The notes beneath the pieces were generated by a model. It ran no database searches, was not told the origin of the DNA, and was given only the letters and a program-made list of their open reading frames with translations. From Clostridia bacterium DTU065 (lineage in GTDB: Bacteria > Bacillota > DTU065), in the NCBI GenBank assembly GCA_001512545.1, contig LFSI01000061.1:1-63383 (forward strand): a stretch of 63,383 nucleotides of DNA. The letters are read 5' to 3'. This document shows positions 1 to 63,383 of the stretch, one piece after another. The first letter of the stretch is position 1. Every line of letters begins with the position of its first letter. The translations under genes and the position numbers were made by a program.

Positions 1-1
1 G

Positions 2-160
2 GAACAGATGCTTGTGCATCACGGTATTCCGGTTAGCATCTACTCCGATCGGCACTCCATTTAGATTCTCGAATTCCGAAGCAACAAATGCGAACTTACC
101 TCGGTTTCTGATAACTAGTTGCATACGTCTCTCGAACTCTTTGGGAAAGCCATCTGAGAA
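2..160 (+). pseudogene. Remnant of an IS transposase (ISNCY/IS1202-like)
   Basis: Reading from base 2 the frame gives ...HGIPVSIYSDRHSI and then a TAG at 62-64. The YSDRH motif after a GIP segment is typical of the DDE core of ISNCY/IS1202-type transposases, where it includes a catalytic Asp. The normal continuation is missing; a degenerate TLWES-like piece in another frame near 135-150 resembles the downstream GR-ERLWE motif. The copy is cut by the window edge, has a premature stop and is frameshifted, so it is dead. The family assignment is from memory of the motif. Confidence 0.4.
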
Positions 161-312
161 CATGCTTGTTAAGACATATACACTCATCAAGACCATTCCC
201 TTCTCCGTCTTGCTCTGCAGACCAAGACGCCAAGTATCGCAACTGTTGCGAACATACTTAAGCAGAGCGGTTTCTTTCTACAAGGGAAAGCAGTTTTTCA
301 GAAAAACCAAAT

Positions 313-349
313 GGCTCAGAATCGTTGCTGTTGCAACTGATTCTGAGCC
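313..349. terminator. Bidirectional rho-independent terminator after polC
   Basis: GGCTCAGAATC (313-323) pairs perfectly with GATTCTGAGCC (339-349). An inner GTTGC/GCAAC stem lengthens the helix to about 16 bp with one bulge. On the plus strand TTTTTCTC follows; on the minus strand ATTTGGTTTTTC follows. It lies about 70 bp past the polC stop and should end the polC operon, and would also stop transcription entering from the left. Confidence 0.85.
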
Positions 350-420
350 TTTTTCTCATTTTCGCGTTCACATTGAGCAACACACCACAATGTGTGCTTT
401 TGTCAACAACCCTAAAACCT

Positions 421-3400
421 TTAAAACAGAGACATCTGGTCGGTTTCGGGCAGTCCTTCCAAACATCCTGCAGAGCGCAGTGCATCAATCACCGCTCTGG
501 AGACTCTTGCCTTCTCCTGAAGATCCTGAATGGACCGGAACTCTCCGTTTGTGCTGGCTGCTGCAGCGAGAGCTTCTGCCGCTGCTGCTCCAACACCATC
601 CAGTGCTGAAAGGGGTGGGAGGAGCCCGGTAGGCGTGATCTTCATGGCGAAAGCATCGGACTCGTACAGGTCAATCTCCCGGAAAACGATTCCCCTTTGC
701 AGCGCTTCAAGAACAATCTCGAGGCTGGTGACAAGTCCAGCTTCTTTCTCTGAGAGGTCGCTGCCTTTGGCCTTCAGCTCCGCAAGGCGCATCTTGACGG
801 CATCTACTCCTTTGGCGGCAGAGTCTGCAGGAAACTCCGATGCTCTGATGGAGAAAAACGCTGCATAGTACGCTTCTGGGTAGTGCACTTTGAAGTAGGC
901 AATTCTAAACGCCATAATCACGTACGCTACAGCATGGGCTTTAGGGAAGAGGTAGCTGATCTTCCGGCAGGATTCAATGTACCACTGGGGTATGCCAACT
1001 TGCTCCATGGCAGAGACGTCTTCGTCGGAGAGGCCTCTACCCTTTCTCACCCGTTCCATGATACTGAAAGCTTTCTTAGGCTCCATGCCCTTTTGAATCA
1101 AAAAGTTCATGATATCATCGCGGGTGGCAATGGCGTCTTTGGCATCGGCTATACCATTTCGAATCAGGTCTTGGGCGTTGTTGGTCCAAACATCGGTGCC
1201 GTGGGAGAATCCGGAGATGCGGATCAGCTCGGCAAAGCTGGTGGGTTTGATCTCTTCAACCATGCGACGAACAAAGCTGGTACCAAACTCCGGTATGCCC
1301 AATACTCCTACTGAGAGGCCACCGATGTCTTCAGGTTCGAGGCCTAGGCTTTCCACTCCGGTAAAGAGAGCCATGGTCTTTGGATCATCTAGGGGGATCT
1401 CTGTTGGGTTAAGGCCGGTGAGATCTGCTAGCATCCGCAGCATGGTCGGATCGTCGTGTCCTAAGATATCCAGCTTTACCAGATTCTCGTCGATAGAATG
1501 GAAATCAAAATGGGTGGTTATAAAGCCCGCTTCGCTGTCGTTTGCCGGATGCTGAATCGGGGTAAATTCGTATATCTCTCTGCCTTCAGGCACCACCACC
1601 ATACCGCCAGGATGCTGGCCTGTAGTGCGCCTGATGCCCACGAGAGCCCTGGTAACCCTGTTAATCTCGGCTTCCGGCCACACGGTACCGCTTTCTTCCA
1701 GGTACTTGGCCACAAAACCATAGGCGGTCTTTTCCGCCAGCGTACCGATGGTTCCCGCCCTGAAGACGTGGTCTTTGCCGAAGAGCTCTTCGGTGTATTT
1801 GTGAATGGTCGACTGGTAGACCCCGGAGAAGTTGAGATCGATGTCGGGGACCTTATCTCCCTCAAAACCCATAAAGATCTCAAAAGGAATGTCGAATCCG
1901 TCACGGTGCAGGGGTGTGCCACAGCTCGGGCAATCCTTTTCCGGCAGGTCTACACCGCAGCCGTAGCTGGGGTCTGGTACCAGTTCGAAGTGGTGGCACT
2001 CGGGACAGATGTAGTGAGGCGGCAGCGGATTGACCTCGGTAATATCGCACATGGTGGCAACCAGTGAAGAGCCAACAGAGCCCCTAGACCCCACTAAGTA
2101 TCCGTCCTCGAGGGATTTGAGAACCAACTTGTTGGCGATGAGGTAAAGCACGGCAAAGCCGTTTGAGATAATCGCTTTCAGCTCTTTTTCCAACCTCTCC
2201 TTGACGATGGTTGGTAGGTTTTCACCATAGATCTCATAAGCTTTCTTGTAGGTCATTTCCTCGATGGCTTTTTCTGCCCCTTCGATCACCGGCGGGCAAA
2301 ACTCGTCGGAGATCGGTTTTACGTCTTCAATCATATCGGCTATAAGGTTGGTGTTGGTGACAACCACTTCATAAGCCGCTTCCTCTCCCAAGTATCTAAA
2401 CTCCTCTAGCATCTCTTCGGTAGTGCGGTAGTAGAGGGGAGGTTGATTTGCAGCATCTTGGTATCCCTGACCTGCCAGAAGCACTCGGCGGAAAACCTCG
2501 TCTTCAGGATTGAGAAAGTGCACATCGCCTGTTGCCACCACAGGAATATCCAAAGCCTTGCCGATCCTGTAGATGAGCGTATTGATCTCCTCTAGTTCTT
2601 TAAACGAAGAGACGATGTTTTCCCTAATCATGAAGGCGTTGTTTCCCAGAGGTTGGATCTCCAGGTAATCGTAAAATCTTGCAATCTCCAGGATCGCCTC
2701 ATCGTCAACCATATCGAAGATGCTGTCGTAGTAATTGCGTTTATGGAGAATGGCTTGGTAGAGCTCGCCAGCTTCGCAAGCTGAGCCTAAAATCAAGCCC
2801 TCCCGCAGCTCACATAGAGTCTCCTTGATCATGCGGGGATGCCTGTAAAAGCTTTCAATGTGGCTCAGACTAACCAGCTTGTAGAGGTTGAACATCCCCT
2901 TTTGGTTCTTCACCAGCACAATAATGTGGTAGGTGGGCTCTTCCTTGGCAGCACTGTTTGCCAGATACCCCTCTACGCCGTAGAGCACTTTAACGCCGAA
3001 CTTCGAGGCACGCTTGTAGAACTCGGGAAAAGCCTGCACAGTTCCGTGGTCCGTAACTGCCAGTCTGTCATGTCCCATCGTCTTTGCCAGAGCCAGGACG
3101 TCCTGCGGATCTACCACTGCATCAAGGGAACTGAGCTTGGTGTGCAGGTGAAGCTCAACCCGCTTTGCAGAAGCTCCGTCTATCCGCTCTTTGGGCTCTG
3201 CTTCGTTTATTGCGTTGGGATAGATTACAAGCCCGCGGGAGTATGTATCGTACTCCATCCTGCCCTCCAGAAGCACCCAACAGCCCTCCTTGATGAACTC
3301 GGGAAGGATTGCATCCTTGTCCAAGAAAACCTTCACAGGGTAGGTGCTGGTATAGTCCGTTACATCGAGTGTCAAGAGAGTCCTCCCGGTTTTAAACTCC

Positions 3401-3858
3401 CGTCGCTCCAAGCTGCAGATCCGACCGTAAACAGTGACGCTGGGCAGCTCCTCGCTGATTTCACTGAGCTTAACAGGAGTTCCAGTGACCGTGCTTTCAA
3501 AGACGCTCCTCCGCGCTCTGCGGCGACCACCGCCCTGTTCTGCAGCGTCGGGCCTGCTTCCGCTGTTTTGTCCGGTATTGGGCATGACCTTTGGCTTTAC
3601 GGGCTTAGGCTTATCTCCCGTATAGTCTGAGTCCTCAAGCCAGCAGCAGACGTTAATGGTTCTTGCTTCAGGAATGTGGGACTTGATGGCGTCTCTGATC
3701 TTTTGCTTGGTCTTGAAGTCCAGTTCTGTATGGCTTCTAACGTCGACCTCCAAGCGCCCCCGTTCCTCATCTACTACTACGCGCACTATCCGGACAGGGA
3801 GATCCGGTAGGAGCTTTCGGCATTTTTCTTCGTTTGGTTCGATAATGTAGGTTGCCAT
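421..3858 (-). CDS. polC: DNA polymerase III PolC-type alpha subunit lacking the exonuclease domain
   Basis: Replicative polymerase of low-GC Gram-positives, 1145 aa. Order: N-terminal domain (1-120), OB fold (about 135-215), PHP domain (from about 235, HLHTKLSSLDAV), palm with SRGSVGSSLVATM, a four-Cys zinc site (CPEC...CPSC), catalytic PDIDLNF near residue 670 and VKLDILG, and a C-terminal clamp-binding QMSLF at the very end. Typical PolC is about 1400-1450 aa because a DnaQ-like 3'-5' exonuclease is inserted in the PHP domain. Here the PHP segment YGVEGY passes straight to PTYHIIVLVKN (about residues 290-310) with no exonuclease and no VFDxETTG motif. The SD GAGGTG precedes the ATG. It is the last gene of the block. 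Confidence 0.97.
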   Translation of the reverse strand: MATYIIEPNEEKCRKLLPDLPVRIVRVVVDEERGRLEVDVRSHTELDFKTKQKIRDAIKSHIPEARTINVCCWLEDSDYTGDKPKPVKPKVMPNTGQNSGSRPDAAEQGGGRRRARRSVFESTVTGTPVKLSEISEELPSVTVYGRICSLERREFKTGRTLLTLDVTDYTSTYPVKVFLDKDAILPEFIKEGCWVLLEGRMEYDTYSRGLVIYPNAINEAEPKERIDGASAKRVELHLHTKLSSLDAVVDPQDVLALAKTMGHDRLAVTDHGTVQAFPEFYKRASKFGVKVLYGVEGYLANSAAKEEPTYHIIVLVKNQKGMFNLYKLVSLSHIESFYRHPRMIKETLCELREGLILGSACEAGELYQAILHKRNYYDSIFDMVDDEAILEIARFYDYLEIQPLGNNAFMIRENIVSSFKELEEINTLIYRIGKALDIPVVATGDVHFLNPEDEVFRRVLLAGQGYQDAANQPPLYYRTTEEMLEEFRYLGEEAAYEVVVTNTNLIADMIEDVKPISDEFCPPVIEGAEKAIEEMTYKKAYEIYGENLPTIVKERLEKELKAIISNGFAVLYLIANKLVLKSLEDGYLVGSRGSVGSSLVATMCDITEVNPLPPHYICPECHHFELVPDPSYGCGVDLPEKDCPSCGTPLHRDGFDIPFEIFMGFEGDKVPDIDLNFSGVYQSTIHKYTEELFGKDHVFRAGTIGTLAEKTAYGFVAKYLEESGTVWPEAEINRVTRALVGIRRTTGQHPGGMVVVPEGREIYEFTPIQHPANDSEAGFITTHFDFHSIDENLVKLDILGHDDPTMLRMLADLTGLNPTEIPLDDPKTMALFTGVESLGLEPEDIGGLSVGVLGIPEFGTSFVRRMVEEIKPTSFAELIRISGFSHGTDVWTNNAQDLIRNGIADAKDAIATRDDIMNFLIQKGMEPKKAFSIMERVRKGRGLSDEDVSAMEQVGIPQWYIESCRKISYLFPKAHAVAYVIMAFRIAYFKVHYPEAYYAAFFSIRASEFPADSAAKGVDAVKMRLAELKAKGSDLSEKEAGLVTSLEIVLEALQRGIVFREIDLYESDAFAMKITPTGLLPPLSALDGVGAAAAEALAAAASTNGEFRSIQDLQEKARVSRAVIDALRSAGCLEGLPETDQMSLF

Positions 3859-3955
3859 GTGTGCACCTCCCTCCGCAAGACGACGACTCTTTCACAATTA
3901 AGAACACTCATGACCTGCGCCACGAGTGCTCTCGTCCGTACAGCGTTTTTCGGTT

Positions 3956-4588
3956 TTACATAGAAGCTTTAATAATCTCCCAGTACATTCTCAGCCGGAC
4001 CTTTAAGCCGCCGAAAAACCCCAATTTTTCTTCTTTCATAACCTGACTCATTTGATCCCACACTACGCGTTGTACTTTCCATCTGTGCTTTTTGCTGTAC
4101 TTCGTAATCTCGATTTCTACTCCGTAGCGGGATGTGGCAAGGTTGGGTATTTTCAAAAAATCTTCACGGAAAATCGCCCGTTGACCTGAAAGAAACGGCG
4201 CTACTTTCTGCGCTGCGTCTGTGGAAAATCTTCCGTGTCCGAAAATTCCCATGCTCATTTTCGCTCTACCCTCAAGAAGAGGTTTTGTTAGACTGCTAAT
4301 GTGTTCCGGGGTTAGTCCGATGAGATCAGCGTCTACGAATACGAGCATGTCCGCATCGGTAAACATTGCTCCCTCGAGCATTGCTCCGCCTTTACCTCTG
4401 TTGGGATTCAGCTCCAGGACTTCTGCTCCGCAGCTTTTGGCAACGTCTGCTGTGCGATCCTCACAGCCATCACAGACGACCAAAACCTGGTGGATGTAGC
4501 CCTGTTCTTTTGCAAACCCAAGAGGTACGAGGACTTTACTGATGTTGTCCTCCTCGTTGTAGGCTGGAACGATAGCTGCTATCTTCAA
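3956..4588 (-). CDS. Family 2 glycosyltransferase
   Basis: A 210-aa GT-A fold enzyme. It opens with the GT2 signature IVPAYNEEDNI, then GCEDRTADVAKS, a PNRGKGGAM segment and the metal-binding DxD motif in VFVDADLIG. There are no membrane helices, so it is probably a cytosolic or peripheral nucleotide-sugar transferase similar to polyprenyl-phosphate or glucosyl-3-phosphoglycerate-type enzymes; the substrate is not evident. I chose a TTG start because GAGGTG lies about 7 nt upstream and the protein then begins MKIAAIVPAYNEE, as family members do; the frame stays open to 4630. It sits between ispG and polC, where B. subtilis carries proS. Confidence 0.85.
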   Translation of the reverse strand: MKIAAIVPAYNEEDNISKVLVPLGFAKEQGYIHQVLVVCDGCEDRTADVAKSCGAEVLELNPNRGKGGAMLEGAMFTDADMLVFVDADLIGLTPEHISSLTKPLLEGRAKMSMGIFGHGRFSTDAAQKVAPFLSGQRAIFREDFLKIPNLATSRYGVEIEITKYSKKHRWKVQRVVWDQMSQVMKEEKLGFFGGLKVRLRMYWEIIKASM

Positions 4589-4635
4589 CCTCCACACCTC
4601 TATTCTTGTTCTTTTCCCGGACTGCCTCAAACTGT

Positions 4636-5715
4636 TTACTTCAAGGCGTCTTTCTGTTTCTTTTCCTGTAGAAGGCGCTCTAAATGCACGGTAAACCGTT
4701 CAAAAAGATCTTCTTCCTTAACCTTCTCTACTATTTCTCCACCCACAAAGATTACACCTGCACCTCTGCCTCCGGCAACACCTATGTCTGCTTCTCTTGC
4801 CTCCCCAGGTCCGTTAACAACGCACCCCATCACTGCAATGGTGATGTCCTCTGGTATGGATTCGGTGAGCTTTTCTACCTGGGTTGCAAGTGTGTAAAGA
4901 TCGATCTCTGTTCTGCCGCATGTCGGGCAGGAGATGATGGTTGGTCCCATCTTTCTGCGTCCGGTGGCTTTGAGAATCTCTTTGGCCACCTTAACCTCCT
5001 CTGTGGGAGGTGCAGTTAGAGACACTCTGATAGTCTCCCCGATCCCTTCAAGAAGCAGTACTCCTAATCCAACTGCAGATTTAATGGTCCCCGAAAACGC
5101 TGTACCGGCTTCGGTTATGCCAAGATGCAGAGGGCTGTCGCAGATCTGGCGAAAGGTCCTGTTGACGCTAAGAGTCGTGGGAATATCGGATGCCTTTAGC
5201 GATACCACCACGTCGTAAAAACCGCTGTCGTAGAGGAAATCCACGTAATCCTTGGCGGATCTGGTCATTGCTTCAGCTTTGGTGATCTCGCCGGACTGTA
5301 TCTTCGCTAGGTAATCCCTGCCGATGCTGCCAGAGTTAACTCCTACGCGTATGGCACTTCTGCCACTTGCAGCTCTGGCAACTTCCCGGAGTTTGTCCAG
5401 ACCTCCGAGATTGCCGGGGTTTACCCGGACTTTGCTTGCACCGGCTTCGATGGCTTCTACCGCCAAACGCCAGTCAAAGTGAATATCGGCAACAATCGGA
5501 CAAGGTGCAGACTTCACGATCTCTTTAAACGCCTTGATGGTGTCTTTACTAGGGACTGCAACGCGGACGAAGTCGCAGCCAACCTCGCACAGAGCGTTGA
5601 TCTGCTCTAAGGTGGCTTTGACGTCTTCCGTCTTCGTATTGGTCATGGACTGAATGAGCACGGGGGCATCGCCCCCAAGCTGGAGAGGTCCAATCTTAAC
5701 TTCGCGAACTTTCAT
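4636..5715 (-). CDS. ispG: 4-hydroxy-3-methylbut-2-en-1-yl diphosphate synthase
   Basis: IspG (GcpE), 359 aa, the penultimate step of the MEP isoprenoid pathway: reduction of MEcPP to HMBPP on a 4Fe-4S cluster. The N-terminal TIM barrel (IQSMTNTKTEDV, DIHFDWRLA, RVNPGNLG) and the C-terminal Fe-S half are both complete. The cluster Cys pair is in ISCPTCGRTE, with the third Cys in MGCVVNGPGEA. It lies 7 bp after rseP and in the same operon as dxr, so two MEP enzymes are made together with CdsA and UppS. It occupies the slot of proS in B. subtilis. Confidence 0.97.
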   Translation of the reverse strand: MKVREVKIGPLQLGGDAPVLIQSMTNTKTEDVKATLEQINALCEVGCDFVRVAVPSKDTIKAFKEIVKSAPCPIVADIHFDWRLAVEAIEAGASKVRVNPGNLGGLDKLREVARAASGRSAIRVGVNSGSIGRDYLAKIQSGEITKAEAMTRSAKDYVDFLYDSGFYDVVVSLKASDIPTTLSVNRTFRQICDSPLHLGITEAGTAFSGTIKSAVGLGVLLLEGIGETIRVSLTAPPTEEVKVAKEILKATGRRKMGPTIISCPTCGRTEIDLYTLATQVEKLTESIPEDITIAVMGCVVNGPGEAREADIGVAGGRGAGVIFVGGEIVEKVKEEDLFERFTVHLERLLQEKKQKDALK

Positions 5716-5722
5716 CCTATCA

Positions 5723-6808
5723 CTATCTTTCCAAGAAGCTCAACCAGCCCAACCGGGAGAAATCGCTGTAGGTTGCAAACAAAAACAACCCAGCAATAAA
5801 GACCAGACCGGTCATCTGAGCGATAGCTTTTTGTCTCTCGGTCAGAGGTTTCCTGCGGATCAACTCGATGATGATCAGAAGGATCCAACCTCCGTCCAGG
5901 ATTGGGACCGGCAAAAGGTTGACTATGGCAAAGTTCACCGAGAGGAACACCGCAAGATACATTACGTTGAGCAGACCGAGCAAGAAGTTAACTTCCATGT
6001 ACGATGCTGTTTCGCCGATGATCTGAACCATGCCGATGGGGCCGGCAACGTCCGCTTCCACTTTTCCGGTGATCATGGCTTTCAGTCCCCTAAATAGGGT
6101 CACTATCATGATCTTGGTGTTGTCCCAGCCGGAAACCAACAGGTTCAAAGCGTTCAGCGGTATCTGCTTGTACGTCAAACCGTCTACGCCGATGATGGAT
6201 CGGCCGAGCTCCTCGTTGAACTCGGGACTAACTTCAAAAGTCAGGAAGGTGTCATCTCTTTTTACCTTGAGCTGCAGACTCTGCCCCTGACTTGAGGCAA
6301 TCAGCTGCAGAAACTGGCCCTGGTTGTAAAGGTTCATGTTGTCAACGGCCCAAATCTCGTCTCCGGACTGAATGCCCGCCCGTTCTGCAGGGCTTCCAGG
6401 TACCGACTGTCCTACCACCGGAACTTGCCTGCCGCTCATGCCGATGATCAGCACTGAAATCACCATGGCAAACACGATGTTCATCAACGGTCCAGCGGCA
6501 ATTGTGGCCACTTTGCCCCAAGCGGGCTTATTGGTGTAAAGCCTTTCAGGCGGAACGTCTCCTCTTTCTGCGTCTGCTGCTCCATCCATGCCAGCGACGC
6601 TGACAAACCCTCCAAATGGAAATGCTCGGATGGAGTACTGAGTCTCTTTAGTCTTCTTTTTGAACAGTACAGGTCCAAAACCGATACTGAACTCGTAAAC
6701 CCAGATTCCCAGAGCCTTTGCCACAAGAAAGTGACCTAGTTCGTGAACGATCACAAGGACCGCAAATACCAAAACAATCGTTATCAGTTGAACGATTATG
6801 TTCTCCAC
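5723..6808 (-). CDS. rseP: Site-2 intramembrane metalloprotease RseP/RasP
   Basis: A 361-aa site-2 protease. The zinc motif HELGH is in the first membrane helix (about residue 22), a PDZ domain spans about 120-200 (PAERAGIQSGDEIW), and the third zinc ligand is in NLLPVPILDGG near the C-terminus. Family members cleave anti-sigma factors and signal-peptide remnants within the membrane. The start overlaps the dxr stop by 13 bp, as in many Firmicutes (dxr-rasP), which implies translational coupling. Confidence 0.96.
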   Translation of the reverse strand: MENIIVQLITIVLVFAVLVIVHELGHFLVAKALGIWVYEFSIGFGPVLFKKKTKETQYSIRAFPFGGFVSVAGMDGAADAERGDVPPERLYTNKPAWGKVATIAAGPLMNIVFAMVISVLIIGMSGRQVPVVGQSVPGSPAERAGIQSGDEIWAVDNMNLYNQGQFLQLIASSQGQSLQLKVKRDDTFLTFEVSPEFNEELGRSIIGVDGLTYKQIPLNALNLLVSGWDNTKIMIVTLFRGLKAMITGKVEADVAGPIGMVQIIGETASYMEVNFLLGLLNVMYLAVFLSVNFAIVNLLPVPILDGGWILLIIIELIRRKPLTERQKAIAQMTGLVFIAGLFLFATYSDFSRLGWLSFLER

Positions 6809-7956
6809 CTCCCGGTTTCTATAAGACCGACGGCAAACTCTCTTACCAGCTTATCAACTTCGAGCAGTTCGGACAGGGTCGAAGCTGATCTTGTGGGAAA
6901 ACGCTCAAGGGTCTCTAGAACAACCTCGTAGATGCCGCCAAAGGTGATCTTCCGTTTGAGGAAGTGTTCCACAGCCACTTCGTTGGCGGCATTCAACACA
7001 ACTGGCCTATCCCCACCTGCTCTTCCAGCCTCATACGCAAGCCTTAAGCAGCCGAACTTTTCCAGATCCGGCGCGAAAAACTCCAAGGTCTTTCCTACCA
7101 AATTCAGCCTTTCGGACCTGGGCTTTCTCTGGGGGTAGGTCAGCGCCAGCTGAATTGGCACCCGCATGTCCGCAATGCCCAGCTGGGCGATGATCGCACC
7201 ATCATTATATTCAACATAAGAATGGATTATTGATTGCGGATGAACCAACACTTCTATTCTATCGTAGTCTATGCCAAACAGGTAGTGGGCTTCGATGACC
7301 TCAAGCCCTTTGTTCATCATTGTAGCTGAATCAATGGTGATTTTGCCACCCATATCCCACGTTGGATGAGCGAGAGCATCTTCTAGCGCTGCAACTCGCA
7401 TCTTTTCAGCTGGCACATGCAAGAATGGTCCCCCTGATGCAGTAAGGACGATTTTCCCCACTGCATCTATATCTTGACCAAGTAAGCACTGGAAAATAGC
7501 CGAGTGTTCGCTGTCAATAGGTATGAGTTCGGTTCCGTGCTGGCTGCATTCAGCCAAAAGGAGCTCTCCACCTAGAACCAAAGACTCCTTGTTTGCCAGT
7601 GCAAGTCTTTTGCCAAGCCTTGCAGCTGCAAGGGCTGGCAAGAGACCAGCTGCTCCAACAACGCTGACAATGGTGATATCGGCATCCGCTTCCAAGACTA
7701 GGGTTTCCAGGGGCTTGTCCCCACCTACAACCTGCGCAATAGAGCCCGTTAAGCGGGCTTCCAGTTCTTCCCTGGCCTTTGGGTCCTGCACAGCCACAAG
7801 ACGCGGCTGAAACTCTCCAATCTGTGCATAGAGCTTGTCTACGCTGGTGTTTGCAGCCAACGCTACAACCTGAAACTCATGGTCTAGATCCCGTAGTACG
7901 TCTAATGCTTGAGTGCCTATTGATCCGGTGCTGCCAATAATTGCCACAGTCTTCAT
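6796..7956 (-). CDS. dxr: 1-deoxy-D-xylulose 5-phosphate reductoisomerase
   Basis: Dxr (IspC), 386 aa, converts DXP to MEP with NADPH and a divalent metal. Visible motifs are the N-terminal Rossmann fingerprint IIGSTGSIGTQALDV, ANKESLVLGGE, the metal-binding PIDSEHSAIFQ and the substrate-loop SGGPF. The C-terminal helical domain is present, so the protein is full length. It lies 7 bp after cdsA and overlaps rseP. Confidence 0.97.
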   Translation of the reverse strand: MKTVAIIGSTGSIGTQALDVLRDLDHEFQVVALAANTSVDKLYAQIGEFQPRLVAVQDPKAREELEARLTGSIAQVVGGDKPLETLVLEADADITIVSVVGAAGLLPALAAARLGKRLALANKESLVLGGELLLAECSQHGTELIPIDSEHSAIFQCLLGQDIDAVGKIVLTASGGPFLHVPAEKMRVAALEDALAHPTWDMGGKITIDSATMMNKGLEVIEAHYLFGIDYDRIEVLVHPQSIIHSYVEYNDGAIIAQLGIADMRVPIQLALTYPQRKPRSERLNLVGKTLEFFAPDLEKFGCLRLAYEAGRAGGDRPVVLNAANEVAVEHFLKRKITFGGIYEVVLETLERFPTRSASTLSELLEVDKLVREFAVGLIETGRWRT

Positions 7957-7963
7957 TAAAAGT

Positions 7964-8725
7964 TCACCTCAGAATCCAGCTGATTGCCAAATAGAGAAAC
8001 GGTGCAAGGACAATCATGCTGTCACACCGATCCAAAACCCCGCCGTGACCTGGAAGGATGAAACCACTATCCTTGATGCCGCACTCCCTCTTCATGGCCG
8101 ATTCCAAAAGATCGCCTACTTGGGCAACGACACTTCCTCCAACACCAATGAGAGCTCCGTAGAGCGTCGGGACTATGCCGAACAAACCGGCGACCAGTCC
8201 GCCAAGGAGTCCTCCCACCAGACCTCCAAAGGCACCTTCCCAGGACTTCTTCGGCGAAACTGCCGGCCAAAGCTTGTTTCTACCGTACTTAATACCCCAA
8301 AAGTAGGCAATTGTATCGCTTCCCCAGGTAATCAAGAGCAAGAGGATGATGTACCCAAAGCTCAGATCTCTTAGTAGCGGCAGGAAGGCAAACAGGCCTC
8401 CTGCATAGACGCTGCCCATAAGGAGGAGAGAGCCGTTTTTAAGTACCGATCTTGTGCGGAACAGCTCTAGTATCAGAAGGGCGACAAAAAGAACTACTAG
8501 CAGATTGTACAGCTTGAAATAAACGCAAAGGTATGAGGCAACTCCGCCTAGGATCAGAGCGGAAAGGCTTAGGTTGCTGCCTAAACCTGCGGCAAACCCG
8601 TGGAACTCATACAGCGCGATGACGGCCGCAAGAAGCCCCAGGGTGAAAAACCACCAGCCCCCCAAACTTGCAACTATCAATAGTAGGGGAATTCCCACCA
8701 CTGCCGTCAAAACCCTCGTCTTCAT
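7964..8725 (-). CDS. cdsA: Phosphatidate cytidylyltransferase
   Basis: CdsA, 253 aa, makes CDP-diacylglycerol from phosphatidate and CTP at the membrane. The sequence is almost entirely hydrophobic helices (about seven or eight). The family signature in the C-terminal third is clear: SPKKSWEGAFGG, then GDLLESAMKRECGIKDSG and LPGHGGVLDRCDS. It lies between uppS and dxr in the conserved Firmicute order. Confidence 0.96.
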   Translation of the reverse strand: MKTRVLTAVVGIPLLLIVASLGGWWFFTLGLLAAVIALYEFHGFAAGLGSNLSLSALILGGVASYLCVYFKLYNLLVVLFVALLILELFRTRSVLKNGSLLLMGSVYAGGLFAFLPLLRDLSFGYIILLLLITWGSDTIAYFWGIKYGRNKLWPAVSPKKSWEGAFGGLVGGLLGGLVAGLFGIVPTLYGALIGVGGSVVAQVGDLLESAMKRECGIKDSGFILPGHGGVLDRCDSMIVLAPFLYLAISWILR

Positions 8726-8737
8726 AGAAAACCCTCC

Positions 8738-9457
8738 TCATACGTTTCCAAAGCGTCTACCTCTCTTGCCGTAATCTACAAGCGCCTTTAGGTATTCTTC
8801 CTCGGTAAAATCCGGCCAAAGAGTATCGGTAAACCATAGTTCCGAATAGGCTCCCTGCCAGAGTAAAAAGTTTGATAGGCGCATTTCTCCGCTGGTTCGG
8901 ATAATCAGGTCGGGATCGGGCTGGGATGCGGTATCTAAGTATGTATCTATCAAATCAGGTGTAACACTGTCTATGGGAAATTTGCCTGATTCAACGTCCC
9001 TGTAGATGCGCTTTATCGCCCGCACCAGTTCGTCTTTCCCGCCGTAGTTTAAAGCCAGGTTCAGAATCATACCGGTGTTATTGTCGGTTTTTTGTATGGC
9101 TTCTAGCAAAGCCTGCTGCACTTCCCGCGGAAGGTTGGAAATGTCGCCTATAGCCCTGAGCCTTACGTTTTCTCTGCACAGTTCGTCCAGTTCCTTTTTA
9201 AGGTAGCTGATGAGCAGGTTCATCAGATAGCTGACTTCCTCCTCTGGACGCCGCCAGTTTTCGGTGGAAAAAGCGTACAAAGTAAGGACTTCGACGCCGA
9301 CTTCGCCACTGGTTCTAACCACCATTCTGACTGTTTTGGCTCCCTCACGGTGGCCGGCAACCCGAGGCAGACCTCGCTTCTTGGCCCACCTGCCATTTCC
9401 ATCCATTATGATGGCCACATGTCTCGGTACTACGGTTAATGCAGGTCTCTGCGGCAT
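8738..9457 (-). CDS. uppS: Undecaprenyl diphosphate synthase
   Basis: A cis-prenyltransferase of 239 aa that builds the C55 carrier lipid for wall synthesis from FPP and IPP. The catalytic motif HVAIIMDGNGRWAKKRG (about 13-29) contains the metal-binding Asp, followed by GHREGAKTV, TLYAFSTENWRRP and the C-terminal DLIIRTSGEMRLSNFLLWQ. It uses IPP from the dxr/ispG pathway encoded in the same operon. Confidence 0.97.
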   Translation of the reverse strand: MPQRPALTVVPRHVAIIMDGNGRWAKKRGLPRVAGHREGAKTVRMVVRTSGEVGVEVLTLYAFSTENWRRPEEEVSYLMNLLISYLKKELDELCRENVRLRAIGDISNLPREVQQALLEAIQKTDNNTGMILNLALNYGGKDELVRAIKRIYRDVESGKFPIDSVTPDLIDTYLDTASQPDPDLIIRTSGEMRLSNFLLWQGAYSELWFTDTLWPDFTEEEYLKALVDYGKRGRRFGNV

Positions 9458-9476
9458 AAAAATCCCCCTAACTAGA

Positions 9477-9662
9477 CTACGAAAGACCGGTGTCTGTCGG
9501 CACTTCGAAAGCCGTGGTTATCTCTATTACTTGGTCCAACCTGCGAATCCGCAGGATCATCTCCCGACCTGTATTCTCTGCATTCAAGCGCTTAACAACA
9601 AAGGGAGCGTTTGGCTCCCTTTGAAGCAAGTCGCTAAGAGGCCGTCCCAAATAGCGTTCCAA
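9477..9662 (-). CDS. Small uncharacterised protein between frr and uppS
   Basis: A 61-aa protein with a TTG start. GGAGG is 8 nt upstream, formed by the last codons of frr (ATG GAG GTT TAG), which suggests coupling. The sequence is mixed charge, with no membrane segment and no recognisable motif; the C-terminal half (MILRIRRLDQVIEITTAFEV) looks like two beta strands. The good SD, the 3-bp gap to frr, the 19-bp gap to uppS and the absence of other features argue that it is real. Function unknown. Confidence 0.6.
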   Translation of the reverse strand: MERYLGRPLSDLLQREPNAPFVVKRLNAENTGREMILRIRRLDQVIEITTAFEVPTDTGLS

Positions 9663-9665
9663 GAC

Positions 9666-10220
9666 CTAAACCTCCATGATCTCTTTCTCTTTGTCTGCTA
9701 GAATGCCGTCTATTTTGGCAATGTAGTCGTCGGTCAACTTCTGCACTTCGTTTTGACCTTTTTTGAGATCATCTTCGGTGATCTCTTTGTCTTTCTCCAG
9801 TTTTTTCAGTGCTTCGTTGCTGTCCCTGCGTACGTTGCGCACTGCAACTCGCATATCCTCACAGATCTTCTTGGCCACCTTAACCAGCTCTTTGCGGCGT
9901 TCTTCTGTGAGCGGAGGAATGGCTATTCTCAAGACATTGCCGTCTGATGCCGGGTTGAACCCCAAGTCGGCAATGCGAATCGCCTTATCGATGGCATTTA
10001 TGGTGGATTTGTCATAAGGCTGAACGACGATCATTCTCGGTTCGGGCACGGAAACTATCGCCACCTGATTCAGAGGCATCTTCGTACCGTAGGCCTCTAC
10101 CTCAACGCGGTCGAGCAGCGCAGGATTAGCCCTGCCCGTGCGCAACGTGCTGAGCTCTCTTTTAGCTGCTTCAACAACCTTTTCCATTCTGGCTTTAGCT
10201 TCATCAAGTACCTTTTGCAT
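9666..10220 (-). CDS. frr: Ribosome recycling factor
   Basis: RRF, 184 aa, splits post-termination ribosomes together with EF-G. Typical length and motifs: LSTLRTGRANPALLDRVEVEAYG, PLNQVAIVSVPEPRMIVVQPYD, SDGNVLRIAIPPLTEERRKELVK and the Arg-rich RVAVRNVRRDSNE-like helix. The start codon overlaps the pyrH stop by one base, so translation of the two is coupled. Confidence 0.98.
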   Translation of the reverse strand: MQKVLDEAKARMEKVVEAAKRELSTLRTGRANPALLDRVEVEAYGTKMPLNQVAIVSVPEPRMIVVQPYDKSTINAIDKAIRIADLGFNPASDGNVLRIAIPPLTEERRKELVKVAKKICEDMRVAVRNVRRDSNEALKKLEKDKEITEDDLKKGQNEVQKLTDDYIAKIDGILADKEKEIMEV

Positions 10221-10942
10221 TATTCTCCTCCCCCAATCAATGTTCCAATTGATTCACCCATAACGGCCTTCAAGGCACTTCCCTGTTTGTTAAAGTCAAA
10301 AACAATAATGGGAATATTGTTAACCATACACAGCGACGCCGCAGTAGCGTCAATCACCTGCAGACCTTTGTTCAAAAGATCAAGATAGCCGATCTGATCG
10401 TACTTAGTTGCGGTAGCATCCACAGCTGGATCTGCTGAAAAGACGCCATCCACGCCGCGTTTGGCCATGAGAATTACTTCTGCCTCGATCTCGGCAGCTC
10501 GCAAAGCTGCCGTGGTGTCGGTGGAAAAATAAGGATTTCCCGTTCCCGAAGCAAAAATCACCACACGTCCCTTCTCCAGGTGCCTTACGGCTCGCCTCCT
10601 GATGTAGGGCTCTGCGATCTGTCTCATTTCGATTGCGGTCATGCACCTGGTGTCAACGCCGTTTTGCTCCAGAGCGTCCTGAAGACCCAAAGCATTGATT
10701 ACTGTGGCAAGCATGCCCATATAGTCAGCTTGAGCGCGATCCATGCCTTTGGCACTGCCCCGTGCGCCCCGCCAAATGTTTCCTCCACCTACAACCAGTG
10801 CTACTTGTACTCCCGACTCTGTAAGTTCTTTGATCTCTTGAGAAATACGGTGCAGTACGGCAGGATCTAGTCCATAACCCTGCTCTCCTGCCAAAGCTTC
10901 GCCGCTCAGTTTCAGCAGAACTCGCCGGTATTTTGGCTCCAT
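10220..10942 (-). CDS. pyrH: Uridylate kinase
   Basis: UMP kinase of the amino-acid-kinase fold, 240 aa. It begins [14 protein letters not shown], has the nucleotide-binding [10 protein letters not shown], the UMP-binding [17 protein letters not shown] and the ATP-loop [13 protein letters not shown]. It phosphorylates UMP to UDP for pyrimidine nucleotide and wall-precursor supply. It heads the downstream operon: a terminator separates it from tsf. The SD is GGAGGG. Confidence 0.98.
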
Positions 10943-11005
10943 GTTTGCCCTCCTGTTCTCTCCTTGAATAATTCTCTTTTTTAGCTTAACATCCTTGTGT
11001 ATTGC

Positions 11006-11036
11006 AAAAAAAGGAGAACACTTGAGGTGCTCTCCT
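11006..11036 (-). terminator. Terminator after tsf
   Basis: On the minus strand AGGAGAGCAC, a 5-nt loop and GTGTTCTCCT (one G-U pair) are followed by seven Ts. It lies 7 bp beyond the tsf stop and separates rpsB-tsf from the pyrH operon. Confidence 0.9.
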
Positions 11037-11042
11037 AATTTA

Positions 11043-11966
11043 TTACTGATTGGTCATTTTGGCGACCTCAGCTGCCAGATCGTCAACTTTTTTCTCGATT
11101 CCTTCGCCGCGCTCGAAACGCACAAAGTCGAGAACTTCGATATTCGTACCGAGACTCTTGGCAACTTGCTTAATATAGGCATCAACTGTCATTTTATCCT
11201 CGCGGATGAATTCCTGCTCCAACAGACAGACCTCGCTGTAGTACTTGCTCATACGACCGTCAACGATCTTGTCAACGATTTTCTCTGGCTTACCTTCTTG
11301 GAGAGCTTGAGCTCTATAGATCTTTCTCTCTTCTTCGAGCTTCTCTGCACTCACCTGATTGCGGTTCACTACCTGGGGATTTGCAGCAGCGATTTGCAGT
11401 GCAAGGTCTTTCATCAGCTCGGTGAAGGTTTCGCTCTTAACAGCGTCAGCGGAGTCAGCTTTGGCATGAACCAGAACGCCGATCTTACCGTTTAGGTGAA
11501 TGTACGATGTGATGTTCTCGTTTTCCGATGCTGCCTCAAGAACTCTAAAGCGACGAACTGTGATGTTTTCTCCGGTGTTTGCGATTTTGGACTTGAGGTA
11601 TTCCTCGAAAGTTGCACCATCGTAAGCGAGCTGCATCAAAGCAGCGGTATCTGCTGGCTTCTCTTTCATAATGAGCGCGATAGTCTCACTCACCAATTCC
11701 TTGAAACCATCGGTGTTAGCAACAAAGTCGGTCTCGCAGTTGATCTCTGCGATAACTGCTGCGTTGCCCTCTACCAAAGTATCTACCAAACCCTCAGCTG
11801 CAATGCGGCCGGTCTTCTTGGCTGCAGCAGCCAGACCTTTCTCACGCAAAAGTTCGATAGCTTTATCGATGTCCCCACCTGTTTCTGTGAGTGCCTTTTT
11901 GCAGTCCATCATTCCAGCACCAGTTCTCTCGCGCAACTCTTTTACCATTTCTGCAGTAATAGCCAT
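11043..11966 (-). CDS. tsf: Translation elongation factor Ts
   Basis: EF-Ts, 307 aa, the nucleotide exchange factor of EF-Tu. The N-terminal UBA-like domain [20 protein letters not shown] is canonical, followed by the TDFVA motif ([12 protein letters not shown]). The frame is open upstream to 12011, but GGGAGG lies 8 nt before the ATG at 11966 and family members begin at this Met. Cotranscribed with rpsB. Confidence 0.98.
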
Positions 11967-12047
11967 TTGATAGCCTCCCTTCGTTAAAAAAAGGGGTGAA
12001 GAATTATGCACTAAACTCCACCCCGAAAGCGGTCAAGTTTGAAGACT

Positions 12048-12818
12048 TTACTCTTCGTCTTCTTCTAGATCTGCACTGTCGTAATCGATGACTTCTTCGA
12101 CCTCTTCTTCAACTTCAACGGTACCAAGTGCATCTCTACCTTCTCTGCCTTCGATTACCGCATTGGCCACAATCGAAGTAATGAGTTTGACAGCGCGGAT
12201 AGCATCGTCGTTACCTGGGATCACGTAATCAACTTCATCAGGATCACAGTTAGTATCTACAATTGCAACAGTTGGAATTCCAAGCTTTCTAGCCTCGGCA
12301 ATGGCGATTCTCTCTTTACGAGGATCGATAATGAAAATCGCTCCAGGCAGCTTGTTCATACCTTCAATACCGCCGAGGTATCTCTTCAGCTTCTCATACT
12401 CTTTCTTCAGCTGCTGAACTTCTTTCTTCGGCAGGCGTTCAAAGCTACCGTCGTTAGCCATAGCCTCGAGCTTCTGCATATGCTTAACGCGAGAACGGAT
12501 GGTCTTGTAGTTTGTCAGCATACCGCCCAGCCAGCGCTCGTTGACGTAGAACTGACCGCAGCGTTCAGCTTCCTCTTTGATAGTATCCTGTGCTTGTTTC
12601 TTGGTGCCAACAAAAACAATGCTGCCACCTTCTGCAGCAACTGAACGAACGAAGTCGTATGCCTCTTCGATTTTCTTAACAGTTTTCTGCAGGTCAATAA
12701 TGTAGATTCCATTGCGCTCGGTGAAGATGTAAGGCTTCATCTTAGGGTTCCATCTTCTTGTCTGGTGACCGAAATGTACGCCAGCTTCGAGCAACTGTTT
12801 CATTGAAACAACAGCCAT
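12048..12818 (-). CDS. rpsB: 30S ribosomal protein S2
   Basis: S2, 256 aa. [40 protein letters not shown] and [11 protein letters not shown] are all canonical; the C-terminus is a short acidic tail. The start at 12818 is preceded by AAAGGAGG; the frame is open upstream to 12857 but without a comparable SD. Expressed from the promoter at 12929-12957 with a leader of about 100 nt. Confidence 0.98.
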
Positions 12819-12928
12819 GAAAAATTCCTCCTTTAGTTTTTCCTCCTCTAGCATCATTTCTTAGAAGAAACCGGCAAGCGGCACTCTCTTCCAGATCCGC
12901 CAGAGTGTGTGGTTTAACACCGTTGAAA

Positions 12929-12957
12929 ATTATACCATATCGATTTGCCTTTAACAA
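12929..12957 (-). promoter_or_regulatory. Sigma-A promoter of rpsB-tsf
   Basis: On the minus strand TTGTTA (12957-12952), a 17-bp spacer and TATAAT (12934-12929). The transcript would carry a leader of about 100 nt with short hairpins (CACTCT/AGAGTG; TTTCTT/AAGAAA), a possible site for S2 autoregulation, which is inferred only. Confidence 0.85.
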
Positions 12958-12996
12958 GGGGACAAACCACGCCGATCCGTCTGTATTTTGTCCCCT
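12957..12996. repeat. 10-bp inverted repeat overlapping the rpsB -35 edge
   Basis: AGGGGACAAA (12957-12966) and TTTGTCCCCT (12987-12996) are perfect complements around a 20-nt loop. The repeat lies between the creatininase gene stop and the rpsB -35 hexamer, touching the latter. There is no T-run on either side, so it is either a weak terminator for the upstream gene or an operator. Confidence 0.6.
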
Positions 12997-13113
12997 CACT
13001 TGTAAAAGTAAATCTACCCCTTAAGAGACGTGTAGTAGAACTGACTATCAAAACCATAGGAGTGGCTCCTGGTAAATTTGGTCAAGAGTACGCCCCTACT
13101 TGTACCCAAAATG

Positions 13114-14043
13114 CTACTCAGGGAGAAACCTTAAGACTCGCAGGTTCCAGAGCATGGGCTTGATCTGGACCGGCTCACCTTGCAAAGCCCTGTCAAATAG
13201 CTTGATAGCTTCTTCCAGGCGATAGTTCAGCATGGCTTCCCCGTTTTTTGCGCTGGCAAGCTTGGGATCGCCCATGTAGGGTTTCATAGGGTTAGAACTG
13301 ACCCAGGCCAGTGTGTTTGCCAGGTGTTCTAGATCGCGGCCGGCCTGCTTGGCTCCAACTTTCATCAGAGAGCGGGCGAGCGCCAAGACCAGTTTGGCTC
13401 CCCCAGTATGCTCTGCAGGGAGGGATGGGTCCAGTTCCGAGTAGTTCTCCCTCACCTTTTGGGGGCATGAGGCCAGCATTAGAGACGTTTCGTTGGTACC
13501 TGCGTGGCTATCCGGATCATCGCCACAGTTGCCGGGACCAAGACCTGTTCTCTCAAAAAGCTCCTCATCGTGCTGGACCATTCTGCGAAAGACAAGGTTA
13601 AATGGGTCTATTAGGTAGAAGCGGTGCTTTTTCCACAGAACTGCTGAAGCTTTTGCGATCGCCAGCTGATGCCTGGGCCCTCCGTGGTTATCTGCAATAA
13701 ACAGGTAGCGAAAACCCTGTTTGGCCAGGCCTTTGCCGTAGTCGATCAGGATCTTCTCCAAAGCAGTTGCCCGCACAGAAAGCGACCCTAAAGATGGTAG
13801 TGCATCGGAACCGACATATAGAGGCGGAAGCTTCACCAAAGACAGGTCGGGGTGCTTTTCTCGCAGAACTTTGGCATACCGTCCTAAAAGTTCTTCTGCG
13901 ATGAACACGTCGGTGCCTACGGGAAGATGGTACCCGTGGACTTCAATTGGACTTACGCTCATTAAAAACACAGTCTGAGCGGTATCAAGCTGCGAGATCT
14001 CAGTTTGCGTCAACTCGACGTACTCCAACAAATCACTGGACAT
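13114..14043 (-). CDS. Creatininase-family amidohydrolase
   Basis: 309 aa. Metal-binding motifs of the creatininase/MftE/FAPy-deformylase family are present: SPIEVHGYHLPVGTD (Glu, His and Asp ligands, about residues 33-47), FIADNHGGPRHQ and SHAGTNETSLML near the C-terminal third. Substrate not predictable: members act on creatinine, formamidopyrimidines, or peptides in cofactor maturation. The ATG was chosen because it follows AAGGTG and starts conserved sequence; the frame remains open into the upstream terminator. It stands alone between the flagellar-operon terminator and rpsB. Confidence 0.85.
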   Translation of the reverse strand: MSSDLLEYVELTQTEISQLDTAQTVFLMSVSPIEVHGYHLPVGTDVFIAEELLGRYAKVLREKHPDLSLVKLPPLYVGSDALPSLGSLSVRATALEKILIDYGKGLAKQGFRYLFIADNHGGPRHQLAIAKASAVLWKKHRFYLIDPFNLVFRRMVQHDEELFERTGLGPGNCGDDPDSHAGTNETSLMLASCPQKVRENYSELDPSLPAEHTGGAKLVLALARSLMKVGAKQAGRDLEHLANTLAWVSSNPMKPYMGDPKLASAKNGEAMLNYRLEEAIKLFDRALQGEPVQIKPMLWNLRVLRFLPE

Positions 14044-14178
14044 CTTTTTCTTCACACCTTCTTCATGGTTCTTACTGTAAAGGTTCAAAACAGTTCCAAA
14101 AATCCCTGCATTAGAGGCTGTCATCCTAATGAAACTAGCCTTTCTTCCCATAAACACCAACAAGCTTCCTGCCGAGAC

Positions 14179-14215
14179 AAAAAAAAGACACAAGAAGGAG
14201 GTACCTTCCTGTGTC
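14179..14215 (-). terminator. Strong terminator closing the flagellar operon
   Basis: On the minus strand GACACAGGAAGG, a 5-nt loop and CCTTCTTGTGTC (12-bp stem with one wobble) are followed by eight Ts (14186-14179). It is 4 bp past the stop of the MltG-like gene, the last gene of the run that begins at flgB. Confidence 0.95.
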
Positions 14216-14219
14216 ACTA

Positions 14220-14684
14220 TTATCTTGTCAATTCTCTGATTACCGTATAGATGTCCAGAGGACCGTAGGTTATGTCAAACTTGTAGTCCCTAGCTTTGAT
14301 TCTTGCTGTAAGCTGCATTTTTGTAAGCTCGTCGATAAAAAGGTCTGCATCCTCGATAACACCCAGGTTTTCGAGGTCAACAGCAACGGCTTTCGCACTG
14401 GTCCCGGACCTAACGGTGTAGTGCTGAATCTTCTCTTCCAATGGAGTCCTCGGTATTTCAGGGGTGTCCAGTGAGAAGTTTTCTTCAGCCCCTGCGTGCG
14501 CGGCAGGATCCACAAACGGTGCCTCAGGAACTCCAAGGTCTTTGGGAAACACCATCCCCAGTTCTTTCGCTCTGGTGATTACAGCGTTGTCTTCGGGCTT
14601 TGCCTGCAGGCTCGCCAGCCAGATTATGGAGACGAAGATAATCCCCAGACCAAGGCCGATAAAAAAGTCTTTTCTCGATCTCAA
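14220..14684 (-). CDS. MltG/YceG-like membrane protein (LysM-like subdomain only)
   Basis: 154 aa: one N-terminal membrane helix (about 8-27), a low-complexity linker, then a YceG/MltG-type segment (YTVRSGTSAKAVAVDLENLGVIEDADLFIDE and following) of about 70 residues. Full MltG endolytic transglycosylases are about 330-380 aa; the catalytic domain is absent here, so only the small N-terminal ligand-binding module remains. It overlaps the SwrB-like gene by 4 bp and ends the flagellar operon. The role is unknown. Confidence 0.7.
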   Translation of the reverse strand: MRSRKDFFIGLGLGIIFVSIIWLASLQAKPEDNAVITRAKELGMVFPKDLGVPEAPFVDPAAHAGAEENFSLDTPEIPRTPLEEKIQHYTVRSGTSAKAVAVDLENLGVIEDADLFIDELTKMQLTARIKARDYKFDITYGPLDIYTVIRELTR

Positions 14685-15124
14685 TGCTTGTCACCTGCCT
14701 CATATAAGGCGAGAATGAGCTCCACTTCACCTTTACCGATGTTAAGTCTTGTTGCGATTTCTTCAACGTTCAAGCCTTTAGCCCTGAGGCCCAAAACATC
14801 CCTGTGCTTTTGGGGAAGATGCTGCGTTTTGCTTTCGTCTTTTTCGGGGGCAAGAGGAGTGCTTAGTGCATCCTGAAGGGATGTGAGCTTGGTGATAGTC
14901 GCTTCCAGTCTCTCCCCAGCAAGACTCAAGTTGCTCTCTAGCTCACCGAGAAAGTCGTCAAGTTTTGCGTTTAGGTCGTCGTGAAAACCGGTGAAAGAAG
15001 ACGCAGTTTCAGAGAAAGACCTATCGGCATCGCCTTTCTTTTTTTCCTGCGAAGGTATTTTTTCCGGAAGAAGCAGAGCCAAGCCAACGATTAAGACTCC
15101 TACTCCTAGTAGTATGAATGGCAA
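14681..15124 (-). CDS. SwrB/YlxL-like protein (DUF6115)
   Basis: 147 aa. An N-terminal membrane helix (3-20), a coiled-coil-prone middle (NAKLDDFLGELESNL and following) and a C-terminal helix-turn-helix-like segment (LRAKGLNVEEIATRLNIGKGEVELIL) typical of DUF6115. In B. subtilis SwrB occupies the same place between sigD and rpsB and promotes flagellar basal-body maturation and SigD activity. Position, topology and C-terminal motif agree, but the overall similarity is low. Confidence 0.7.
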   Translation of the reverse strand: MPFILLGVGVLIVGLALLLPEKIPSQEKKKGDADRSFSETASSFTGFHDDLNAKLDDFLGELESNLSLAGERLEATITKLTSLQDALSTPLAPEKDESKTQHLPQKHRDVLGLRAKGLNVEEIATRLNIGKGEVELILALYEAGDKH

Positions 15125-15142
15125 CGTGGTCCACCTACTTTC

Positions 15143-15466
15143 TCAAATCTTGATGTCGATTCTTTTACCCAAGTTTTCTGGTTCGATTACTCCAATATCG
15201 TCTGGGTCTTTTTTATCGCCTTTCTTTTTTCCCTGGTGTCCATACTGATTCTGTCCGCTCGTCTCGTCTTCTTTGAGTCTAACCTGCTCCATATCGCGCT
15301 GCTGGGTTTTGGTCACCTGCGTAGAGTTTTTCAGCGTTTCCTTGAAGTTGGCTGAAGACACCAGCTGACTGTTGACATTGGTTCTGTTGTCCCTTACCGC
15401 TTCTCCTTTTTGGATCTCTTGGGAACGAGGAAGCAAAACCTGCATATCAGCGGGTTTGATCGACAT
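15143..15466 (-). CDS. Uncharacterised flagellar-operon protein
   Basis: 107 aa, hydrophilic, no membrane segment, Lys/Gln/Asp-rich. It starts MSIKPADMQVLLPRSQEIQK and ends in a basic-acidic tail (GKKKGDKKDPDDIG and following). I recall short proteins of this type beside sigma-28 in clostridial flagellar loci, but no function is known to me. Good position within the operon: 31 bp after fliA and 18 bp before the SwrB-like gene. Confidence 0.65.
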   Translation of the reverse strand: MSIKPADMQVLLPRSQEIQKGEAVRDNRTNVNSQLVSSANFKETLKNSTQVTKTQQRDMEQVRLKEDETSGQNQYGHQGKKKGDKKDPDDIGVIEPENLGKRIDIKI

Positions 15467-15497
15467 GTGAACCTCACCCCTTCAGGATCAATCGAGA

Positions 15498-16229
15498 CTA
15501 AAAGAACAACGCTTTCTTGCGGCCCAACCGTCCTCTCATCCGCAAAATAGCTTTTGCATGGAGCTGCGATATTCGGGATGTAGACAGTTCCATAATCCCT
15601 GCTATCTCCGTGAGAGACAGTCCTTCATAATAATGCAGTGCCAAAACCAGGCGTTCCTTTTCTGGAAGCTTCTGCAGCGCGTCCACAATCAGTGCCTTGA
15701 TCTGTTTTTTCTCTAACTCGTCGCTGATATCCTCCTTCGCCGGCAGCGTGTCCATAACGACCTGAGTCTGACCTTCACCGTCGGTATAAACGGGGGTCTC
15801 TAGAGAAATGACCTCCCTGTGCACATCTTGAATGATCTTGCGGAACTCAGCGACATCTATGCCAAGCCGCTCTGCCACCTCTTCGTCTGTGGCAGGTCTT
15901 TCCAGCTTGACTTCCAACTCATCGTAAACACTAGCAATGACCTTAGCCTTCCGTCTTGCGCCTTCGCTCAGCCAGTCGTCTTTCCTCAGACCGTCCAGTA
16001 TAGCGCCTTTGATGCGCAGTCTGCCGTAGGCTTCAAACGGTACGCCCCGCTTAGGATCGTACTTGTCCACAGCGTCGACCAAGCCAAGGTACCCCAGGCT
16101 TTCCAGATCGGCTTCTTCAATGTGGCTGGGTAGAGTTTTGGCAAAACTCCTTGCCATTTCTTTCACAAGATACATATAGCGCTTGATCAGTTCTTCCCTG
16201 CTCTCTTCGACCTTATCCTGTGAAAGCAT
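15498..16229 (-). CDS. fliA: RNA polymerase sigma-28 factor (FliA/SigD)
   Basis: 243 aa sigma-70-family factor for late flagellar genes. Region 2 (LGYLGLVDAVDKYDPKRGVPFEAYGRLRIKGAILDGLRKDDW), region 3 and a region 4 helix-turn-helix (LSLTEIAGIMELSTSRISQLHAKAI) are all present. AAAGGAGG lies 10 nt before the ATG at 16229. An ATG at 16238 is too close to the SD, and the longer frame to 16292 overlaps flhG. It directly follows flhG: the cheBAWCD genes that separate them in B. subtilis are missing. Confidence 0.96.
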   Translation of the reverse strand: MLSQDKVEESREELIKRYMYLVKEMARSFAKTLPSHIEEADLESLGYLGLVDAVDKYDPKRGVPFEAYGRLRIKGAILDGLRKDDWLSEGARRKAKVIASVYDELEVKLERPATDEEVAERLGIDVAEFRKIIQDVHREVISLETPVYTDGEGQTQVVMDTLPAKEDISDELEKKQIKALIVDALQKLPEKERLVLALHYYEGLSLTEIAGIMELSTSRISQLHAKAILRMRGRLGRKKALFF

Positions 16230-16245
16230 ATACCCCATACCTCCT

Positions 16246-17127
16246 TTAGCGGAGCATCCGCGCCATCTTTCCCAGCAGGCTTTTAAGCCCACCGGCTTCT
16301 TTGCCCGGAATGCTGGCTTTAAGGTTGCCCTGCATTAGGTAATCTGAAGCGGCTCTTTTTATCGCAAGGGAACTCTTGGCGTTTTTTTCGTAGAGCAGTA
16401 GGGGTACTTGTGCCCTAACCGCTTTGCTTACTGTAGTATCAAAAGGAATGATTCCGATTAAATATAGATCCTTTTCGAGAAAATTCCTGCTGACTTTGTG
16501 AAGCTTCGAGAAAACCTCTTCTCCATGCCTGGTGCTGTCGGCTTGGTTTACCACCACGCCAATAGGTAGATCTGCACTCCCCCGATGAATCACTTTAATG
16601 ATATTGAAAGCGTCTGCAAGAGAAGTTGGATCCGGTGTCGTGACCACCACCACTTCCTCTGCAGCAAGGGCAAAGCTCAGTACCTGTTTATTAATGCCTG
16701 CACCAGTATCAATAATGAGATAATCGAAGTATTCATCCAACACCGGAAGGGACTCCAAAAGCACCCTGAGTTTCCTTTCATCGATGAGTGCAGACACGAT
16801 TCCCGATCCCCCTGGGATAAGGAACACACCTCCGGGGCATTTGAGGATGATCTCCTTCAAAGTCTTCTGACCGCTAATAAGGTGTGTGATGTTGTATGGT
16901 GCGGTAACTCCCATCAAGACATCAAGGTTTGCTAGACCCAAATCAGCATCGAGTATCCCCACTTGAAAGCCCATCTGTCTGAGGGCAAGGGAAAAGTTGA
17001 GTGAAAAATTGCTCTTACCTACACCGCCTTTGCCGCTTGTAACTACAATGGTTTTGGTCTTGCGCGAAGGCTTTGTCGTACTGTTTTTCCCTGTCATTCT
17101 GCGCAGTCCGTCTGCTTGGTCCTGCAT
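16246..17127 (-). CDS. flhG: Flagellum number/placement ATPase FlhG (YlxH, MinD-like)
   Basis: 293 aa MinD/ParA-family ATPase. The deviant Walker A SGKGGVGKSNFSLN (about 31-44), DADLGLANLDVLMG and DYLIIDTGAGI are clear. The N-terminal DQADGLRRM is the FlhF-activating helix that stimulates FlhF GTPase. A C-terminal amphipathic stretch may bind membrane. It lies 2 bp after flhF. Confidence 0.95.
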   Translation of the reverse strand: MQDQADGLRRMTGKNSTTKPSRKTKTIVVTSGKGGVGKSNFSLNFSLALRQMGFQVGILDADLGLANLDVLMGVTAPYNITHLISGQKTLKEIILKCPGGVFLIPGGSGIVSALIDERKLRVLLESLPVLDEYFDYLIIDTGAGINKQVLSFALAAEEVVVVTTPDPTSLADAFNIIKVIHRGSADLPIGVVVNQADSTRHGEEVFSKLHKVSRNFLEKDLYLIGIIPFDTTVSKAVRAQVPLLLYEKNAKSSLAIKRAASDYLMQGNLKASIPGKEAGGLKSLLGKMARMLR

Positions 17128-17129
17128 CT

Positions 17130-18230
17130 TCAGCCCTCCAAAATCAGATCCACGACGAAGTCTGCATCTGGAACCTTCAGATCCTCAGGAACTCTCTGAC
17201 CATTAGTGATGTAGCTGAGGGGCAGTCCGGTAGTCCGCAGTAAGTCAAACAGCATACCGTAGTTGGCTGCCTCGTCGATCTTGGAGTAGATCAGGTGCGT
17301 GACACCGATGGGCAGGAAAGCTGTAAGGATGGTCTTAAGGCTTTCTTGTCTCAACGACGCATTCACCACCAGATGCACTTCATCGGGTTTTCTAATCTGG
17401 ACGAACTCCCGAAGTTCGCTTAACTGGACCAAGTTCTGCTGGCTCCTGCCTGCAGTGTCCACAAAGACCAAATCCATATCGGCAAAGCGCCTGAGCGCTT
17501 TAACGTACTCTTCCTTATTGTAGGCGACTTCAATGGGGATGTTAATGATTTCAGCATAGGTCCGCAGCTGCTCCACAGCTGCGATGCGGTATGTATCTAC
17601 GGTAACCAGACCTACTTTGAAACCTTCCTCCAGATGATACTTTGCTGCCAGCTTGGCGATTGTCGTGGTCTTGCCGATCCCTGTGGTGCCAACCAGAAAG
17701 ACCACTTTGGGCTTTTTCTCTTCTGTAACCTCGATAGGACCACACCTAATCCACTTCTTCATAACTTTCTTGATGTCGTCGGAAAAATCGGCGTTCCTCT
17801 GCAGATCCAAGCCTTCGTAGATCAGTTCCTGGACGATGGCGTCTGCAGAGTCGGGCTGCATCCCCGTATCAAGGAGCATCGACCTGATCCTTCTTATGGG
17901 CTCCTCGACGCTGCTTCCACCTCTACCGTTGTCGTCGTTTTTGATACTCTGGAGAACTGTTTGAGCTTGCAGGGACTTTACCATTTCCTTAAGCTTTTCC
18001 AATTCCTTTTTGGTCCCATCATCGTTTTGAAGCGGTGGCACCACAAAAGGCTGCTGCGGCGGACTTTCTAGGACTGCTGTTACCTCTATCATAGCAGGCT
18101 GGAACAGTCCCCTGAGCCCTTTCGCCCGGACTTTCCTGGTCTCTAAGATCAGGGCATCGGGGCCTAGCTCCTGTTTTACCTTATCCAGTGCCTGTTTTAC
18201 GTCAGGCGCCCGGTACTTTTTAACTTGCAT
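17130..18230 (-). CDS. flhF: SRP-like GTPase FlhF
   Basis: 366 aa; the third SRP-type GTPase, which marks the site of flagellar assembly. N-terminal B domain with MQVKKYRAPDVKQALDKVKQELGPDA, a linker, an N domain, then the G domain with VGTTGIGKTTTIAKLAAKY (about 182-200), VDTYRIAAVEQLRTYAEI, VDTAGRSQQN and a C-terminal SKIDEA. It overlaps the end of flhA by 11 bp. Confidence 0.96.
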   Translation of the reverse strand: MQVKKYRAPDVKQALDKVKQELGPDALILETRKVRAKGLRGLFQPAMIEVTAVLESPPQQPFVVPPLQNDDGTKKELEKLKEMVKSLQAQTVLQSIKNDDNGRGGSSVEEPIRRIRSMLLDTGMQPDSADAIVQELIYEGLDLQRNADFSDDIKKVMKKWIRCGPIEVTEEKKPKVVFLVGTTGIGKTTTIAKLAAKYHLEEGFKVGLVTVDTYRIAAVEQLRTYAEIINIPIEVAYNKEEYVKALRRFADMDLVFVDTAGRSQQNLVQLSELREFVQIRKPDEVHLVVNASLRQESLKTILTAFLPIGVTHLIYSKIDEAANYGMLFDLLRTTGLPLSYITNGQRVPEDLKVPDADFVVDLILEG

Positions 18231-20295
18231 TGACTAGCTTCACCATCCCTACACCTTGGACCTGTACGCTTGGATCGATCTCATTGTAACTAATTACTTT
18301 AATACGCGGTATGGCATGCTCCACAAGCCGGTAGAACGCCAGCCTAACTTGGGGAGATATGAGAATAATCGGCATAATACCTCTGCCTGCGACATTCTCT
18401 ATTTCTTTACTAATACCATTGAGAAGGGACTGCCAAACATCAGGGGGCAGTGCCAGACTCCCGGTCTCCTGCTCTGTTTTCACCGCATCGAGGAGAATCT
18501 CCTCGATATCAGGACTTACGGTAATGACCTGAATGCGGTTTTTGTCATCAGCAAGAGATCTTGTGATCTGTCTTCTCAGACCCTGTCTAACCATCTCTGT
18601 TAGGTAGTCGGTGTCCTTGCTGATTGCAGCGTAATCTGCCAAAATCTCGCAGATTTCGATGAGGTTGCGGATGGATACTCCCTCTTTCACCAGATTCTGC
18701 AAGACCTTTTGAATGTCGCCTAAAGACAGAGGTTCAGGAGTAAGCTCTTCGATAACTGCAGGTGCGTTTTCCTTGACGGTGTTAATGAGGTTTTTAACCT
18801 CCTGCCTGCCGATGAACTCCTGAGCATGGTTTCTCAAAATCTCGGTGAGGTGGGTTGCTAGAACCGAGGGCGGATCCACAGTGGTATATCCAGCAAGTTC
18901 TGCTTCTTCCCTGTCTTTTTCGGGAATCCACAAAGCCGAAAGTCCGAAGGCAGGTTCGGTTGTTGGAATACCGTCTACGGGAGTGAGGACCTCCCCTGCG
19001 TCCATTGCCAGATAGTGATTGGGCATCAGCTCACCTCTTCCCACTTCTACACCTTTGATTTTGATCACGTAGCTGTTGGGAGGAAGCTGGAGGTTGTCTC
19101 GGATTCTGACGATAGGCAGAACCACGCCTAAATCCAAAGCCAACTGCTTTCTGATTAAGGTGATGCGGTCCAGAAGATCTCCGCCCTGTTCCTGATCGAC
19201 GTAAGGAATGAGGCTGTAGCCGATCTCCAGCTCAATGGGGTCGTACTGGACGATACCCAGAACCTTCTGGGGCGTTTCCGCAGCATGAAGTTCTGCTGCC
19301 GTCTCTTCCTCTGCCTGTTTGGCACTCTCCATTTGTGCAGTTCTACTTGTGAGGTAGCCAAATCCTGCAAGTAAAAGGGCAATAACCAGAAACGGCACGG
19401 TAGGAAGACCCGGTACTAAGCCTAGAACCAAAAGCAGTACCGCAGCGATATAAAGTGGCTTGGCTTGAGTAAACAGCTGTACGTTAAGCTCGTGACCTAG
19501 GTTGCTGTCTGATGCAGCTCGCGTCACCAGAATACCCATAGCAGTTGACATCAGAAGCGCTGGGATCTGTGAAACCAGTCCGTCGCCAACGGTTAGAAGC
19601 GAATACAGCTGTAGAGATTGCTCCAAGGACATCCCTCTCTGCAGTACTCCGATAAGCAAGCCGCCGATAACGTCGATAATCACGATAATGATGCCGGCGA
19701 TAGCGTCGCCCTTAACGAACTTGGAAGCACCGTCCATGGCTCCGTAGAAGTCCGCTTCTCGTTCTACTTCCCGGCGCCTTTCCTTGGCCTGTTCATCGCT
19801 GATCAGACCAGCATTGAGGTCGGCGTCGATACTCATCTGCTTACCCGGCATAGCATCCAGCGTGAAGCGGGCGGCAACTTCTGCGACGCGCTCTGCACCT
19901 TTGGTAATAACAATGAATTGAATGATGACGATAATCACAAAGATCACAAAGCCAACGATGGCGTTGCCTCCCACAACGAAGTTGCCGAACGCGGTGATGA
20001 TTTTTCCCGCATTGGCCTCAAGGAGGATAAGCCTTGTTGAAGATACGCTGAGGGACAAGCGGAATAGAGTCATAATCAAAAGGAGGCTGGGAAACACTGC
20101 AAAGTCCAGCGATCTGGTGATGCTCATGGTGAGAATCAAAACCAGAACCGAAAGGCTGATATTTACAGCCAAAAGAAGATCCAATACTCCGGGGTTCACG
20201 GGGATGACAAGCAGCAGTACTACAAACAGAACTGCAACTACAGAAACGACTTCGCCATACTGACTCAATCGCAAAAGCCGCTGCAAGAGATTCAT
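18220..20295 (-). CDS. flhA: Flagellar export gate protein FlhA
   Basis: 691 aa. About eight N-terminal membrane helices, including the FHIPEP-type region (KGAERVAEVAARFTLDAMPGKQMSIDADLNAGLISDEQAKERR), then a cytoplasmic C-terminal domain from about 340 that docks chaperones and substrates (PIRIVRIRDNLQLPPNSY-like segment, VLATHLTEILRNHAQEF). Full length; it forms the nonameric ring under the FliPQR core. Confidence 0.97.
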   Translation of the reverse strand: MNLLQRLLRLSQYGEVVSVVAVLFVVLLLVIPVNPGVLDLLLAVNISLSVLVLILTMSITRSLDFAVFPSLLLIMTLFRLSLSVSSTRLILLEANAGKIITAFGNFVVGGNAIVGFVIFVIIVIIQFIVITKGAERVAEVAARFTLDAMPGKQMSIDADLNAGLISDEQAKERRREVEREADFYGAMDGASKFVKGDAIAGIIIVIIDVIGGLLIGVLQRGMSLEQSLQLYSLLTVGDGLVSQIPALLMSTAMGILVTRAASDSNLGHELNVQLFTQAKPLYIAAVLLLVLGLVPGLPTVPFLVIALLLAGFGYLTSRTAQMESAKQAEEETAAELHAAETPQKVLGIVQYDPIELEIGYSLIPYVDQEQGGDLLDRITLIRKQLALDLGVVLPIVRIRDNLQLPPNSYVIKIKGVEVGRGELMPNHYLAMDAGEVLTPVDGIPTTEPAFGLSALWIPEKDREEAELAGYTTVDPPSVLATHLTEILRNHAQEFIGRQEVKNLINTVKENAPAVIEELTPEPLSLGDIQKVLQNLVKEGVSIRNLIEICEILADYAAISKDTDYLTEMVRQGLRRQITRSLADDKNRIQVITVSPDIEEILLDAVKTEQETGSLALPPDVWQSLLNGISKEIENVAGRGIMPIILISPQVRLAFYRLVEHAIPRIKVISYNEIDPSVQVQGVGMVKLVNAS

Positions 20296-20322
20296 CTCGA
20301 TCTTCTCCTTTCTGTAAATATC

Positions 20323-21411
20323 CTAAATAGATTTCCGCTTGAGTTTGTAGACGAAAGCTAGAACTTCAGCTACAGCTTTGTAGAGTTCCGGAGGAATAAG
20401 CTGACCAATCTCGGCAAGCTTGTAGATGGTTCTTGCAAGCTCCGGTCTTTCAACGATGGGAACGTCGTGTTCCATGGCGATCTCCTTGATTTTGGCAGCG
20501 AGAAGGCCTCTGCCTTTTGCCACGACCTCAGGAGCACCTTTTTCCGGTTCATATCTAAGAGCTACAGCAACGTGAGTGGGGTTGGTGATCACTACATCTG
20601 CTGTGGGGATCGCCTGTACCATACGGGCTCTAGCAAGTTGTCTCTGCTTGGCACGGATCCTGGCCTTTATCTGGGGATCTCCTTCTGTCTGCTTGTACTC
20701 TTCCTTGATTTCCTGCTTGCTCATGCGGATGGACTTTTCATACTCCCACCACTGGAAGAGGAAATCCAAAATGCCGATGACCAAAAGGAGAAAACCTACT
20801 TTTACGCCCACATCGGAGATGGCATCAACAATCAGATAGAAAGCATCTGCCAGGCTCACCTGTCCTAAAGTGAGCACTTTTGCGGCATTGGCCGCTAAGG
20901 CGCCGTAGGCTATGTAACCGACGATCAAGACCTTAAGCAGCGACTTTAAGAGGTTAACCAGAGACCTCTTAGAAAACATGCGCTTAAGTCCTTCAAGGGG
21001 ATTGATTCTTTCAAACTTCGGCTGCAATAGGCTGGGAACGTAAAGCGGACCGGTCTGCAACACGTTGATAAGGACACCTGCGACGGCAACGATCAGCATA
21101 AGAGGCAAAGTGAAAGCCCCGATGACGAGGATGCTTTTAAAGAGGATGTCCGTCACGGTGTGATAGGTGAACTGATCGATCTGTGAAACCGAAAGTGAAC
21201 TGGCCAAAAAGCTCAAAGCGTAACCTCGAACGATCTCCAGATACTTGGGCAGTATGGAAAACGATACCAAGATAGAGACAGCAACAACCAGGTCCTGGCT
21301 TTTAAACACCTGGCCTTTTTTGCGTACGTCTCGCCTTTTCTTGGGAGTAGCAGGTTCGGTTTTCTCTCCTGCAAAAAACTGCAGGTTGATCCTTACTCTC
21401 AGCTCTTCCAT
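20323..21411 (-). CDS. flhB: Flagellar export switch protein FlhB
   Basis: 362 aa. Starts with the LQFFAGEKTEPATPKKRRDVRKKGQV segment typical of Firmicute FlhB, four membrane helices, then the cytoplasmic domain with the self-cleaving NPTH motif (VITNPTHVAVALRYE) that switches export from rod/hook to filament substrates. The ATG at 21411 follows GGGG at 7 nt; a TTG two codons upstream lacks that spacing. Confidence 0.96.
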   Translation of the reverse strand: MEELRVRINLQFFAGEKTEPATPKKRRDVRKKGQVFKSQDLVVAVSILVSFSILPKYLEIVRGYALSFLASSLSVSQIDQFTYHTVTDILFKSILVIGAFTLPLMLIVAVAGVLINVLQTGPLYVPSLLQPKFERINPLEGLKRMFSKRSLVNLLKSLLKVLIVGYIAYGALAANAAKVLTLGQVSLADAFYLIVDAISDVGVKVGFLLLVIGILDFLFQWWEYEKSIRMSKQEIKEEYKQTEGDPQIKARIRAKQRQLARARMVQAIPTADVVITNPTHVAVALRYEPEKGAPEVVAKGRGLLAAKIKEIAMEHDVPIVERPELARTIYKLAEIGQLIPPELYKAVAEVLAFVYKLKRKSI

Positions 21412-21421
21412 AAACAAACCC

Positions 21422-22201
21422 CTATCCTAAAGACCTTAAGAGTCCCACCAGGGCTTCGATTAAAGCACCGCTGGTGCCAAAAAGCCGCTTTACAATCTGA
21501 AGGTAAAAAGGAAGCCCTAATGCCACTACTGCAAGCCCCACGCCGATCTTTACGGGAAAACCTACGATAAAGACGTTAATCTGAGGAACGGCGCGGTTTA
21601 AAAGCCCAAGTCCGATGTCCACAAGTAAAATCGCAGCGATAACCGGCATTGCCAGGCTCACTGCCACAAGAAAGGTTTGGGAAAACCACGAGACAAACAG
21701 TTCCACGCTCTTTCCAGGAACCGACAGCTGACCTAGGGGCACAAGCTGGTAGCTGTGGGCAAGAGCTCTGAGAATCAGGTGGTGCCCGTTTATCGAAAGC
21801 ATAGTCAGCACGACCAAAACATAGTGGAATCTTCCCATAAGGGGCACCTGTCCGCCCATGTTAGGGTCGAGGAAGTTAACCATTCCGAAGCCGATGGGCA
21901 TGTCGATCAGCTGCCCTGCGGTCTGAAAAACGCCGAAAAAAAGGCTGACCAAAAGCCCCAGAACTATGCCAACCAAAAGCTCTTTTGCAAGGAGCACGGC
22001 AAAGCCCACTAGGGCAAGATCCAGCGCAAAGCTTGCATCGCCTAAAAAGGGATACAGCAAAAAGGAAAAGCTGAGGATCAACCCCACCTTAAATACCGCC
22101 GGCAGGTTGGAGCTGGAAAAAATCGGCGTTGCAACGATCACTCCGCTCACTCTAGCCATAGTCAGAAGCATGCTCACACCGAAAACTGCCAGGTCCGTCA
22201 C
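21422..22201 (-). CDS. fliR: Flagellar export gate protein FliR
   Basis: 259 aa, about six membrane helices, FliR/SpaR family (MARVSGVIVATPIF, KELLVGIVLGLL, PIGFGMVNFLDPN). With FliP and FliQ it builds the helical export pore. GTG start; 11 bp after fliQ and 10 bp before flhB. Confidence 0.95.
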   Translation of the reverse strand: MTDLAVFGVSMLLTMARVSGVIVATPIFSSSNLPAVFKVGLILSFSFLLYPFLGDASFALDLALVGFAVLLAKELLVGIVLGLLVSLFFGVFQTAGQLIDMPIGFGMVNFLDPNMGGQVPLMGRFHYVLVVLTMLSINGHHLILRALAHSYQLVPLGQLSVPGKSVELFVSWFSQTFLVAVSLAMPVIAAILLVDIGLGLLNRAVPQINVFIVGFPVKIGVGLAVVALGLPFYLQIVKRLFGTSGALIEALVGLLRSLG

Positions 22202-22212
22202 CTAATCACACC

Positions 22213-22482
22213 CTAACTAATAAACGAATGGAGGTTGAGGAGAAGCCTTTCTGCAAAGGCTTTTGCCGTTTGCATAATCCACGGACTGAAAAGCACAATG
22301 GCTAGCAGAATGGCTACGATCTTGGGCACAAAAGTCAGGGTCTGCTCCTGGATCTGCGTTGCAGCTTGAATGATGCTGATCACAAGACCCACGATCAGCC
22401 CGATAATCAGCGCAGGAGCAGCTATAAGCAGGGCGGTTAAAACCGCATCTCGCCCGATCTGGAGAATAATGGCTTCATTCAT
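22213..22482 (-). CDS. fliQ: Flagellar export gate protein FliQ
   Basis: 89 aa, two membrane helices joined by a short loop, with the family motif GLIVGLVISIIQAATQIQEQTL-like core and LTFVPKIVAI. Typical length. SD AGGAGAG before ATG. Four to five copies wrap the FliP5-FliR core. Confidence 0.96.
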   Translation of the reverse strand: MNEAIILQIGRDAVLTALLIAAPALIIGLIVGLVISIIQAATQIQEQTLTFVPKIVAILLAIVLFSPWIMQTAKAFAERLLLNLHSFIS

Positions 22483-22492
22483 CGTTTCTCTC

Positions 22493-23251
22493 CTACCTAA
22501 AGCTCAAAACAAGTGAGCGGGTAATAATGTTCCAGCCATCGACCATGACAAACAGAAGAATCTTAAACGGCAGAGATATCATAACAGGAGGTAGCATCAT
22601 CATTCCCATGGACATGAGAATGCTAGCTACAACCATGTCGATAACTAAGAAGGGTATAAAGAGAACAAAGCCCATTTGAAAAGCGGTTTTCAGCTCGCTG
22701 ATCAAGTACGCGGGCATAAGCACGTAGTCCGGCACGTCTTCTACAGTGGGAACACTCGCCACACCGTGCATCTGCATAAACAGGTCCAGATCGCTTTTGC
22801 GCGTCTGGTTGCGCATATACTCTCTGATGGGCTTAAGGGCATTTTGCGTGGCCTCTTGAAAGCCTATCTCCTCATTGATGTAGGGCTGAATGGCGGTGTT
22901 GTTGACCTCCACGAACACCGGTGCCATCACGAAAATCGTAAGAAAAAGCGCAAGGCCGATAATCACCTGATTGGGAGGTATCTGTTGGAGTCCCATGGCA
23001 TTGCGCAGAAGCGACAGGACAATCACGATCCGGGTGAACGCCGTAGCCAGTATCAGTATTGAAGGTACGAGAGACAGAATCGTGAGGAGCAGAACGAGCG
23101 TCAGCGTAGACGCCACCTCTTGGGGACCTTCCGCTTCGCCTATGGAGATGTTTAAAGATGGTAGCAACGTTTCTTCGGCAAATGCGACGCTAGGCAGCGC
23201 CAAAAAAATCAAAACCAAAAGCAGTACCAAGCTCTTTTTTGTCAGTGTCAT
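22493..23251 (-). CDS. fliP: Flagellar export gate protein FliP
   Basis: 252 aa with a cleavable-looking N-terminal signal (cut near AFAEE, residue 25). The family signatures RIVIVLSLLRNAMGLQQIPPNQV and the C-terminal VLFIPFLVIDMVVASILMSMGMMMLPPVMISLPFK are intact. Overlaps fliO by 4 bp. Confidence 0.96.
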   Translation of the reverse strand: MTLTKKSLVLLLVLIFLALPSVAFAEETLLPSLNISIGEAEGPQEVASTLTLVLLLTILSLVPSILILATAFTRIVIVLSLLRNAMGLQQIPPNQVIIGLALFLTIFVMAPVFVEVNNTAIQPYINEEIGFQEATQNALKPIREYMRNQTRKSDLDLFMQMHGVASVPTVEDVPDYVLMPAYLISELKTAFQMGFVLFIPFLVIDMVVASILMSMGMMMLPPVMISLPFKILLFVMVDGWNIITRSLVLSFR

Positions 23252-23553
23252 CTTTCTCCGTCACCAGCCATTTCCTCTGACTCGACGTCAAATCCGTCTG
23301 AGGCTTCAGTGTCTCCAGGATCGAACTGCGTAAGCACATGCATTCCGGCAGGCGATACTCCTACAGCGAGTATCCGGTCTTTAACCCGGACAAGGTAGAT
23401 AATCAGCCTGTTTCCGAGAGGCAGAGCCTCAACGATCTCAAGATCGCGGCCTTTTTTTGCGATCTTTTTCCCTGCCAAAAAGTAAAGCAGGTAGATCATA
23501 CCAAGCACGCCGAGTGTTGCCCCAAGCCACTTCAAAAGATACGTCAGGTCCAC
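23248..23553 (-). CDS. fliO: Flagellar assembly protein FliO/FliZ
   Basis: 101 aa: one membrane helix (about 9-27) then a small cytoplasmic SH3-like part (LEIVEALPLGNRLIIYLVRVKDRILAVG) typical of FliO, which stabilises FliP oligomers. It follows fliY directly; the cheY gene that lies between these in B. subtilis is absent. Confidence 0.9.
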   Translation of the reverse strand: MDLTYLLKWLGATLGVLGMIYLLYFLAGKKIAKKGRDLEIVEALPLGNRLIIYLVRVKDRILAVGVSPAGMHVLTQFDPGDTEASDGFDVESEEMAGDGER

Positions 23554-23565
23554 CAGTATCCCCTC

Positions 23566-24633
23566 TTACTTAATTCTGTTTATCCGCTGCTTCCTGCTGG
23601 CAATCTCCGTGATCTTCACGCCGAAAGTCTCGTCAATAACGACAACCTCGCCCTTGGCGATGAGCACTCCGTTTGCCAGAACATCTACCGGCTCACCGGC
23701 TAGGCGATCGAGCTCCACTACGGATCCAGGCTTCAGATTGAGGATCTCTTCCAGGCTCTTCTTGGTTCTTCCCAGTTCAACGGTGACCATGACCGGCAAG
23801 TCCAAAATGATCTCCAAGTTGTCTTCCCCTTTGACAGGTTGCTTACTTCCGCCTTTGAGATTGCCGAACTGTACTGGCTTTACCACAACCTCTTCAGCTG
23901 GCTCTTCTTCGCTTGATAACTCATTCATAAGGTGAGCAAAGATGTCTTCATCCTGCCCGTTGTTGCTGTCTTCGATCAGATCGTCGATGCTAGAAACCGT
24001 TTCTTGTTGGTCTTCATCGGGAAGGATCAGCGGGACATCGTCGTTTTTCATGACAAAACCAAGCATACCTACCTCATCCTCATTCCATTCAAGATTGTAT
24101 TTTAGTACGACGTACTCTGCTTTGGAATCCAAGAACTCCTGCAGGCTGCTGAGACCTTTAGGTAGAGCTACAGAAAGGGAGATGTGCCGTTCTGCAAGGT
24201 CCGATGTCTGCGCGGAAAACTCGTCTGCCAACACTTCGATGACCTTGCCGAAGACCTCCATATTGCTAGCTGTAAAGTACTCTTCAGTACGCTCGGGCTC
24301 TTCGGATATCTTTTTGAGAATGCTGGAAGCTGCCTGTTCATCTACAAAGATCAGCACTTCAACCTGCTCTTCTGTACTACCTAGGCTGATCACATACCTC
24401 TTGTCGTCAACTTCAGCGCCTTTTTTGACGTAGCACTCGGCTGCAAAGGTGACGGCACGATTGGCTGTAAGCAGGCCAAGGGCTTCCCCGAGTTTGGGCT
24501 CTAGTGCAGTAAAGAGCTTCTTCACTACTTCTGCAGGAGGTCGCACTTCCTGTTTTGCCGGGCTCTTGCCTTTTTTCGCTCCTGCCTTTACCAGAGCATC
24601 TATTTCGCTTTGAGATAAAAGGTGATCACTCAT
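23566..24633 (-). CDS. fliY: Flagellar C-ring protein FliY (FliN with CheC-like domain)
   Basis: 355 aa. An N-terminal LLSQSEIDALV peptide, a CheC-like middle domain (about 25-200) and a C-terminal FliN/SpoA domain (LDLPVMVTVELGRTKKSLEEILNLKPGSVVELDRLAGEPVDV). In CheC-type phosphatases an ExxN motif dephosphorylates CheY-P; here the corresponding helix reads EVFGKV, with Lys at the Asn position, so this FliY is probably structural only. The ATG at 24633 follows GGAGG by 8 nt and overlaps fliM by 8 bp. Confidence 0.93.
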   Translation of the reverse strand: MSDHLLSQSEIDALVKAGAKKGKSPAKQEVRPPAEVVKKLFTALEPKLGEALGLLTANRAVTFAAECYVKKGAEVDDKRYVISLGSTEEQVEVLIFVDEQAASSILKKISEEPERTEEYFTASNMEVFGKVIEVLADEFSAQTSDLAERHISLSVALPKGLSSLQEFLDSKAEYVVLKYNLEWNEDEVGMLGFVMKNDDVPLILPDEDQQETVSSIDDLIEDSNNGQDEDIFAHLMNELSSEEEPAEEVVVKPVQFGNLKGGSKQPVKGEDNLEIILDLPVMVTVELGRTKKSLEEILNLKPGSVVELDRLAGEPVDVLANGVLIAKGEVVVIDETFGVKITEIASRKQRINRIK

Positions 24634-25597
24634 CTTGCTTACCTCCATCTGAAACTACATCCAGTATCTCCACACCGAGCTTCTTGCCCACAAGGCCCGG
24701 CCGGCCCAAAAACTTGGTTTTTCCGTTCAGCTTGACCTCCAGAGGATCGCCGATCTGCGACTCCAAAGTCAATACGTCGCCCACTTCCATCTCCAAGAGC
24801 TGACCCACTGTGATCTGCGCTTTGCCGAGCTCGAGTACGAGTTCGAACTCGGTAGGCCTTAATAGGTCTTTGAGCTTGCGCATTGCCGACTCGTCGCTTC
24901 CGGTCTTGTCGGTGGCAAACCAGAACTGCGCGCTCAGCCTGGACATGACCTGCTCGAGCATGGTGTAGGGCAAGCAGACGTTCATCTTACCTACCCTGTT
25001 GAGAAGGCTCATCTCCATTGTAACGGCAATCACCATCTCCGTAGGCGGAGCTGCGTGACTGTACATGGGGTTGGACTCAAGGTTAACCAGCTCAGGTCTT
25101 AGACTCACCACGTTGATCCAAGCGTTGTGAACATCGGGGGTGAGTTTGTCGATCATGTTTCTGATCACCGTGACTTCGATCTCGGTGAGCTGGCGGATGT
25201 GATCTTTAGAATCCCCGTATCCACCTAAAAGCCTTTCAACTATGCAGATGCTGATATCAGGGTTGATCTCCCAGATCATGTATCCCGGAAGGGGATCCAG
25301 AGAGATGGTGGCCATGAGTGTGGGATTGGGGAGGTTGCTGACAAACTCCTCATAACTTGTCTGTTCAAGAGAGATAAGTTCGATGTGGACCGGGGCCCTG
25401 AGGTGAGCTGACAACGATGACGACCACAGTCTTGCCAGGTTCTCGTGGAGCATCTGCAGCGTTCTCATATGGTCTTTGGAGAACTTATCAGGATGCTTGA
25501 AATCATAGCGTTTGATCTTCTTCGTCTGACCAGTGACGGTCTCTTTCACGCTGGAAAGTAACGCGTCAAGTTCCTGCTGCGACAGTATCTCGTTCAT
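24626..25597 (-). CDS. fliM: Flagellar motor switch protein FliM
   Basis: 323 aa. The N-terminal LSQQELDALLSSV peptide (CheY-binding/FliY-like), the middle domain with YDFKHPDKFSKDHMRTLQMLHENLARL, and the C-terminal SpoA domain (LGKAQITVGQLLEMEVGDVLTLES). The conserved CheY-P-binding LSQxEIDALL peptide is kept although no chemotaxis genes are nearby. Confidence 0.97.
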   Translation of the reverse strand: MNEILSQQELDALLSSVKETVTGQTKKIKRYDFKHPDKFSKDHMRTLQMLHENLARLWSSSLSAHLRAPVHIELISLEQTSYEEFVSNLPNPTLMATISLDPLPGYMIWEINPDISICIVERLLGGYGDSKDHIRQLTEIEVTVIRNMIDKLTPDVHNAWINVVSLRPELVNLESNPMYSHAAPPTEMVIAVTMEMSLLNRVGKMNVCLPYTMLEQVMSRLSAQFWFATDKTGSDESAMRKLKDLLRPTEFELVLELGKAQITVGQLLEMEVGDVLTLESQIGDPLEVKLNGKTKFLGRPGLVGKKLGVEILDVVSDGGKQDE

Positions 25598-25616
25598 TTA
25601 GCTCACCACCTTATCT

Positions 25617-26081
25617 CTAATTGCCAATCAAGAATTCAGTAAAGTAAACGCTGGTAACAGGTTCTCTCGGCAGTATCTCGTTGAATGCCTTTCGGATCTC
25701 CTGTCTGAGTCTAATCTGACCTTCTCCGCCTGTTAGATCTGTTGCTGTCTTGCTGCGTAAAAGCTCGATTACCTTATCCTGCAAAACGGGCTTGTACACG
25801 TCAAAGTCGTCGGGGATTTTTTCGGTGCCGAGCTCCACGACCAGCTTCACGCGGATAAGCGGAGCTTTTTGACCGAGTACACCGTTTTGTAAGTTGACGG
25901 TAATGGCGTCAAACTCCACGCGGGGACCGAACTCAGGTTTGTCCTCCACCGCTTCGACGACTTTAGGCTGGGCAAGTAGGCGACTAGTAAGCAGAGCGCT
26001 ACCTGATGTAGCCAGAATTACCAAAGCTATTAAAAACACCACGAATTTGGCATCTACGACAATCTTGCCTTTTTCAGCCAT
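25617..26081 (-). CDS. fliL: Flagellar basal-body-associated protein FliL
   Basis: 154 aa with one N-terminal membrane helix (about 12-33) and a periplasmic-side stomatin-like domain (VNLQNG, LIRVKLVVELG, VTSVYFTEFLIGN at the C-terminus). It rings the stator. The ATG at 26081 has GAGAGG at 9 nt; a second ATG 9 bp upstream abuts the SD. Confidence 0.94.
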   Translation of the reverse strand: MAEKGKIVVDAKFVVFLIALVILATSGSALLTSRLLAQPKVVEAVEDKPEFGPRVEFDAITVNLQNGVLGQKAPLIRVKLVVELGTEKIPDDFDVYKPVLQDKVIELLRSKTATDLTGGEGQIRLRQEIRKAFNEILPREPVTSVYFTEFLIGN

Positions 26082-26101
26082 CCAATTCATCCTCTCTTGC
26101 C

Positions 26102-26881
26102 TTACTTAACTGGGTAAGTCCTACTTAACTCTTCAAGCCATTCGGCACCGGGTTCGCTTCCTGCTAGCGACGGATGCAAAACTATAATATCAACCCTGCG
26201 GTTCCTGTTCCTACCTTCGGGAGTAGCGTTGGATTCGATGGGACGGTACTCGCCATAACCCAACGCCGAAAGCCTTTCGGAGTCCAGCGAACCCTCTTCG
26301 ATCAAGAAGCGCACAACTTTAACTGCTCTAGCTACCGAGAGTTCCCAGTTGGAAGGGAATCTCGCGTTATTGATGGGGACGTTGTCTGTATGGCCCTCGA
26401 TGCGAATGGGCAGGGGAACTTTTTCCAGGATGACGCTGAGTTTTTTGAGCATCTCCTTTGGTGCTTCTTTCAGTGCATCCGAACCTATATCAAAGAGAAC
26501 CACATCCTTAAAACGCATCACCAAACCGCGATCTTCTAGGGAGAGTTCTACCTGATCCACAAATCCTTCTTCTTCTAAAAGATCTTGGATTACAGCAGCA
26601 AGAGCCTCTAAGCTTTGAAGCTGAATCTGGCTTGAGTCTGCAAACGGTGAAAGCTCCTCGGAGTTGTAGCCTTCAGGTATAAGGTTGGTTCCTCCATCCA
26701 AAAACCCTGCCATGTTCTTGAAAGCCACCATAATTTCTCTAAACCGTTGGTTATCAAGGGATGAAAAGCTGTAAAGCAGGATGAAAAAGCAGAGAAGCAA
26801 GCTCATCATGTCACCCCAAGTAGTCATATACCCGGGTGCTCCGCCACCTTCTTCTGCCTGAGGTTTTTTTCTACGACGCAC
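26102..26881 (-). CDS. motB: Stator protein MotB
   Basis: 259 aa. One membrane helix with the proton-carrying Asp in TTWGDMMSLLLCFFILL (Asp about residue 24), a plug region, and an OmpA-like peptidoglycan-binding domain (IRIEGHTDNVPI, SNWELSVARAVKVVRFL, GYGEYRPI, NRRVDIIV). Overlaps motA by 11 bp. Confidence 0.97.
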   Translation of the reverse strand: MRRRKKPQAEEGGGAPGYMTTWGDMMSLLLCFFILLYSFSSLDNQRFREIMVAFKNMAGFLDGGTNLIPEGYNSEELSPFADSSQIQLQSLEALAAVIQDLLEEEGFVDQVELSLEDRGLVMRFKDVVLFDIGSDALKEAPKEMLKKLSVILEKVPLPIRIEGHTDNVPINNARFPSNWELSVARAVKVVRFLIEEGSLDSERLSALGYGEYRPIESNATPEGRNRNRRVDIIVLHPSLAGSEPGAEWLEELSRTYPVK

Positions 26882-27686
26882 TGCGCATCACCTGTTCCCT
26901 ATCTCTTCTGAACTCCTGGAGTCCGTTGCGGCTTTGCGGTGAGAGGAACGATTTCAGCTTCTCTTCCACTATGCGTGGGTTCTCACCAGCTTGCAGAGAC
27001 AGAATGCCTTCTACCATGAGTTCCTTCAACAATACCTCATTTCTCGATCTGATTGCAAGCTTTCCTGCGAGCGGAGTAGCAACCACGTTGGCAAGAAGTG
27101 AGCCGTAGAAGGTGGTAATCAGCGCAACACCCATGGCTGCAGCGATAGCATCTGGGTTGTCGATGGTGGTAAGCATCTGAATTAAACCGATCAACGTACC
27201 GAGCATACCAAAAGCCGGAGCCATGTTGGCCACGAACTTAAAGATGTTCTGGCCCATCTGGTGCCTTTCCTCAAGGTAGGAAATCTCGATCTCCAAGATG
27301 CTTCTGACCAGATCCGGATCGGTGCCGTCGACTACCAGTTGAATGCCCTTCTTCAGAAACTCATCGTTTTCGTTTTGCAGATCGTCTTCCAGAGCCAGAA
27401 GCCCTTCTCTACGAGCTTTGTCTGCCAAGTGCACCAACGAGGAAATGACTTCCTGTGGGTTATACGAATCCTCTTTCAGGGCGATGGCAACGATCTTGGG
27501 TAGCTTTGCCAGGTCCTTTAGGGGAAAGTTCATGACTGTAGAAAACACCGTTCCCCCGAAGGTGATCAGCATCGACGGAATATGGATGAATATTCCGGCG
27601 CTGCGAGGTTCCAGCAAAATCGCCCAAATTACGACCACCCAGCCCAATACAAAACCAAGTAGTGTACCTAGGTCCAAAAACTCCAC
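26871..27686 (-). CDS. motA: Stator protein MotA
   Basis: 271 aa, four membrane helices with a large cytoplasmic loop between helices 2 and 3 carrying the FliG-contact charges (residues around 80-110). The family motif MAPAFGMLGTLIGLIQML and GVALITTFYGSLLANVVATPLAGKL are present. Together with MotB forms the ion-driven stator. Confidence 0.97.
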   Translation of the reverse strand: MEFLDLGTLLGFVLGWVVVIWAILLEPRSAGIFIHIPSMLITFGGTVFSTVMNFPLKDLAKLPKIVAIALKEDSYNPQEVISSLVHLADKARREGLLALEDDLQNENDEFLKKGIQLVVDGTDPDLVRSILEIEISYLEERHQMGQNIFKFVANMAPAFGMLGTLIGLIQMLTTIDNPDAIAAAMGVALITTFYGSLLANVVATPLAGKLAIRSRNEVLLKELMVEGILSLQAGENPRIVEEKLKSFLSPQSRNGLQEFRRDREQVMRSAS

Positions 27687-27689
27687 CCC

Positions 27690-27881
27690 CTATGCATTGA
27701 GAACCCTAATGTTGCGTTTCAATGCCTGAATCGTTTCGATGATCTCTTCTGTGTTTTCTTTAACGATGACTTTTTTGCCACCTGCGTAAGTTATGACGGT
27801 GTCGGGCGTAGCTTCAACGGTTTCTATCCAAAAAGAGTTCAGGTAAAAGGTCTTGCCATCGAGTTTGGTCAGCTTAAGCAT
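27690..27881 (-). CDS. flbD: Flagellar protein FlbD
   Basis: 63 aa, canonical FlbD/SwrD: MLKLTKLDGKTFYLNSFWIETVEATPDTVI and a C-terminal VKENTEEIIETI. In B. subtilis SwrD supports motor power. It lies 3 bp upstream of motA, an arrangement common in clostridia. Confidence 0.95.
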   Translation of the reverse strand: MLKLTKLDGKTFYLNSFWIETVEATPDTVITYAGGKKVIVKENTEEIIETIQALKRNIRVLNA

Positions 27882-27912
27882 ACATTCCCCTCCAGACCTG
27901 GATTAGATCAAC

Positions 27913-27939
27913 CTAGTGGCCTGGAAGCCAGGCCACTAG
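27913..27939. repeat. 12-bp perfect hairpin between flgE and flbD
   Basis: CTAGTGGCCTGG, a 3-nt loop and CCAGGCCACTAG. There is no T-run on the minus strand, so it is not a standard terminator. It is the most stable hairpin inside the flagellar operon, 3 bp after the flgE stop, and may act as an mRNA-stability or partial-attenuation element. Confidence 0.8.
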
Positions 27940-27942
27940 ATA

Positions 27943-29541
27943 CTATCTACGCAGATTGACTATCTCTTGGAGCATTTCATCGCTTGCGGTAATAATGCGG
28001 GAGTTGGCTTGGAACCCGCGCTGAGTAATGATCATCTCCGTGAACTCTTCTGACAGATCCACGTTGGACATCTCCAGTGTGGATGGCTTGACCGAGCCTC
28101 TTCCGCCAGTGCCAGGCGCACCAATTTGGGCTGCGCCGGAGTTAGAAGACTCTTCGAACAGAGTACCAGGTGCCCTGAGGAGACCGGCTGGGTTGGCAAA
28201 GTTTGCCACTGCGATCTGTCCAATGGCTCTGTTTAGACCGTTGGAGTAGATACCTGTGATAACACCTCTTGTGTCCACCAAGAAGTCGTCCAGTGTACCG
28301 GCTTTGTAACCGTTGTGATCACGCTTTAGGTCTGTCTGCTGGGCAAACTGGGTCAATTTATCGAAGGCAGCTTGAATGACAAGCACATCGGCATCTCCCG
28401 GCACTCTAAAGCGCAGGGAAGACGCGACATTACCGCTTGCGTCGAAATAGGTTACGTTCTGCACTGTACCTCCAGAAGTGAAGGTGATTTCACCGTATGC
28501 GGCACCTAGAGTCTCCAGGTTCGGTGAGTCTACCTCCCAACGCCACTGGTTGTTGGCGAGCTTGGTAAACTTCATCGTGATTTCGTGCTCATTGCCCTGG
28601 GAATCGATAATCTGCAGTGCAGTAACAGCTGGATCTGCGGGAGTGAAGAGGAAATCCGAAAGGGCGAGTTTTTCTCCTCCCACAGCAAACAGAGAGCTGG
28701 GATCTGACGGATCGATAACTAGATCGCCGATCACCGATGCCGGATCGTCGCTTGCGCTGATGGTGAAAGTCTCAGTTGAATCCATCTGTATCGATTTTAT
28801 AGAACCATCGCTGTTCAGTTCGATCACACCGGTGATGTTGGCCTGCGGTCCGCTAACAGTGGTAATCCTGCCGGACACCGGAGAAATCACAAAGCGGAAC
28901 TCGTTGAAGTCTCCTGTCGGCTCCAAGGCCATGTGCAATCTAGCTGAATGGGCACCGCTGGAAACCACCCACGGATTGGCTTTGAGTTCCAACTTGCCCG
29001 TAGTGTTGGCGTTGAGATTGCCGGAGTAGTTAATGTTGGAGGTGGCAACCGGCTCGATGGTATCTCCTTTAACGATCTGGATTCTCTCCAGAGGTTTATT
29101 GAGATAAATCTTGCCGTTGACAGCCATCCAGCCCATGACGGTCATTCCCGTGTTTGAAGAAACCAGGTTGTTGTCGTCGTCCAAGCTGAACGCACCCGCT
29201 CTGGTGTAGTAGTTTTTGTTACCGTCGGACACCACGAAAAACCCGTCGCCTTCAATGGCCAGGTCCGAGGCATTGCTCGTTCCTTGAAGGTTTCCTGGTT
29301 TATGGACGGTTTCAATGGATCCAAGACCGACACCAAGGCCTACCTGCATTGGGTTAATGCCGCCTTTGTCGTCCTGAGGTGCAGTTGCACCTCTGATGGT
29401 CTGGGTGAGGATTTCCTGGAAAGTTACCCGTGAACCTTTAAAACCGACTGTATTGACATTGGCAATGTTATTGCCAATAACGTCCATTTTGGTCTGATGT
29501 GTTCTCAGGCCGGTAACGCCTGAGTAAAGCGAACGCATCAT
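27943..29541 (-). CDS. flgE: Flagellar hook protein FlgE
   Basis: 532 aa. N-terminal rod-type domain MMRSLYSGVTGLRTHQTKMDVIGNNIANVNTVGFK, then DLAIEGDGFFVV and FSLDDDNNLV, a long variable hook domain, and the C-terminal YSNGLNRAIGQIAVANFANPAGL / SNVDLSEEFTEMIITQRGFQANSRIITASDEMLQEIVNL. The ATG at 29541 follows GGAGG at 8 nt. It is the main hook subunit, long but within family range. Confidence 0.97.
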   Translation of the reverse strand: MMRSLYSGVTGLRTHQTKMDVIGNNIANVNTVGFKGSRVTFQEILTQTIRGATAPQDDKGGINPMQVGLGVGLGSIETVHKPGNLQGTSNASDLAIEGDGFFVVSDGNKNYYTRAGAFSLDDDNNLVSSNTGMTVMGWMAVNGKIYLNKPLERIQIVKGDTIEPVATSNINYSGNLNANTTGKLELKANPWVVSSGAHSARLHMALEPTGDFNEFRFVISPVSGRITTVSGPQANITGVIELNSDGSIKSIQMDSTETFTISASDDPASVIGDLVIDPSDPSSLFAVGGEKLALSDFLFTPADPAVTALQIIDSQGNEHEITMKFTKLANNQWRWEVDSPNLETLGAAYGEITFTSGGTVQNVTYFDASGNVASSLRFRVPGDADVLVIQAAFDKLTQFAQQTDLKRDHNGYKAGTLDDFLVDTRGVITGIYSNGLNRAIGQIAVANFANPAGLLRAPGTLFEESSNSGAAQIGAPGTGGRGSVKPSTLEMSNVDLSEEFTEMIITQRGFQANSRIITASDEMLQEIVNLRR

Positions 29542-29612
29542 AGTCATACCCTCCATTCATGCCGCTTCCGTCGATCCGCGGCATAAAGCGTCCTTTGCAG
29601 GGCCCGCTTTTT

Positions 29613-29990
29613 TTAATTTATTACCGTACTGTCAATCTGCGTAAAAACTTTCCTAGCTGTCTCTCTTCCCGATAGGGCAGTGACAACCGTGTTGTTCTTC
29701 ACGCTTACTACAAACGCCAAGTCGTCGACGAGCACCAGAGTATTCTGGCTGCCCTTCTCTTTTGCCAGCATTACCCCTTCATTCAGCCTCTTGATCTGCG
29801 TATCGCTGGGAGTTAGCTCCCTGCTCTGAATTCTCTGTAGAGCGTGTTTGGAAAATCTAACTTCTTCACCTAGTGCTTTCTCGAGGTGGCTCGCAAAGTC
29901 ACCTTGAGGAGGTCGTTTAGTGCTTTGGGTACTAGTTGGCTGAACATTGGACAGGTGAGGCGTGATCTTGGGTTTAATTATCGGAGTCAT
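29613..29990 (-). CDS. Flagellar operon protein (TIGR02530 type)
   Basis: 125 aa, conserved protein found between flgD and flgE in Firmicutes. The core FSKHALQRIQSRELTPSDTQIKRLNEGVMLAKEKGSQNTLVLVDDLAFVVSVKNNTVVTA is the family signature. Function not established. The ATG at 29990 has AGGTG at 6 nt; a GTG three codons upstream is the alternative. Confidence 0.9.
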   Translation of the reverse strand: MTPIIKPKITPHLSNVQPTSTQSTKRPPQGDFASHLEKALGEEVRFSKHALQRIQSRELTPSDTQIKRLNEGVMLAKEKGSQNTLVLVDDLAFVVSVKNNTVVTALSGRETARKVFTQIDSTVIN

Positions 29991-29999
29991 GCATCTCAC

Positions 30000-30407
30000 C
30001 TACTTGCTTATTTCAATCAGATCGGTTATTAGATAATCTTTGCCGTTTACCATAATCACCGGTCCTGCTGTACTGAACCGAACGGCTTCAACTGTGCCTT
30101 CGTCAACGGTACCGTCGCCCTTGTCCACCTTCACCTGAAGACCGATAAGGTTGGTTGCTTGAGCAAACATCGTCATCGCCTGCTGCGTGCCTACGTACTC
30201 CTGAACCAATTTATTCAGGTTCTGCATCTGCTCCAAGGAGCTGAACTGCGCCATCTGTGCGATGAACTCTTTGTCGTCTACAGGATTGGTTGGATCCTGG
30301 TACCTTAGCTGAGTGATAAGCAGTTTAAGAAAGTCGTCTTTGCCAAGGATGTTCCTGTCAGTCTCGCTTTTCTGCAGAGAAATACTGCTCTGGCTTTCAA
30401 TTCGCAC
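30000..30407 (-). CDS. flgD: Hook cap protein FlgD
   Basis: 135 aa, the short Firmicute form. N-terminal [44 protein letters not shown] is the family signature; the C-terminal half keeps a small beta domain ([41 protein letters not shown]). It caps the growing hook and directs FlgE polymerisation. Confidence 0.96.
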
Positions 30408-30421
30408 TTAAATCACCTGCC

Positions 30422-32002
30422 TTATACGCGGTAGTCTACCAAACCGTCTTTAGGTTTGGTGTAGGCTACCTCCGGTGGATTTTCTGAAGGTATGCCTTCT
30501 TCAGATCTCCCATTCAAGCTCATCAGCTTGGAAAACTCGCTGGCTAGTTCCAGCCTTGTTTCGTAGCTTCCCTGATGGTTGAAAAAGTTGGTTCCCAGAC
30601 TGAACTCGCCAAGCTGGAGACCTTGACTCTCCAAAGCTTTCTTTAAGACCGGAAGCTGCTCTTCGATGATCCTCTGGCTGAGAACGGTTTCGGTCTCAAG
30701 CTTCAGCTGCACAACGTCTGCCTTCACGCTAACGGAGATCTTCAGCTCACCCAACTCTTTTGGGTAGAGTCTGATGTTTACCGACTGCTCTTCTTCAGAA
30801 GCGCTGGTCAGCCTCCCTGCCAGGACCTCAAAGAACTGGTCGTACTCCAAAACCTCCAGGGCTCTGTCTCCCTGCACCCTACTTGGTGTGCTCCCCGAAA
30901 GCTCCCTAGCACCGAGCTCTTTCAGCGCTTCGGCAAAGCTCACTTCGAACTCAAGGTTTAGCGGCTGTTTTTCTTTCTGCACATCCCCGGTCCTTCGAAC
31001 CTCGAAACGGCTCTTTTCGGCTGCCACGAGATCTTTTCCATCGGAAGTTCCGATGGACTCATCCCAAGCTTCAGATGTGGCCCCACGCACCGCGGAAACC
31101 TCCGCTTCTTCTTCCAAACTCGTTCCTTCTTCTGGCAGTTTGCTGATTTCTGGTGATGCTTCTAGGGACTTTTGGAGCTTGGAAAGCTTGCCGTAGGCCT
31201 GCAGCACCGCTTTGCGGTCTAGAGGGCTCACTAGCTGAACCTCTGTCGTTGAAGCTTCTTTTGCGCTTCTGGAGCTTACCGCCGCTCTTGTGTGAAGAGA
31301 AGCCACTTCAACCTCAGCCTTCGGCTCTGCTTCTAGAGTGCTGCCGTAGGTTTGTCTGGGGTATGTCTCTTTAAGCAGATCTACAGCAGTAAGTTCAGAG
31401 GTTTCGCCTTCCAAGATTCCGAGGTTATCGGTGCCTGCAGGTAGGTCTTCGATGATGCTGACCCCAACCTGAGAAACACCTTGGTCTTCACTTGCAACTG
31501 CATCAGAAGCTGCTTCTAGAGCGGTAGCTGGCGGTGCTTCAAGCGGCACTTCAAGGGGAAGTTCGGTAAGCTCAATTTCTGTTTCCAATGCTTCTCCCAC
31601 TACTTCCATCCCGTAGAGCTCGAGGAAGTTTCCCTCTTGCCCACCATCTGCTGGCGCAGGCACTGCTGCAGTTAGCTGTTCCAAAGAGAGATCTGTGCTT
31701 TTAAGGTCCTGCTCCCAAAGACCTAGAGGCTCAACAGATTCACCTTCTTGAACCTCATCAGCTTGAGGCCTAATCTCTGGTGCAAACTGCAGATTCCAAA
31801 AGGCAGCTACAGGTTCTGATTCGCCGACAAGCTCAGACTCCTGCTGCTCTTGCACTTCGGGCTCTGGCTTGCCGCTTGAAGGCTTCTTGCCCTGTATTGC
31901 CGCTTTGAGAAAGGCACCAAACCCCAGAGGCTCGCTTCTGGACTTTGCAGGCTCTTTAGACAGGCTTAACGCAGCCTCCAGACTTACAATTCCTACATCC
32001 AT
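30422..32002 (-). CDS. fliK: Flagellar hook-length control protein FliK
   Basis: 526 aa. A long acidic, low-complexity N-terminal ruler region (about 1-330, rich in Glu, Ser and Ala), then a C-terminal Flg_hook domain (VNIRLYPKELGELKISVSVKADVVQLKLETETVLSQRIIEEQLPVLKKALESQGL) that contacts FlhB. The start at 32002 has GGAGG at 7 nt and gives MDVGIVSL; the frame stays open further upstream into the neighbour. Confidence 0.92.
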   Translation of the reverse strand: MDVGIVSLEAALSLSKEPAKSRSEPLGFGAFLKAAIQGKKPSSGKPEPEVQEQQESELVGESEPVAAFWNLQFAPEIRPQADEVQEGESVEPLGLWEQDLKSTDLSLEQLTAAVPAPADGGQEGNFLELYGMEVVGEALETEIELTELPLEVPLEAPPATALEAASDAVASEDQGVSQVGVSIIEDLPAGTDNLGILEGETSELTAVDLLKETYPRQTYGSTLEAEPKAEVEVASLHTRAAVSSRSAKEASTTEVQLVSPLDRKAVLQAYGKLSKLQKSLEASPEISKLPEEGTSLEEEAEVSAVRGATSEAWDESIGTSDGKDLVAAEKSRFEVRRTGDVQKEKQPLNLEFEVSFAEALKELGARELSGSTPSRVQGDRALEVLEYDQFFEVLAGRLTSASEEEQSVNIRLYPKELGELKISVSVKADVVQLKLETETVLSQRIIEEQLPVLKKALESQGLQLGEFSLGTNFFNHQGSYETRLELASEFSKLMSLNGRSEEGIPSENPPEVAYTKPKDGLVDYRV

Positions 32003-32006
32003 CCAT

Positions 32007-32582
32007 TCACCTCCCTTCCATTTTGCTGGATACTTTGGGAAGCAGCGCTGCTGCTTCTTGTGGATCCATACTCTGCAGAATGGCAATCACCGTATCCTGG
32101 TCCATACTGGCTAATAGATCCACCTTTCTATCTTCGGGAAGGTTCTCGAGGATTGCGAGAACCGATCTGGTTTCCATTTCACTGAGGAGCATAGCTTCAA
32201 CTCTGAGGCTCTCCACATTTGCCTTGATCGCTAAAAGATCCTGCCGGTCCTTTTCCAAAGCCAATCTCTCATCTTCCAGCCTTTTTTCGCGGCTGTTTAG
32301 TTCCTGTTCTCTTCTATCCAGGTTCTTTTGACGCTCCATGAGTCCACTTTGTATCTCCAAGAGTTCTGCTTCAAAAGCCAAAAGCTCATCTTTTTTCTCC
32401 TGGAGCAGTATGTCCTCGCTGAGGCCCAGCCTGTATGTTTCAATATAGGGGTGGGTAACACTCCACTTGTCCAAAGCCGTCATTGTGATGGCCTTCACAT
32501 CGATGATGTCGGCCAGGTCCAAAACGTAGATACCAACTATAAGTGCAGCTATGACGGCAAGTACTACCATGAACCACTTCAT
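32007..32582 (-). CDS. MotE/YlxF-family flagellar protein (MgtE N-like domain)
   Basis: 191 aa: an N-terminal membrane helix (3-24), a long coiled coil (about 65-125, Glu/Leu/Arg-rich) and a C-terminal MgtE-N-type helical domain (RSVLAILENLPEDRKVDLLASMDQDTVIAILQSMDPQEAAALL). Family members (MotE) act as chaperones for MotC in some bacteria; in Firmicutes this is YlxF between fliJ and fliK. Confidence 0.88.
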   Translation of the reverse strand: MKWFMVVLAVIAALIVGIYVLDLADIIDVKAITMTALDKWSVTHPYIETYRLGLSEDILLQEKKDELLAFEAELLEIQSGLMERQKNLDRREQELNSREKRLEDERLALEKDRQDLLAIKANVESLRVEAMLLSEMETRSVLAILENLPEDRKVDLLASMDQDTVIAILQSMDPQEAAALLPKVSSKMEGR

Positions 32583-33028
32583 CTGTATTCCCCCTCTTTT
32601 CTAGAGAAAGCGAGTATCCCGATTTCGTCTAGAAAGAGCTGCTCTTCGTGTTCTACTGCTTTCTTGTACCTCTCCTGAGCTTTTTCCCTGAGTTTTTCCA
32701 GGAGCTTTCTGTTTCGCATGGCATCTATCAAAATCATCCGCTTGGTCTTGAGGTCATCTTCCAGTTCGGCGAGCTTCTGGTAAGCTCGTTCAATCCGCAC
32801 CATGAGCGCTTGCAGGTAGCTTTCTCGGTTGACAAGAGACAGTATCTCTTCTTCCTCCGAACCGAACCTAACGCTCTGGTACTTCACTTCCAAGTTGTGA
32901 ATGAAGTTCTTCTGCTGCAGCACGAGATTCTGAGCCTTGGCAAACTCCTCTAGAGCCATGTCTTCTTTGGCTCTGGCCACATCTAGGACTTTTTGCAGGC
33001 TAAACTTGAATTTTTTCACGAAGATCAC
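32579..33028 (-). CDS. fliJ: Flagellar export chaperone FliJ
   Basis: 149 aa, predicted as one long antiparallel coiled coil (FSLQKVLDVARAKEDMALEEFAKAQNLVLQ and a C-terminal EKAQERYKKAVEHEEQLFLDE). It binds FliI and FlhA. Overlaps fliI and the MotE-like gene by 4 bp each. Confidence 0.92.
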   Translation of the reverse strand: MIFVKKFKFSLQKVLDVARAKEDMALEEFAKAQNLVLQQKNFIHNLEVKYQSVRFGSEEEEILSLVNRESYLQALMVRIERAYQKLAELEDDLKTKRMILIDAMRNRKLLEKLREKAQERYKKAVEHEEQLFLDEIGILAFSRKEGEYR

Positions 33029-34329
33029 TCCGCAAAGATGGCCTGTAGATTAGTGAGGGTGGTGTCAAAGTCCAGCTTTTCCTCTACTTCCTGGCGCAAG
33101 AATTGGTTCACCGCCTCAATCTTTTCCAGGGCGTAGTCGATATCGGCGTTGCTCCCAGGTTCGTAGGCTCCGATGTTAATCAGGTCCTCTGCACCTCTGT
33201 AGCTCGCCAGAACCCTCCGGAGATGTTTGGCGTTGTTTCTGTGGGTTTTATCTGTAATGTCAGGCATGGAACGGCTGACGCTAGCCAAAACATCTATGGC
33301 GGGATAGTGTCCTTTTTCTGCCAGTTCTCGAGAGAGAGCGATGTGGCCGTCGAGAACACCGCGCACGGTGTCGGAGACCGGCTCGTTCAGGTCATCGCCT
33401 TCAACCAGAACCGTATAGAGCCCGGTGATCGAACCCCGCTCGCCTGCTCCGGCCCTCTCTAAAAGCTTGGGCAGGAGGGCAAAAACCGAAGGTGTGTAAC
33501 CTCTGGTTGTCGGGGGCTCTCCAGTTGCCAGACCTACCTCTCTTTGGGCCATGGCAAACCTGGTGACAGAATCCATCATCAACAGGACATCGTGCCCCAT
33601 ATCTCTGAAGTATTCGGCAATTGTAGTTGCTACAAACGCCGCTTTAATGCGGGCCAGTGCAGGTTGGTCAGAGGTAGATACCACCACTACCGACCGCTTC
33701 AAACCCTCTTCCTGTAGATCTCTTTCGATAAACTCGCGGACTTCGCGGCCGCGTTCGCCAATGAGGCCGATGACGTTGACGCTAGCTGCAGTGTTGCGGG
33801 CGATCATACCCATCAAGGTAGATTTGCCCACACCGCTGCCGGCAAAGATCCCGAGCCTCTGCCCCTTGCCGCAGGTAAGCAGCCCGTCTATGGCTTTGAT
33901 TCCCAAGGGTAAGGGGTGCTGAATCCGCTGTCTTTTCAGCGGATGCGGGGGTTTGTTAACTATTGGGTAGAGGTCGAAGTCAGCGATTTCACCCAACCCA
34001 TCCATAGGGTTGCCGAGGCCGTCGAGAACCCGTCCTAGAAGTTTTTCGGACACTCTGACTGTGAGGGGTTGTCCCGTTGCCGAGACTTCTGCTCCGGGAA
34101 CGATGCCGTCCATTTCGCCGATGGGCATGAGGAGGATCTTTTTGTCCCGAAAGCCCACCACCTCCGCCAGCACCTGGCCGTTTCCGGTAGAAACCTGGCA
34201 GATCTCGCCGACGGCAGCTTTAGGGCCGTTGGAGACCATAACCAAGCCCGTGACCTGGTCGATCTGCCCGTACATCTTCACGGGACTGGTGCTTTTTACC
34301 TCGTCAAGCAAATTCTGCCATCTACTCAT
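33025..34329 (-). CDS. fliI: Flagellum-specific ATPase FliI
   Basis: 434 aa, related to F1 beta. Walker A GIFAGSGVGKSTLMGMIAR, GERGREVREFIERDL, Walker B DVLLMMDSVTRFAMAQREVGLATGEPPTTRGYTPSVFALLP. The C-terminal helical domain is present. The ATG at 34329 has AAGGTG at 6 nt; five further codons are open upstream. Confidence 0.97.
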   Translation of the reverse strand: MSRWQNLLDEVKSTSPVKMYGQIDQVTGLVMVSNGPKAAVGEICQVSTGNGQVLAEVVGFRDKKILLMPIGEMDGIVPGAEVSATGQPLTVRVSEKLLGRVLDGLGNPMDGLGEIADFDLYPIVNKPPHPLKRQRIQHPLPLGIKAIDGLLTCGKGQRLGIFAGSGVGKSTLMGMIARNTAASVNVIGLIGERGREVREFIERDLQEEGLKRSVVVVSTSDQPALARIKAAFVATTIAEYFRDMGHDVLLMMDSVTRFAMAQREVGLATGEPPTTRGYTPSVFALLPKLLERAGAGERGSITGLYTVLVEGDDLNEPVSDTVRGVLDGHIALSRELAEKGHYPAIDVLASVSRSMPDITDKTHRNNAKHLRRVLASYRGAEDLINIGAYEPGSNADIDYALEKIEAVNQFLRQEVEEKLDFDTTLTNLQAIFAE

Positions 34330-35071
34330 CAGATTCACCTTCAACCTGTACCTCTCTGCTTCTAAAGCGGTCGATAATGCTGTCTATGCGGGTAGAAAGC
34401 GTGGCATCGATGTTTCCCGTGTTGCTGGTAGCTAAAAAGCCGCCTCTTTCAACGCGATCTGAAGGGACAATCTTCAGTTCCTTTACGTTTACGCACTTTT
34501 GCAGGATGAGGTGCTTGTTGGCGGTGACAAGGTCTAGTTCCTCGCGGTTGACTTCTACCACCAGTTCAGTGCACTCCTCAATTAACGGTAGCGTTTCATC
34601 CAAGACTCTAAGGATCAGTGCATCGTCAACAGCGGTGTAACAGATCTTCTCGATGCTGACCCGAAGAAGCTGAAGCAGAGCTTCGTGGGCTTCATCTGCC
34701 AGGCGTTTTTTCGTTTCGGTGAGTTCTTCCAGAGCTGTCGAAAAGTTTGCCAGCCACACTTGGAGGTTTTCCTCGTGTTCTACTCTTGCCTTACTTAGGC
34801 CTTCCTCATAGCCCTCCCTGTAGGCCTTTTCTCTTATTTTCACAGCGTCTTTTTCTGCAGCATCTATCAACAGGGCGGCCTTTTGCTGAGCTTCGGCGTA
34901 GATCCTTTTCGCCTGTCTTTGGACATCTTCCAGATCGACTTCCTGGTGGAGTTCCTCTGCTACCGCGGCAGTTTCTTCTTCTGCGATAAAAGCCTCTTTT
35001 TCAGCATCCAGACTGACAATCTCATCTGACAGCAGGAAGCCGTCTTTAAGCAGCTTAGACGATGATCTCAT
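34322..35071 (-). CDS. fliH: Flagellar assembly protein FliH
   Basis: 249 aa. Acidic N-terminus, a central helix with small/charged repeats (RIYAEAQQKAALLIDAAEKDAVKIREKAYREGYEEGLSKA) resembling the stalk of F-type b/delta subunits, and a C-terminal FliH domain (PSDRVERGGFLATSNTGNIDATLSTRIDSI). It regulates FliI. The ATG at 35071 is favoured by the SD; a GTG lies two codons upstream. Confidence 0.93.
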   Translation of the reverse strand: MRSSSKLLKDGFLLSDEIVSLDAEKEAFIAEEETAAVAEELHQEVDLEDVQRQAKRIYAEAQQKAALLIDAAEKDAVKIREKAYREGYEEGLSKARVEHEENLQVWLANFSTALEELTETKKRLADEAHEALLQLLRVSIEKICYTAVDDALILRVLDETLPLIEECTELVVEVNREELDLVTANKHLILQKCVNVKELKIVPSDRVERGGFLATSNTGNIDATLSTRIDSIIDRFRSREVQVEGESDE

Positions 35072-36077
35072 CTTCACCGCCCCTACTTATGACAACTTCG
35101 CCAGCATCTTCAAGCTTCCGTATGATGGCAACAATCCGTTGCTGGGCTTCTTCAACATCTCTAAGTCTAACCGGTCCGAGGTAGTCGATCTCTTCTTTAA
35201 GCATGGACGCGGCTCTCTGGGACATGTTCTTGAAGATCTTCTGCTGGACGACTTCGTTGCTGCCTTTAAGCGCCAATGCCCAGTCTTTGGACTCGACTTC
35301 GCGGATAATACGCTGAATGGCTCTGTCGTCGAGACCTGCAACGTCTTCGAAGACAAACATGCGCTTTCTGACGCTTTCTGCAAGTTCCGGATCGACGGTC
35401 TCCAGACCGTCCATGATGGTCTTTTCTGTAGTCCTGTCTACCCTGTTTAAAATCTCAACTACAGCTTGGATGCCGCCGGCGCTTGTGGATTCCTGGTTGA
35501 TGAAGCTTGCCAGGCGCTTTTCCAACACCGACTCAACTTCGCTCAAGACCTCAGGGCTTGTCCCTTCCATGGTAGCAAGACGCTTGGCCACTTCGACCTG
35601 TTCTTCCGGAGAAAGAGACGACAGAATGGCTGCAGCCTGTTCAGGCTGGAGATAGGCCATGATCAAGGAGATCGTCTGGGGATGCTCCCCCTGGATGAAG
35701 TTGAACAGCTGATTGGGGTCGGCTCTTCTGGCAAAGTCGAAGGGCCTGACCTGCAGCGAAGAGGTCAGCCTCAGGATGATCTCCTCTGCCTTGACCGGAC
35801 CGAAAGCCTTCTCCAGAAGATCTCTGGCATACTCGATACCGCCTGTGGCGATATATTCCTGGGCTTTAGCGATCTCTTTAAACTCCGCCAATATCTCGTC
35901 TCTCAGCTGCGGTTCGACTTTTTTGATGTTGGCGATCTCCAGGGTGAGGTCTTCGATCTCTTCTTCTCTCAGATGTTTATAGACATTTGCAGACAGTTCC
36001 GGTCCTAAAGTCACCATGAGAATGGCCGCTTTTTGCTTTCCTGTTAGTCCTCCGCGTCTGCTTCTAAATTGTTGCAT
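35055..36077 (-). CDS. fliG: Flagellar motor switch protein FliG
   Basis: 340 aa. The three armadillo-type domains are present: GKQKAAILMVTLGPELSANVYKHL (N), EHPQTISLIMAYLQPEQAAAILSSL with the EHPQ motif (middle) and VFEDVAGLDDRAIQRIIREVESKDWALALKGS with the charged torque helix (C-terminal). The ATG at 36077 follows AGAGGTG at 6 nt. Overlaps fliH by 17 bp. Confidence 0.97.
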   Translation of the reverse strand: MQQFRSRRGGLTGKQKAAILMVTLGPELSANVYKHLREEEIEDLTLEIANIKKVEPQLRDEILAEFKEIAKAQEYIATGGIEYARDLLEKAFGPVKAEEIILRLTSSLQVRPFDFARRADPNQLFNFIQGEHPQTISLIMAYLQPEQAAAILSSLSPEEQVEVAKRLATMEGTSPEVLSEVESVLEKRLASFINQESTSAGGIQAVVEILNRVDRTTEKTIMDGLETVDPELAESVRKRMFVFEDVAGLDDRAIQRIIREVESKDWALALKGSNEVVQQKIFKNMSQRAASMLKEEIDYLGPVRLRDVEEAQQRIVAIIRKLEDAGEVVISRGGEDEIIV

Positions 36078-36095
36078 TTCAGCCACCTCTCTCTC

Positions 36096-37625
36096 CTAAT
36101 CTTCAGCCAACCAGGACTGAAGCACTTTAGCAACTTCTTCAGGTTTCTGTCTGGCAACAAGCTTCAGTTCTCTTTCAAGAGTAAGCCGTGGAGCAGGAAC
36201 ACTCTCTTGTTCTTCCTCGGCTTCAGTAACAGCTGCAGTCTCTTCAAGTACGGCAGCTTCTCTCTGGCGTCTGGTGCGACCGCGCAGTGCAAACAACAGC
36301 ACCAACAAGAGGACTACTGCCACCGGCACGATGTAGATGTAAGGTAATTCGGGACCGGCTGCAACAAGTGGTGCTTCGGTAACGGTTTCAGCAGTGAAGA
36401 AAGGCATGCTTTCCACGGTCAGCTGATCTCCTCTCCCAAAATCAAGACCGCTGGCTGCAATCACAGCTTGCCTGACCATCTCTTTGGTGCTTTCATCCAA
36501 GTCGCCGTGGAGCCAGACTGCTACAGATAACCTTTTTATGGAACCAGGTGCTACCACATGATGCTCTAGCACCTTGGAGATTTCGTAATTGGTGATAGTA
36601 TCGGAACGCTCGTAAGAACTGCTATCTTGGGTGTTAGTGTCGAAGGTGTATCCTGGTATGTTGCTGGTGATACCGGCTACGCCGATCGGAACAGAGCTGC
36701 TCGTCCCTGATTGAACTTCTCGGCTCTGCTGCTCGCTTCGAACAATGCCGCGATTTCCGGTTACCGGCTCATACCTTTCGGCTGTAGTCTCTTTGTAGTC
36801 GAAGGCGACTTCTGCAGAGACTCTCACGATGGCATTGCCAAAGCCGAAGATCCGCTCGAGCATGCTCTGAAGGTTAACCGCCAGTTCTCTGTCAATCTGG
36901 CGCTTCAGCTCAAGCTGATTGGAAGGCGCGGTTGATTGGCCGAACTGCGTGTTAAACATGGACGGATCCGACAATACGTTCCACGAACTATCCATGATGG
37001 TAACATTTTGGGGCGACAGTCCCGGAACTGCTCCCGCAAGAAAGTTAGCTATGCTTTTGATCTGATCTGTACTGATTCTGGCATACGGCTCTAGAGTCAG
37101 CACCACAGAAGCTGTTGCAGTTCCAGTGTCGGTTAAAAAGGGAGATGATTCCGGCAAAACCACGTGCACCCGTGCATCTTTCACGCCGCTGAGGGTCCGG
37201 ATGCTTCGGACTAACTCGCCTTCGAGGGCTCTTTTGAACATCTGCTGTTGTTCAAAATCTGTAATACCCCATTTTGTTTGATCAAATAACTCATTGCCTA
37301 CCACGCCACCGGTCAAGAGCCCCGATGCAGACAGCTTAATCCGCAAGCTGTCCACCTTGTCCGATGGCACCAAAATCGTCCTTCCACCATCTTTTAGCTG
37401 GTAGGGGATTTTCTCTTCCTCTAGAGCGGCCATGATCTGACCTGCATCCACAAGGGCAAGGTCGTAAAACAGCGGCGAAAACTCCTTGGTGTTGCCCCAG
37501 ATCGAGATCGCCACAAGTGTCACAAAAATGGATGCAGACAAGATTATGGCGAGCCATTTGATCTTTTTGTCGAGGTTTTGCCACAGTTCTTTTATTTGAT
37601 TCCCCAGCTGCGCCAATTGGTTCAT
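36096..37625 (-). CDS. fliF: Flagellar MS-ring protein FliF
   Basis: 509 aa. Membrane helices near 22-44 and 420-440 flank the periplasmic-side ring-building domains (ALVDAGQIMAALEEEKIPYQL, LEGELVRSIRTLSGVKDARVHVVLPE). The C-terminal tail (LVARQKPEEVAKVLQSWLAED) is the FliG-binding peptide. Length is typical. Confidence 0.97.
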   Translation of the reverse strand: MNQLAQLGNQIKELWQNLDKKIKWLAIILSASIFVTLVAISIWGNTKEFSPLFYDLALVDAGQIMAALEEEKIPYQLKDGGRTILVPSDKVDSLRIKLSASGLLTGGVVGNELFDQTKWGITDFEQQQMFKRALEGELVRSIRTLSGVKDARVHVVLPESSPFLTDTGTATASVVLTLEPYARISTDQIKSIANFLAGAVPGLSPQNVTIMDSSWNVLSDPSMFNTQFGQSTAPSNQLELKRQIDRELAVNLQSMLERIFGFGNAIVRVSAEVAFDYKETTAERYEPVTGNRGIVRSEQQSREVQSGTSSSVPIGVAGITSNIPGYTFDTNTQDSSSYERSDTITNYEISKVLEHHVVAPGSIKRLSVAVWLHGDLDESTKEMVRQAVIAASGLDFGRGDQLTVESMPFFTAETVTEAPLVAAGPELPYIYIVPVAVVLLLVLLFALRGRTRRQREAAVLEETAAVTEAEEEQESVPAPRLTLERELKLVARQKPEEVAKVLQSWLAED

Positions 37626-37643
37626 TCTAACCCTACTCCTTTA

Positions 37644-37937
37644 TTAAACCTGCATCCTCATGATCTCTTTGTATCCTTCAATAAGTCGGTCTTTAATTGC
37701 CAGTGTAATGTCTAGCGCTATAGCCGCTTTTTGTGCTGCAATGGTGAGGTCGTGAAGTTCAACAGTAGGATCCTTCAGTGCCACCCGAACGCTCACTTCT
37801 TCAGCCTCAAGCTGCGCCTGGTTAACGCTGCTTAATGCATCTTTTAGAAAACTGCCGAAGGAATCGGTTAAGACCTTCTGGGCAGACTTATTTTCCGTGT
37901 TGAGATTTGCGAGTTTGCCAACCCCTGAAACGTTCAT
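37644..37937 (-). CDS. fliE: Hook-basal body protein FliE
   Basis: 97 aa, adapter between MS ring and rod. Conserved C-terminal half: FGSFLKDALSSVNQAQLEAEEVSVRVALKDPTVELHDLTIAAQKAAIALDITLAIKDRLIEGYKEIMRMQV. Lies 13 bp after flgC and 18 bp before fliF. Confidence 0.95.
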   Translation of the reverse strand: MNVSGVGKLANLNTENKSAQKVLTDSFGSFLKDALSSVNQAQLEAEEVSVRVALKDPTVELHDLTIAAQKAAIALDITLAIKDRLIEGYKEIMRMQV

Positions 37938-37950
37938 TCACAGAACCTCC

Positions 37951-38391
37951 TTAGCGTCCAATTTCCAGAGCTTTCGCTGCTGCGGACTTGTAGGCATTGA
38001 TCACTTGAACATTGGCCTCGTATGCCCGGCTCGCAGTGATTAGGTCAACCATCTCTTTGACCACATCAACGTTGGGCATCTCTACGTAGCCTTCTTCGTT
38101 GGCATCGGGATGATCTGGGTCGTAGATCAGCTTAAATGGAGAGTTGTCCACGGCAACACCCACAACCTTTACCCCTTTAGGAACTCTGGCGGTTGCAGTG
38201 CTTCCACCACTGCCCTTGTTCATCTCGCTTTCCAGGATCGTTGCAAAAACAGGTACTCTCCTCTGGTAAGCTCCACCTGTTTCCGTTCTGGTGGAGTTTG
38301 CGTTGGCAATGTTGCTGGAAATGATATCCATCCTCAGCCGTTCTGCAGTAAGACCAGAGGCGCTAATTTCTAAAATAGAGAACATACCCAT
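37951..38391 (-). CDS. flgC: Flagellar basal-body rod protein FlgC
   Basis: 146 aa proximal rod subunit: N-terminal LEISASGLTAERLRMDIISSNIANANSTRTETGGAYQRR and C-terminal NVDVVKEMVDLITASRAYEANVQVINAYKSAAAKAL. Start and flgB stop overlap by one base. Confidence 0.97.
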   Translation of the reverse strand: MGMFSILEISASGLTAERLRMDIISSNIANANSTRTETGGAYQRRVPVFATILESEMNKGSGGSTATARVPKGVKVVGVAVDNSPFKLIYDPDHPDANEEGYVEMPNVDVVKEMVDLITASRAYEANVQVINAYKSAAAKALEIGR

Positions 38392-38798
38392 TATTGTCTA
38401 CCTCCTTGGAGAACAGATTGCAGGAGTTTGAACTTGTTGCTCAGCCCCGTTGCAACCCCGGAATAGTAAAGGTTGTTTTCCACCAAGGCAGCAACTTCTT
38501 TTTCGATGTCCACGTTGTTGCCATCGGTACGCATGAGGTAATTTGCCTGAGGAGTTGTACGCACCTGAGCTCTTCCTGTCTGAACGTTCGCCGGAATGTG
38601 GTTTGGGTTGGTTCTAGCTAGAGGAAGACTGGTGTTTCCTCCTAGGCTGCGTTTCAGTTCTGCGGCAAAATCCATATCCTGAGCTATGTACCCGGGAGTA
38701 TTGACGTTGGCGATATTGTTGGCAATCTGGTTAAACCTTTTGCTGCTTACGTTCAAAGCCTCATGAAGGAGCTTGTCCTTATCATTGAAGATGCGCAT
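38391..38798 (-). CDS. flgB: Flagellar basal-body rod protein FlgB
   Basis: 135 aa proximal rod subunit: LNVSSKRFNQIANNIANVNTPGYIAQDMDFAAEL and the C-terminal GNNVDIEKEVAALVENNLYYSGVATGLSNKFKLLQSVL. First gene of the flagellar operon, preceded by AAAGGTG. In B. subtilis flgB follows codY; here a 361-bp gene-free stretch and a DUF151 gene lie upstream. Confidence 0.97.
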   Translation of the reverse strand: MRIFNDKDKLLHEALNVSSKRFNQIANNIANVNTPGYIAQDMDFAAELKRSLGGNTSLPLARTNPNHIPANVQTGRAQVRTTPQANYLMRTDGNNVDIEKEVAALVENNLYYSGVATGLSNKFKLLQSVLQGGRQ

Positions 38799-39159
38799 TA
38801 TATCAACACCTTTCTCAAAATGGATTTGAAAACGGTTCTCAGAGTCAAAAACTGGTAGTTTTTCTTTAAGAGTAAATTCACCACAAAAGGCTTTTTTACT
38901 TTTTCTCAGTTATAGGTCTTAAGTCCCAAGTGAGTCTGTTTCTTGCGTTTTCTTCCAAAACTAGTAACAAATACCTAGCAGGAGAATATGCCAACGCTGC
39001 CTCTGGAAAAGCGTTGGCAGTGCAGCATCCTTACTGGAGTAGAATAAACCGCTTACATACTGCTTGCATAAAACGCTTACCTAAGGCAATAAAGGGAGCA
39101 CTGCTCCCTACCTCTTTTGGTAGGTCAGCAGCACTCCCGACTGTAGTTGCAAAAATTTG
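38799..39159. other. Gene-free leader upstream of the flagellar operon
   Basis: 361 bp with no plausible gene. It contains an 8-bp hairpin CCAACGCT (38991-38998) / AGCGTTGG (39010-39017), a 24-bp-spaced direct repeat of CGCTTAC (39050 and 39074) and, at the right end, the terminator of the DUF151 gene. The fla promoter must lie here, but I find no convincing sigma-A or sigma-D hexamer pair. Confidence 0.5.
39091..39138 (-). terminator. Terminator after the DUF151 gene
   Basis: On the minus strand GGGAGTGCTGCTGACCTACC pairs imperfectly with GGTAGGGAGCAGTGCTCCC around a 6-nt loop; TTTATTG follows. The inner GGGAGCA/TGCTCCC can also fold on its own. Confidence 0.75.
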
Positions 39160-39699
39160 CTACTTATCGATAAAGCGATTCCATTCTTCAGGGGTCACAT
39201 CATCCAAAAACTGCCTGAAAGCCTCGACTTCATCTTTTGCAATCGGTTCATTTGACGGCATTTTTACGTTGGAGATTATCTCGACATCGACTTCCCTTAA
39301 GACCAGATCACCAGCTAGCTTCTCACTCAAGTAGATTGGGGCATTGCTCTTAAGTGCCAACGCTACAGCATCAGAAGGGCGAGCATCAATCTCTAGCTTT
39401 ACAGGAGCACCATCTCCTGTACCGTCTTGAACAAGCGTGATAACTGCATAATACGTATTGTCCTTAAAATCGGTGATATCTACTTTTTCAATGCGGTATT
39501 TTAAGGTTGTTAAAATCCTAATCATCAAATCATGGGTTTGAGGTCTTGGGCTTTTTACACCTTCTAGCTCGGATGCTATAGCAGTTGCTTCGGCAATGCC
39601 GATAAACATCGGTAAAACCTTGTCCCCACTGGATAAGAGTAGAACAATACTCATTGTCTTGGGATCAATACCTACTCCGCGTACCTTTACCTCATGCAA
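39160..39699 (-). CDS. Bifunctional nuclease family protein (DUF151)
   Basis: 179 aa. BFN/DUF151 domain (VRGVGIDPKTMSIVLLLSSGDKVLPMFIGIAEATAIASELEG, DARPSDAVALALKSNAPIYLSEKL) followed by a C-terminal UVR-like helix (KDEVEAFRQFLDDVTPEEWNRFI). Plant and bacterial members show RNase and DNase activity. TTG start chosen because GGGGTG is 5 nt upstream and family members begin near LHEVKVRG; the frame is open further to 39744. Confidence 0.9.
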   Translation of the reverse strand: MHEVKVRGVGIDPKTMSIVLLLSSGDKVLPMFIGIAEATAIASELEGVKSPRPQTHDLMIRILTTLKYRIEKVDITDFKDNTYYAVITLVQDGTGDGAPVKLEIDARPSDAVALALKSNAPIYLSEKLAGDLVLREVDVEIISNVKMPSNEPIAKDEVEAFRQFLDDVTPEEWNRFIDK

Positions 39700-39770
39700 A
39701 ATGCTCACCCCTTTCTCTAAAAGCATTATAACAAGAACGGTCAAACATGAACACTGGCATTTGCTTTAAG

Positions 39771-40280
39771 TTATAACAGAACTCTCCATATAAGGCTGCT
39801 TGCGATAAGGACCAAGAACTGCACAACTAAAGCTACTATAAAAATATGCCTGCTTTTTTTGATCTGTACTGAGGCCAGGTAGGTCGCTGCGACGTAAAAC
39901 GCAGTTTCGGTGCTGGCCATGAACGTGGATGCGCTGAGACCAATCAGCGAATCGGGACCGTGTTCCCCAAGGAGTTTTGTCAGGATAGCAAGGGATGCGG
40001 AGCCTGAAAACGGCCGCATCAAGGCCAGTGGCACCAGCTCCTTCGAGACGCCAAATGGACTGAGAACAAGGCCGATCGTATCTACTATATACCCCCACAG
40101 TATACCGTTTCTAACCAGTGCCATAGCTACAAATATGCCGATAATTGTGGGGAGGATGCGCCAAAGGGCAATGATGCCATCTTTTGCGCCTTCGTAGAAG
40201 TGCTCGAAAATGTTGATTCTGGCCTTCAATCCCAAGACGATGCAAAACAAGACAATCAACGCCGGCACGTACCCACTCAT
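39771..40280 (-). CDS. spmB: Spore maturation protein B
   Basis: 169 aa, about four or five membrane helices, nucleoside-recognition (Gate) domain: KDGIIALWRILPTIIGIFVAMALVRNGI, MRPFSGSASLAILTKLL, STETAFYVAATYLASVQI. With SpmA it is needed for spore-core dehydration and heat resistance in B. subtilis. Directly follows spmA. Confidence 0.94.
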   Translation of the reverse strand: MSGYVPALIVLFCIVLGLKARINIFEHFYEGAKDGIIALWRILPTIIGIFVAMALVRNGILWGYIVDTIGLVLSPFGVSKELVPLALMRPFSGSASLAILTKLLGEHGPDSLIGLSASTFMASTETAFYVAATYLASVQIKKSRHIFIVALVVQFLVLIASSLIWRVLL

Positions 40281-40838
40281 TTACCCCTCACCCCACAGCC
40301 GATCGAGGAGTAAAGCAAGGGCTGCTCCAAAGACAGAAACGACTAGCGTCGGCACCCAGATCAACGCCGCTTTCTGGGAGCCCACAGCCGCTCTCATGCT
40401 GATCACCGTTGACGGAAACACCGTAAAGCCAGTGCTAAGAAGTACCAGGAACGTTGCCATGTTCGGTGTGAGCTGTCCGCCTTTTTTTAACTCGGCCATG
40501 GCTCTAAGACCCCAGACCGTTGCCGCGTTTCCGAGGCCAAGGAGGTTGGCAGCGATACTGGCAAAGATAGCCTCCTCCTGGGCAGGGCTTAGCGGTCTGC
40601 GGAAAACTCTTTTGAATATAGGTCTGGCAAATTTTGCGGTCAAAAAGCCCAAAAGTCCCGTTTTGTCCAAAATCCCATAGATGCCGGACCAAAAAGCCAT
40701 AATACCAAACAGACTCAATACGTACTGTATGGAATCGCTTCCACCCTGGGTTATGCAAACCAAAAGCCTTTCAGGCTTACCTTCGAGAATCGCCGAGACA
40801 ATACCGATAATCATCAAACCTGCCCACACTGAGCTCAT
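40281..40838 (-). CDS. spmA: Spore maturation protein A
   Basis: 185 aa, about four membrane helices with the Gate-domain signature NLLGLGNAATVWGLRAMAEL and STGFTVFPSTVISMRAAVGS. Partner of SpmB. These two genes mark the organism as a spore former. Confidence 0.94.
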   Translation of the reverse strand: MSSVWAGLMIIGIVSAILEGKPERLLVCITQGGSDSIQYVLSLFGIMAFWSGIYGILDKTGLLGFLTAKFARPIFKRVFRRPLSPAQEEAIFASIAANLLGLGNAATVWGLRAMAELKKGGQLTPNMATFLVLLSTGFTVFPSTVISMRAAVGSQKAALIWVPTLVVSVFGAALALLLDRLWGEG

Positions 40839-40955
40839 CTTCGACCCTCCTCTTACAGACTATATGGCAGGATGAGGGCGATTATTAACATCTGAAGTGT
40901 GCAGGCCTTCTTCCTAGAGATTTCCAAAGCTGGTTAAGGTGCCAGAAATAGTGCA

Positions 40956-40984
40956 ATGACACCATTTGTGAAAGATCTTATAAT
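40956..40984 (+). promoter_or_regulatory. Sigma-A-type promoter for the LysM-SleB gene
   Basis: ATGACA (40956-40961), 17-bp spacer, TATAAT (40979-40984). Just downstream is an inverted repeat AGTGAT (40998-41003) / ATCACT (41010-41015) that could be an operator. Confidence 0.7.
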
Positions 40985-41052
40985 GTGGGTAAGCCTGAGT
41001 GATCGGTATATCACTAGGCACGAACTCACAAAGTTTGGAAGGAGGACCATCT

Positions 41053-41805
41053 TTGCGACAAAAAAACAGAATAAGCCTGAGAAAATCACTGGTGATCACT
41101 GCTGTAATGGTTGCAGTATCAGTCTATGTATTTGCTGGTTCATATACAGTAAGATCGGGAGATACACTCTGGATCATCGCCAACAAGCACGGAACCAGCT
41201 TGGAAACCTTGAGGAAGTTGAATCCAGGTGTGGGAACCATGATCTACCCCGGTCAGGTGATCACCGTGCCTTCTACTGGTTCCGGAGGTGGCAGTACCAT
41301 CACGGTCCAAATGGGAGACACCCTCTGGAAGATTGCTTCCAAATACGGCACTACGGTGAATTCCATTAAGTCGCTAAACGGACTGACATCAGATATGATT
41401 TATCCAGGCCAAGTCTTAAGGGTCTCCTCTGGCGGGGCCAGCCAACAGACCAATCTGGACATCGATCTTCTGGCAAGGCTCGTTCACGCCGAAGCTCAGG
41501 GAGAACCTTATGAAGGACAAGTTGCAGTTGCCGCTGTTGTTTTGAATCGCATGAAGGATTCCCGCTTTCCCAATACTCTTGAAGGCGTAGTCTACGAAAA
41601 ACATGCATTTGAGCCGGTTTCTAACGGTCACATCTACAAGCCAGCAAGCAGCACTGCCTACAAAGCAGCACAGGACGCCATCAACGGTTGGGATCCCAGC
41701 TACAACAGCATCTTCTTCTACAACCCTGACAAACTCAAAGGGTGGAACTGGGTTCTCACAAGGCCCGTTGTCCGTAGAATCGGCAATCATGTTTTTGCAA
41801 GATAA
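41053..41805 (+). CDS. LysM-domain cell wall hydrolase (SleB family)
   Basis: 250 aa. A membrane/signal helix (about 13-29), two LysM domains (YTVRSGDTLWIIANKHG, about 31-75; ITVQMGDTLWKIASKYG, about 85-130) and a C-terminal hydrolase-2 domain (LLARLVHAEAQGEPYEGQVAVAAVVLNRM, with the catalytic Glu of SleB-type lytic transglycosylases). SleB and CwlJ degrade spore cortex; here the sigma-A-like promoter suggests vegetative or constitutive expression. TTG start with GGAGG at 7 nt. Confidence 0.93.
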   Translation: MRQKNRISLRKSLVITAVMVAVSVYVFAGSYTVRSGDTLWIIANKHGTSLETLRKLNPGVGTMIYPGQVITVPSTGSGGGSTITVQMGDTLWKIASKYGTTVNSIKSLNGLTSDMIYPGQVLRVSSGGASQQTNLDIDLLARLVHAEAQGEPYEGQVAVAAVVLNRMKDSRFPNTLEGVVYEKHAFEPVSNGHIYKPASSTAYKAAQDAINGWDPSYNSIFFYNPDKLKGWNWVLTRPVVRRIGNHVFAR

Positions 41806-41849
41806 ACCAATAACTAAAAACCTTTGACAACCTGCGAAATCGCGGTTGC

Positions 41850-41883
41850 AAAGAGCCTGACAAGTAACACTGTCAGGCTCTTT
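41850..41883. terminator. Bidirectional terminator between convergent genes
   Basis: AAAGAGCCTGACA and TGTCAGGCTCTTT form a 13-bp perfect stem with an 8-nt loop. T-rich on both strands; it serves the SleB-like gene on the plus strand and the 50-aa gene on the minus strand. Confidence 0.9.
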
Positions 41884-41892
41884 TCTCTGCTT

Positions 41893-42045
41893 TTATGCAG
41901 GTTTGCCAACAATTAGTCCAATGATCAGGATCACTGCTGCCAAAATGAAGCTGTAGATTGCACCCTTTTTGTTGCGTTGCCTGGTCAAGTACATAATGCC
42001 AGCTGCTACGTTAAAAAGAGCCGCAATGAGAAAAACGGCGTTCAT
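41893..42045 (-). CDS. Small two-helix membrane protein
   Basis: 50 aa starting MNAVFLIAALFNVAAGIMYL, with two hydrophobic helices (3-20 and 29-46) separated by TRQRNKKGAIYS. SD TGGAGG at 6 nt before the ATG. No recognised family; short membrane peptides of this type are common and uncharacterised. Followed by a bidirectional terminator. Confidence 0.65.
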   Translation of the reverse strand: MNAVFLIAALFNVAAGIMYLTRQRNKKGAIYSFILAAVILIIGLIVGKPA

Positions 42046-42152
42046 CAGATAACCTCCATCCTCCAAATGGCACAAAACCGGTGTACAACTTGATTACAGT
42101 ATTCTTCATCTTAATCCCGTTTCCCTTGTTTGCAACGGGCTTTGTTCAAGCA

Positions 42153-42180
42153 GGGCAGCTGCGTATTAGAGCAGCTGCCC
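42153..42180. repeat. 10-bp perfect hairpin upstream of the 50-aa gene
   Basis: GGGCAGCTGC and GCAGCTGCCC flank an 8-nt loop. No T-run on either strand. It lies between the next terminator and the small membrane gene; possible regulatory or transcription-insulating hairpin. Confidence 0.55.
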
Positions 42181-42186
42181 CTCTAT

Positions 42187-42229
42187 AAAAAGGCTGCTGC
42201 ACACTTTGTCAATGAAGCGTGCAACAGCC
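42187..42229 (-). terminator. Terminator after the isomerase-like gene
   Basis: On the minus strand GGCTGTTGCAC and GTGCAGCAGCC (one mismatch, 16-nt loop) are followed by TTTTTATAG. It lies 18 bp beyond the stop at 42248. Confidence 0.85.
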
Positions 42230-42247
42230 TCTGTAGTCAGTTAAAAC

Positions 42248-43024
42248 TTAGTATTTTTTCAAGAAGTCAGCTGCTTTCTTGATATCTGCCACTGGATCGG
42301 GACCTACTTCTCTTTCGATAGTGAAGTAGCCGTTGAAGCCGATCTCTTTCATCGCTGCAATGTATGCATCCCAGTCGACGTGTCCCTCACCGAGAGCCAC
42401 TTCTTGGCCTTTGCCATCAACTCTGATGCCGTCTTTAGCGTGAGTGTGGACGATATAAGGAGCGAGAACCTTTACGCCTCCCAAGTAGTCGAAGCCCTTC
42501 ATGACCAGGTTGGCGGGATCGTAGTTAACGGCGATACCCTTGGACTGCACTGCATCGAGGAAGTCCTTCATAAGCTCCGGACTTTCAGGACCGGTTTCGC
42601 TAGCCAAAAACGCACCGTGGTTTTCTGCGTATTTTGCCACTTCTTTTACAGCGTCAAGCATCATCTTGCCCTGTTCGGTTTCTCTCCAATCCTCGGGAAC
42701 AACGCCGATATGAGTGGTCATGATCGGAGCGTTCAGAGATACTGACAGGTCGATCAGGCGCTTGGTCCTTTCGACGCGCTCTTCTAGACCTTGCGGATTG
42801 GCAAACCCGCCGATATCGCCGCAGGTTGCAGAGATTTCCAGGTTATTGGACTCCAAAAGATGCAGGAGATCCTTCTTGCCGGTTTCTGTGAGGTTCTCAG
42901 GGGCAAGTTCTCCTGTTGCGATCCACAGCTGTACACCGTGGCCGCCTACCTCCTTAGCTTTCTCAAGCGACTCTTTCAGCGGAAGTCTAAACGATGTGTG
43001 AATTACGCCAATTTTTAAAGCCAT
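42248..43024 (-). CDS. Sugar phosphate isomerase/epimerase family protein
   Basis: 258 aa TIM-barrel protein of the AP-endonuclease-2 superfamily. Metal ligands are spread as in the family: TTHIG (His), SETGPES (Glu), NYDPANL (Asp), HTHAKDG (His) and the C-terminal TIEREVG (Glu). Exact substrate unknown; related enzymes isomerise xylose, inosose or hydroxypyruvate. ATG with GGAG at 8 nt. Single gene with its own terminator. Confidence 0.88.
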   Translation of the reverse strand: MALKIGVIHTSFRLPLKESLEKAKEVGGHGVQLWIATGELAPENLTETGKKDLLHLLESNNLEISATCGDIGGFANPQGLEERVERTKRLIDLSVSLNAPIMTTHIGVVPEDWRETEQGKMMLDAVKEVAKYAENHGAFLASETGPESPELMKDFLDAVQSKGIAVNYDPANLVMKGFDYLGGVKVLAPYIVHTHAKDGIRVDGKGQEVALGEGHVDWDAYIAAMKEIGFNGYFTIEREVGPDPVADIKKAADFLKKY

Positions 43025-43095
43025 TTTTCTCACTCCTGTAATAACGATTCTACAGTTACAGTATTACCGCATTTGGGCACAAATCCTGCTAAATA

Positions 43096-45120
43096 TCAAC
43101 CGCATCTTGAAAATCCGCAGAAAAGACAGGTCATGCAGCCGTCTTCATGCTTCATATGCCCACCGCACTCAGGGCAAGCTCCCATGGAGCTTTCAGCTAC
43201 AGTGGAGGTCTGCTTCACTACATCGGCCATCGGCAGTTTTTCCGACACCATCTCGCTGGCGTGTTCGCCATTGCCGTTTTGGCGCCAGGCAACATAGTGC
43301 TCGATGGCAAGGCCGATGGCATCTGGGCAGGAGAGAACTACTCCGTTTTCTGTCCAGGCAGGTGATGGGCAGCGAATGCCCCTCAGGTGCTTGGTGATGG
43401 CTTCGGTAGATACTCCGGCCCTCATAGCCAGGGAGATCAGCCTGCTGATGGCATCCATCTGGCTTGATGCACAACCTCCGGATTTACCCAGCCTGGCGAA
43501 TAATTCGCAGAGGCCGTTTTCGTCTTCGTTGATGGTTACATACAAACTGCCGCACCCGGTTTTGATCTTTTCAGTCCTGCCGTACGTTACGCTTGGCCGT
43601 ACCCTAGGACTGATCCTGTGGGTGTCCTCTTCCTGGGTCTTGGATTCGGTTTTCCCGGTGCTTAGAACCTGCATCTGTCTGGAACCGTCGCGATAGACGG
43701 TTACGCCTTTGCAGCCCAGCTCGAAGGCGAGTCTAAACACCTTAGCAATATCTTCCCTGGTTGCCTCTTTCGGGAAGTTAACGGTCTTACTTACGGCATT
43801 ATCCACACCGTTTTGCTGGAAGACCGCTTGCATGCGTACGTGCCATTCAGGCGTAATATCGTGAGCTGTCACGAAAACTCTTCTCCAGTGCTCGGGAATC
43901 TCTTCCATATGCTGGATGGAACCTTCTTCAGCGATTTTTTCCATCAGCTCATCTGAATAGAAGTCTTCGCGCATGGCAACTTCTCTAAAGATCGGATGAA
44001 CCTCCAGAAGCCTCTGCTCATCCAAAATCGTCCGAACAAAGGACAGTGCAAACAACGGTTCAATGCCGCTAGAGCACCCTGCAATGATGCTGATCGATCC
44101 TGTAGGTGCGATCGTCGTAGTGGTGGCATTTCTTAGAGCCTGATACTTGTCCTTGTAAATGCTCTTTTCGAAGTTGGGGAAGCTGCCCCTCTCGAGGGCG
44201 ATTGCCTGAGATCTTTCCTTTGAGCGCTTGTCGATGAAGGCCATGATCTGGGCTCCGAGATCCAGAGCTTCCTGTGAGTTGTACGGGATCTCCAACATGA
44301 ACAGCATATCTGCAAAGCCCATTACGCCGAGACCGATCTTTCTGTTGGCTTTGGCCAGCTCTTCAATCTCGGGGAGCGGATAGCGATTGACATCGATAAC
44401 GTTGTCGAGGAAGTCCACTGCCAAATCAACAACCTGCCCCAAGTCTTCCCAATCGATCTTCCCGTCTTTGACGAACTTGGAGAGGTTAATTGAACCGAGG
44501 TTGCAAGCCTCGTAGGGCAAAAGCGGCTGTTCACCGCAGGGGTTGGTGGATTCGATCTCGCCAAGTTCTGGAGTGGGATTGTCGCGATTGATTCTATCCA
44601 AAAAGACGATCCCGGGCTCTCCATTGAGCCAGGCCATCTCCACCATGAGGTCGAACACCTCTCTGGCCCTCAGCTTCTGCACGACCTTTCCGTTGCGCGG
44701 GTTGAGCAGGTCGTACTCTGTATCATGTTCTACTGCTTGCATAAATGCTTCGGTGATTCCGACGGATATATTGAAATTGGTTAGTTCAGTGTTATCGCGT
44801 TTGCAGGTGATGAACTCTAGAATATCAGGATGATCGACTCTGAGGATGCCCATGTTGGCACCTCTTCTCACGCCACCCTGCTTGATCACTTCTGTGCTCG
44901 CGTTGAAAACCTTCATGAACGATATGGGTCCGGAAGCCACGCCGCCAGTTGTCTTGACACTGTCGTTGGCTGGACGAATCCGGGAAAACGAAAAACCTGT
45001 ACCTCCACCGCTTTTGTGGATGAGAGCTGCGTTCTTGACACTTTCAAAAATGCTCTCCATTGAATCCTCAATGGGAAGTACAAAACATGCCGAAAGTTGT
45101 TGTAGTTCTCTTCCTGCATT
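43096..45120 (-). CDS. nrdJ: Class II ribonucleotide reductase NrdJ, exon 2
   Basis: 674 codons of the B12-dependent ribonucleotide reductase. It opens [25 protein letters not shown] and continues with [38 protein letters not shown] (active-site Cys and Glu region), [27 protein letters not shown], and a C-terminal zinc-type cysteine cluster ([26 protein letters not shown]) that may serve in redox relay. It needs group II intron removal to join exon 1 at MPNSPTLM^NAG. It uses adenosylcobalamin, so no oxygen is required. Confidence 0.97.
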
Positions 45121-45146
45121 GTAGGGTAGGGAGTATCCCCCCCTCC

Positions 45147-45180
45147 GAACCGTACGTGCGAGTTTCCCCGCATACGGCTC
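45147..45180 (-). ncRNA. Group II intron domain V
   Basis: A 34-nt hairpin with the bacterial domain V consensus: it starts GAGCCGTATG, has the GGGGAAACUC-type tetraloop region and closes with CGTACGGTTC. This is the catalytic centre of group II introns and the clearest intron diagnostic in the window. Confidence 0.95.
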
Positions 45181-45181
45181 T

Positions 45182-45958
45182 CTAGTCAGCTTGAATGAGT
45201 TTGAGCCTCTTTCTTATCTCCTTGGTCGAGGTCCTATACTTACACGCCAAAGTCTTCTCCAGGCTTCTTTGCAAAATGTACAGCATATCTGCTTCTTCAC
45301 TGGGTTTGGAAAGCAGTGAAAGCAGGCGTTTGAACCTCTTCTCTTCTTCTTTGTAGAAGCTGATGATTCTTTCCATTGGAAGGTTAAGTAGGCTGCTTCT
45401 GTGGATGGGCTTGCCTTCCCGCATATAAGGCCTGAGGAGTTTGGCCTTAAAAGAAGGATCCAGAGTAATTCTGCCTTTTTGCCATCTGAGACCGAGTCCT
45501 TCTAATAAAAAAGACTTAACGTCTCCGTCTGGGCTGAATCTGTAGATGCCCTCATCCCATATAAGTACTTTTTCTGTAGGGAAATACGCTTTCCAGGGTT
45601 TAAGGTAAAAAACCAAGTGCCAGAATCTACCATCGTCGATTTTCTCCTTGATCTCCAAAGGAAAGTCGGAAAGCTCTTCAGCTTTCAAGTCAACTTCCTT
45701 CAGAAAGCCCAGGATTTTGTCGGTCTTAAACTCAACCTGGTAGACTGCACCTAAAACCGCGGCCACTGCGCTTTTCAGCTCGGATAGATGCTCACTTTCT
45801 AGCATTCTGTACCTCTCAGCCTTCAGCGCATCAACGATTTCCCTGCTGTACTCCGGTTTGTAGAAATCCGGATTGTAGAGCTGCCTGTATACCCGTGTAA
45901 GAATCCTCTTCTCAGAACTCCTTCGCAGGCATTCCAAGACAACGAGGCTTTCCTGCAT
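45182..45958 (-). CDS. Intron-encoded maturase-like protein lacking the RT palm
   Basis: 258 aa. The N-terminus [10 protein letters not shown]...[20 protein letters not shown] (about 4-40) matches the RT0 region of group II reverse transcriptases. The C-terminus [27 protein letters not shown] ... [28 protein letters not shown] (about 183-255) matches maturase domain X. Between them there is no RT1-RT7, no YADD and no endonuclease domain; about 140 unrecognised residues fill the space. Normal intron proteins are 400-600 aa. It probably helps splicing but cannot reverse-transcribe. ATG with GGAGG at 8 nt. Confidence 0.8.
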
Positions 45959-46372
45959 TACGCATACCTCCGTTTCTCAGTACCTGGCTGACCTGCTCCC
46001 CTTCGCCATTAGGACGGCGTTACCGCCTTGACTACTACGAGAGCTCCGTAAGTGGCTCTGCCACCTATCCCAAGTTCATTAGCAAACACAACGCATCATT
46101 TAGGCTCTCCGTTCGTTCTTTTCAGCACCTGTCTGGTGCCCTGTCTGGTTTCGGGAATAAAGAAAGACCGATGAACATCTTTCTTTAAAACCAGATGCTT
46201 ACGCAGATCCCCACTTGATCCAGAAGAACTAGAGTTCAAGCAATCCAGCTTTAGCCATGTGATGCTTAGCGACCTGCATGCTGTTGTCCCTTGCGGTTAG
46301 CAGGTTCACTAACAGGACGTTTCCCGAGTCCTGTACCGTTTTCGGCAGTATTTGCTAACTGTCTTGGCGCAC

Positions 46373-46603
46373 CATCAGAGTGGGACTATTCGGCATGAAT
46401 TTGAGACTGGTCATCAGCTCGTAGAAGCGTTCTGCTTTCTTTTTGATGTTGGCTTTCTTATCGTATAGCTTGTCCGCTTCAGCGATGTTGTACGCTACGC
46501 GATAAAACATTTCTTCAGGAGTTTCAAAGGTTCCGTCATCTTTTTTTCTCAGATAACGCTTCTCTAAAACCGTTCGGGCGTTGCTGCTTAGCTCTATTGA
46601 CAA
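46373..46603 (-). CDS. nrdJ: Class II ribonucleotide reductase NrdJ, exon 1
   Basis: 77 codons, MSIELSSNARTVLEKRYL... ending MPNSPTLM just before the intron. The ETPEEMFYRVAYNIAEADKLY and LKFMPNSPTLM motifs are typical of the NrdJ N-terminal region. TTG start with AAAGGAGG at 7 nt; the frame is open to 46654. Without splicing the reading frame ends after VRQDS. Spliced, the protein is 751 aa, normal for NrdJ. Confidence 0.93.
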
Positions 46604-46627
46604 AAAAACTCCTCCTTTCGACACAGA

Positions 46628-46669
46628 AGTAGATGCTCTGTCTATATTTTCCACATTAGAGCATCTACT
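46628..46669. repeat. 12-bp perfect inverted repeat upstream of nrdJ
   Basis: AGTAGATGCTCT (46628-46639) and AGAGCATCTACT (46658-46669) flank an 18-nt AT-rich spacer in the 92-bp gap between spoIID and nrdJ. No T-run. Candidate operator or leader hairpin for nrdJ; it does not look like a pair of NrdR boxes or a cobalamin riboswitch, which would be far longer. Confidence 0.7.
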
Positions 46670-46695
46670 CCTTCTAACCTAGTTTATTCCCTTTT

Positions 46696-47733
46696 TTACC
46701 GTGCCAAAACTAGCTGAGTACCCGGATAGTAAAAGCTTAATATTTCTTTATAATCAAAACCTTCCTTTGCCATGCCGTCGGCGCCGTACTGGCTCATGCC
46801 CACTCCGTGCCCGAACCCTACCGTCTGAAAGGTGATGTAGTTGCCGTTTGCACTGACCTCAAAGGTGAAGTTGGTCGACCGCAGCCCGAGCTTTGTGCGC
46901 ACATCAACGCCTCTAACCACCGTGCTGCCGATCTGAACGAGTTCAACCCGCCCCGAGCGGTTGCGCGAAAGGATTTTAATAGGGCTTGCAGTTGGGTCGG
47001 GGTTGGACCACGGTTCAAGGAGAGTTGCAGCAGCAAAGACCTCGGGGCCTTGAGGCAAGTTCCTGGCCAAAACCAAGTTTTTTACATCCAAGCTTACTCC
47101 AAACGCCTTCTCCAGCTCTGCAATGCTTACGGTTTTTGCATCGGTGTAGCGTGGGGAATGTTTGTCGTAGGGGTTGGGTTTGGCTTTTAAATAAGGATAG
47201 TATGCGCCAAAAACCGCCGTACTGTCTTCAGTGTACGGACCTGCGGTGGAGTAGTACAGAGCTTCGATTAAGGCTCCATCGTAAACCAGGACCTCTCCTT
47301 TGGTGCTGTAAACCGCATCCCTGATCTTCTTCTCGTATTGCGCAAAGTCGTCCTGCCACTTCTGCTTGCGCTCGTCCTCCGACAACCAGGCTTGCCCTTC
47401 CTGAGGCAGGTTGGTAATGTCAGCGTTTTCCGGGTAGGGAGAACCGGTCCTGGCTATCCTTTCCAGCCGCTTGAGCGTATAAGTCCTCGCAGCTACGGCC
47501 TGGCTCTTAAGCGCTTCTGCGTGAAACGAAGCGGGCATCTCCGCAGCCACTACTCCAACCAGGTATTCTTCCAGATCCAGTTCTAAAAGGCCCTTGCCGT
47601 AGACATACAGCCGGACTTTTCTGTCCAAAAGGGCTCTTTCTTTCTTCGTTCCTACCGCCAGCACAATGCAGCAGATTAACAAGACGCCTACTGCAAACCA
47701 AACTGCAGTTAAAACGGCATTTCTCTTATCCAA
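46696..47733 (-). CDS. spoIID: Stage II sporulation protein D (peptidoglycan lytic transglycosylase)
   Basis: 345 aa with an N-terminal membrane anchor (about 8-27). The SpoIID domain shows EYLVGVVAAEMPASFHAEALKSQAVAARTYTL (with the catalytic Glu) and the C-terminal GFGHGVGMSQYGADGMAKEG. With SpoIIP and SpoIIM it strips peptidoglycan during engulfment. Length equals B. subtilis SpoIID (about 340 aa). Related Lyt/SpoIID-like proteins also occur outside sporulation, so the exact ortholog is not certain. Confidence 0.9.
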   Translation of the reverse strand: MDKRNAVLTAVWFAVGVLLICCIVLAVGTKKERALLDRKVRLYVYGKGLLELDLEEYLVGVVAAEMPASFHAEALKSQAVAARTYTLKRLERIARTGSPYPENADITNLPQEGQAWLSEDERKQKWQDDFAQYEKKIRDAVYSTKGEVLVYDGALIEALYYSTAGPYTEDSTAVFGAYYPYLKAKPNPYDKHSPRYTDAKTVSIAELEKAFGVSLDVKNLVLARNLPQGPEVFAAATLLEPWSNPDPTASPIKILSRNRSGRVELVQIGSTVVRGVDVRTKLGLRSTNFTFEVSANGNYITFQTVGFGHGVGMSQYGADGMAKEGFDYKEILSFYYPGTQLVLAR

Positions 47734-47923
47734 AACCAGCTTCCCCTTCCTTGTTTTGGAAATACCTCTCTACACTCTACTTAACCATAATATGCATTGA
47801 GCTGCAAAGTGGTACAAAGAGATTTCCGGGGTCCCAAAAACTTAAGTATAGCCAAGTCCAATGCCAGTGGGAGTCTGTTGGGACACCCGCTGGGTCTTTT
47901 GCCATGCGCTGCCCTAAAAGTAA

Positions 47924-47966
47924 AGGGATGCAGGAGTGGCGCCTAAAGCCTTGTCTCTGCATCCCT
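47924..47966 (-). terminator. Terminator after the PfpI-family gene
   Basis: On the minus strand AGGGATGCAG and CTGCATCCCT form a perfect 10-bp stem with a 23-nt loop, followed by TTACTTTT. Loop is long, so efficiency is uncertain. Confidence 0.65.
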
Positions 47967-48004
47967 CAGTTTGGGCATCTCTTTATTCTACTTACAGCAG
48001 CAGT

Positions 48005-48523
48005 TTACTTTTGCAGCGCCTCGAGCGCTTCCATTACGGCTTTGGCAAAGTCTCTTGCTGCCGCTGGACCGTTTCCGGTAACGATCCTTTCATCAACTTC
48101 AACGGGGTTCCCTGTATAGAAGGCTCCCCCTTTGACCAAGTCGTTCTCACCGTCAGGGTAGACTGTTGCTTTCTTCCCCTGAAGGAGACCGGCTCTACTC
48201 AGAATCACCGGAGCGATGCAGATCGCAGAAACGATCTTTCCGTTTCTGTAAGCCTCTCTGGCTAGCCCGTGGGCTATAGGCGAATCGAAGTATTCGCTTG
48301 ATCCTCCGCCCCCAACAAAAACCAGAGCGTCGAAGTCGTCGGTTGTCAGTTCTTTGAAATCTATGTCAGGTGTGACCTTAGCCCCAAAGCGGCCGGTGCA
48401 TTCTCCGAGCGTTGATGAAGCGGTAATAACTTCGTGGCCGTTCTTCAGGAACTCCTCTTTCGGATGGAGGTACTCCTCATCGCGAAACTCACTTTTTGCT
48501 ATAATCATCGCTATCTTTGCCAC
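48005..48523 (-). CDS. DJ-1/PfpI family protein
   Basis: 172 aa. DJ-1/PfpI fold with the nucleophile-elbow Cys in SAICIAPVILSRAGLLQGKKAT (about residue 100) and Glu/His partners. It contains VFVGGGGSSEYFDSPIAHGLAREAYRNGK. Members are glyoxalase III, deglycase-like or proteases; activity cannot be decided here. Monocistronic with its own terminator. Confidence 0.9.
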   Translation of the reverse strand: MAKIAMIIAKSEFRDEEYLHPKEEFLKNGHEVITASSTLGECTGRFGAKVTPDIDFKELTTDDFDALVFVGGGGSSEYFDSPIAHGLAREAYRNGKIVSAICIAPVILSRAGLLQGKKATVYPDGENDLVKGGAFYTGNPVEVDERIVTGNGPAAARDFAKAVMEALEALQK

Positions 48524-48619
48524 ATGATCGCCCCCTACATCTTATTTTGTACTTCTTGTTCCATTTTCCCCTTCCCGTTCTTTTGAAACTCTCGGGAACT
48601 CGCATTCCAGAATTTGCCA

Positions 48620-48648
48620 GAATAAAACCGGCAAAAAAAGTCATGATA
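48620..48648 (+). promoter_or_regulatory. Sigma-G-like promoter of small RNA A
   Basis: GAATA (48620-48624), 17-bp spacer, CATGATA (48642-48648), matching the sigma-G consensus GMATR-N17/18-CATNNTA. The conserved RNA block starts 5 nt downstream, where transcription would begin. Confidence 0.6.
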
Positions 48649-48652
48649 ATAC

Positions 48653-48735
48653 TGAGGCGCTAATCAATATGCTTGTTTGTTGATTGGTTGCCTGCACACC
48701 CACAGGTTTTTCAACCTGTGGGTTGCTCTTTTTTA
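48653..48735 (+). ncRNA. Small RNA A, paralog of the RNA at 51972
   Basis: About 80 nt starting TGAGGC and ending in a rho-independent terminator: CCCACAGGTT (48699-48708), TTTC loop, AACCTGTGGG (48713-48722), then CTTTTTT. The 54 nt from TGAGGC to CCCACAGG align without gaps to 51972-52025 with 41 identities, including the single-stranded block TTGATTG-N-TTGCCT. No protein frame is conserved. Sporulation small RNAs such as csfG come to mind; not verified. Confidence 0.75.
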
Positions 48736-48822
48736 TCTATTATAGCACTTTGCTGCAAAAAAAAGACATCTCCTGCAAAACGTTTCCAGTGGGCCTTTGC
48801 TTTGATGTGGTCAGGAGCAGAC

Positions 48823-48862
48823 AAAAAAGCAGCTGATGCGTTTTTCGCGTCCGCTGCTTTTT
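48823..48862. terminator. Bidirectional terminator after the beta-rich membrane-anchored protein gene
   Basis: AAAAAAGCAGC and GCTGCTTTTT form the outer stem and GATGCG/CGCGTC the inner stem. Ts follow on both strands. It lies 4 bp past the stop at 48867 on the minus strand and would also end readthrough of small RNA A. Confidence 0.8.
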
Positions 48863-48866
48863 GCCT

Positions 48867-49853
48867 TTACATGGAAACAAATGGAGAGTACAACCGCAAG
48901 ATGCCGCCCTGGGTTTTTAACGTCTGCTCTTTGGCATCCTTGCCCCGTACGTAGCTGAAGTTCGGTCCTTCTGCACCCACAACGTTTGTGGAGATCTCTG
49001 TGCCCGTAGTCTCAACTAAGAGCTCAGCGTCTGTGCGGAGCATTTTTATCGTGACTTCAGATTCTTCGGCAGTTATGCGAGAAAAATGGTCTCCCAGTTC
49101 GAGATAAGCGTTGGTTCCCTCCAGGTGTAAACCGAGGTTGTTTTCAGTTCTCCTCACTCTGAGGGTGCCGCCTTTAACCGTAAGGTCCACTTCGTCGACG
49201 TACTCGAGACTCACCGTAGAGTTCTGCGCATTCCCCTTTACAAGTGCCACTGAGCTTACATTGACAACCGTCTCTGTTGCATCCAGTATGATTTGATCCT
49301 TCTTGGCCTCAGCTTGGGCTATCTCCAGCTGGCACCGAGTGGTCTCGATGATCTCCGGAGTTGAGTTTGTCAGTTGGACATAGGAATCTGCTGCCTTTAT
49401 TTTACCGGTCTTCACATCTGTTAGACTCAGATATGAGCTTCTTGCGTCTATCTCCGCTACGTTGACGCTTACGTAAACCGACGCACCGTAAGCGGTGACT
49501 TGGGGAAGGATTGCCTCGGGCAGGCTGACCGTAGCAACGCTTCCTTCTAGAACCTTCAGAACTATCCCGTCTTCGCTCCGAACCACGCTGACCGCATCTT
49601 CGGATTGAGCGGTAACTGTCAGGGACTTTTTCTTGGTAGGTTCAAGGTTAAGCCTGCTCTCATCAACTTCTATAAAGAACCTCTCGCCCTCTTCAATCTC
49701 GATGGTCTGAGTTTGCATCTCCGAGCGTGCGGAGAGGTCTACTTCCACCATGCTCTCGAAGAACCTCAGAAAAGGTTCGTTTATCTTGAAATCCAAGATC
49801 ATGACTGCAGTAAGAACGAGCATAACTGCAATTAAGCCAAATCGTTTGATCAT
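48867..49853 (-). CDS. Membrane-anchored beta-rich protein of unknown function (DUF4097-like)
   Basis: 328 aa: an N-terminal membrane helix (about 5-22), then an extracytoplasmic domain of short beta strands rich in Val, Thr, Ser and Glu (IKAADSYVQLTNSTPEI, NSTVSLEYVDEVDLTVKGG, LHLEGTNAYLELGDHFSRITAEESEVTIKM) that looks like a DUF4097/adhesin-type beta helix. No catalytic motif. It is the last gene of the GntR-ABC operon, 11 bp after the permease, so it may be the surface partner or sensor of that transporter. Confidence 0.7.
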   Translation of the reverse strand: MIKRFGLIAVMLVLTAVMILDFKINEPFLRFFESMVEVDLSARSEMQTQTIEIEEGERFFIEVDESRLNLEPTKKKSLTVTAQSEDAVSVVRSEDGIVLKVLEGSVATVSLPEAILPQVTAYGASVYVSVNVAEIDARSSYLSLTDVKTGKIKAADSYVQLTNSTPEIIETTRCQLEIAQAEAKKDQIILDATETVVNVSSVALVKGNAQNSTVSLEYVDEVDLTVKGGTLRVRRTENNLGLHLEGTNAYLELGDHFSRITAEESEVTIKMLRTDAELLVETTGTEISTNVVGAEGPNFSYVRGKDAKEQTLKTQGGILRLYSPFVSM

Positions 49854-49864
49854 CTCTCTCCCCC

Positions 49865-50548
49865 CTAGATTGCCGGTTCGTTATCCCAAAGTTTTCCGTT
49901 GATAAACAACAGCGCTACTGAAACTGCCAAAACCGCAAGGATAAACCCACTGCTTACGTAGCTGCCTGACGTTCCTGCTATGGCAAAGTCCGGCAGAAAC
50001 TCAAAGACTTTAGCCACAAGAGGGACGATCCGAATTACAAGATAGAAGGTGAGAACGAAGGCCCAGAAGCTGAATGCACTTCTGAACTTGGCTACGTAGT
50101 TGGCTATAAGGTAAGAAAACTGCATCAAGACTATGCCGAAAAATGGTGCAAGGAGGAAAAACGCCGCTTCCAAAATGCCTGTGTCGCTAAACAAGAACAC
50201 AGTGTCTCCCTCGCCCACAATGAATCTGAAGTAAAGGGCACACCAAAAAACAAGATACAGCACATAGCTGGACATCAGCCAGCCAATTTTTACCAAGAGG
50301 TGAACATATCCGGGGACAGGGAGGCTTTTTTTGATGTAGATGGTGTTGTTTTTCCGTTCCTTCGCAAGAGGGCTCGTGCAGAGAATGCCATAGGCGAAGA
50401 TGGAGAGGATCAATGGAAAACTGAAGAGCTCTTCCGGAAACAGACCGAAATTCATCAGGACTTTAACTGCAATCGTTCCCACTATCATCAGCAGCCAGTA
50501 AAAGCCGTTTTCGCGCCATTCATGCAGATACAGCTTCCAAGAAATCAT
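49865..50548 (-). CDS. ABC transporter permease (ABC-2 type)
   Basis: 227 aa with about six membrane helices and no soluble domain. Overlaps the ATPase gene by 4 bp. Partner of the ATPase in a YtrA/BcrA-like exporter for antibiotics, lipids or wall intermediates; substrate unknown. Confidence 0.82.
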   Translation of the reverse strand: MISWKLYLHEWRENGFYWLLMIVGTIAVKVLMNFGLFPEELFSFPLILSIFAYGILCTSPLAKERKNNTIYIKKSLPVPGYVHLLVKIGWLMSSYVLYLVFWCALYFRFIVGEGDTVFLFSDTGILEAAFFLLAPFFGIVLMQFSYLIANYVAKFRSAFSFWAFVLTFYLVIRIVPLVAKVFEFLPDFAIAGTSGSYVSSGFILAVLAVSVALLFINGKLWDNEPAI

Positions 50549-51231
50549 AAGTATACCTCCTCCAAAAGCCTTTTAAGAGAAGAACTCTCTCGCAGGGATT
50601 CCATATGACCTTGCCACTTGATCTGACCTTTCTCCAGCAGGACTACTTCGTCGAAAAGGCCTTCCGATTCAAACACCTCGTGGGTCGAAAGGATGATGCT
50701 TTGGTTTGCCGGATCGAACTCTCTAGCGATGGCTTTGATAATGGTGTCTCTGGACAGAGGGTCGATACCGGAAAGAGGTTCGTCTAGAAGGAGCAGCGGA
50801 GCTCTTCTGGATAGTGTAAGAACAAGTTTCAGACGAACCCGCATACCTTTGGAAAAGCTTCTGATAACCTGATTTCGCTCTAGCGCAAGCTCCTCGAGAA
50901 GAGCTTCTGCCCTCTGGGTGTCGAAATCCTTAAAACAGCTTTTGTAGAAGTTTAGAACATCAATTACTCGGTGACTCTGATAAAAAGGATCGATTTCAGG
51001 AAGATACGCTACCTGGTTTTTGGTCCTGACGCCCACTTTTTGTCCGTCCACGAGAATCTTCCCTGAATCTACAGGAATCAGTCCGGCAATTGCTTTGAGC
51101 AGCGTGGATTTCCCTGAACCGTTGGGACCGAGAAGTCCGATGATCTTTCCCCGGTCTAGTTCGTAAGAGAAACCCCGCAATGCAGGCTTGCCAAAATAGG
51201 TCTTAGTTACATCTGTAGCTGTAAGCAGCAT
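50545..51231 (-). CDS. ABC transporter ATP-binding protein
   Basis: 228 aa. Walker A GLLGPNGSGKSTLLKAI, Q-loop LPEID, signature SFSKGMRVRL (SKGM in place of LSGGQ, usual in BcrA/YtrB-type ATPases), Walker B LLLLDEPLSGIDP and H-loop STHE. The ATG at 51231 overlaps the GntR stop and follows GGTGGAG; an upstream in-frame extension lies inside gntR. Confidence 0.93.
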   Translation of the reverse strand: MLLTATDVTKTYFGKPALRGFSYELDRGKIIGLLGPNGSGKSTLLKAIAGLIPVDSGKILVDGQKVGVRTKNQVAYLPEIDPFYQSHRVIDVLNFYKSCFKDFDTQRAEALLEELALERNQVIRSFSKGMRVRLKLVLTLSRRAPLLLLDEPLSGIDPLSRDTIIKAIAREFDPANQSIILSTHEVFESEGLFDEVVLLEKGQIKWQGHMESLRESSSLKRLLEEVYL

Positions 51232-51232
51232 C

Positions 51233-51607
51233 TTACTCCACCCCTTTTTCCAGTGCTTTTTCCAAGAGTTCTTTGATTTCACTGTGGCTCAGCCCCAGCT
51301 CAGACATTTCCGTGAGAAACTCACCTAGTGCTCTTTCAGCCAGGTCTTTCTGCAGCTCTTTGATGGAAATGGTGCTGCTGACGAAGGTACCCTGGCCTCG
51401 CAGCGTTTCAGCGATTTTGGTGTCTTCCAGTTCTCTGTATGCTCGTTGAACGGTATTGGGATTTACACTCATGATTGCAGCCAGCTCCCTTTGCGAAGGT
51501 AGTTTTTCACCGGGTTTGAGGTCCCCACGCACAATGCGCTTTTTGATCTCATCGATGATCTGCAGATAGATGGGCCTTTCTGGGTTAAACTCCAAGTTTA
51601 CCACCAC
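51233..51607 (-). CDS. GntR-family regulator, YtrA subfamily
   Basis: 124 aa: winged helix with RPIYLQIIDEIKKRIVRGDLKPGEKLPSQRELAAIMSVNPNTVQRAYRELEDTKIAETLRGQGTFV, then a short C-terminal helical tail typical of YtrA rather than a full ligand domain. YtrA repressors control the ABC genes next to them; here the gene leads the operon, with a perfect promoter and an imperfect palindrome at the transcription start. Confidence 0.93.
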   Translation of the reverse strand: MVVNLEFNPERPIYLQIIDEIKKRIVRGDLKPGEKLPSQRELAAIMSVNPNTVQRAYRELEDTKIAETLRGQGTFVSSTISIKELQKDLAERALGEFLTEMSELGLSHSEIKELLEKALEKGVE

Positions 51608-51608
51608 C

Positions 51609-51632
51609 AGTGCATTAGTTGACTAGTACACT
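51609..51632. promoter_or_regulatory. Candidate YtrA-type operator
   Basis: AGTGCATTAGT (51609-51619) and ACTAGTACACT (51622-51632) form an imperfect palindrome (9 of 11 positions), resembling GTGTAxTA...TACAC operators of YtrA repressors. It sits between the -10 and the gntR start, so binding would block transcription: autoregulation, inferred. Confidence 0.6.
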
Positions 51633-51635
51633 ATG

Positions 51636-51664
51636 ATTGTAGGCAAAGCTGCAGCGGCTGTCAA
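51636..51664 (-). promoter_or_regulatory. Sigma-A promoter of the gntR-ABC operon
   Basis: Minus strand: TTGACA (51664-51659), 17-bp spacer, TACAAT (51641-51636). Near-consensus. Confidence 0.85.
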
Positions 51665-51706
51665 GGGGATCTGTGCACAATTTTTAAATACTGCCGTTTA
51701 AAAAGC

Positions 51707-51746
51707 AAAAAAGCCCTCAAATAGCAGCTGCTTGCGTGATTTAAGG
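51707..51746 (-). terminator. Terminator for a minus-strand transcript
   Basis: On the minus strand CCTTAAAT and ATTTGAGG enclose AGCAGCTGCT; GGGCTTTTTTGC follows. It is 13 bp beyond the stop of the 87-aa frame at 51759-52022 and just upstream of the gntR promoter, so something on the minus strand to its right is transcribed. Confidence 0.7.
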
Positions 51747-51758
51747 ACATCACCGTTT

Positions 51759-52022
51759 TTATGGACGCTGCTTCACATCGCTCAAAAACCGTTTGATCGC
51801 AGCCACGAGAGCTTTATGATTCCCCTTCGTTCCTCTCTCCTGCTGCATACTAGACAGCGAACGCCCTTTACGTCCCACCGCACCACGCTCCTCGCAAGTA
51901 GTACGGTTTACCCACCTTTTCATACCAAAATCTACCAGTATAATCGCTGTGGCAGTGGTTATCATAACTAATGAGGCAGCAGTCACTATGCAGAATTTTT
52001 GATTGCTTGCCTTCATACCCAC
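51759..52022 (-). CDS. Possible small membrane-anchored basic protein opposite small RNA B
   Basis: 87 aa from GTG (or ATG at 52016): a membrane helix near residues 10-32 (FCIVTAASLVMITTATAIILV) then a basic tail. No good SD. It overlaps small RNA B on the opposite strand. The terminator 13 bp after its stop supports a transcript, but the frame could be incidental. No family recognised. Confidence 0.35.
   Translation of the reverse strand: MGMKASNQKFCIVTAASLVMITTATAIILVDFGMKRWVNRTTCEERGAVGRKGRSLSSMQQERGTKGNHKALVAAIKRFLSDVKQRP
51938..51966 (+). promoter_or_regulatory. Sigma-F-like promoter of small RNA B
   Basis: GTATA (51938-51942), 14-bp spacer, GGTTATCATA (51957-51966), close to the sigma-F consensus GYWTA-N15-GGNNANANTA with two deviations. 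The RNA block begins 5 nt downstream. Confidence 0.5.
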
Positions 52023-52053
52023 AGGTCTTTTGACCTGTGGGTTTATTTTTTTT
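51972..52053 (+). ncRNA. Small RNA B, paralog of the RNA at 48653
   Basis: About 80 nt: TGAGGC start, TTGATTGCTTGCCT block and a terminator CCCACAGGTC, TTTT, GACCTGTGGG (52018-52041) followed by TTTATTTTTTTT. Gap-free alignment to RNA A with 41 of 54 identities before the hairpin. The two terminator stems differ by a compensatory pair (GGTT/AACC versus GGTC/GACC), which supports selection for structure. No conserved reading frame. Confidence 0.75.
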
Positions 52054-52098
52054 GCACCGAAAAGCCTACCATTCCATTTACTACCAGACTACAGACAG

Positions 52099-52127
52099 TT
52101 GCCCTTTGCAGAGTTCGGGTATATAAT
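52099..52127 (+). promoter_or_regulatory. Sigma-A promoter of the imuB-like/dnaE2 cassette
   Basis: TTGCCC (52099-52104), 17-bp spacer, TATAAT (52122-52127). Transcription should start near 52134, beside the LexA box. Confidence 0.8.
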
Positions 52128-52135
52128 AATATACA

Positions 52136-52149
52136 CAAACATATGTTCG
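52136..52149 (+). promoter_or_regulatory. LexA (DinR) box
   Basis: CAAACATATGTTCG matches the Gram-positive consensus CGAACATATGTTCG at 13 of 14 positions. It overlaps the expected transcription start and lies 19 bp before the imuB-like start, so LexA bound here would block initiation. This marks the cassette as SOS-controlled. Confidence 0.85.
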
Positions 52150-52167
52150 CTATAGAGGTGACCTGCT

Positions 52168-53010
52168 TTGTTTTCCTACTTACTTACTGCTCCATCTCTA
52201 GAAAAACGCTATAAGGTCTACTGCAAAACACCCTTCTTCCGCGAAGAGCTCTCCGGCTATGCAATGATGCTCGGCGAAACCAGCAAGGACGAACTTCTGG
52301 ACTGGGGCAGGCAGCTTGGAGGCTGCCTCAGCGTGGCCGAAAATTTGTTGATTGCCAAAGCCATTGCGCTTTTTCAAAATAAGTCCGGGCTTTTTTGGGC
52401 AAATTCTAGAACCGCCTTTTATAAACTTCCCGTTTACTACCTCTGGCCTGTTGCAACGAAAACTCTCGATGACTTCTTTGAAACAGGCTTCACCACAATT
52501 GGCTCTCTGCAAGAAATTCCCCTAGAATCTCTGGAAGGCCGCTTAGGAGAAGAAGGCAAAAAAATCTACAACTACTGCAGGGGTATCGACCATACGCAGA
52601 TTCGGCCTAATCCTCCGTTCTTTGAGAAAGTCTTCCGCAGCAAAGATCCGGACCAAGTTCTTTTGTCCCTCATGCGGGAGCTCCCCAAGCATGCTAAAAG
52701 CATTTGGCTCACTTCAGAAAAAAGCAGCATCGAACTGTGCCAGGACAAAATCGGCAGGCTCTCTCTGTCTCTAGCCCTAAAAGCTCTTTTCCCCTGGGAA
52801 ACTCTAACCTGCCTGGTTTGGGAAATGCCCAAGGCCCATCAAAAAAGTCTTTTTGACTTCAGCCTTCCAGACGTGGTTCAAAGCCTTCTGGACCAAGAGA
52901 AAAACCTGACCCTTGGCATCTCCGTCAGCCGCCGCGAAAAAGTGCGTAGATCCAACTTCATCTGGGGGTATGGAAGTGGCTCATATCTGGGAAAAACCCA
53001 TAGCAATTAA
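52168..53010 (+). CDS. ImuB-like, reduced Y-family polymerase homolog
   Basis: 280 aa, TTG start with GAGGTG at 7 nt. Residues about 60-85 (SVAENLLIAKAIALF) resemble the end of a Y-family palm; 88-150 (LPVYYLWPVATKTLDDFFETGFTTIGSLQEIPLESLEGRLGEEGKKIYNYCRGID) is the HhH thumb region of DinB/ImuB; the C-terminal part fits a little finger. Residues 225-229 are QKSLF, a clamp-binding pentapeptide. About 90 palm residues with the catalytic acids are missing, so it cannot polymerise. ImuB adapters link DnaE2 to the clamp in SOS mutagenesis. Its end overlaps the DUF6504 gene. Confidence 0.7.
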   Translation: MFSYLLTAPSLEKRYKVYCKTPFFREELSGYAMMLGETSKDELLDWGRQLGGCLSVAENLLIAKAIALFQNKSGLFWANSRTAFYKLPVYYLWPVATKTLDDFFETGFTTIGSLQEIPLESLEGRLGEEGKKIYNYCRGIDHTQIRPNPPFFEKVFRSKDPDQVLLSLMRELPKHAKSIWLTSEKSSIELCQDKIGRLSLSLALKALFPWETLTCLVWEMPKAHQKSLFDFSLPDVVQSLLDQEKNLTLGISVSRREKVRRSNFIWGYGSGSYLGKTHSN

Positions 53011-53203
53011 AGACAACAGTTTTGTGTTTAGAAACGTCCGCTACACCATCGTTGCAGAGCTGGACAGCTGGTGTGAAAGCGGAGCCTGGTGGCATGGAGA
53101 GCCGGTGCTGTACTTTTCTCTGGTGAAAACGGACCCTGAAGGGCTTTTTGAAATAGCGTACACCCCTACTAAAGAAGCGCTCTTATATCAGAGTTTTGAC
53201 TAA
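52970..53203 (+). CDS. DUF6504-like protein of DnaE2/ImuB cassettes
   Basis: 77 aa: EKPIAIKDNSFVFRNVRYTIVAELDSWCESGAWWHGEPVLYFSLVKTDPEGLFEIAYTPTKEALLYQSFD. The F-x-NVRY, LDSWxxxGAWW and Y-F-x-V pattern matches small DUF6504 proteins next to dnaE2 and imuB in actinobacteria. It overlaps the imuB-like gene by 41 bp in the +1 frame and its ATG has only GGGGGT directly upstream, so it depends on coupling, or the two were once fused. Thirteen bp before dnaE2. Confidence 0.65.
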   Translation: MEVAHIWEKPIAIKDNSFVFRNVRYTIVAELDSWCESGAWWHGEPVLYFSLVKTDPEGLFEIAYTPTKEALLYQSFD

Positions 53204-53216
53204 AGGAGATTGTATT

Positions 53217-56024
53217 ATGGCTATATCACTTCACACTCATTCTGCCTACTCGCTCCTTGACGGAGCAAGCAGGCCTTACGACCTGATTAAAAGAGGCAGT
53301 GAGCTGGGATATGTGGCAATAGCTCTAACCGATCACGACAGCGTCTCTGGAGTTTGGGAGTTTCAAAGACTTGCCCTTGATGCAGGGATCAAACCAATTA
53401 TCGGCTGCGAAGTTACGCTAGAAGACGGCAGCCACCTGACGCTGATAGCGGAAAACTACACCGGCTACCAGAAAATCTGCTCTTACTTAAACATGACCGA
53501 TAAAGCTGACAAGTTCCTCCCCCATGGGGAGGGAATTTTTGCCCTTTCCGGCTGCAGGAACTCCAAGCTGCAGAGGCTACTCCTAAGGCGACGCTACAAA
53601 GAGGCACTGGAACTGGCAAAAGAGCTTTACTTGTTTTTCGAAGGACGCTTTTTTATCGAAATGACCAATGACCTTCTTCCCCGTACCAACGAGATCTTGA
53701 ATAGCCTAGATGAACTCGGTAAAGAACTGCAAATTCCCACTGTGGCATCGGTGGATGTTCACTATGCCTGCGAAGAAGACTTTCCGGTTCACGATAGCTT
53801 GAGCTGCATTCGTCTGGGCATCAAGCTCGAAGACGTGCACCCTGAAAGATCCTTCAACAACGCCGGCTATCTCTGCTCCCCTGATGAGCTTGTAAAGCGC
53901 TTTTCGAACTTCTCCAATGCCCTACAGGGAATGCACTATTTGGCAGAGATATGCGAGTCAAAGCCCCTGTCGCCGCCAATGCTTTTACCTAGCACTCCCG
54001 GCGCTAAAGAAAAACTCCGGGAGATTGCCTTGGCAGGTCTTGAGAAAAAATACGGAACAGGCAACCGCAGAGCTTTGGCAAGGTTGGAGCACGAGCTCTC
54101 TACCATCTCCGCCCTGGGCTACGACAGCTACTTTCTTCTGGTCCACGACCTCATTTGCGAGGCAAGAAGGAGGAATATCGCCTATCAGGGACGTGGATCG
54201 GCAGCAGGATCCCTAGTAAGCTACTGCCTAGATCTCACGCAAGTAGATCCCATTGAACATAACTTGGTGTTTGAGCGTTTTTTAAGCGTTGAACGGGGGC
54301 AGCAGCCGGACATCGACATCGATTTCGATTGGGCTAAAAGAGATCAGCTTTGGGATTATCTAGAAGGCAAGTACGGCAGCAGTCATGTGGCAAGTATCGC
54401 AGCTTTCCACTGCTACAGGGAAGACATGGCTCGAAATGATCTTCTCAGAATCGGCTTGTCTCCAGAGCTCATTCCGCAGCTTACAGGTAAAATGTACGGT
54501 CTGCCCAGGCATATCGCCACGCACTCTAGCGGAATCGCCATAGCTTCGGAAGACCTTTCGCGCCACGCTCCCCTTGTGGAAGCGGCAACTGGCCGAAAAA
54601 TTGTCGCACTGGACAAAGACGACATTGAAGAAATAGGCATTGTAAAGCTCGATCTTCTTTCCCTGCGAACTCTCGGAGCCCTTTCCGAGCTGAATCTGCC
54701 CATCAAGCCCGAAGACCCAGCCACCTATAAAATGCTGCAGGAAGGAAAGAGCCTGGGAGTCTTTCAGCTGGAAAGCCCTGCACAAAGAAGCCTCCAGCAG
54801 AGGCTAAAACCTGAGAGGTTCAGCGATGTCGTGGCAAGCGTAGCGCTGATCAGGCCCGGACCTATTAGGGGCAATATGGTAGAGCCCTACATCAAGCGCC
54901 ACAACAGGGAAGAAGAGGCTAGCTACCCTGCAGAAGAGCTGAAACCCTACCTGGAAAAAACCTTCGGCCTCATTGTCTTCCAGGAACAGATCATTCAGAT
55001 CGTATCTGCTCTAGGGGGCTTCTCACCAGGAGAGTCCGACAAGCTGCGCAAAATGCTCTCCAATAAAAAGAGGGAACGCGAGCTTTACGACTTTCACGTC
55101 CAGTTCGTGGAGCGGGCCGTAGCAAGGGGTGTGCCCGAAGACACCGCAGAAAGCATCTTCCAAACCCTCGAAGGCTTTTCCGGCTACGGCTTCTGCGAAG
55201 CTCATTCTGCTTCTTTTGCCCAAACAGCTTATAAAACTGCTTTTTTGCGGTGCCACTACCCTGCAGAATTTTTCGGCGCTCTCATCAACAACCAGCCTCT
55301 CGGGTACTATCTTCCCCAGTCTCTCCTTTGGGAAGCCAAACGCCTGGGAGTAAAAGTTGTGCCTTTAGACATCAACAAATCGCCGCATGAAACCTACGGT
55401 AAAGACTCCATGCTTTATTTGGGGCTGAAGCTCATCAATGGCTTCTCTGCAAAAACCATGGACTACATTCTGGAAAACCGTCCCTTAAGTCTGGAAGACA
55501 TCAAAAAGATCCCCAGCAAAGAGCGGCGCCTTTTGGTGCTTTCAGGGGCGCTGGACTCCTTCGGCCAAAGCCGCAGAAGCCTTCTGTGGGAAGCGTGGGG
55601 CACAAAGCCGATTCCCGGCGACTTTACTCCTTGGGAGCGCTTTTTGCGAGAGATCAAGGTTTTGGACCTGTCTCCTTCTTACCACGTAATGCACTTTTTC
55701 AGGCCCAAAATCCCCAACTATATACCTACAGCCGACGAGGTTTTCCAGAGACAAGGGCGCATTCAATTTGCAGGACAGATCCTCAGACCTCACCGCCCGC
55801 CCACTAAAAGCGGCAAAACGGTAGTGTTCTTTGTTATGGAAGATGAAACCGGGCAGGTGGATGTCACTTACTTCCCCAGAGAAAACCATCAGATTTCCAT
55901 CAGGGAGGGAGGCATAGCGGTCGTTACCGGAACCATAGATCAGGAAAGAAAGAGCATCATTTTAGAGGGAATCTCCTACCTCGGAAGACCTGTGGCAAAC
56001 CCTGATCTGCGACAGGAGGTATAG
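53217..56024 (+). CDS. dnaE2: Error-prone DNA polymerase DnaE2 (ImuC), compact form
   Basis: 935 aa C-family polymerase. PHP domain (LHTHSAYSLLDGASRPYDLI, ALTDHDSVSGV), palm QGRGSAAGSLVSYCLDLTQVDP, catalytic D365/D367 in PDIDIDFD and D479 in VKLDLLSLRTL, fingers LIRPGPIRGNMVEPY and FSGYGFCEAHSASFAQTAYKTAFLRCHYPAEF, the DnaE2 hallmark NNQPLGYYLPQSLLWEAKRLGVKVVPLDIN, and a C-terminal OB fold. The two catalytic Asp groups are 112 apart, versus about 150 in E. coli DnaE, so part of the thumb is absent. ATG with AAAGGAG at 8 nt. Translesion role inferred from context. Confidence 0.9.
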   Translation: MAISLHTHSAYSLLDGASRPYDLIKRGSELGYVAIALTDHDSVSGVWEFQRLALDAGIKPIIGCEVTLEDGSHLTLIAENYTGYQKICSYLNMTDKADKFLPHGEGIFALSGCRNSKLQRLLLRRRYKEALELAKELYLFFEGRFFIEMTNDLLPRTNEILNSLDELGKELQIPTVASVDVHYACEEDFPVHDSLSCIRLGIKLEDVHPERSFNNAGYLCSPDELVKRFSNFSNALQGMHYLAEICESKPLSPPMLLPSTPGAKEKLREIALAGLEKKYGTGNRRALARLEHELSTISALGYDSYFLLVHDLICEARRRNIAYQGRGSAAGSLVSYCLDLTQVDPIEHNLVFERFLSVERGQQPDIDIDFDWAKRDQLWDYLEGKYGSSHVASIAAFHCYREDMARNDLLRIGLSPELIPQLTGKMYGLPRHIATHSSGIAIASEDLSRHAPLVEAATGRKIVALDKDDIEEIGIVKLDLLSLRTLGALSELNLPIKPEDPATYKMLQEGKSLGVFQLESPAQRSLQQRLKPERFSDVVASVALIRPGPIRGNMVEPYIKRHNREEEASYPAEELKPYLEKTFGLIVFQEQIIQIVSALGGFSPGESDKLRKMLSNKKRERELYDFHVQFVERAVARGVPEDTAESIFQTLEGFSGYGFCEAHSASFAQTAYKTAFLRCHYPAEFFGALINNQPLGYYLPQSLLWEAKRLGVKVVPLDINKSPHETYGKDSMLYLGLKLINGFSAKTMDYILENRPLSLEDIKKIPSKERRLLVLSGALDSFGQSRRSLLWEAWGTKPIPGDFTPWERFLREIKVLDLSPSYHVMHFFRPKIPNYIPTADEVFQRQGRIQFAGQILRPHRPPTKSGKTVVFFVMEDETGQVDVTYFPRENHQISIREGGIAVVTGTIDQERKSIILEGISYLGRPVANPDLRQEV

Positions 56025-56281
56025 TGCAAAGTCCTAAGAGTCGCGGAAGCGTAAAGATGCAAAACTCGTTTGAGGCCCTTCCTCCGTTTAGGTGCTCGCA
56101 AATCTCATCAAAATTGAAGTGTCGGTTTCCGCCCATTGCTTCCTCTTGCATCGTAATCTTGCTAGGCAAACTGCCTTTACCTCCCTGCTCCATCAACCCC
56201 ACAACCATCGGAAAGAAGGAACTACCGCCAGACAAGAGAATAAGACAAGTAAAATATTTCTACTTAAAGTGGGGACAAACA
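56025..56281. other. Gap between dnaE2 and the lipid kinase
   Basis: 257 bp with no convincing gene and no clear terminator or promoter. A minus-strand frame crosses it (55957-56235) but has no SD and overlaps dnaE2. Confidence 0.4.
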
Positions 56282-57154
56282 ATGGCGTATAAAGTGATAG
56301 TGAACCCGATAGCCGGAAGAGGACTGGCTAAGAGCAACGTGCCAAAAGTCAAAGCAGTTTTGGAGCAAATGGACATTGATTACCAGCTGTTTCTCACAGA
56401 AGGACCTGGACATGCTGCAGAGCTTGCGGCAGATCTGGACGACTACTCTGGAGTAGTCGCTATAGGCGGAGATGGTACGCTCAATGAGGTTGTAAACGGC
56501 ATGCCGAAAAACAAACCTCTCTGCGTTGTTCCGCTTGGTACTGGCAATGATTTTGCCAGATCATTCAATATTCCATTTGGAGTGGAAAGTCTGAGGTTGA
56601 TCACCGAAGGACAGCTTCGCGAGATAGATATGGGTGTATATTCCGAAGGTGTTTTTTTATGTTCGGTAGCTGTAGGACTAGCCTCAGATGTAATGATGAG
56701 GGTCAACGCCAAACGCCACATGCGCTTTCTCAGGGGGAAACTGGCGTTTTTGGTTGAAGTCATCGCTTCGGCATTCCAGCTCAAACCGCTAGAGCTTACC
56801 ATCGATGCCGACGACCAGCACAGAGAGCTTACCTCCATTCTGGTATACGTTATGAACACCTCCTACACCGGCGGTGGAATCTACCTGGCACCTGAGGCAG
56901 ATCCCGGTGATGGCTACCTCGACCTGGTGGTAGCTAAAGATGTCACCGGTTGGGAGCTCCTCAAGGTCCTCCCGAAAACCTACTCTGGACGCCATGTGAA
57001 TCACCCCAAGGTAGAGTTTCTTAGGGCAAAAAGCATTCAAATCAAGAGCACTGTAGATACGGAGATCATGGTGGATGGCGAAATCAAAGGAAAGACTCCT
57101 CTGAACGTCACCCTTTACCCGAAAAAACTCCAGGTTTTCGTGCCCAAGCTGTAA
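56282..57154 (+). CDS. Diacylglycerol kinase-family lipid kinase (YegS/DgkB type)
   Basis: 290 aa. The DAGK catalytic domain has IVNPIAGRG, VVAIGGDGTLNEVVNG (nucleotide loop), PLGTGNDFARSF, and the C-terminal lipid-binding half with PGDGYLDLVVA and MVDGEIKG. It phosphorylates diacylglycerol, sphingoid base or similar lipid at the membrane; substrate not decided. ATG with GGGG at 8 nt. Twelve bp before the caspase gene, so cotranscribed. Confidence 0.93.
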   Translation: MAYKVIVNPIAGRGLAKSNVPKVKAVLEQMDIDYQLFLTEGPGHAAELAADLDDYSGVVAIGGDGTLNEVVNGMPKNKPLCVVPLGTGNDFARSFNIPFGVESLRLITEGQLREIDMGVYSEGVFLCSVAVGLASDVMMRVNAKRHMRFLRGKLAFLVEVIASAFQLKPLELTIDADDQHRELTSILVYVMNTSYTGGGIYLAPEADPGDGYLDLVVAKDVTGWELLKVLPKTYSGRHVNHPKVEFLRAKSIQIKSTVDTEIMVDGEIKGKTPLNVTLYPKKLQVFVPKL

Positions 57155-57166
57155 GGAGGCACTGCC

Positions 57167-58207
57167 ATGCTCCGGAGAAATACAGTTCTTTTTCTGTTTC
57201 TTGCTTCACTGCTTCTATCGGGATGCCTTTTCCGCGAAACTCGAGTTGGCAGCATCGCAGGAACCATAGTGATCCGGGAGGAGCTGGCAGATGCTGTAGA
57301 GATTAACTCGCACCCAGCAATACCCAAAGGTTACGTTCCCCTTAAAGATGCTACTGTAACAACAAAGAGCGGTAGATCTACCAAGACCAACCAGAATGGG
57401 TATTTCCTCATAGACCGCATCCCCGAAGGTCGCGAAGAAGTCACCGTAACGGTGCCCCAGCTCGATCTGGTGAAGCGCTTTGAAGTAGACGTTTACCCGG
57501 GCGTTGTTAACACGATCTTCTATCCTGTTGGCAAAGGGTACTACATCATCATCGGAATTGGCAAATATTTGCATTTAGCCGATCTTAACTCTGCTGATGC
57601 CAATGCTGTGGAAGCCTTTTTTGCAAGCTCGCCAAACGTGGTCAAAACCATTAGAGACGAAGATGCCACCCGTGCCAACATTGAGGAGCAGTTCGCTGAA
57701 CTAAAAAAGATGTTGAGCCCCGAAGACTTTCTTGTGATCTATTTCTCAGGTCACGGACACCAAGGACTTCTAGCCCTGTACGGCTACAGCGAAGAAAACC
57801 GCGAGGAAGCCCTATACGAAAGCGATCTCAAGGAACTGTTGTCTCAGATGCCTACAGAAAACATCACGCTGATCGTTGACGCCTGCAATTCTGGCTCGCT
57901 TTTTGATGGAACCGTCCAGACTCGTGCTCTCAAAGAGACCAACTACGTCATTTTGGCGTCGTCGCAACCGGACCAGAACTCCTATCAGTATGCCGATGAC
58001 GGCGGTTTGGGGTACTTCACCAAGCATTTTTTACTAGGGCTCCTGAACCGCAGGGCTGACTACAACAAAGACGGAAGTATCACGTCCAAGGAGATTTTTA
58101 CCTACGTCTACGGGGAACTGACCTACTACGCATCTTCAACGGAATATGCCCAAACGCCCACATACCACGATCCATTAGATCGTGAGCCTGTAATCTACAG
58201 GTATTAA
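57167..58207 (+). CDS. Lipoprotein caspase-family peptidase (C14) with EF-hand loop
   Basis: 346 aa. Lipobox LLLSGC with Cys20; a carboxypeptidase-regulatory-like beta domain (VPLKDATVTTKSGRSTKTNQNGYFLIDRIPEG, about 60-115); then a C14 caspase domain with catalytic His196 in YFSGHGHQG and Cys240 in IVDACNSGS. Near the C-terminus D298-E309 (DYNKDGSITSKE) is a perfect EF-hand calcium loop. The enzyme should sit on the outer face of the membrane. Probably cleaves after Arg/Lys like bacterial orthocaspases; substrate unknown. SD AAGGAGG at 7 nt. Confidence 0.92.
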   Translation: MLRRNTVLFLFLASLLLSGCLFRETRVGSIAGTIVIREELADAVEINSHPAIPKGYVPLKDATVTTKSGRSTKTNQNGYFLIDRIPEGREEVTVTVPQLDLVKRFEVDVYPGVVNTIFYPVGKGYYIIIGIGKYLHLADLNSADANAVEAFFASSPNVVKTIRDEDATRANIEEQFAELKKMLSPEDFLVIYFSGHGHQGLLALYGYSEENREEALYESDLKELLSQMPTENITLIVDACNSGSLFDGTVQTRALKETNYVILASSQPDQNSYQYADDGGLGYFTKHFLLGLLNRRADYNKDGSITSKEIFTYVYGELTYYASSTEYAQTPTYHDPLDREPVIYRY

Positions 58208-58264
58208 CAACAGAAAAGCCCTGTTGGCTGATAAAGTAAGTAGGGCAACGATCACAGAATCAAT

Positions 58265-58295
58265 AAAACCCAGCGCTTCTAACCGCTGGGTTTTT
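58265..58295 (+). terminator. Terminator after the caspase gene
   Basis: AAACCCAGCG and CGCTGGGTTT form a 10-bp stem with an 8-nt loop and TTTTT follows. The same hairpin has As on its left, so it works in both directions. Confidence 0.85.
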
Positions 58296-58324
58296 GGTTT
58301 GTTGGCTAATCGCTGCCAACACCG

Positions 58325-58346
58325 AAAAAAGCAGGCTTTCGCCTGC
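58325..58346 (-). terminator. Terminator after hslU
   Basis: On the minus strand GCAGGC, GAAA loop, GCCTGC and then TTTTTT. Four bp beyond the hslU stop; ends the topA-xerC-hslVU transcript. Confidence 0.92.
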
Positions 58347-58350
58347 ATTT

Positions 58351-59712
58351 CTAAAGGATGTACTGACTGAGATCTCGATCTTGAATGAGATCTTTCAGCT
58401 TCATTTCCACATATTTGTCGTCGATTACCACTTTTTGGCCAGAAAGCTCCGGTGCGTCAAAGGCCACTTCTTCCAGAACGGTTTCTAAAATGGTATTGAG
58501 CCTTCGCGCTCCGATGTCTTCGGTGTTCTCGTTGACTTTGCGGGCACATGCAGCCATCTCTCTAATGCCCGACTTGGTGAACTCTACCTCCAAACCCTCG
58601 GTTTTCAGGAGTTCTTTGTACTGTTGCAGAAGCGAGTTCTTGGGCTCTTCCAAGATTCTGACAAAGTCCTCTTCGGTGAGACTCGATAGCTCCACCCTCA
58701 CTGGGAGACGACCTTGGAGTTCGGGTATCAGTTGAGAAGGCTTGGAAACATGGAAAGCTCCAGCTGCGATGAAGAGAACGTGGTCGGTCTTCACATGACC
58801 GTACCTTGTGGCTACTACCGATCCTTCGAGGATGGGCAAGATGTCTCTCTGGACTCCTTCTCTGGAAACGTCCGGTCCGCTGTTGGAAGAACTTCCGGCT
58901 ATTTTATCAATTTCATCAATGAAGACGATACCTTCGTTTTCCGCAAGTTCAATAGCTTCCTGATTGATGGAATCCTTATCGAGAAGTTTTTCCGCTTCCA
59001 GTTCAGTGAGGATTTCTCTCGCTTTCTTTACGGTAACCTTCTTCTTCACCGTTCGTTTGGGCAAAAAGCCACCAAATACATCCTGGAGATTGACACCTGA
59101 ATCATCAATACCAAAGGAAAAAAGATCCAGCTGAGCTTCTCTCTCTGGCACAGTGATCTCGATTAGCTCGTCTTCCAGCTCGCCGGCTTCAAGCTTCCTC
59201 CTGATCTCTTCTTTCTCTTCAACGGAAACCTGCGGTCGTTGATCAGCCTGTTCGGAGCCAAAGAGGATGGAAAAGGGGTTGCTCTTCTCCTCTTTCCTCG
59301 TGGGAGCGAGAAGGTCTAAGAGGTTGATCTCTGCCTGCGCCCGCGCAATTTCTCTGACTTCTTCAATCTTCCTACTGCGGACAAGCCTCCTGGCTTCCTC
59401 AACCAAATCTCGGATGATCGATTCCACATCTCTTCCCACATAGCCCACTTCGGTAAATTTGGTTGCTTCAACCTTGACAAAAGGTGCACCAACCAGCTTG
59501 GCAAGTCGTCTGGCAATTTCAGTTTTGCCAACGCCTGTAGGTCCGATCATCAGAATGTTATTAGGGGCTACCTCTTCCCTCATTTCCGGCGGAAGCATCC
59601 TGCGTCTGTGCCTGTTTCTCAGCGCAACAGCCACAGCCCTTTTGGCCTTATGCTGGCCAACTATATATTTATCGAGATACTCGACTATCTCTTTTGGGGT
59701 TAAACCCTCCAT
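58351..59712 (-). CDS. hslU: HslU (ClpY) ATPase of the HslUV protease
   Basis: 453 aa AAA+ unfoldase. Starts [34 protein letters not shown], Walker [16 protein letters not shown], pore loop GYVG, I-domain (about 110-240), Walker [12 protein letters not shown], sensor [26 protein letters not shown]-terminal tail SQYIL that docks into HslV. The ATG at 59712 overlaps the hslV stop (TGATG) and has GGAGG at 7 nt. Confidence 0.97.
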
Positions 59713-60251
59713 CACTCACCCTCCAACTCTAGAACAGAAATATGGTCGTTGGTGTAGACGCATATCTCTGCAGCAATCTTCAAGCTTTCTTCCACAATGG
59801 TTCTGGCGCTGAGATTGGTGTGCCGGTACAACGCTCTGGCACTGCTCAGCGCATAGCTGCTTCCCGAGCCGATGGCGGCAATGTTATCGTCTGGTTCGAT
59901 AACCTCTCCAGAGCCAGAGATGACAAAGATATGCTCACTATCGGCAACAATGAGAAGAGCTTCTAGCTTCTGGAGAATCCTGTCGCTCCGCCATTCTTTA
60001 GCCAACTCGACGCTGGCTCTCACAAGGTTTCCCCTGTGCTCAGAAAGCTTCTTCTCAAAGCGCTCAAACAGCGTAAACGCGTCTGCCACCGACCCGGCAA
60101 AACCGGCAATAACCTTTCCGGAGTATAGCCTCCGCAGCTTGTTGGCGGTGGTTTTGAACACGGTATTTTCGCCAAAAGTAATCTGCCCGTCGCCTCCAAT
60201 GGCTACTTGCCCGTTGCGACGGACTGCAATGATGGTAGTTCCTTTAAACAT
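59712..60251 (-). CDS. hslV: HslV (ClpQ) proteasome-like peptidase
   Basis: 179 aa. After a 4-residue propeptide (MFKG) the mature N-terminal Thr begins [27 protein letters not shown]; the NTN-hydrolase core continues [16 protein letters not shown] and [16 protein letters not shown]. In B. subtilis ClpQ uses Ser; here the residue is Thr, as in E. coli. ATG with AAGGAG at 9 nt. Confidence 0.96.
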
Positions 60252-61167
60252 CTTCACTTTCTCCTTTAGCCCTGGGATGAGCCTTAAAGTAAACCTCGCG
60301 CAGACGGCTCCGGCTCAAGTGAGTGTAGATCTGCGTGGTGGAAATGCTCTCGTGTCCCAAAAGCTCCTGCACAGACCGGATATCCGCGCCATTTTCCAAC
60401 ATATGGGTGGCAAAAGTATGTCTGAGGGAGTGCGGCGAGATGCCGCTGTTCAACCCTGCGATCTTCACATACTTATCTACCATATATTCAACTGTACGGG
60501 GATTGATGCGCATCCCCCGGCTGCTCACAAACACCGCTTCTGTCTCTTTACCTTTCAGCAGTGCATCCCTTGCCAGGGTAAGGTAGTCCTCAAGATAGTT
60601 GTAGGCGTAGTAGCCCAGAGGAGTAATGCGTTCCTTTCCTCCCTTGCCCCTAATCCTGAGGTAGCCGATATCCCAGTCGATATCTGTAAGGTTCAGGCCA
60701 ACAAGCTCGCTGAGTCTAAGACCTGCGCTGTAGAAAAGCTCCAGGATCGCTCTGTCCCGTCTCCCTATAGGCGTGGTGAGGTCTGGGGTTTCTAAAAGCT
60801 TCTCAATGTCCTTTGGATAGAGAAACAAAGGCAGATACTGCCCTTTTTTCGGCGTTTTGATGTCAACTATCGGATTATCTTGAAATAGATTCCTTTTTTC
60901 CAGATAGCGAAAAAAACTCCTTAGGGCTGCAAGCTTCCTGGCCACTGTGGTTCTTTCCCTTTTTAAATCGTACAGATAACCGAGATACTGCCTGACCTTT
61001 GCCGTGGTAAGTTCGTAACTGTCTTCTGCTTCCACATAATCCAGAAACTCCCGGATGTCCAGAGCATACGCCTGACACGTATGCTCCGAGTAGCCTTTTT
61101 CTGCCTGCAGAAAGAACATGAAGCGATCGAACCAGTCTTCTACACGTTTTTTAAGAACCAGCATCAC
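60244..61167 (-). CDS. xerC: Tyrosine recombinase XerC (CodV)
   Basis: 307 aa. N-terminal SAM-like core-binding domain ([21 protein letters not shown]) and catalytic domain with [11 protein letters not shown] (Arg I), [11 protein letters not shown] (Lys), [12 protein letters not shown] (His-X-X-Arg), [14 protein letters not shown] (His and nucleophile Tyr). Resolves chromosome dimers with XerD. Order topA-xerC-hslV-hslU matches topA-codV-clpQ-clpY except that trmFO is missing. Overlaps topA by 4 bp. Confidence 0.95.
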
Positions 61168-63242
61168 TCATCACCAGCCGGCATTCTGTTTCCGCACTCG
61201 CTGCTCAGACACAGATACTCTCTTTTTGCTCCTCTCCCCTTCACTGCCATGGTCTTGCCGCATTTCGGGCAGTTCTTCGCTGTAGGAGTATACCAGGTGG
61301 TAAACTCGCAGTCGGGATAGTTTTCACATCCGTAAAATACCCTGCCTTTTTTCGACCTGCGCTCAACCAACTTACCTCCATCAAGTGGGCAGGAGCCAGG
61401 CATCTCTTTAAGGAGCGGTTTGGTAAACCTGCATTCGGGAAAACCGGGACACGCCAGAAACCTCCCGTAACGGCCCATCTTCACTACTAACAGTCTCCCG
61501 CAGTTAGGACAGGGTTCATCAGTTTGTTCATCTGCGATTTCCACCTTGTCCGCAGTCTTTTCCGCCTTTTTCAGTTTTTCATCGAAAGCCGTGTAAAAAC
61601 CCTTTAAAATCTTTACCGGCGAGTTTTCTCCTTCTTCTATGGCATCCAACCGTGCTTCTAGTTCCCTAGTGAAATCCACATCGACAATGTCGTCGAAATA
61701 GTGTTTTAGAAGATCGACAGTTACCTGTCCCAGCTCGGTTGGCACGAGTTTTTTCTCCTCTTCAACGACGTATCCTCTTTTTTTGATGGTATCGATAATC
61801 GTCGCATAAGTTGAAGGTCTGCCGATGCCAAGTTCCTCTAGTTCCTTGACGAGGCTGGCCTGAGTGTATCTTGCCGGTGGCTGGGTGAAGTGCTGGTCTT
61901 CTTTCAGCTCTTTCAAGACGCAGCTTTGACCCTCAGCCAAAGACTCGGGAACTTCGCTCTCGGCGCCGTTGTCCTGTTCTGGATACAGGGTTAAAAAGCC
62001 CGGAAACTTCAGCGTCGATCCTGAAACGCTGAACAAGGCTCTCTGGTCTGTGCTGGCAATTTTTACCTGAACCGTGTCGTAGACGGCACTTTCTGCCTGA
62101 CTGGCCAAAAAGCGGCGCCAGATCAGCTCATACAGCCTGTACTGGTCTCTTGTCAGATACTGTTTGATGCTGTCGGGAGTTTTGTCCACGTAGCTCGGCC
62201 TGATGGCCTCGTGAGCATCCTGCGATTTTTTCCCCGACTGATAGGCTCTCGGCTTTGTAGGCACGTACTTATCGCCAAAACTCTCCTTGAGAAAAGCTCT
62301 GGCCTGGGCCGATGCCTGTTCCGAGATGCGCACTGAGTCTGTACGCATATAGGTGATAAGACCCACAGAGCCTTCTTTTCCCAGTTCAATTCCCTCGTAA
62401 AGCTGCTGAGCTACGCGCATCGTCCGCGAAGCAGCAAAGTTCAGCCTTCTAAAGGCTTCCTGCTGTAGAGTTGAAGTGGTAAAAGGAGGAAGTGGGTTTT
62501 TACGGCGTTCTTTTTTCTCAACACTTTGGATCGTATATGAAAAGCTTTTTAGCTGCGCAGAGACTGCCTGTGTCTGTTCGGCTGTTGCCAGCTCTGGCTT
62601 ATTTCCTTCCCATCTGGCAAGTTTCGCTCTGATCTCGCCGCTTTCAGTGGAAAAGATGCCGTCGATAGTCCAGTACTCTTCAGGTACGAAATTCTCAATC
62701 TCTTCTTCTCTCTCGGTGATCAGCCTCACCGCCACAGATTGGACTCTGCCGGCGCTCAAACCCTTTTTTACTTTTTTCCATAAAAAAGGACTCAGCCTGT
62801 AGCCGACGATGCGATCCAGTATTCGTCTGGTCTGCTGCGCATCTACCAGGTTGAAGTCTATGACCCGTGGAGATTTGGCCGCTGTTTTAACTGCTTCTTT
62901 GGTGATTTCGTTGAAAGCGATTCTGATCGGTTTGTGGGTATCCAGGTCAAGGATCTCTGCGAGATGCCAAGCTATGGCTTCGCCCTCGCGATCGGGGTCG
63001 GTGGCTATCAGGACGCGATCCGCTTTTTTAGCTTCTGCGCGTAGCTTCTTCAAGAGCTCACCTTTGCCCCGAATGGTAATATACTTCGGCTTGAAGTTGT
63101 CTTCTATGTCGACACCAAACTGACTCTTGGGTAGATCGCGCACGTGTCCCATGGACGCTTCAACTTTGTACGAAGAACCCAAGAATTTTTTGATGGTTTT
63201 GGCCTTGGCTGGTGATTCTACTATCAACAGAGTTTTCGCCAT
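61164..63242 (-). CDS. topA: DNA topoisomerase I
   Basis: 692 aa type IA topoisomerase. TOPRIM domain (LLIVESPAKAKTIKKFLG, DPDREGEAIAWHLAE), active-site Tyr in GLITYMRTDSVR, YASTIDTIKKRGY-like gate region, and three C-terminal Cys4 zinc fingers (CPNCG, CPLDGG, CPKCG). Relaxes negative supercoils. ATG 15 bp after the upstream gene stop. Confidence 0.97.
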   Translation of the reverse strand: MAKTLLIVESPAKAKTIKKFLGSSYKVEASMGHVRDLPKSQFGVDIEDNFKPKYITIRGKGELLKKLRAEAKKADRVLIATDPDREGEAIAWHLAEILDLDTHKPIRIAFNEITKEAVKTAAKSPRVIDFNLVDAQQTRRILDRIVGYRLSPFLWKKVKKGLSAGRVQSVAVRLITEREEEIENFVPEEYWTIDGIFSTESGEIRAKLARWEGNKPELATAEQTQAVSAQLKSFSYTIQSVEKKERRKNPLPPFTTSTLQQEAFRRLNFAASRTMRVAQQLYEGIELGKEGSVGLITYMRTDSVRISEQASAQARAFLKESFGDKYVPTKPRAYQSGKKSQDAHEAIRPSYVDKTPDSIKQYLTRDQYRLYELIWRRFLASQAESAVYDTVQVKIASTDQRALFSVSGSTLKFPGFLTLYPEQDNGAESEVPESLAEGQSCVLKELKEDQHFTQPPARYTQASLVKELEELGIGRPSTYATIIDTIKKRGYVVEEEKKLVPTELGQVTVDLLKHYFDDIVDVDFTRELEARLDAIEEGENSPVKILKGFYTAFDEKLKKAEKTADKVEIADEQTDEPCPNCGRLLVVKMGRYGRFLACPGFPECRFTKPLLKEMPGSCPLDGGKLVERRSKKGRVFYGCENYPDCEFTTWYTPTAKNCPKCGKTMAVKGRGAKREYLCLSSECGNRMPAGDE

Positions 63243-63257
63243 CTAGGTCATCCTTTC

Positions 63258-63383
63258 TTAGTTAGGCAGCTCCTGTGTTGAAGACAGAACTCCTGCAACA
63301 AAATCCGCTCTGCTTTTGTCTTCCAGTACTAGGTTGATTGCCTTCGAGAGATAGTCCGATTCGTCTTGTTCTTTTGCCAAGTT
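63258..63383 (-). CDS. C-terminal fragment of an unidentified gene upstream of topA
   Basis: The last 41 codons (...DYLSKAINLVLEDKSRADFVAGVLSSTQELPN) before a TAA, cut by the window edge. Charged, helical-looking, no motif. In Firmicutes dprA commonly precedes topA, but these residues do not identify it. Confidence 0.5.
   Translation of the reverse strand, partial: NLAKEQDESDYLSKAINLVLEDKSRADFVAGVLSSTQELPN

Follow-up and report, generated by a model that had tools for sequence, protein, structure and literature searches.

The window, a stretch of 63,383 nucleotides from Clostridia bacterium DTU065, a member of a little-known Bacillota lineage (contig LFSI01000061.1, genome G000), carries on its minus strand the gene nrdJ, which encodes a class II ribonucleotide reductase and belongs to DNA-precursor synthesis. 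The gene is split in phase 0 by a group II intron, n1, whose 5' end lies at position 46372 and whose 3' end lies at 45121. Its domains V and VI match the Rfam model RF00029 over the full model (positions 1-77) with 73.9 bits at a gathering threshold of 40. Joining the flanks without n1 yields an uninterrupted, in-frame NrdJ, and an nrdJ that is intron-free at this site was found in two genomes of another family, f55 (G064 and G240). With this match, the GTGCG and CTAC ends and the restored NrdJ, the element is a real group II intron, as the initial annotation had stated, and its splicing is predicted. The Rfam models for domains D1-D4 gave no match at the window. The fold of domains I-IV is conserved among four sequences, with 124 consensus pairs, 17 of which show compensatory changes. 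For EBS1/IBS1 of n1, simple pairing gave no unambiguous assignment.

The sole ORF of n1 starts with ATG, and we named its product MatA. The intact frame and the good Shine-Dalgarno sequence described initially are both present. The stop codon of MatA overlaps the first base of the domain V match. GGAGGTATGCGTAATG, located at the Shine-Dalgarno site of MatA, reappears in the parA intron of genome G465. The features of the locus, all on the minus strand, are as follows.

46373..46654 (-): 5' exon of nrdJ from a putative start codon, ending ...FMPNSPTLM (flank joining; the 5' exon of G001 ends at the identical codon)
45121..46372 (-): group II intron n1, 1252 nt, GTGCG...CTAC (common site in G001, G002 and G004)
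45972..46372 (-): ribozyme, domains I-III with the beginning of domain IV (about 86% column identity in four genomes)
45967..45971 (-): Shine-Dalgarno sequence GGAGG in domain IV, 8 nt 5' of the ATG (direct reading)
45182..45958 (-): MatA, ORF of a 258-aa maturase without reverse transcriptase (RT) (ORF, Pfam, relatives)
45857..45958 (-): MatA residues 1-34, RT0-like (hhalign P 93.8, 0/60 shuffles)
45605..45778 (-): MatA residues 61-118, eroded RT2-RT3 remnant ending IDDGRFW (hhalign E 2.8e-4, 0/60 shuffles; BLASTP to the RT-dead IEP of G064)
45455..45604 (-): MatA residues 119-168, short linker in place of RT4-RT7 with PQGG and YADD (alignment)
45197..45454 (-): MatA residues 169-254, LtrA-type thumb/domain X (Pfam, hhalign, AlphaFold, PDB fold match)
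45121..45182 (-): domains V/VI, in which the branch-point A is bulged (Rfam RF00029)
43096..45120 (-): 3' exon of nrdJ to the stop codon (flank joining)

Residual and missing domains of MatA

In Pfam, MatA matches Intron_maturas2 only (20.1 bits, residues 173-246), just below the cut-off of 20.8, which is passed by the MatA proteins of two relatives. RVT_1 (Pfam) and YADD are absent from MatA, and the palm is absent from all four MatA sequences. Profile comparison with full-length IEPs (hhalign) aligned residues 1-34 with RT0, and none of 60 column shuffles scored as well. The C-terminus aligned with the thumb/domain X (P 97.6, E 4.7e-12), above all 60 column shuffles. Hence the only gene of the intron indeed codes for a protein with an RT0-like start and a domain X. 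Between these parts, residues ~61-118 aligned with RT2-RT3 with a score of 33.6 (best of 60 shuffles 20.2), and BLASTP matched the middle of MatA to an RT-dead IEP. Nothing in MatA aligned with RT4-RT7, and an alignment with intact and RT-dead IEPs agrees that this part of the protein, the palm with PQGG and YADD, is missing. The RT-dead IEPs, unlike MatA, align along the whole RT (hhalign P 100). A D/En domain was not found in MatA, whose ORF stops directly after domain X.

An AlphaFold model of MatA built from four sequences reached a pLDDT of about 90 through most of the thumb/X and low confidence for residues 72-144. Its best PDB fold match (Foldseek) was LtrA in the intron RNP (8h2h), with a probability of 0.96 and a weak E of 0.21; the remaining matches were noise. 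Since RT2-RT3 aligns, RT4-RT7 does not, and the model is confident mainly for the thumb/X, the middle of MatA is an eroded RT finger region and no new domain, and the palm is lost. A divergent palm hidden in the middle is ruled out, because the alignment reaches RT2-RT3 only. The initial annotation had described about 140 unrecognised residues and no YADD. YADD is indeed absent, but residues of about 61-118 can now be assigned to RT2-RT3.

Among the full IEPs that were compared, a set without MatK sequences, those nearest to MatA are bacterial and LtrA-type (RT-X-D-En), for example from Subdoligranulum (L114) and Priestia (L113). They share with MatA the RT0, the thumb/X, the start context and the intron type, whereas MatA has no palm and no D/En domain and is less than half as long.

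Conservation of n1 and further introns of the family

The family of G000, f1, is represented by five genomes. The intron n1 was found at the identical nrdJ codon in G001 (same genus, JAQVYS010000053.1), G002 (same family, JAHDNZ010000046.1) and G004 (same family, UBA4881, DHDH01000001.1), each time with an open, palm-less ORF and an equal deletion. These MatA proteins are 62% (G001), 51% (G002) and 51% (G004) identical to that of G000, and the MatA gene is single-copy. The pN/pS values of 0.31-0.52 (Z 7-13.5) indicate purifying selection in every sub-region, with the lowest values in RT0 and domain X. When neutral substitution was simulated to the observed divergence, the frame of MatA was open in 0/2000 simulations per pair. 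The ribozyme core is 80-90% identical in the four genomes versus 54-67% for the ORF DNA. These ratios, together with the conserved and covarying ribozyme, bear out the earlier proposal that the intron protein is kept under selection.

Synonymous divergence is close to saturation, which makes the state of MatA old. The RT-less maturase and its intron have stayed at this nrdJ codon from a time before several genera diverged. As site, deletion, open frames and purifying selection are common to the relatives, MatA cannot be explained as a pseudogene or as an error of assembly. An assembly or sequencing error is ruled out by the identical deletion in four separate assemblies, and a chance ORF or pseudogene by pN/pS and the neutral simulations. 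The relatives were also checked for a recent deletion with decay; they share an old deletion, and their frames are not decayed.

By domain V, G000 (93% complete) has six group II introns; four of them lie in recA, and nrdJ and parA have one each. The recA gene (L012:5242-9952, G000:C31) has an exon of only 30 nt (TTPGGRALKF) between introns 3 and 4, and the recA genes of the relatives contain two to four introns each, at five different sites in total. A search for related RT-less intron proteins returned, besides MatA in the three genomes named above, a second protein, MatB, which is encoded by recA intron 3 (r3). MatB is RT-less, 304-316 aa long, present in 5/5 family genomes and under selection. 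Its recognisable part is a GIIM-type domain X, its N-terminal part has no recognisable match, and it is unrelated to MatA. The reading frame of MatB continues through the catalytic domain V. The parA intron (p) is ORF-less, has a length of ~510-530 nt, lies within the Walker A codons (between KGGVG and KSTT) and likewise occurs in 5/5 family genomes. The recA intron r1 of G000 (L012:5540-6325) and of G001 begins with GTACG, not GTGCG, and r1/r2 end with ...ACTAT, boundaries that are unusual.

L012:7751-8692; L063, L064, L065, L067: MatB in recA intron 3
L013 (G000:C6), L066, L068, L069, L070: parA intron of f1

Across the family, the introns encoding MatA (4/4 assembled nrdJ genes) and MatB (5/5) are always present, and ORF-less sites are variable (nrdJ n2; recA r1, r2, r2b and r4). 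Remnants of ORFs were not detected in the ORF-less introns by tblastn. Similarity of the intron RNAs defines two lineages, one of n1, n2, r4 and probably p, the other of r1, r2, r2b and r3, and f1 possesses exactly one RT-less maturase in each of them. This distribution is the main reason from which we infer an action in trans. Since the ORF-less introns in parA, in recA and, in relatives, in nrdJ have no maturase of their own, the reason for the retention of MatA is probably broader than nrdJ alone.

Reverse transcriptases and RT-dead proteins in related genomes

In G000 no RVT_1 above E 0.165 and no class-C-like domain V were found; an RT from a second gene of this genome was rejected, as no RVT_1 was seen. 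G303, a genome of family f50 in one contig, has a single domain V, an RT-dead IEP and no RVT_1. G001 encodes three RTs, and RT genes of class C introns occur in it. In G002, in G004 and probably in G064/G240, class-C-like intron pieces are broken at contig ends, and all f1 genomes are draft assemblies. At the contig ends L040, L044 and L047 of G002, multi-copy class-C-like introns collapse and the RT genes are missing from the assembly. A lack of RT in all relatives is therefore ruled out by the RTs of G001 and by the class-C-like pieces. Because G001 has RTs and the other drafts break class-C-like introns at contig ends, the absence of RT is firm for G303 only and likely for G000.

Other families contain intermediates, namely RT-dead IEPs of 385-415 aa, in which YADD is replaced by FGAE, LGEE, YEEN or YEDQ. 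In f55, nrdJ has the n2 site only, and the intron there encodes an RT-dead IEP (390 and 414 aa in the two genomes) with FGAE or LGEE instead of YADD and with PQGG lost. The n2 introns of f1 are sequence homologues of those of f55 (313-402 bits) and are ORF-less. The frames of the f55 RT-dead IEPs, too, extend into domain V. In f50, the parA intron occupies the same codon as in f1 and encodes RT-dead IEPs in G303 and G465 (YEEN, YEDQ). In G466, of the same family, YADD and PQGG are still there and the endonuclease is frameshifted, with an assembly gap. Although the codon is identical, the parA ribozymes of f1 and f50 are no closer to each other than to n1.

L017:2179-3351; L082:1417-2661: RT-dead IEPs of f55 (FGAE, LGEE) in nrdJ n2
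L083:1492-2661; L133 (minus strand), 405-aa frame; L134 (minus strand): IEPs of the f50 parA intron

In the phylogenetic tree, the dead f50 IEPs group with that of G466 (81/87) and with the intact IEPs of Subdoligranulum and G367 (82/96), and MatA and the f55 IEPs are on long branches. AU tests gave p 0.15 for all RT-dead IEPs as one clade and p 0.51 for MatA together with f55. A single loss of RT and several losses both fit the tree and these tests. Viral contigs contained ordinary full IEPs only.

Proposed function of MatA and comparison with known systems

Organellar IEPs without RT activity are well known, with MatK as an example. MatK resembles MatA as a group II IEP without RT activity that retains domain X and resides in an intron of a housekeeping gene. 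In contrast to MatK from the chloroplast trnK intron, MatA is bacterial, comprises 258 aa and is accompanied by a second, unrelated RT-less maturase. According to PMC4424553, MatK keeps RT5-RT7 and its RT0-4 is no longer alignable, whereas MatA keeps RT0 and a remnant of RT2-3 and loses RT4-7. The same source reports binding of MatK to several introns. As in organellar-type maturases, domain X of MatA is kept, RT activity is lost and the frame is under selection; its role in splicing is predicted. The initial description as a bacterial counterpart of RT-less organellar maturases thus agrees with the absent palm and the open frame in four independently assembled genomes.

For bacteria, PMC4424553 described in 2015 the intron O.i.I2 in radC of Oceanobacillus iheyensis, whose IEP has an open frame without YADD, as 'the only known example', and this review argues that non-mobile intron derivatives do not last in bacteria. 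O.i.I2 and n1 are both introns of bacterial housekeeping genes with an open IEP frame lacking YADD. However, O.i.I2 is an isolated ML-class case without YADD and other motifs, whereas the palm of MatA is physically deleted and this state is common to several genera. O.i.I2 is also single, whereas G000 has two RT-less maturases and ORF-less introns in one genome. The IEP of TeI4h from Thermosynechococcus elongatus splices several ORF-less introns in trans and is presented in PMC2882425 as a 'common splicing apparatus'. It is a full, active RT of mobile introns mostly outside genes, whereas the RT of MatA is gone and its introns lie in housekeeping genes. A group II intron in recA of Geobacillus kaustophilus (Chee and Takami 2005) is listed in PMC4424553; the recA of G000 has four, one of which encodes an RT-less maturase. 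No later bacterial RT-less maturase was found in the literature searched, which left out most subscription journals. RT-less maturases as such are already known; new here is a bacterial one whose palm is deleted, that is long-lived and that stands in a multi-intron setting.

Judged from the sequence comparisons, it is highly probable that n1 is a formerly mobile, now immobile and vertically kept intron of nrdJ and that MatA is a maturase for splicing only. From the IEP of n1 the entire RT palm and the endonuclease have disappeared; what it retains is the thumb/domain X and an N-terminus (RT0, finger remnant) that would bind RNA. MatA would be translated from its own Shine-Dalgarno sequence in domain IV of the unspliced pre-mRNA and bind the DIV/DI region of n1, holding the ribozyme in its active fold. 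Branching and exon ligation by domains V and VI would follow and restore nrdJ, a presumably essential gene. MatA should be unable to copy the intron, so that n1 would not be mobile. Binding by MatA, its promotion of splicing, its action in trans and the immobility in vivo are all predictions of this kind. By its title, as listed in PMC4424553, Cui et al. 2004 report a preference of a maturase for action in cis and a requirement for both its RT and its X domain in promoting splicing; hence, the RT-less MatA would need a changed binding mode.

The distribution of the introns suggests that MatA acts in cis and probably also in trans on ORF-less introns. It probably assists those of parA and recA r4 in G000 and nrdJ n2 in the relatives, and MatB probably serves introns of the r1, r2, r2b and r3 type in recA. 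Whether MatA and MatB serve as general factors in trans for the two intron families of nrdJ, recA and parA, in a splicing system that is permanent and no longer mobile, is evenly balanced in our assessment. It is possible, if somewhat doubtful, that MatA is needed in cis only and that the ORF-less introns self-splice or use other host factors, without a shared apparatus. LtrA-type IEPs often favour their own intron, and the parA intron and n1 of f1 show modest similarity (about 77-86 bits). However, n2 has its own RT-dead maturase in f55 and none in f1, so that its splicing there either passed to a trans-acting helper or requires none; moreover, the introns bearing MatA or MatB were never lost.

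The n1 ribozyme may be able to splice unaided, since domains I-VI look intact and are conserved. MatA could then be kept for another role, for example by covering its own Shine-Dalgarno sequence to repress the unspliced nrdJ mRNA, or by regulating nrdJ. LtrA-type IEPs bind the intron region that here holds the Shine-Dalgarno sequence, as established for LtrA. We nevertheless regard such a role as unlikely, because RT0 and domain X, which are the parts linked to splicing, are under the strongest selection, and several ORF-less introns of G000 are without any other maturase. Very unlikely is a MatA that remains retro-competent with an unseen RT, as a split enzyme or with an IIC-type RT in trans, on a still mobile n1. 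RT genes of class C introns do exist in G001 and probably in other relatives, and every genome except G303 is a draft, but neither RVT_1 nor a class-C-like domain V was seen in G000, the one-contig genome G303 is free of RVT_1, different genera share the intron sites, and MatA is encoded by a single-copy gene. That n1 is a mobile element in decay after recent inactivation, with a pseudogene, is hardly credible. A protein that loses its palm and endonuclease has degenerated in a sense, and the G466 IEP has a frameshifted endonuclease, but four genomes have open frames although their synonymous divergence is saturated, pN/pS is well below 1 and no neutral simulation kept the frame.

The reading of MatA as a splicing-only maturase would have consequences beyond nrdJ. 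RT-less maturases beside ORF-less introns, as seen here in recA, parA and nrdJ, are also what plant organelles have. One step proposed towards the spliceosome is a general maturase for introns without their own (PMC5709842). If true, the lineage of G000 would be in the state proposed as a step to organellar and spliceosomal splicing, and other Bacillota families would show intermediate steps. The RT-dead relatives provide a graded series for the order in which RT, endonuclease and ORF disappear; this series also bears on whether domain X and a finger remnant suffice to promote splicing. With small proteins, short introns and reporters in E. coli, the bacterial system should be tractable. The findings suggest that bacteria, like chloroplasts, may convert introns from mobile to fixed elements relying on dedicated splicing helpers.

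Follow-up and report, generated by a model that had tools for sequence, protein, structure and literature searches.

A probable LexA-controlled iPolY-ImuB-C-DnaE2 operon with a strongly reduced Y-family subunit in Clostridia bacterium DTU065

The window, i.e., the whole 63,383-nucleotide stretch of DNA that was analyzed, belongs to a draft genome; the relatives used for comparison are MAGs. It includes three tightly packed open reading frames (ORFs) on the plus strand, preceded by a promoter and a LexA-like box. The features of the locus are as follows.

52017..52053, plus strand: terminator-like hairpin, an 11-bp perfect stem (ACCCACAGGTC/GACCTGTGGGT) with a T-run, read from the sequence
52099..52127, plus strand: sigma-70-type promoter TTGCCC-N17-TATAAT, read from the sequence
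52136..52149, plus strand: LexA-like box CAAACATATGTTCG, 3' of the -10 hexamer and over the expected start site
52168..53010, plus strand: gene 1, inactive reduced Y-family protein (iPolY), 280 aa (PF21999, alignment, AF2/Foldseek, purifying selection)
52417..52608, plus strand: thumb region of gene 1, residues 84-147 (PF21999 and phmmer)
52621..52824, plus strand: miniature little finger of gene 1, residues 152-219 (AF2 secondary structure)
52840..52854, plus strand: putative sliding-clamp-binding motif QKSLF (conservation; DnaE2 without a clamp loop)
52970..53203, plus strand: gene 2, stand-alone ImuB-C domain (DUF6504-like), 77 aa (PF20114, profile-profile match)
53217..56024, plus strand: gene 3, DnaE2 C-family polymerase, 935 aa, with PHP, palm/fingers, HhH and OB domains

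The hairpin is a putative terminator that would set the cassette apart from the upstream DNA. The -35 (TTGCCC, 52099-52104) and -10 (TATAAT, 52122-52127) hexamers are separated by a 17-bp spacer, and the LexA-like box matches CGAACATATGTTCG at 13 of 14 positions. Gene 1 starts with TTG and overlaps gene 2 by 41 bp. The ATG start of gene 2 is conserved among relatives, and the ATG of gene 3 is preceded by AAAGGAG. The promoter, the box and the three closely spaced genes had been described in a first-pass annotation, and reading of the sequence confirmed them.

The same annotation had placed the cassette under LexA control. The box at the cassette promoter is of the Bacillus type, CGAACNNNNGTTCG, which at the sequence level is common to lexA and recA. 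The CATATG-centered core of the cassette box recurs before ruvC and, in two boxes, before lexA of the host, whose recA and uvrB are preceded by related boxes. Boxes with at most one mismatch to CGAACNNNNGTTCG were located upstream of the relatives' cassettes at loci L027 (whose start was taken as the conserved downstream TTG), L028, L029 and L031, as well as upstream of in-phylum cassettes. Genome-wide, the LexA pattern with at most one mismatch was not enriched (66 sites vs. 101 for the control pattern), and a longer pattern showed no enrichment over the control in three of four relatives. The box is credible because of its position and its recurrence before the relatives' cassettes, not because of genome-wide counts. 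These observations support the inclusion of the cassette in the LexA (SOS) regulon, with the box as the candidate operator. No cassette was found by ORF patterns at loci L032-L035, which were left out of the anatomy. Two other loci, L049 and L050 (genomes G051 and G012), where a LexA-like box lies upstream of a divergent DnaE, form long branches and were left out as members.

Residues 105-141 of gene 1 match the Y-family thumb profile PF21999 above cut-off (6.9e-7), and residues 84-146 show a weak phmmer match to DNA polymerase IV (E 0.0064). The AF2 model has a mean pLDDT of 52.7 and is poor beyond the thumb and the little finger; the latter has a beta-alpha-beta-beta-alpha-beta arrangement, with pLDDT values of about 70-89. 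Among the Foldseek matches listed for this model, all were Y-family polymerases (best E 2.7e-6). The earlier reading of gene 1 as a reduced Y-family protein was therefore upheld by both profile and structure. The protein retains the thumb and the little finger and lacks the fingers and the catalytic N-terminal palm. Loss of the iPolY fingers has occurred repeatedly within the phylum. The iPolYs of the host's family, described here for the first time, are the most strongly reduced encountered (268-282 aa) and are under purifying selection, with a dN/dS of about 0.07 in the testable part of gene 1. Their frame is intact in the family's other genera, at 53-59% identity to the host's gene 1. The possibility that gene 1 is a pseudogene was rejected on the grounds of this conservation and the dN/dS value. 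In the alignment, the Q and the LF of QKSLF are conserved in four of four members of the host's family.

The product of gene 2 matches DUF6504/PF20114 only below the cut-off (1.2e-3), and its homologue in the relative L041 clears it (1.6e-9). When the gene 2 profile was compared by hhalign with the C-termini of five canonical ImuBs, the value was 93%, vs. 0.1% for an unrelated negative control. These matches bear out the DUF6504-like character originally assigned to the gene and identify it as a stand-alone ImuB-C. Comparison of ImuB-C with PDB folds gave no meaningful match, in agreement with the published remark that the PDB holds no closely related structure. In the 30 best-scoring loci, ImuB-C mostly adjoins DnaE2.

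Gene 3 contains the hallmark QPLGYY...AKRLGVKVVPLDIN; the signature QP[LM]G[YF]Y is common to gene 3 and DnaE2A and is not found in DnaE1. The catalytic PDIDIDFD and VKLDLL segments are conserved and the three active-site aspartates are present. In the tree, which includes no labelled DnaE2X or DnaE2B, gene 3 forms a clade with in-phylum DnaE2s linked to iPolY/ImuB-C (SH-aLRT 95). The nearest group outside that clade is the ImuA/ImuB-linked DnaE2A (99), and the host's own DnaE1 lies apart. Gene 3 also falls outside a separate branch (support 100) of five plasmid DnaE2s; in the annotation, four of these are neighbors of imuA/ImuA-family genes and the fifth is a neighbor of a "recombinase A". 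The alignment showed that the clamp loop is deleted where DnaE1s have QLSLF-like motifs, and the C-terminal tau-binding domain is also missing. The DnaE2 has lost its clamp-binding loop, and therefore the clamp motif sits on iPolY.

Besides the cassette, the host genome encodes PolC, a separate DnaE1, an active DinB, LexA and RecA. There is one recA in this genome; in all five genomes of the host's family, group II introns appear to split the gene. No ImuA was detected above cut-off in the host genome, which is 93% complete, and the weak matches were limited to RecA and a RadA-like frame of 470 aa. The ImuA model has low sensitivity (a Caulobacter control also fell under its cut-off), and the absence of ImuA is claimed because the genome holds no other RecA-like protein. 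The description of the cassette as ImuA-less in a Firmicute with PolC was thus sustained. Of 13 further genomes that have a DnaE2 of this kind, within a 56-genome in-phylum sample, 10 had PolC above cut-off, whereas a 2013 survey found PolC, DnaE1 and DnaE2 together in three of 945 genomes (PMC3919608); among Firmicutes with PolC, DnaE2 systems are not rare. All three cassette ORFs are conserved in the family's other genomes, with dN/dS of about 0.07-0.08 where not saturated. They are under purifying selection, and their conservation is more than chance.

Taken together, we consider it probable, with good confidence, that the three genes form an operon repressed by LexA and encode an error-tolerant, multi-protein DNA polymerase of the iPolY + ImuB-C + DnaE2 type, in which ImuB is split and ImuA is missing. 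DNA damage would lead to RecA filaments, LexA cleavage and opening of the promoter. DnaE2 would be the catalyst; without the clamp loop and the tau-binding domain, the usual entry into the replisome would be impossible for it. Gene 1 would act as the tether, with QKSLF on the sliding clamp and the thumb on the HhH region of DnaE2, and the product of gene 2 would clip the assembly through the DnaE2 PHP domain. The complex may then take the clamp where a fork has stalled or a gap is present, synthesize across lesions and give way to PolC/DnaE1. The genes with their family assignments, the box and its conservation, the catalytic residues, the placement of the clamp motif on gene 1 and the selection on the genes come from the data presented above. 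We infer the subunit contacts, lesion bypass and mutagenesis from published ImuA-ImuB-DnaE2 models, in which the DnaE2 contacts fall in the thumb and ImuB-C, parts that are retained here (PMC12926913). The weakest and least certain element is the replacement of the missing ImuA by RecA, since the RecA-NT motif is eroded in the host's family. There, the motif reads L-x-[LI]-G, with the aromatic anchor changed to Leu, two residues deleted and RRE kept. Elsewhere it is of the RFG/KFG type (L031, L042, L044 and L045) or, in several others, of the RY[PA] type.

This erosion is one of the observations that would fit a different role, that of a gap-filling or repair polymerase with ordinary fidelity, induced by SOS and tethered to the clamp, in which the PHP domain proofreads, RecA is no longer used and the enzyme is not a mutator. 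The PHP metal site of gene 3 is mostly intact (HxH, D, TDH, E, H, DxH), unlike that of proteobacterial DnaE2A, and DnaE2 PHP sites are normally substituted, with few exceptions (PMC12926913). An intact site would permit proofreading, which fits poorly with a strongly mutagenic enzyme. Yet M. tuberculosis-type DnaE2s also have a mostly intact PHP site (PMC3919608) and are active in induced mutagenesis, and the metal ligands may be structural only. We regard this role as unlikely, if worth keeping in view. A more specific version is doubtful: that the family's mutasome was reduced to a RecA-independent three-protein clamp-tethered polymerase, whose Y-family protein serves purely as a clamp adaptor and no longer makes the RecA-NT contact, and whose DnaE2, through its proofreading PHP domain, is an SOS gap-filler and not a mutator.

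Gene 1 could also be a functionless, decaying Y-family remnant, with ImuB-C and DnaE2 alone being of consequence. Most of the polymerase is indeed gone, the in-phylum loci L110 and L119 consist of ImuB-C and DnaE2 with no adjoining iPolY, and DnaE2 linked to ImuB-C alone is known (PMC12926913). However, the intact frames in other genera, the low dN/dS and the conserved clamp motif already disfavor this explanation, which is highly improbable. As for gene 3 being a second replicative DnaE1/DnaE3, the DnaE1-like RGSAAGS and PHP site point that way, as does the modest margin between its best NCBIfam score (PRK05672, "error-prone DNA polymerase", 661 bits, under the curated cut-off of 939) and PRK05673 (630 bits). 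The position in the tree ruled this out, barring a fuller analysis with labelled DnaE3, and the QPLGYY hallmark, the missing loop and C-terminal domain, and the presence of PolC and a separate DnaE1 speak against it as well. We give this identity hardly any credence, and the assignment of gene 3 to DnaE2, as first proposed, holds.

The general kind of error-tolerant polymerase operon favored here has been described before: the iPolY + ImuB-C + DnaE2 module of the Kyrpidia type was published in 2019 (PMC6511836) and classed as DnaE2X in 2026 (PMC12926913). The suggestion of a distinct, lineage-specific system was not supported, as this architecture is patchy across the phylum, with a stand-alone ImuB-C in 89 of the 300 genomes sampled. 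The trait particular to the lineage is how far the Y-family subunit has been reduced. What is new is a polymerase-like helper of which only a scaffold is left, which could hold DnaE2 on the clamp, and it raises the question of which parts of a DnaE2 mutasome are truly needed. The host's family removed nearly everything but the thumb, the little finger and the clamp motif, and the rest is selected. This pattern fits the published AlphaFold view, in which the working interfaces lie in the thumb and ImuB-C, and it offers a naturally minimal assembly for biochemical and structural work.

The closest known system is DnaE2X, the putative iPolY-ImuB-C-DnaE2-RecA mutasome of Kyrpidia tusciae, which has the same one-operon gene set without ImuA (PMC6511836, PMC12926913) and likewise occurs alongside PolC-type replication systems. 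The host's family differs in the length of iPolY (268-282 aa vs. about 350-490 in the phylum), and the host in the loss of its fingers and catalytic N-terminus, the eroded RecA-NT motif and the mostly intact PHP site. The canonical ImuA-ImuB-DnaE2 systems (DnaE2A; Pseudomonas, Caulobacter, M. tuberculosis) share LexA-type control, an inactive Y-family protein with a clamp motif, the ImuB-C domain and a DnaE2 without the tau-binding domain. In contrast to them, the host cassette lacks ImuA, has ImuB split in two overlapping genes and encodes a DnaE2 of a sister clade. The Geobacter lexA-imuB-C-polY operon (PMC6511836) resembles it in having a stand-alone ImuB-C, a link to LexA and a Y-family gene, but its Y-family enzyme seems to be active, and the operon carries no DnaE2 gene. 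The reduced ImuB1/ImuB2 proteins (PMC12926913) have, as gene 1, a degraded Y-family core that keeps the thumb and little finger; they form a fusion with ImuB-C and act together with ImuA, whereas the host presents the same reduction in a split system.

The promoter, the LexA-like box and the three open reading frames were found in the sequence at the positions reported in the first-pass annotation, and its outline reading of a real three-gene cassette was correct. The features are as follows:

52017-52053, perfect 11-bp terminator-like hairpin upstream of the cassette
52168-53010, plus strand, gene 1 (iPolY, a reduced inactive Y-family protein), TTG start with GAGGTG ahead of it
from ATG 52970, plus strand, gene 2 (ImuB-C), overlapping gene 1 by 41 bp
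from ATG 53217, plus strand, gene 3 (DnaE2), AAAGGAG before the start

The ATG at 52970 was the best choice for gene 2 because the HxW start is kept in relatives. The terminator-like hairpin may isolate the cassette on its upstream side. Downstream lies a lipoprotein gene (57167-58207), which also adjoins the cassette in L026, L027 and L028; its product has a possibly caspase-like look.

Gene 1 matched the Y-family thumb (PF21999). Its AF2 model, built on a five-sequence alignment, was poor overall (pLDDT 52.7) and confident over a beta-alpha-beta-beta-alpha-beta little finger. Among the best Foldseek hits listed there were only Y-family polymerases (best E 2.7e-6), including DinB, MsDpo4, pol eta, Rev1 and iota. 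When aligned with other iPolYs, the protein starts at the position of their first strand of the palm. It has no fingers and neither of the two catalytic carboxylate motifs. Reduction of this subunit comes in three grades: full-length and catalytically dead (about 400-490 aa; L031, L042, L044, L045, L047, L115), fingerless (about 350-390 aa; L036, L037, L038, L039, L041, L043), and that of the window's family (268-282 aa). The presence of fingers changed at least four times on the DnaE2 tree, with two changes forced by well-supported branches, and iPolYs with and without fingers both occur within a single family, f11. Since regain of fingers is implausible, their loss must have been repeated. 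The RecA-NT motif, a proposed RecA contact, runs in series from RFG through RY[PA] to the L-x-[LI]-G of the window's family, which has also lost two residues there. Decay of genes 1 and 2 was considered and is disfavoured, because dN/dS values of 0.07 (gene 1, 117 codons, versus L026) and 0.08 (gene 2) indicate purifying selection.

The DUF6504 match was weak for gene 2 and strong for its relative L041. A ten-sequence gene 2 profile matched five canonical ImuB proteins at their C-termini (93%, versus 0.1% for an unrelated control). This identifies the DUF6504 protein as stand-alone ImuB-C in the sense of Timinskas and Venclovas (PMC6511836).

Gene 3 scored best with the error-prone DnaE2 model. 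In a 42-row tree it groups with in-phylum cassette DnaE2s (SH-aLRT 95), which join the ImuA/ImuB-linked plasmid DnaE2A (SH-aLRT 99); the DnaE1 of the same genome lies separately. The signature QP[LM]G[YF]Y and the active-site aspartates are retained. The protein lacks the clamp-motif loop of DnaE1, and there is no C-terminal domain beyond the OB fold, as in every DnaE2 of the 2013 survey (PMC3919608).

The assembly (G000; 2.2 Mb, 95 contigs, 93% complete) encodes three C-family polymerases: the cassette DnaE2, PolC, whose gene lies at the window's left end, and a DnaE1 (contig C23). It also has a single DinB, whose catalytic domain is complete, one LexA and one recA. PolC (424-3462, minus strand) aligned with positions 2-173 and 376-1211 of its model and left the stretch between them unmatched; like many in-phylum PolCs, it has no integral DnaQ-type exonuclease domain. 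The family DnaE1s (L083, G000:C23:4428-7040; L094-L096) are short (about 1050-1067 aa) and form their own long branch (0.61) within DnaE1. The ImuA model had no matches above cut-off among 61 genomes; its weak matches in this genome, RecA and a RadA-like 470-aa frame, were both below it. Because the Caulobacter control also fell below cut-off, this search does not by itself argue strongly that ImuA is absent. The recA gene is in four pieces, with at least three interruptions (L074 942-5660, G000:C31:13241-17959). In the gaps, Rfam detected domains of group II introns (four domain-V and two D1-D4 hits in the region), and one gap encodes a 313-aa ORF with a group II maturase domain. The gene is also split in the four other family genomes, with break points differing between genera; in other families sampled, the recA matches of the ImuA model each fall within one uninterrupted frame at least about 340 aa long.

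The window's box, CAAACATATGTTCG, resembles two boxes upstream of lexA (C14) and one at ruvC (C18); recA (C31) and uvrB (C38) are preceded by related boxes. The family cassettes carry AGAACGTATGTTCG (L027), AGAACATGTGTTCG (L028) and AGAACATCTGTTCG (L029), and L031 carries CGAACATGTGTTCT. In-phylum cassettes with upstream sequence have a box at most one mismatch from CGAACNNNNGTTCG ahead of the first gene. The pattern showed no genome-wide enrichment, so the case for LexA rests on box position and recurrence. Another box, AGAACATATGTTCG, lies about 50 bp upstream of a GNAT acetyltransferase gene (L077 1679-2313; G000:C52:41678), possibly a further SOS gene.

The cassette DnaE2 was found in every family genome searched; outside the family, 13 of 56 in-phylum genomes had a DnaE2 (E below 1e-90), and 10 of these 13 had PolC above cut-off. 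In a phylum-wide sample of 300 genomes, 89 had ImuB-C, and its best 30 loci mostly had a Y-family gene before and DnaE2 after. The system is therefore widespread and patchy, not lineage-specific as had been suggested. L110, L119 and L040 have DnaE2 without an adjoining Y-family gene; ImuB-C is present in L110 and L119, and a LexA box directly precedes the remaining cassette genes in L110 and L040.

In models of ImuA-ImuB-DnaE2, DnaE2 is contacted by the ImuB thumb at the HhH region and by ImuB-C at the PHP domain, and the most reduced ImuB still retains ImuB-C, little finger and thumb (PMC12926913). The cassette keeps these three parts plus the clamp motif. LexA cleavage would switch it on, gene 1 would act as the clamp adaptor for a DnaE2 unable to bind the clamp itself, and ImuB-C would clip the assembly; its inferred role is in lesion bypass and mutagenesis. 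RecA in place of ImuA is a published proposal, and here it is the weakest step because the RecA-NT motif is eroded.

The window's DnaE2 retains the PHP motifs HxH, D, TDH, E, H and DxH, with His replaced by Asn in ELQxH, whereas proteobacterial DnaE2A rows do not keep them; intact PHP sites are rare among DnaE2 according to the 2026 survey (PMC12926913). The anatomy of the cassette offers a natural minimal case and raises a testable question on proofreading and RecA dependence. The claim of novelty falls, since cassettes of this kind were already described in 2019 (PMC6511836) and 2026 (PMC12926913), and the present one is a strongly reduced variant.
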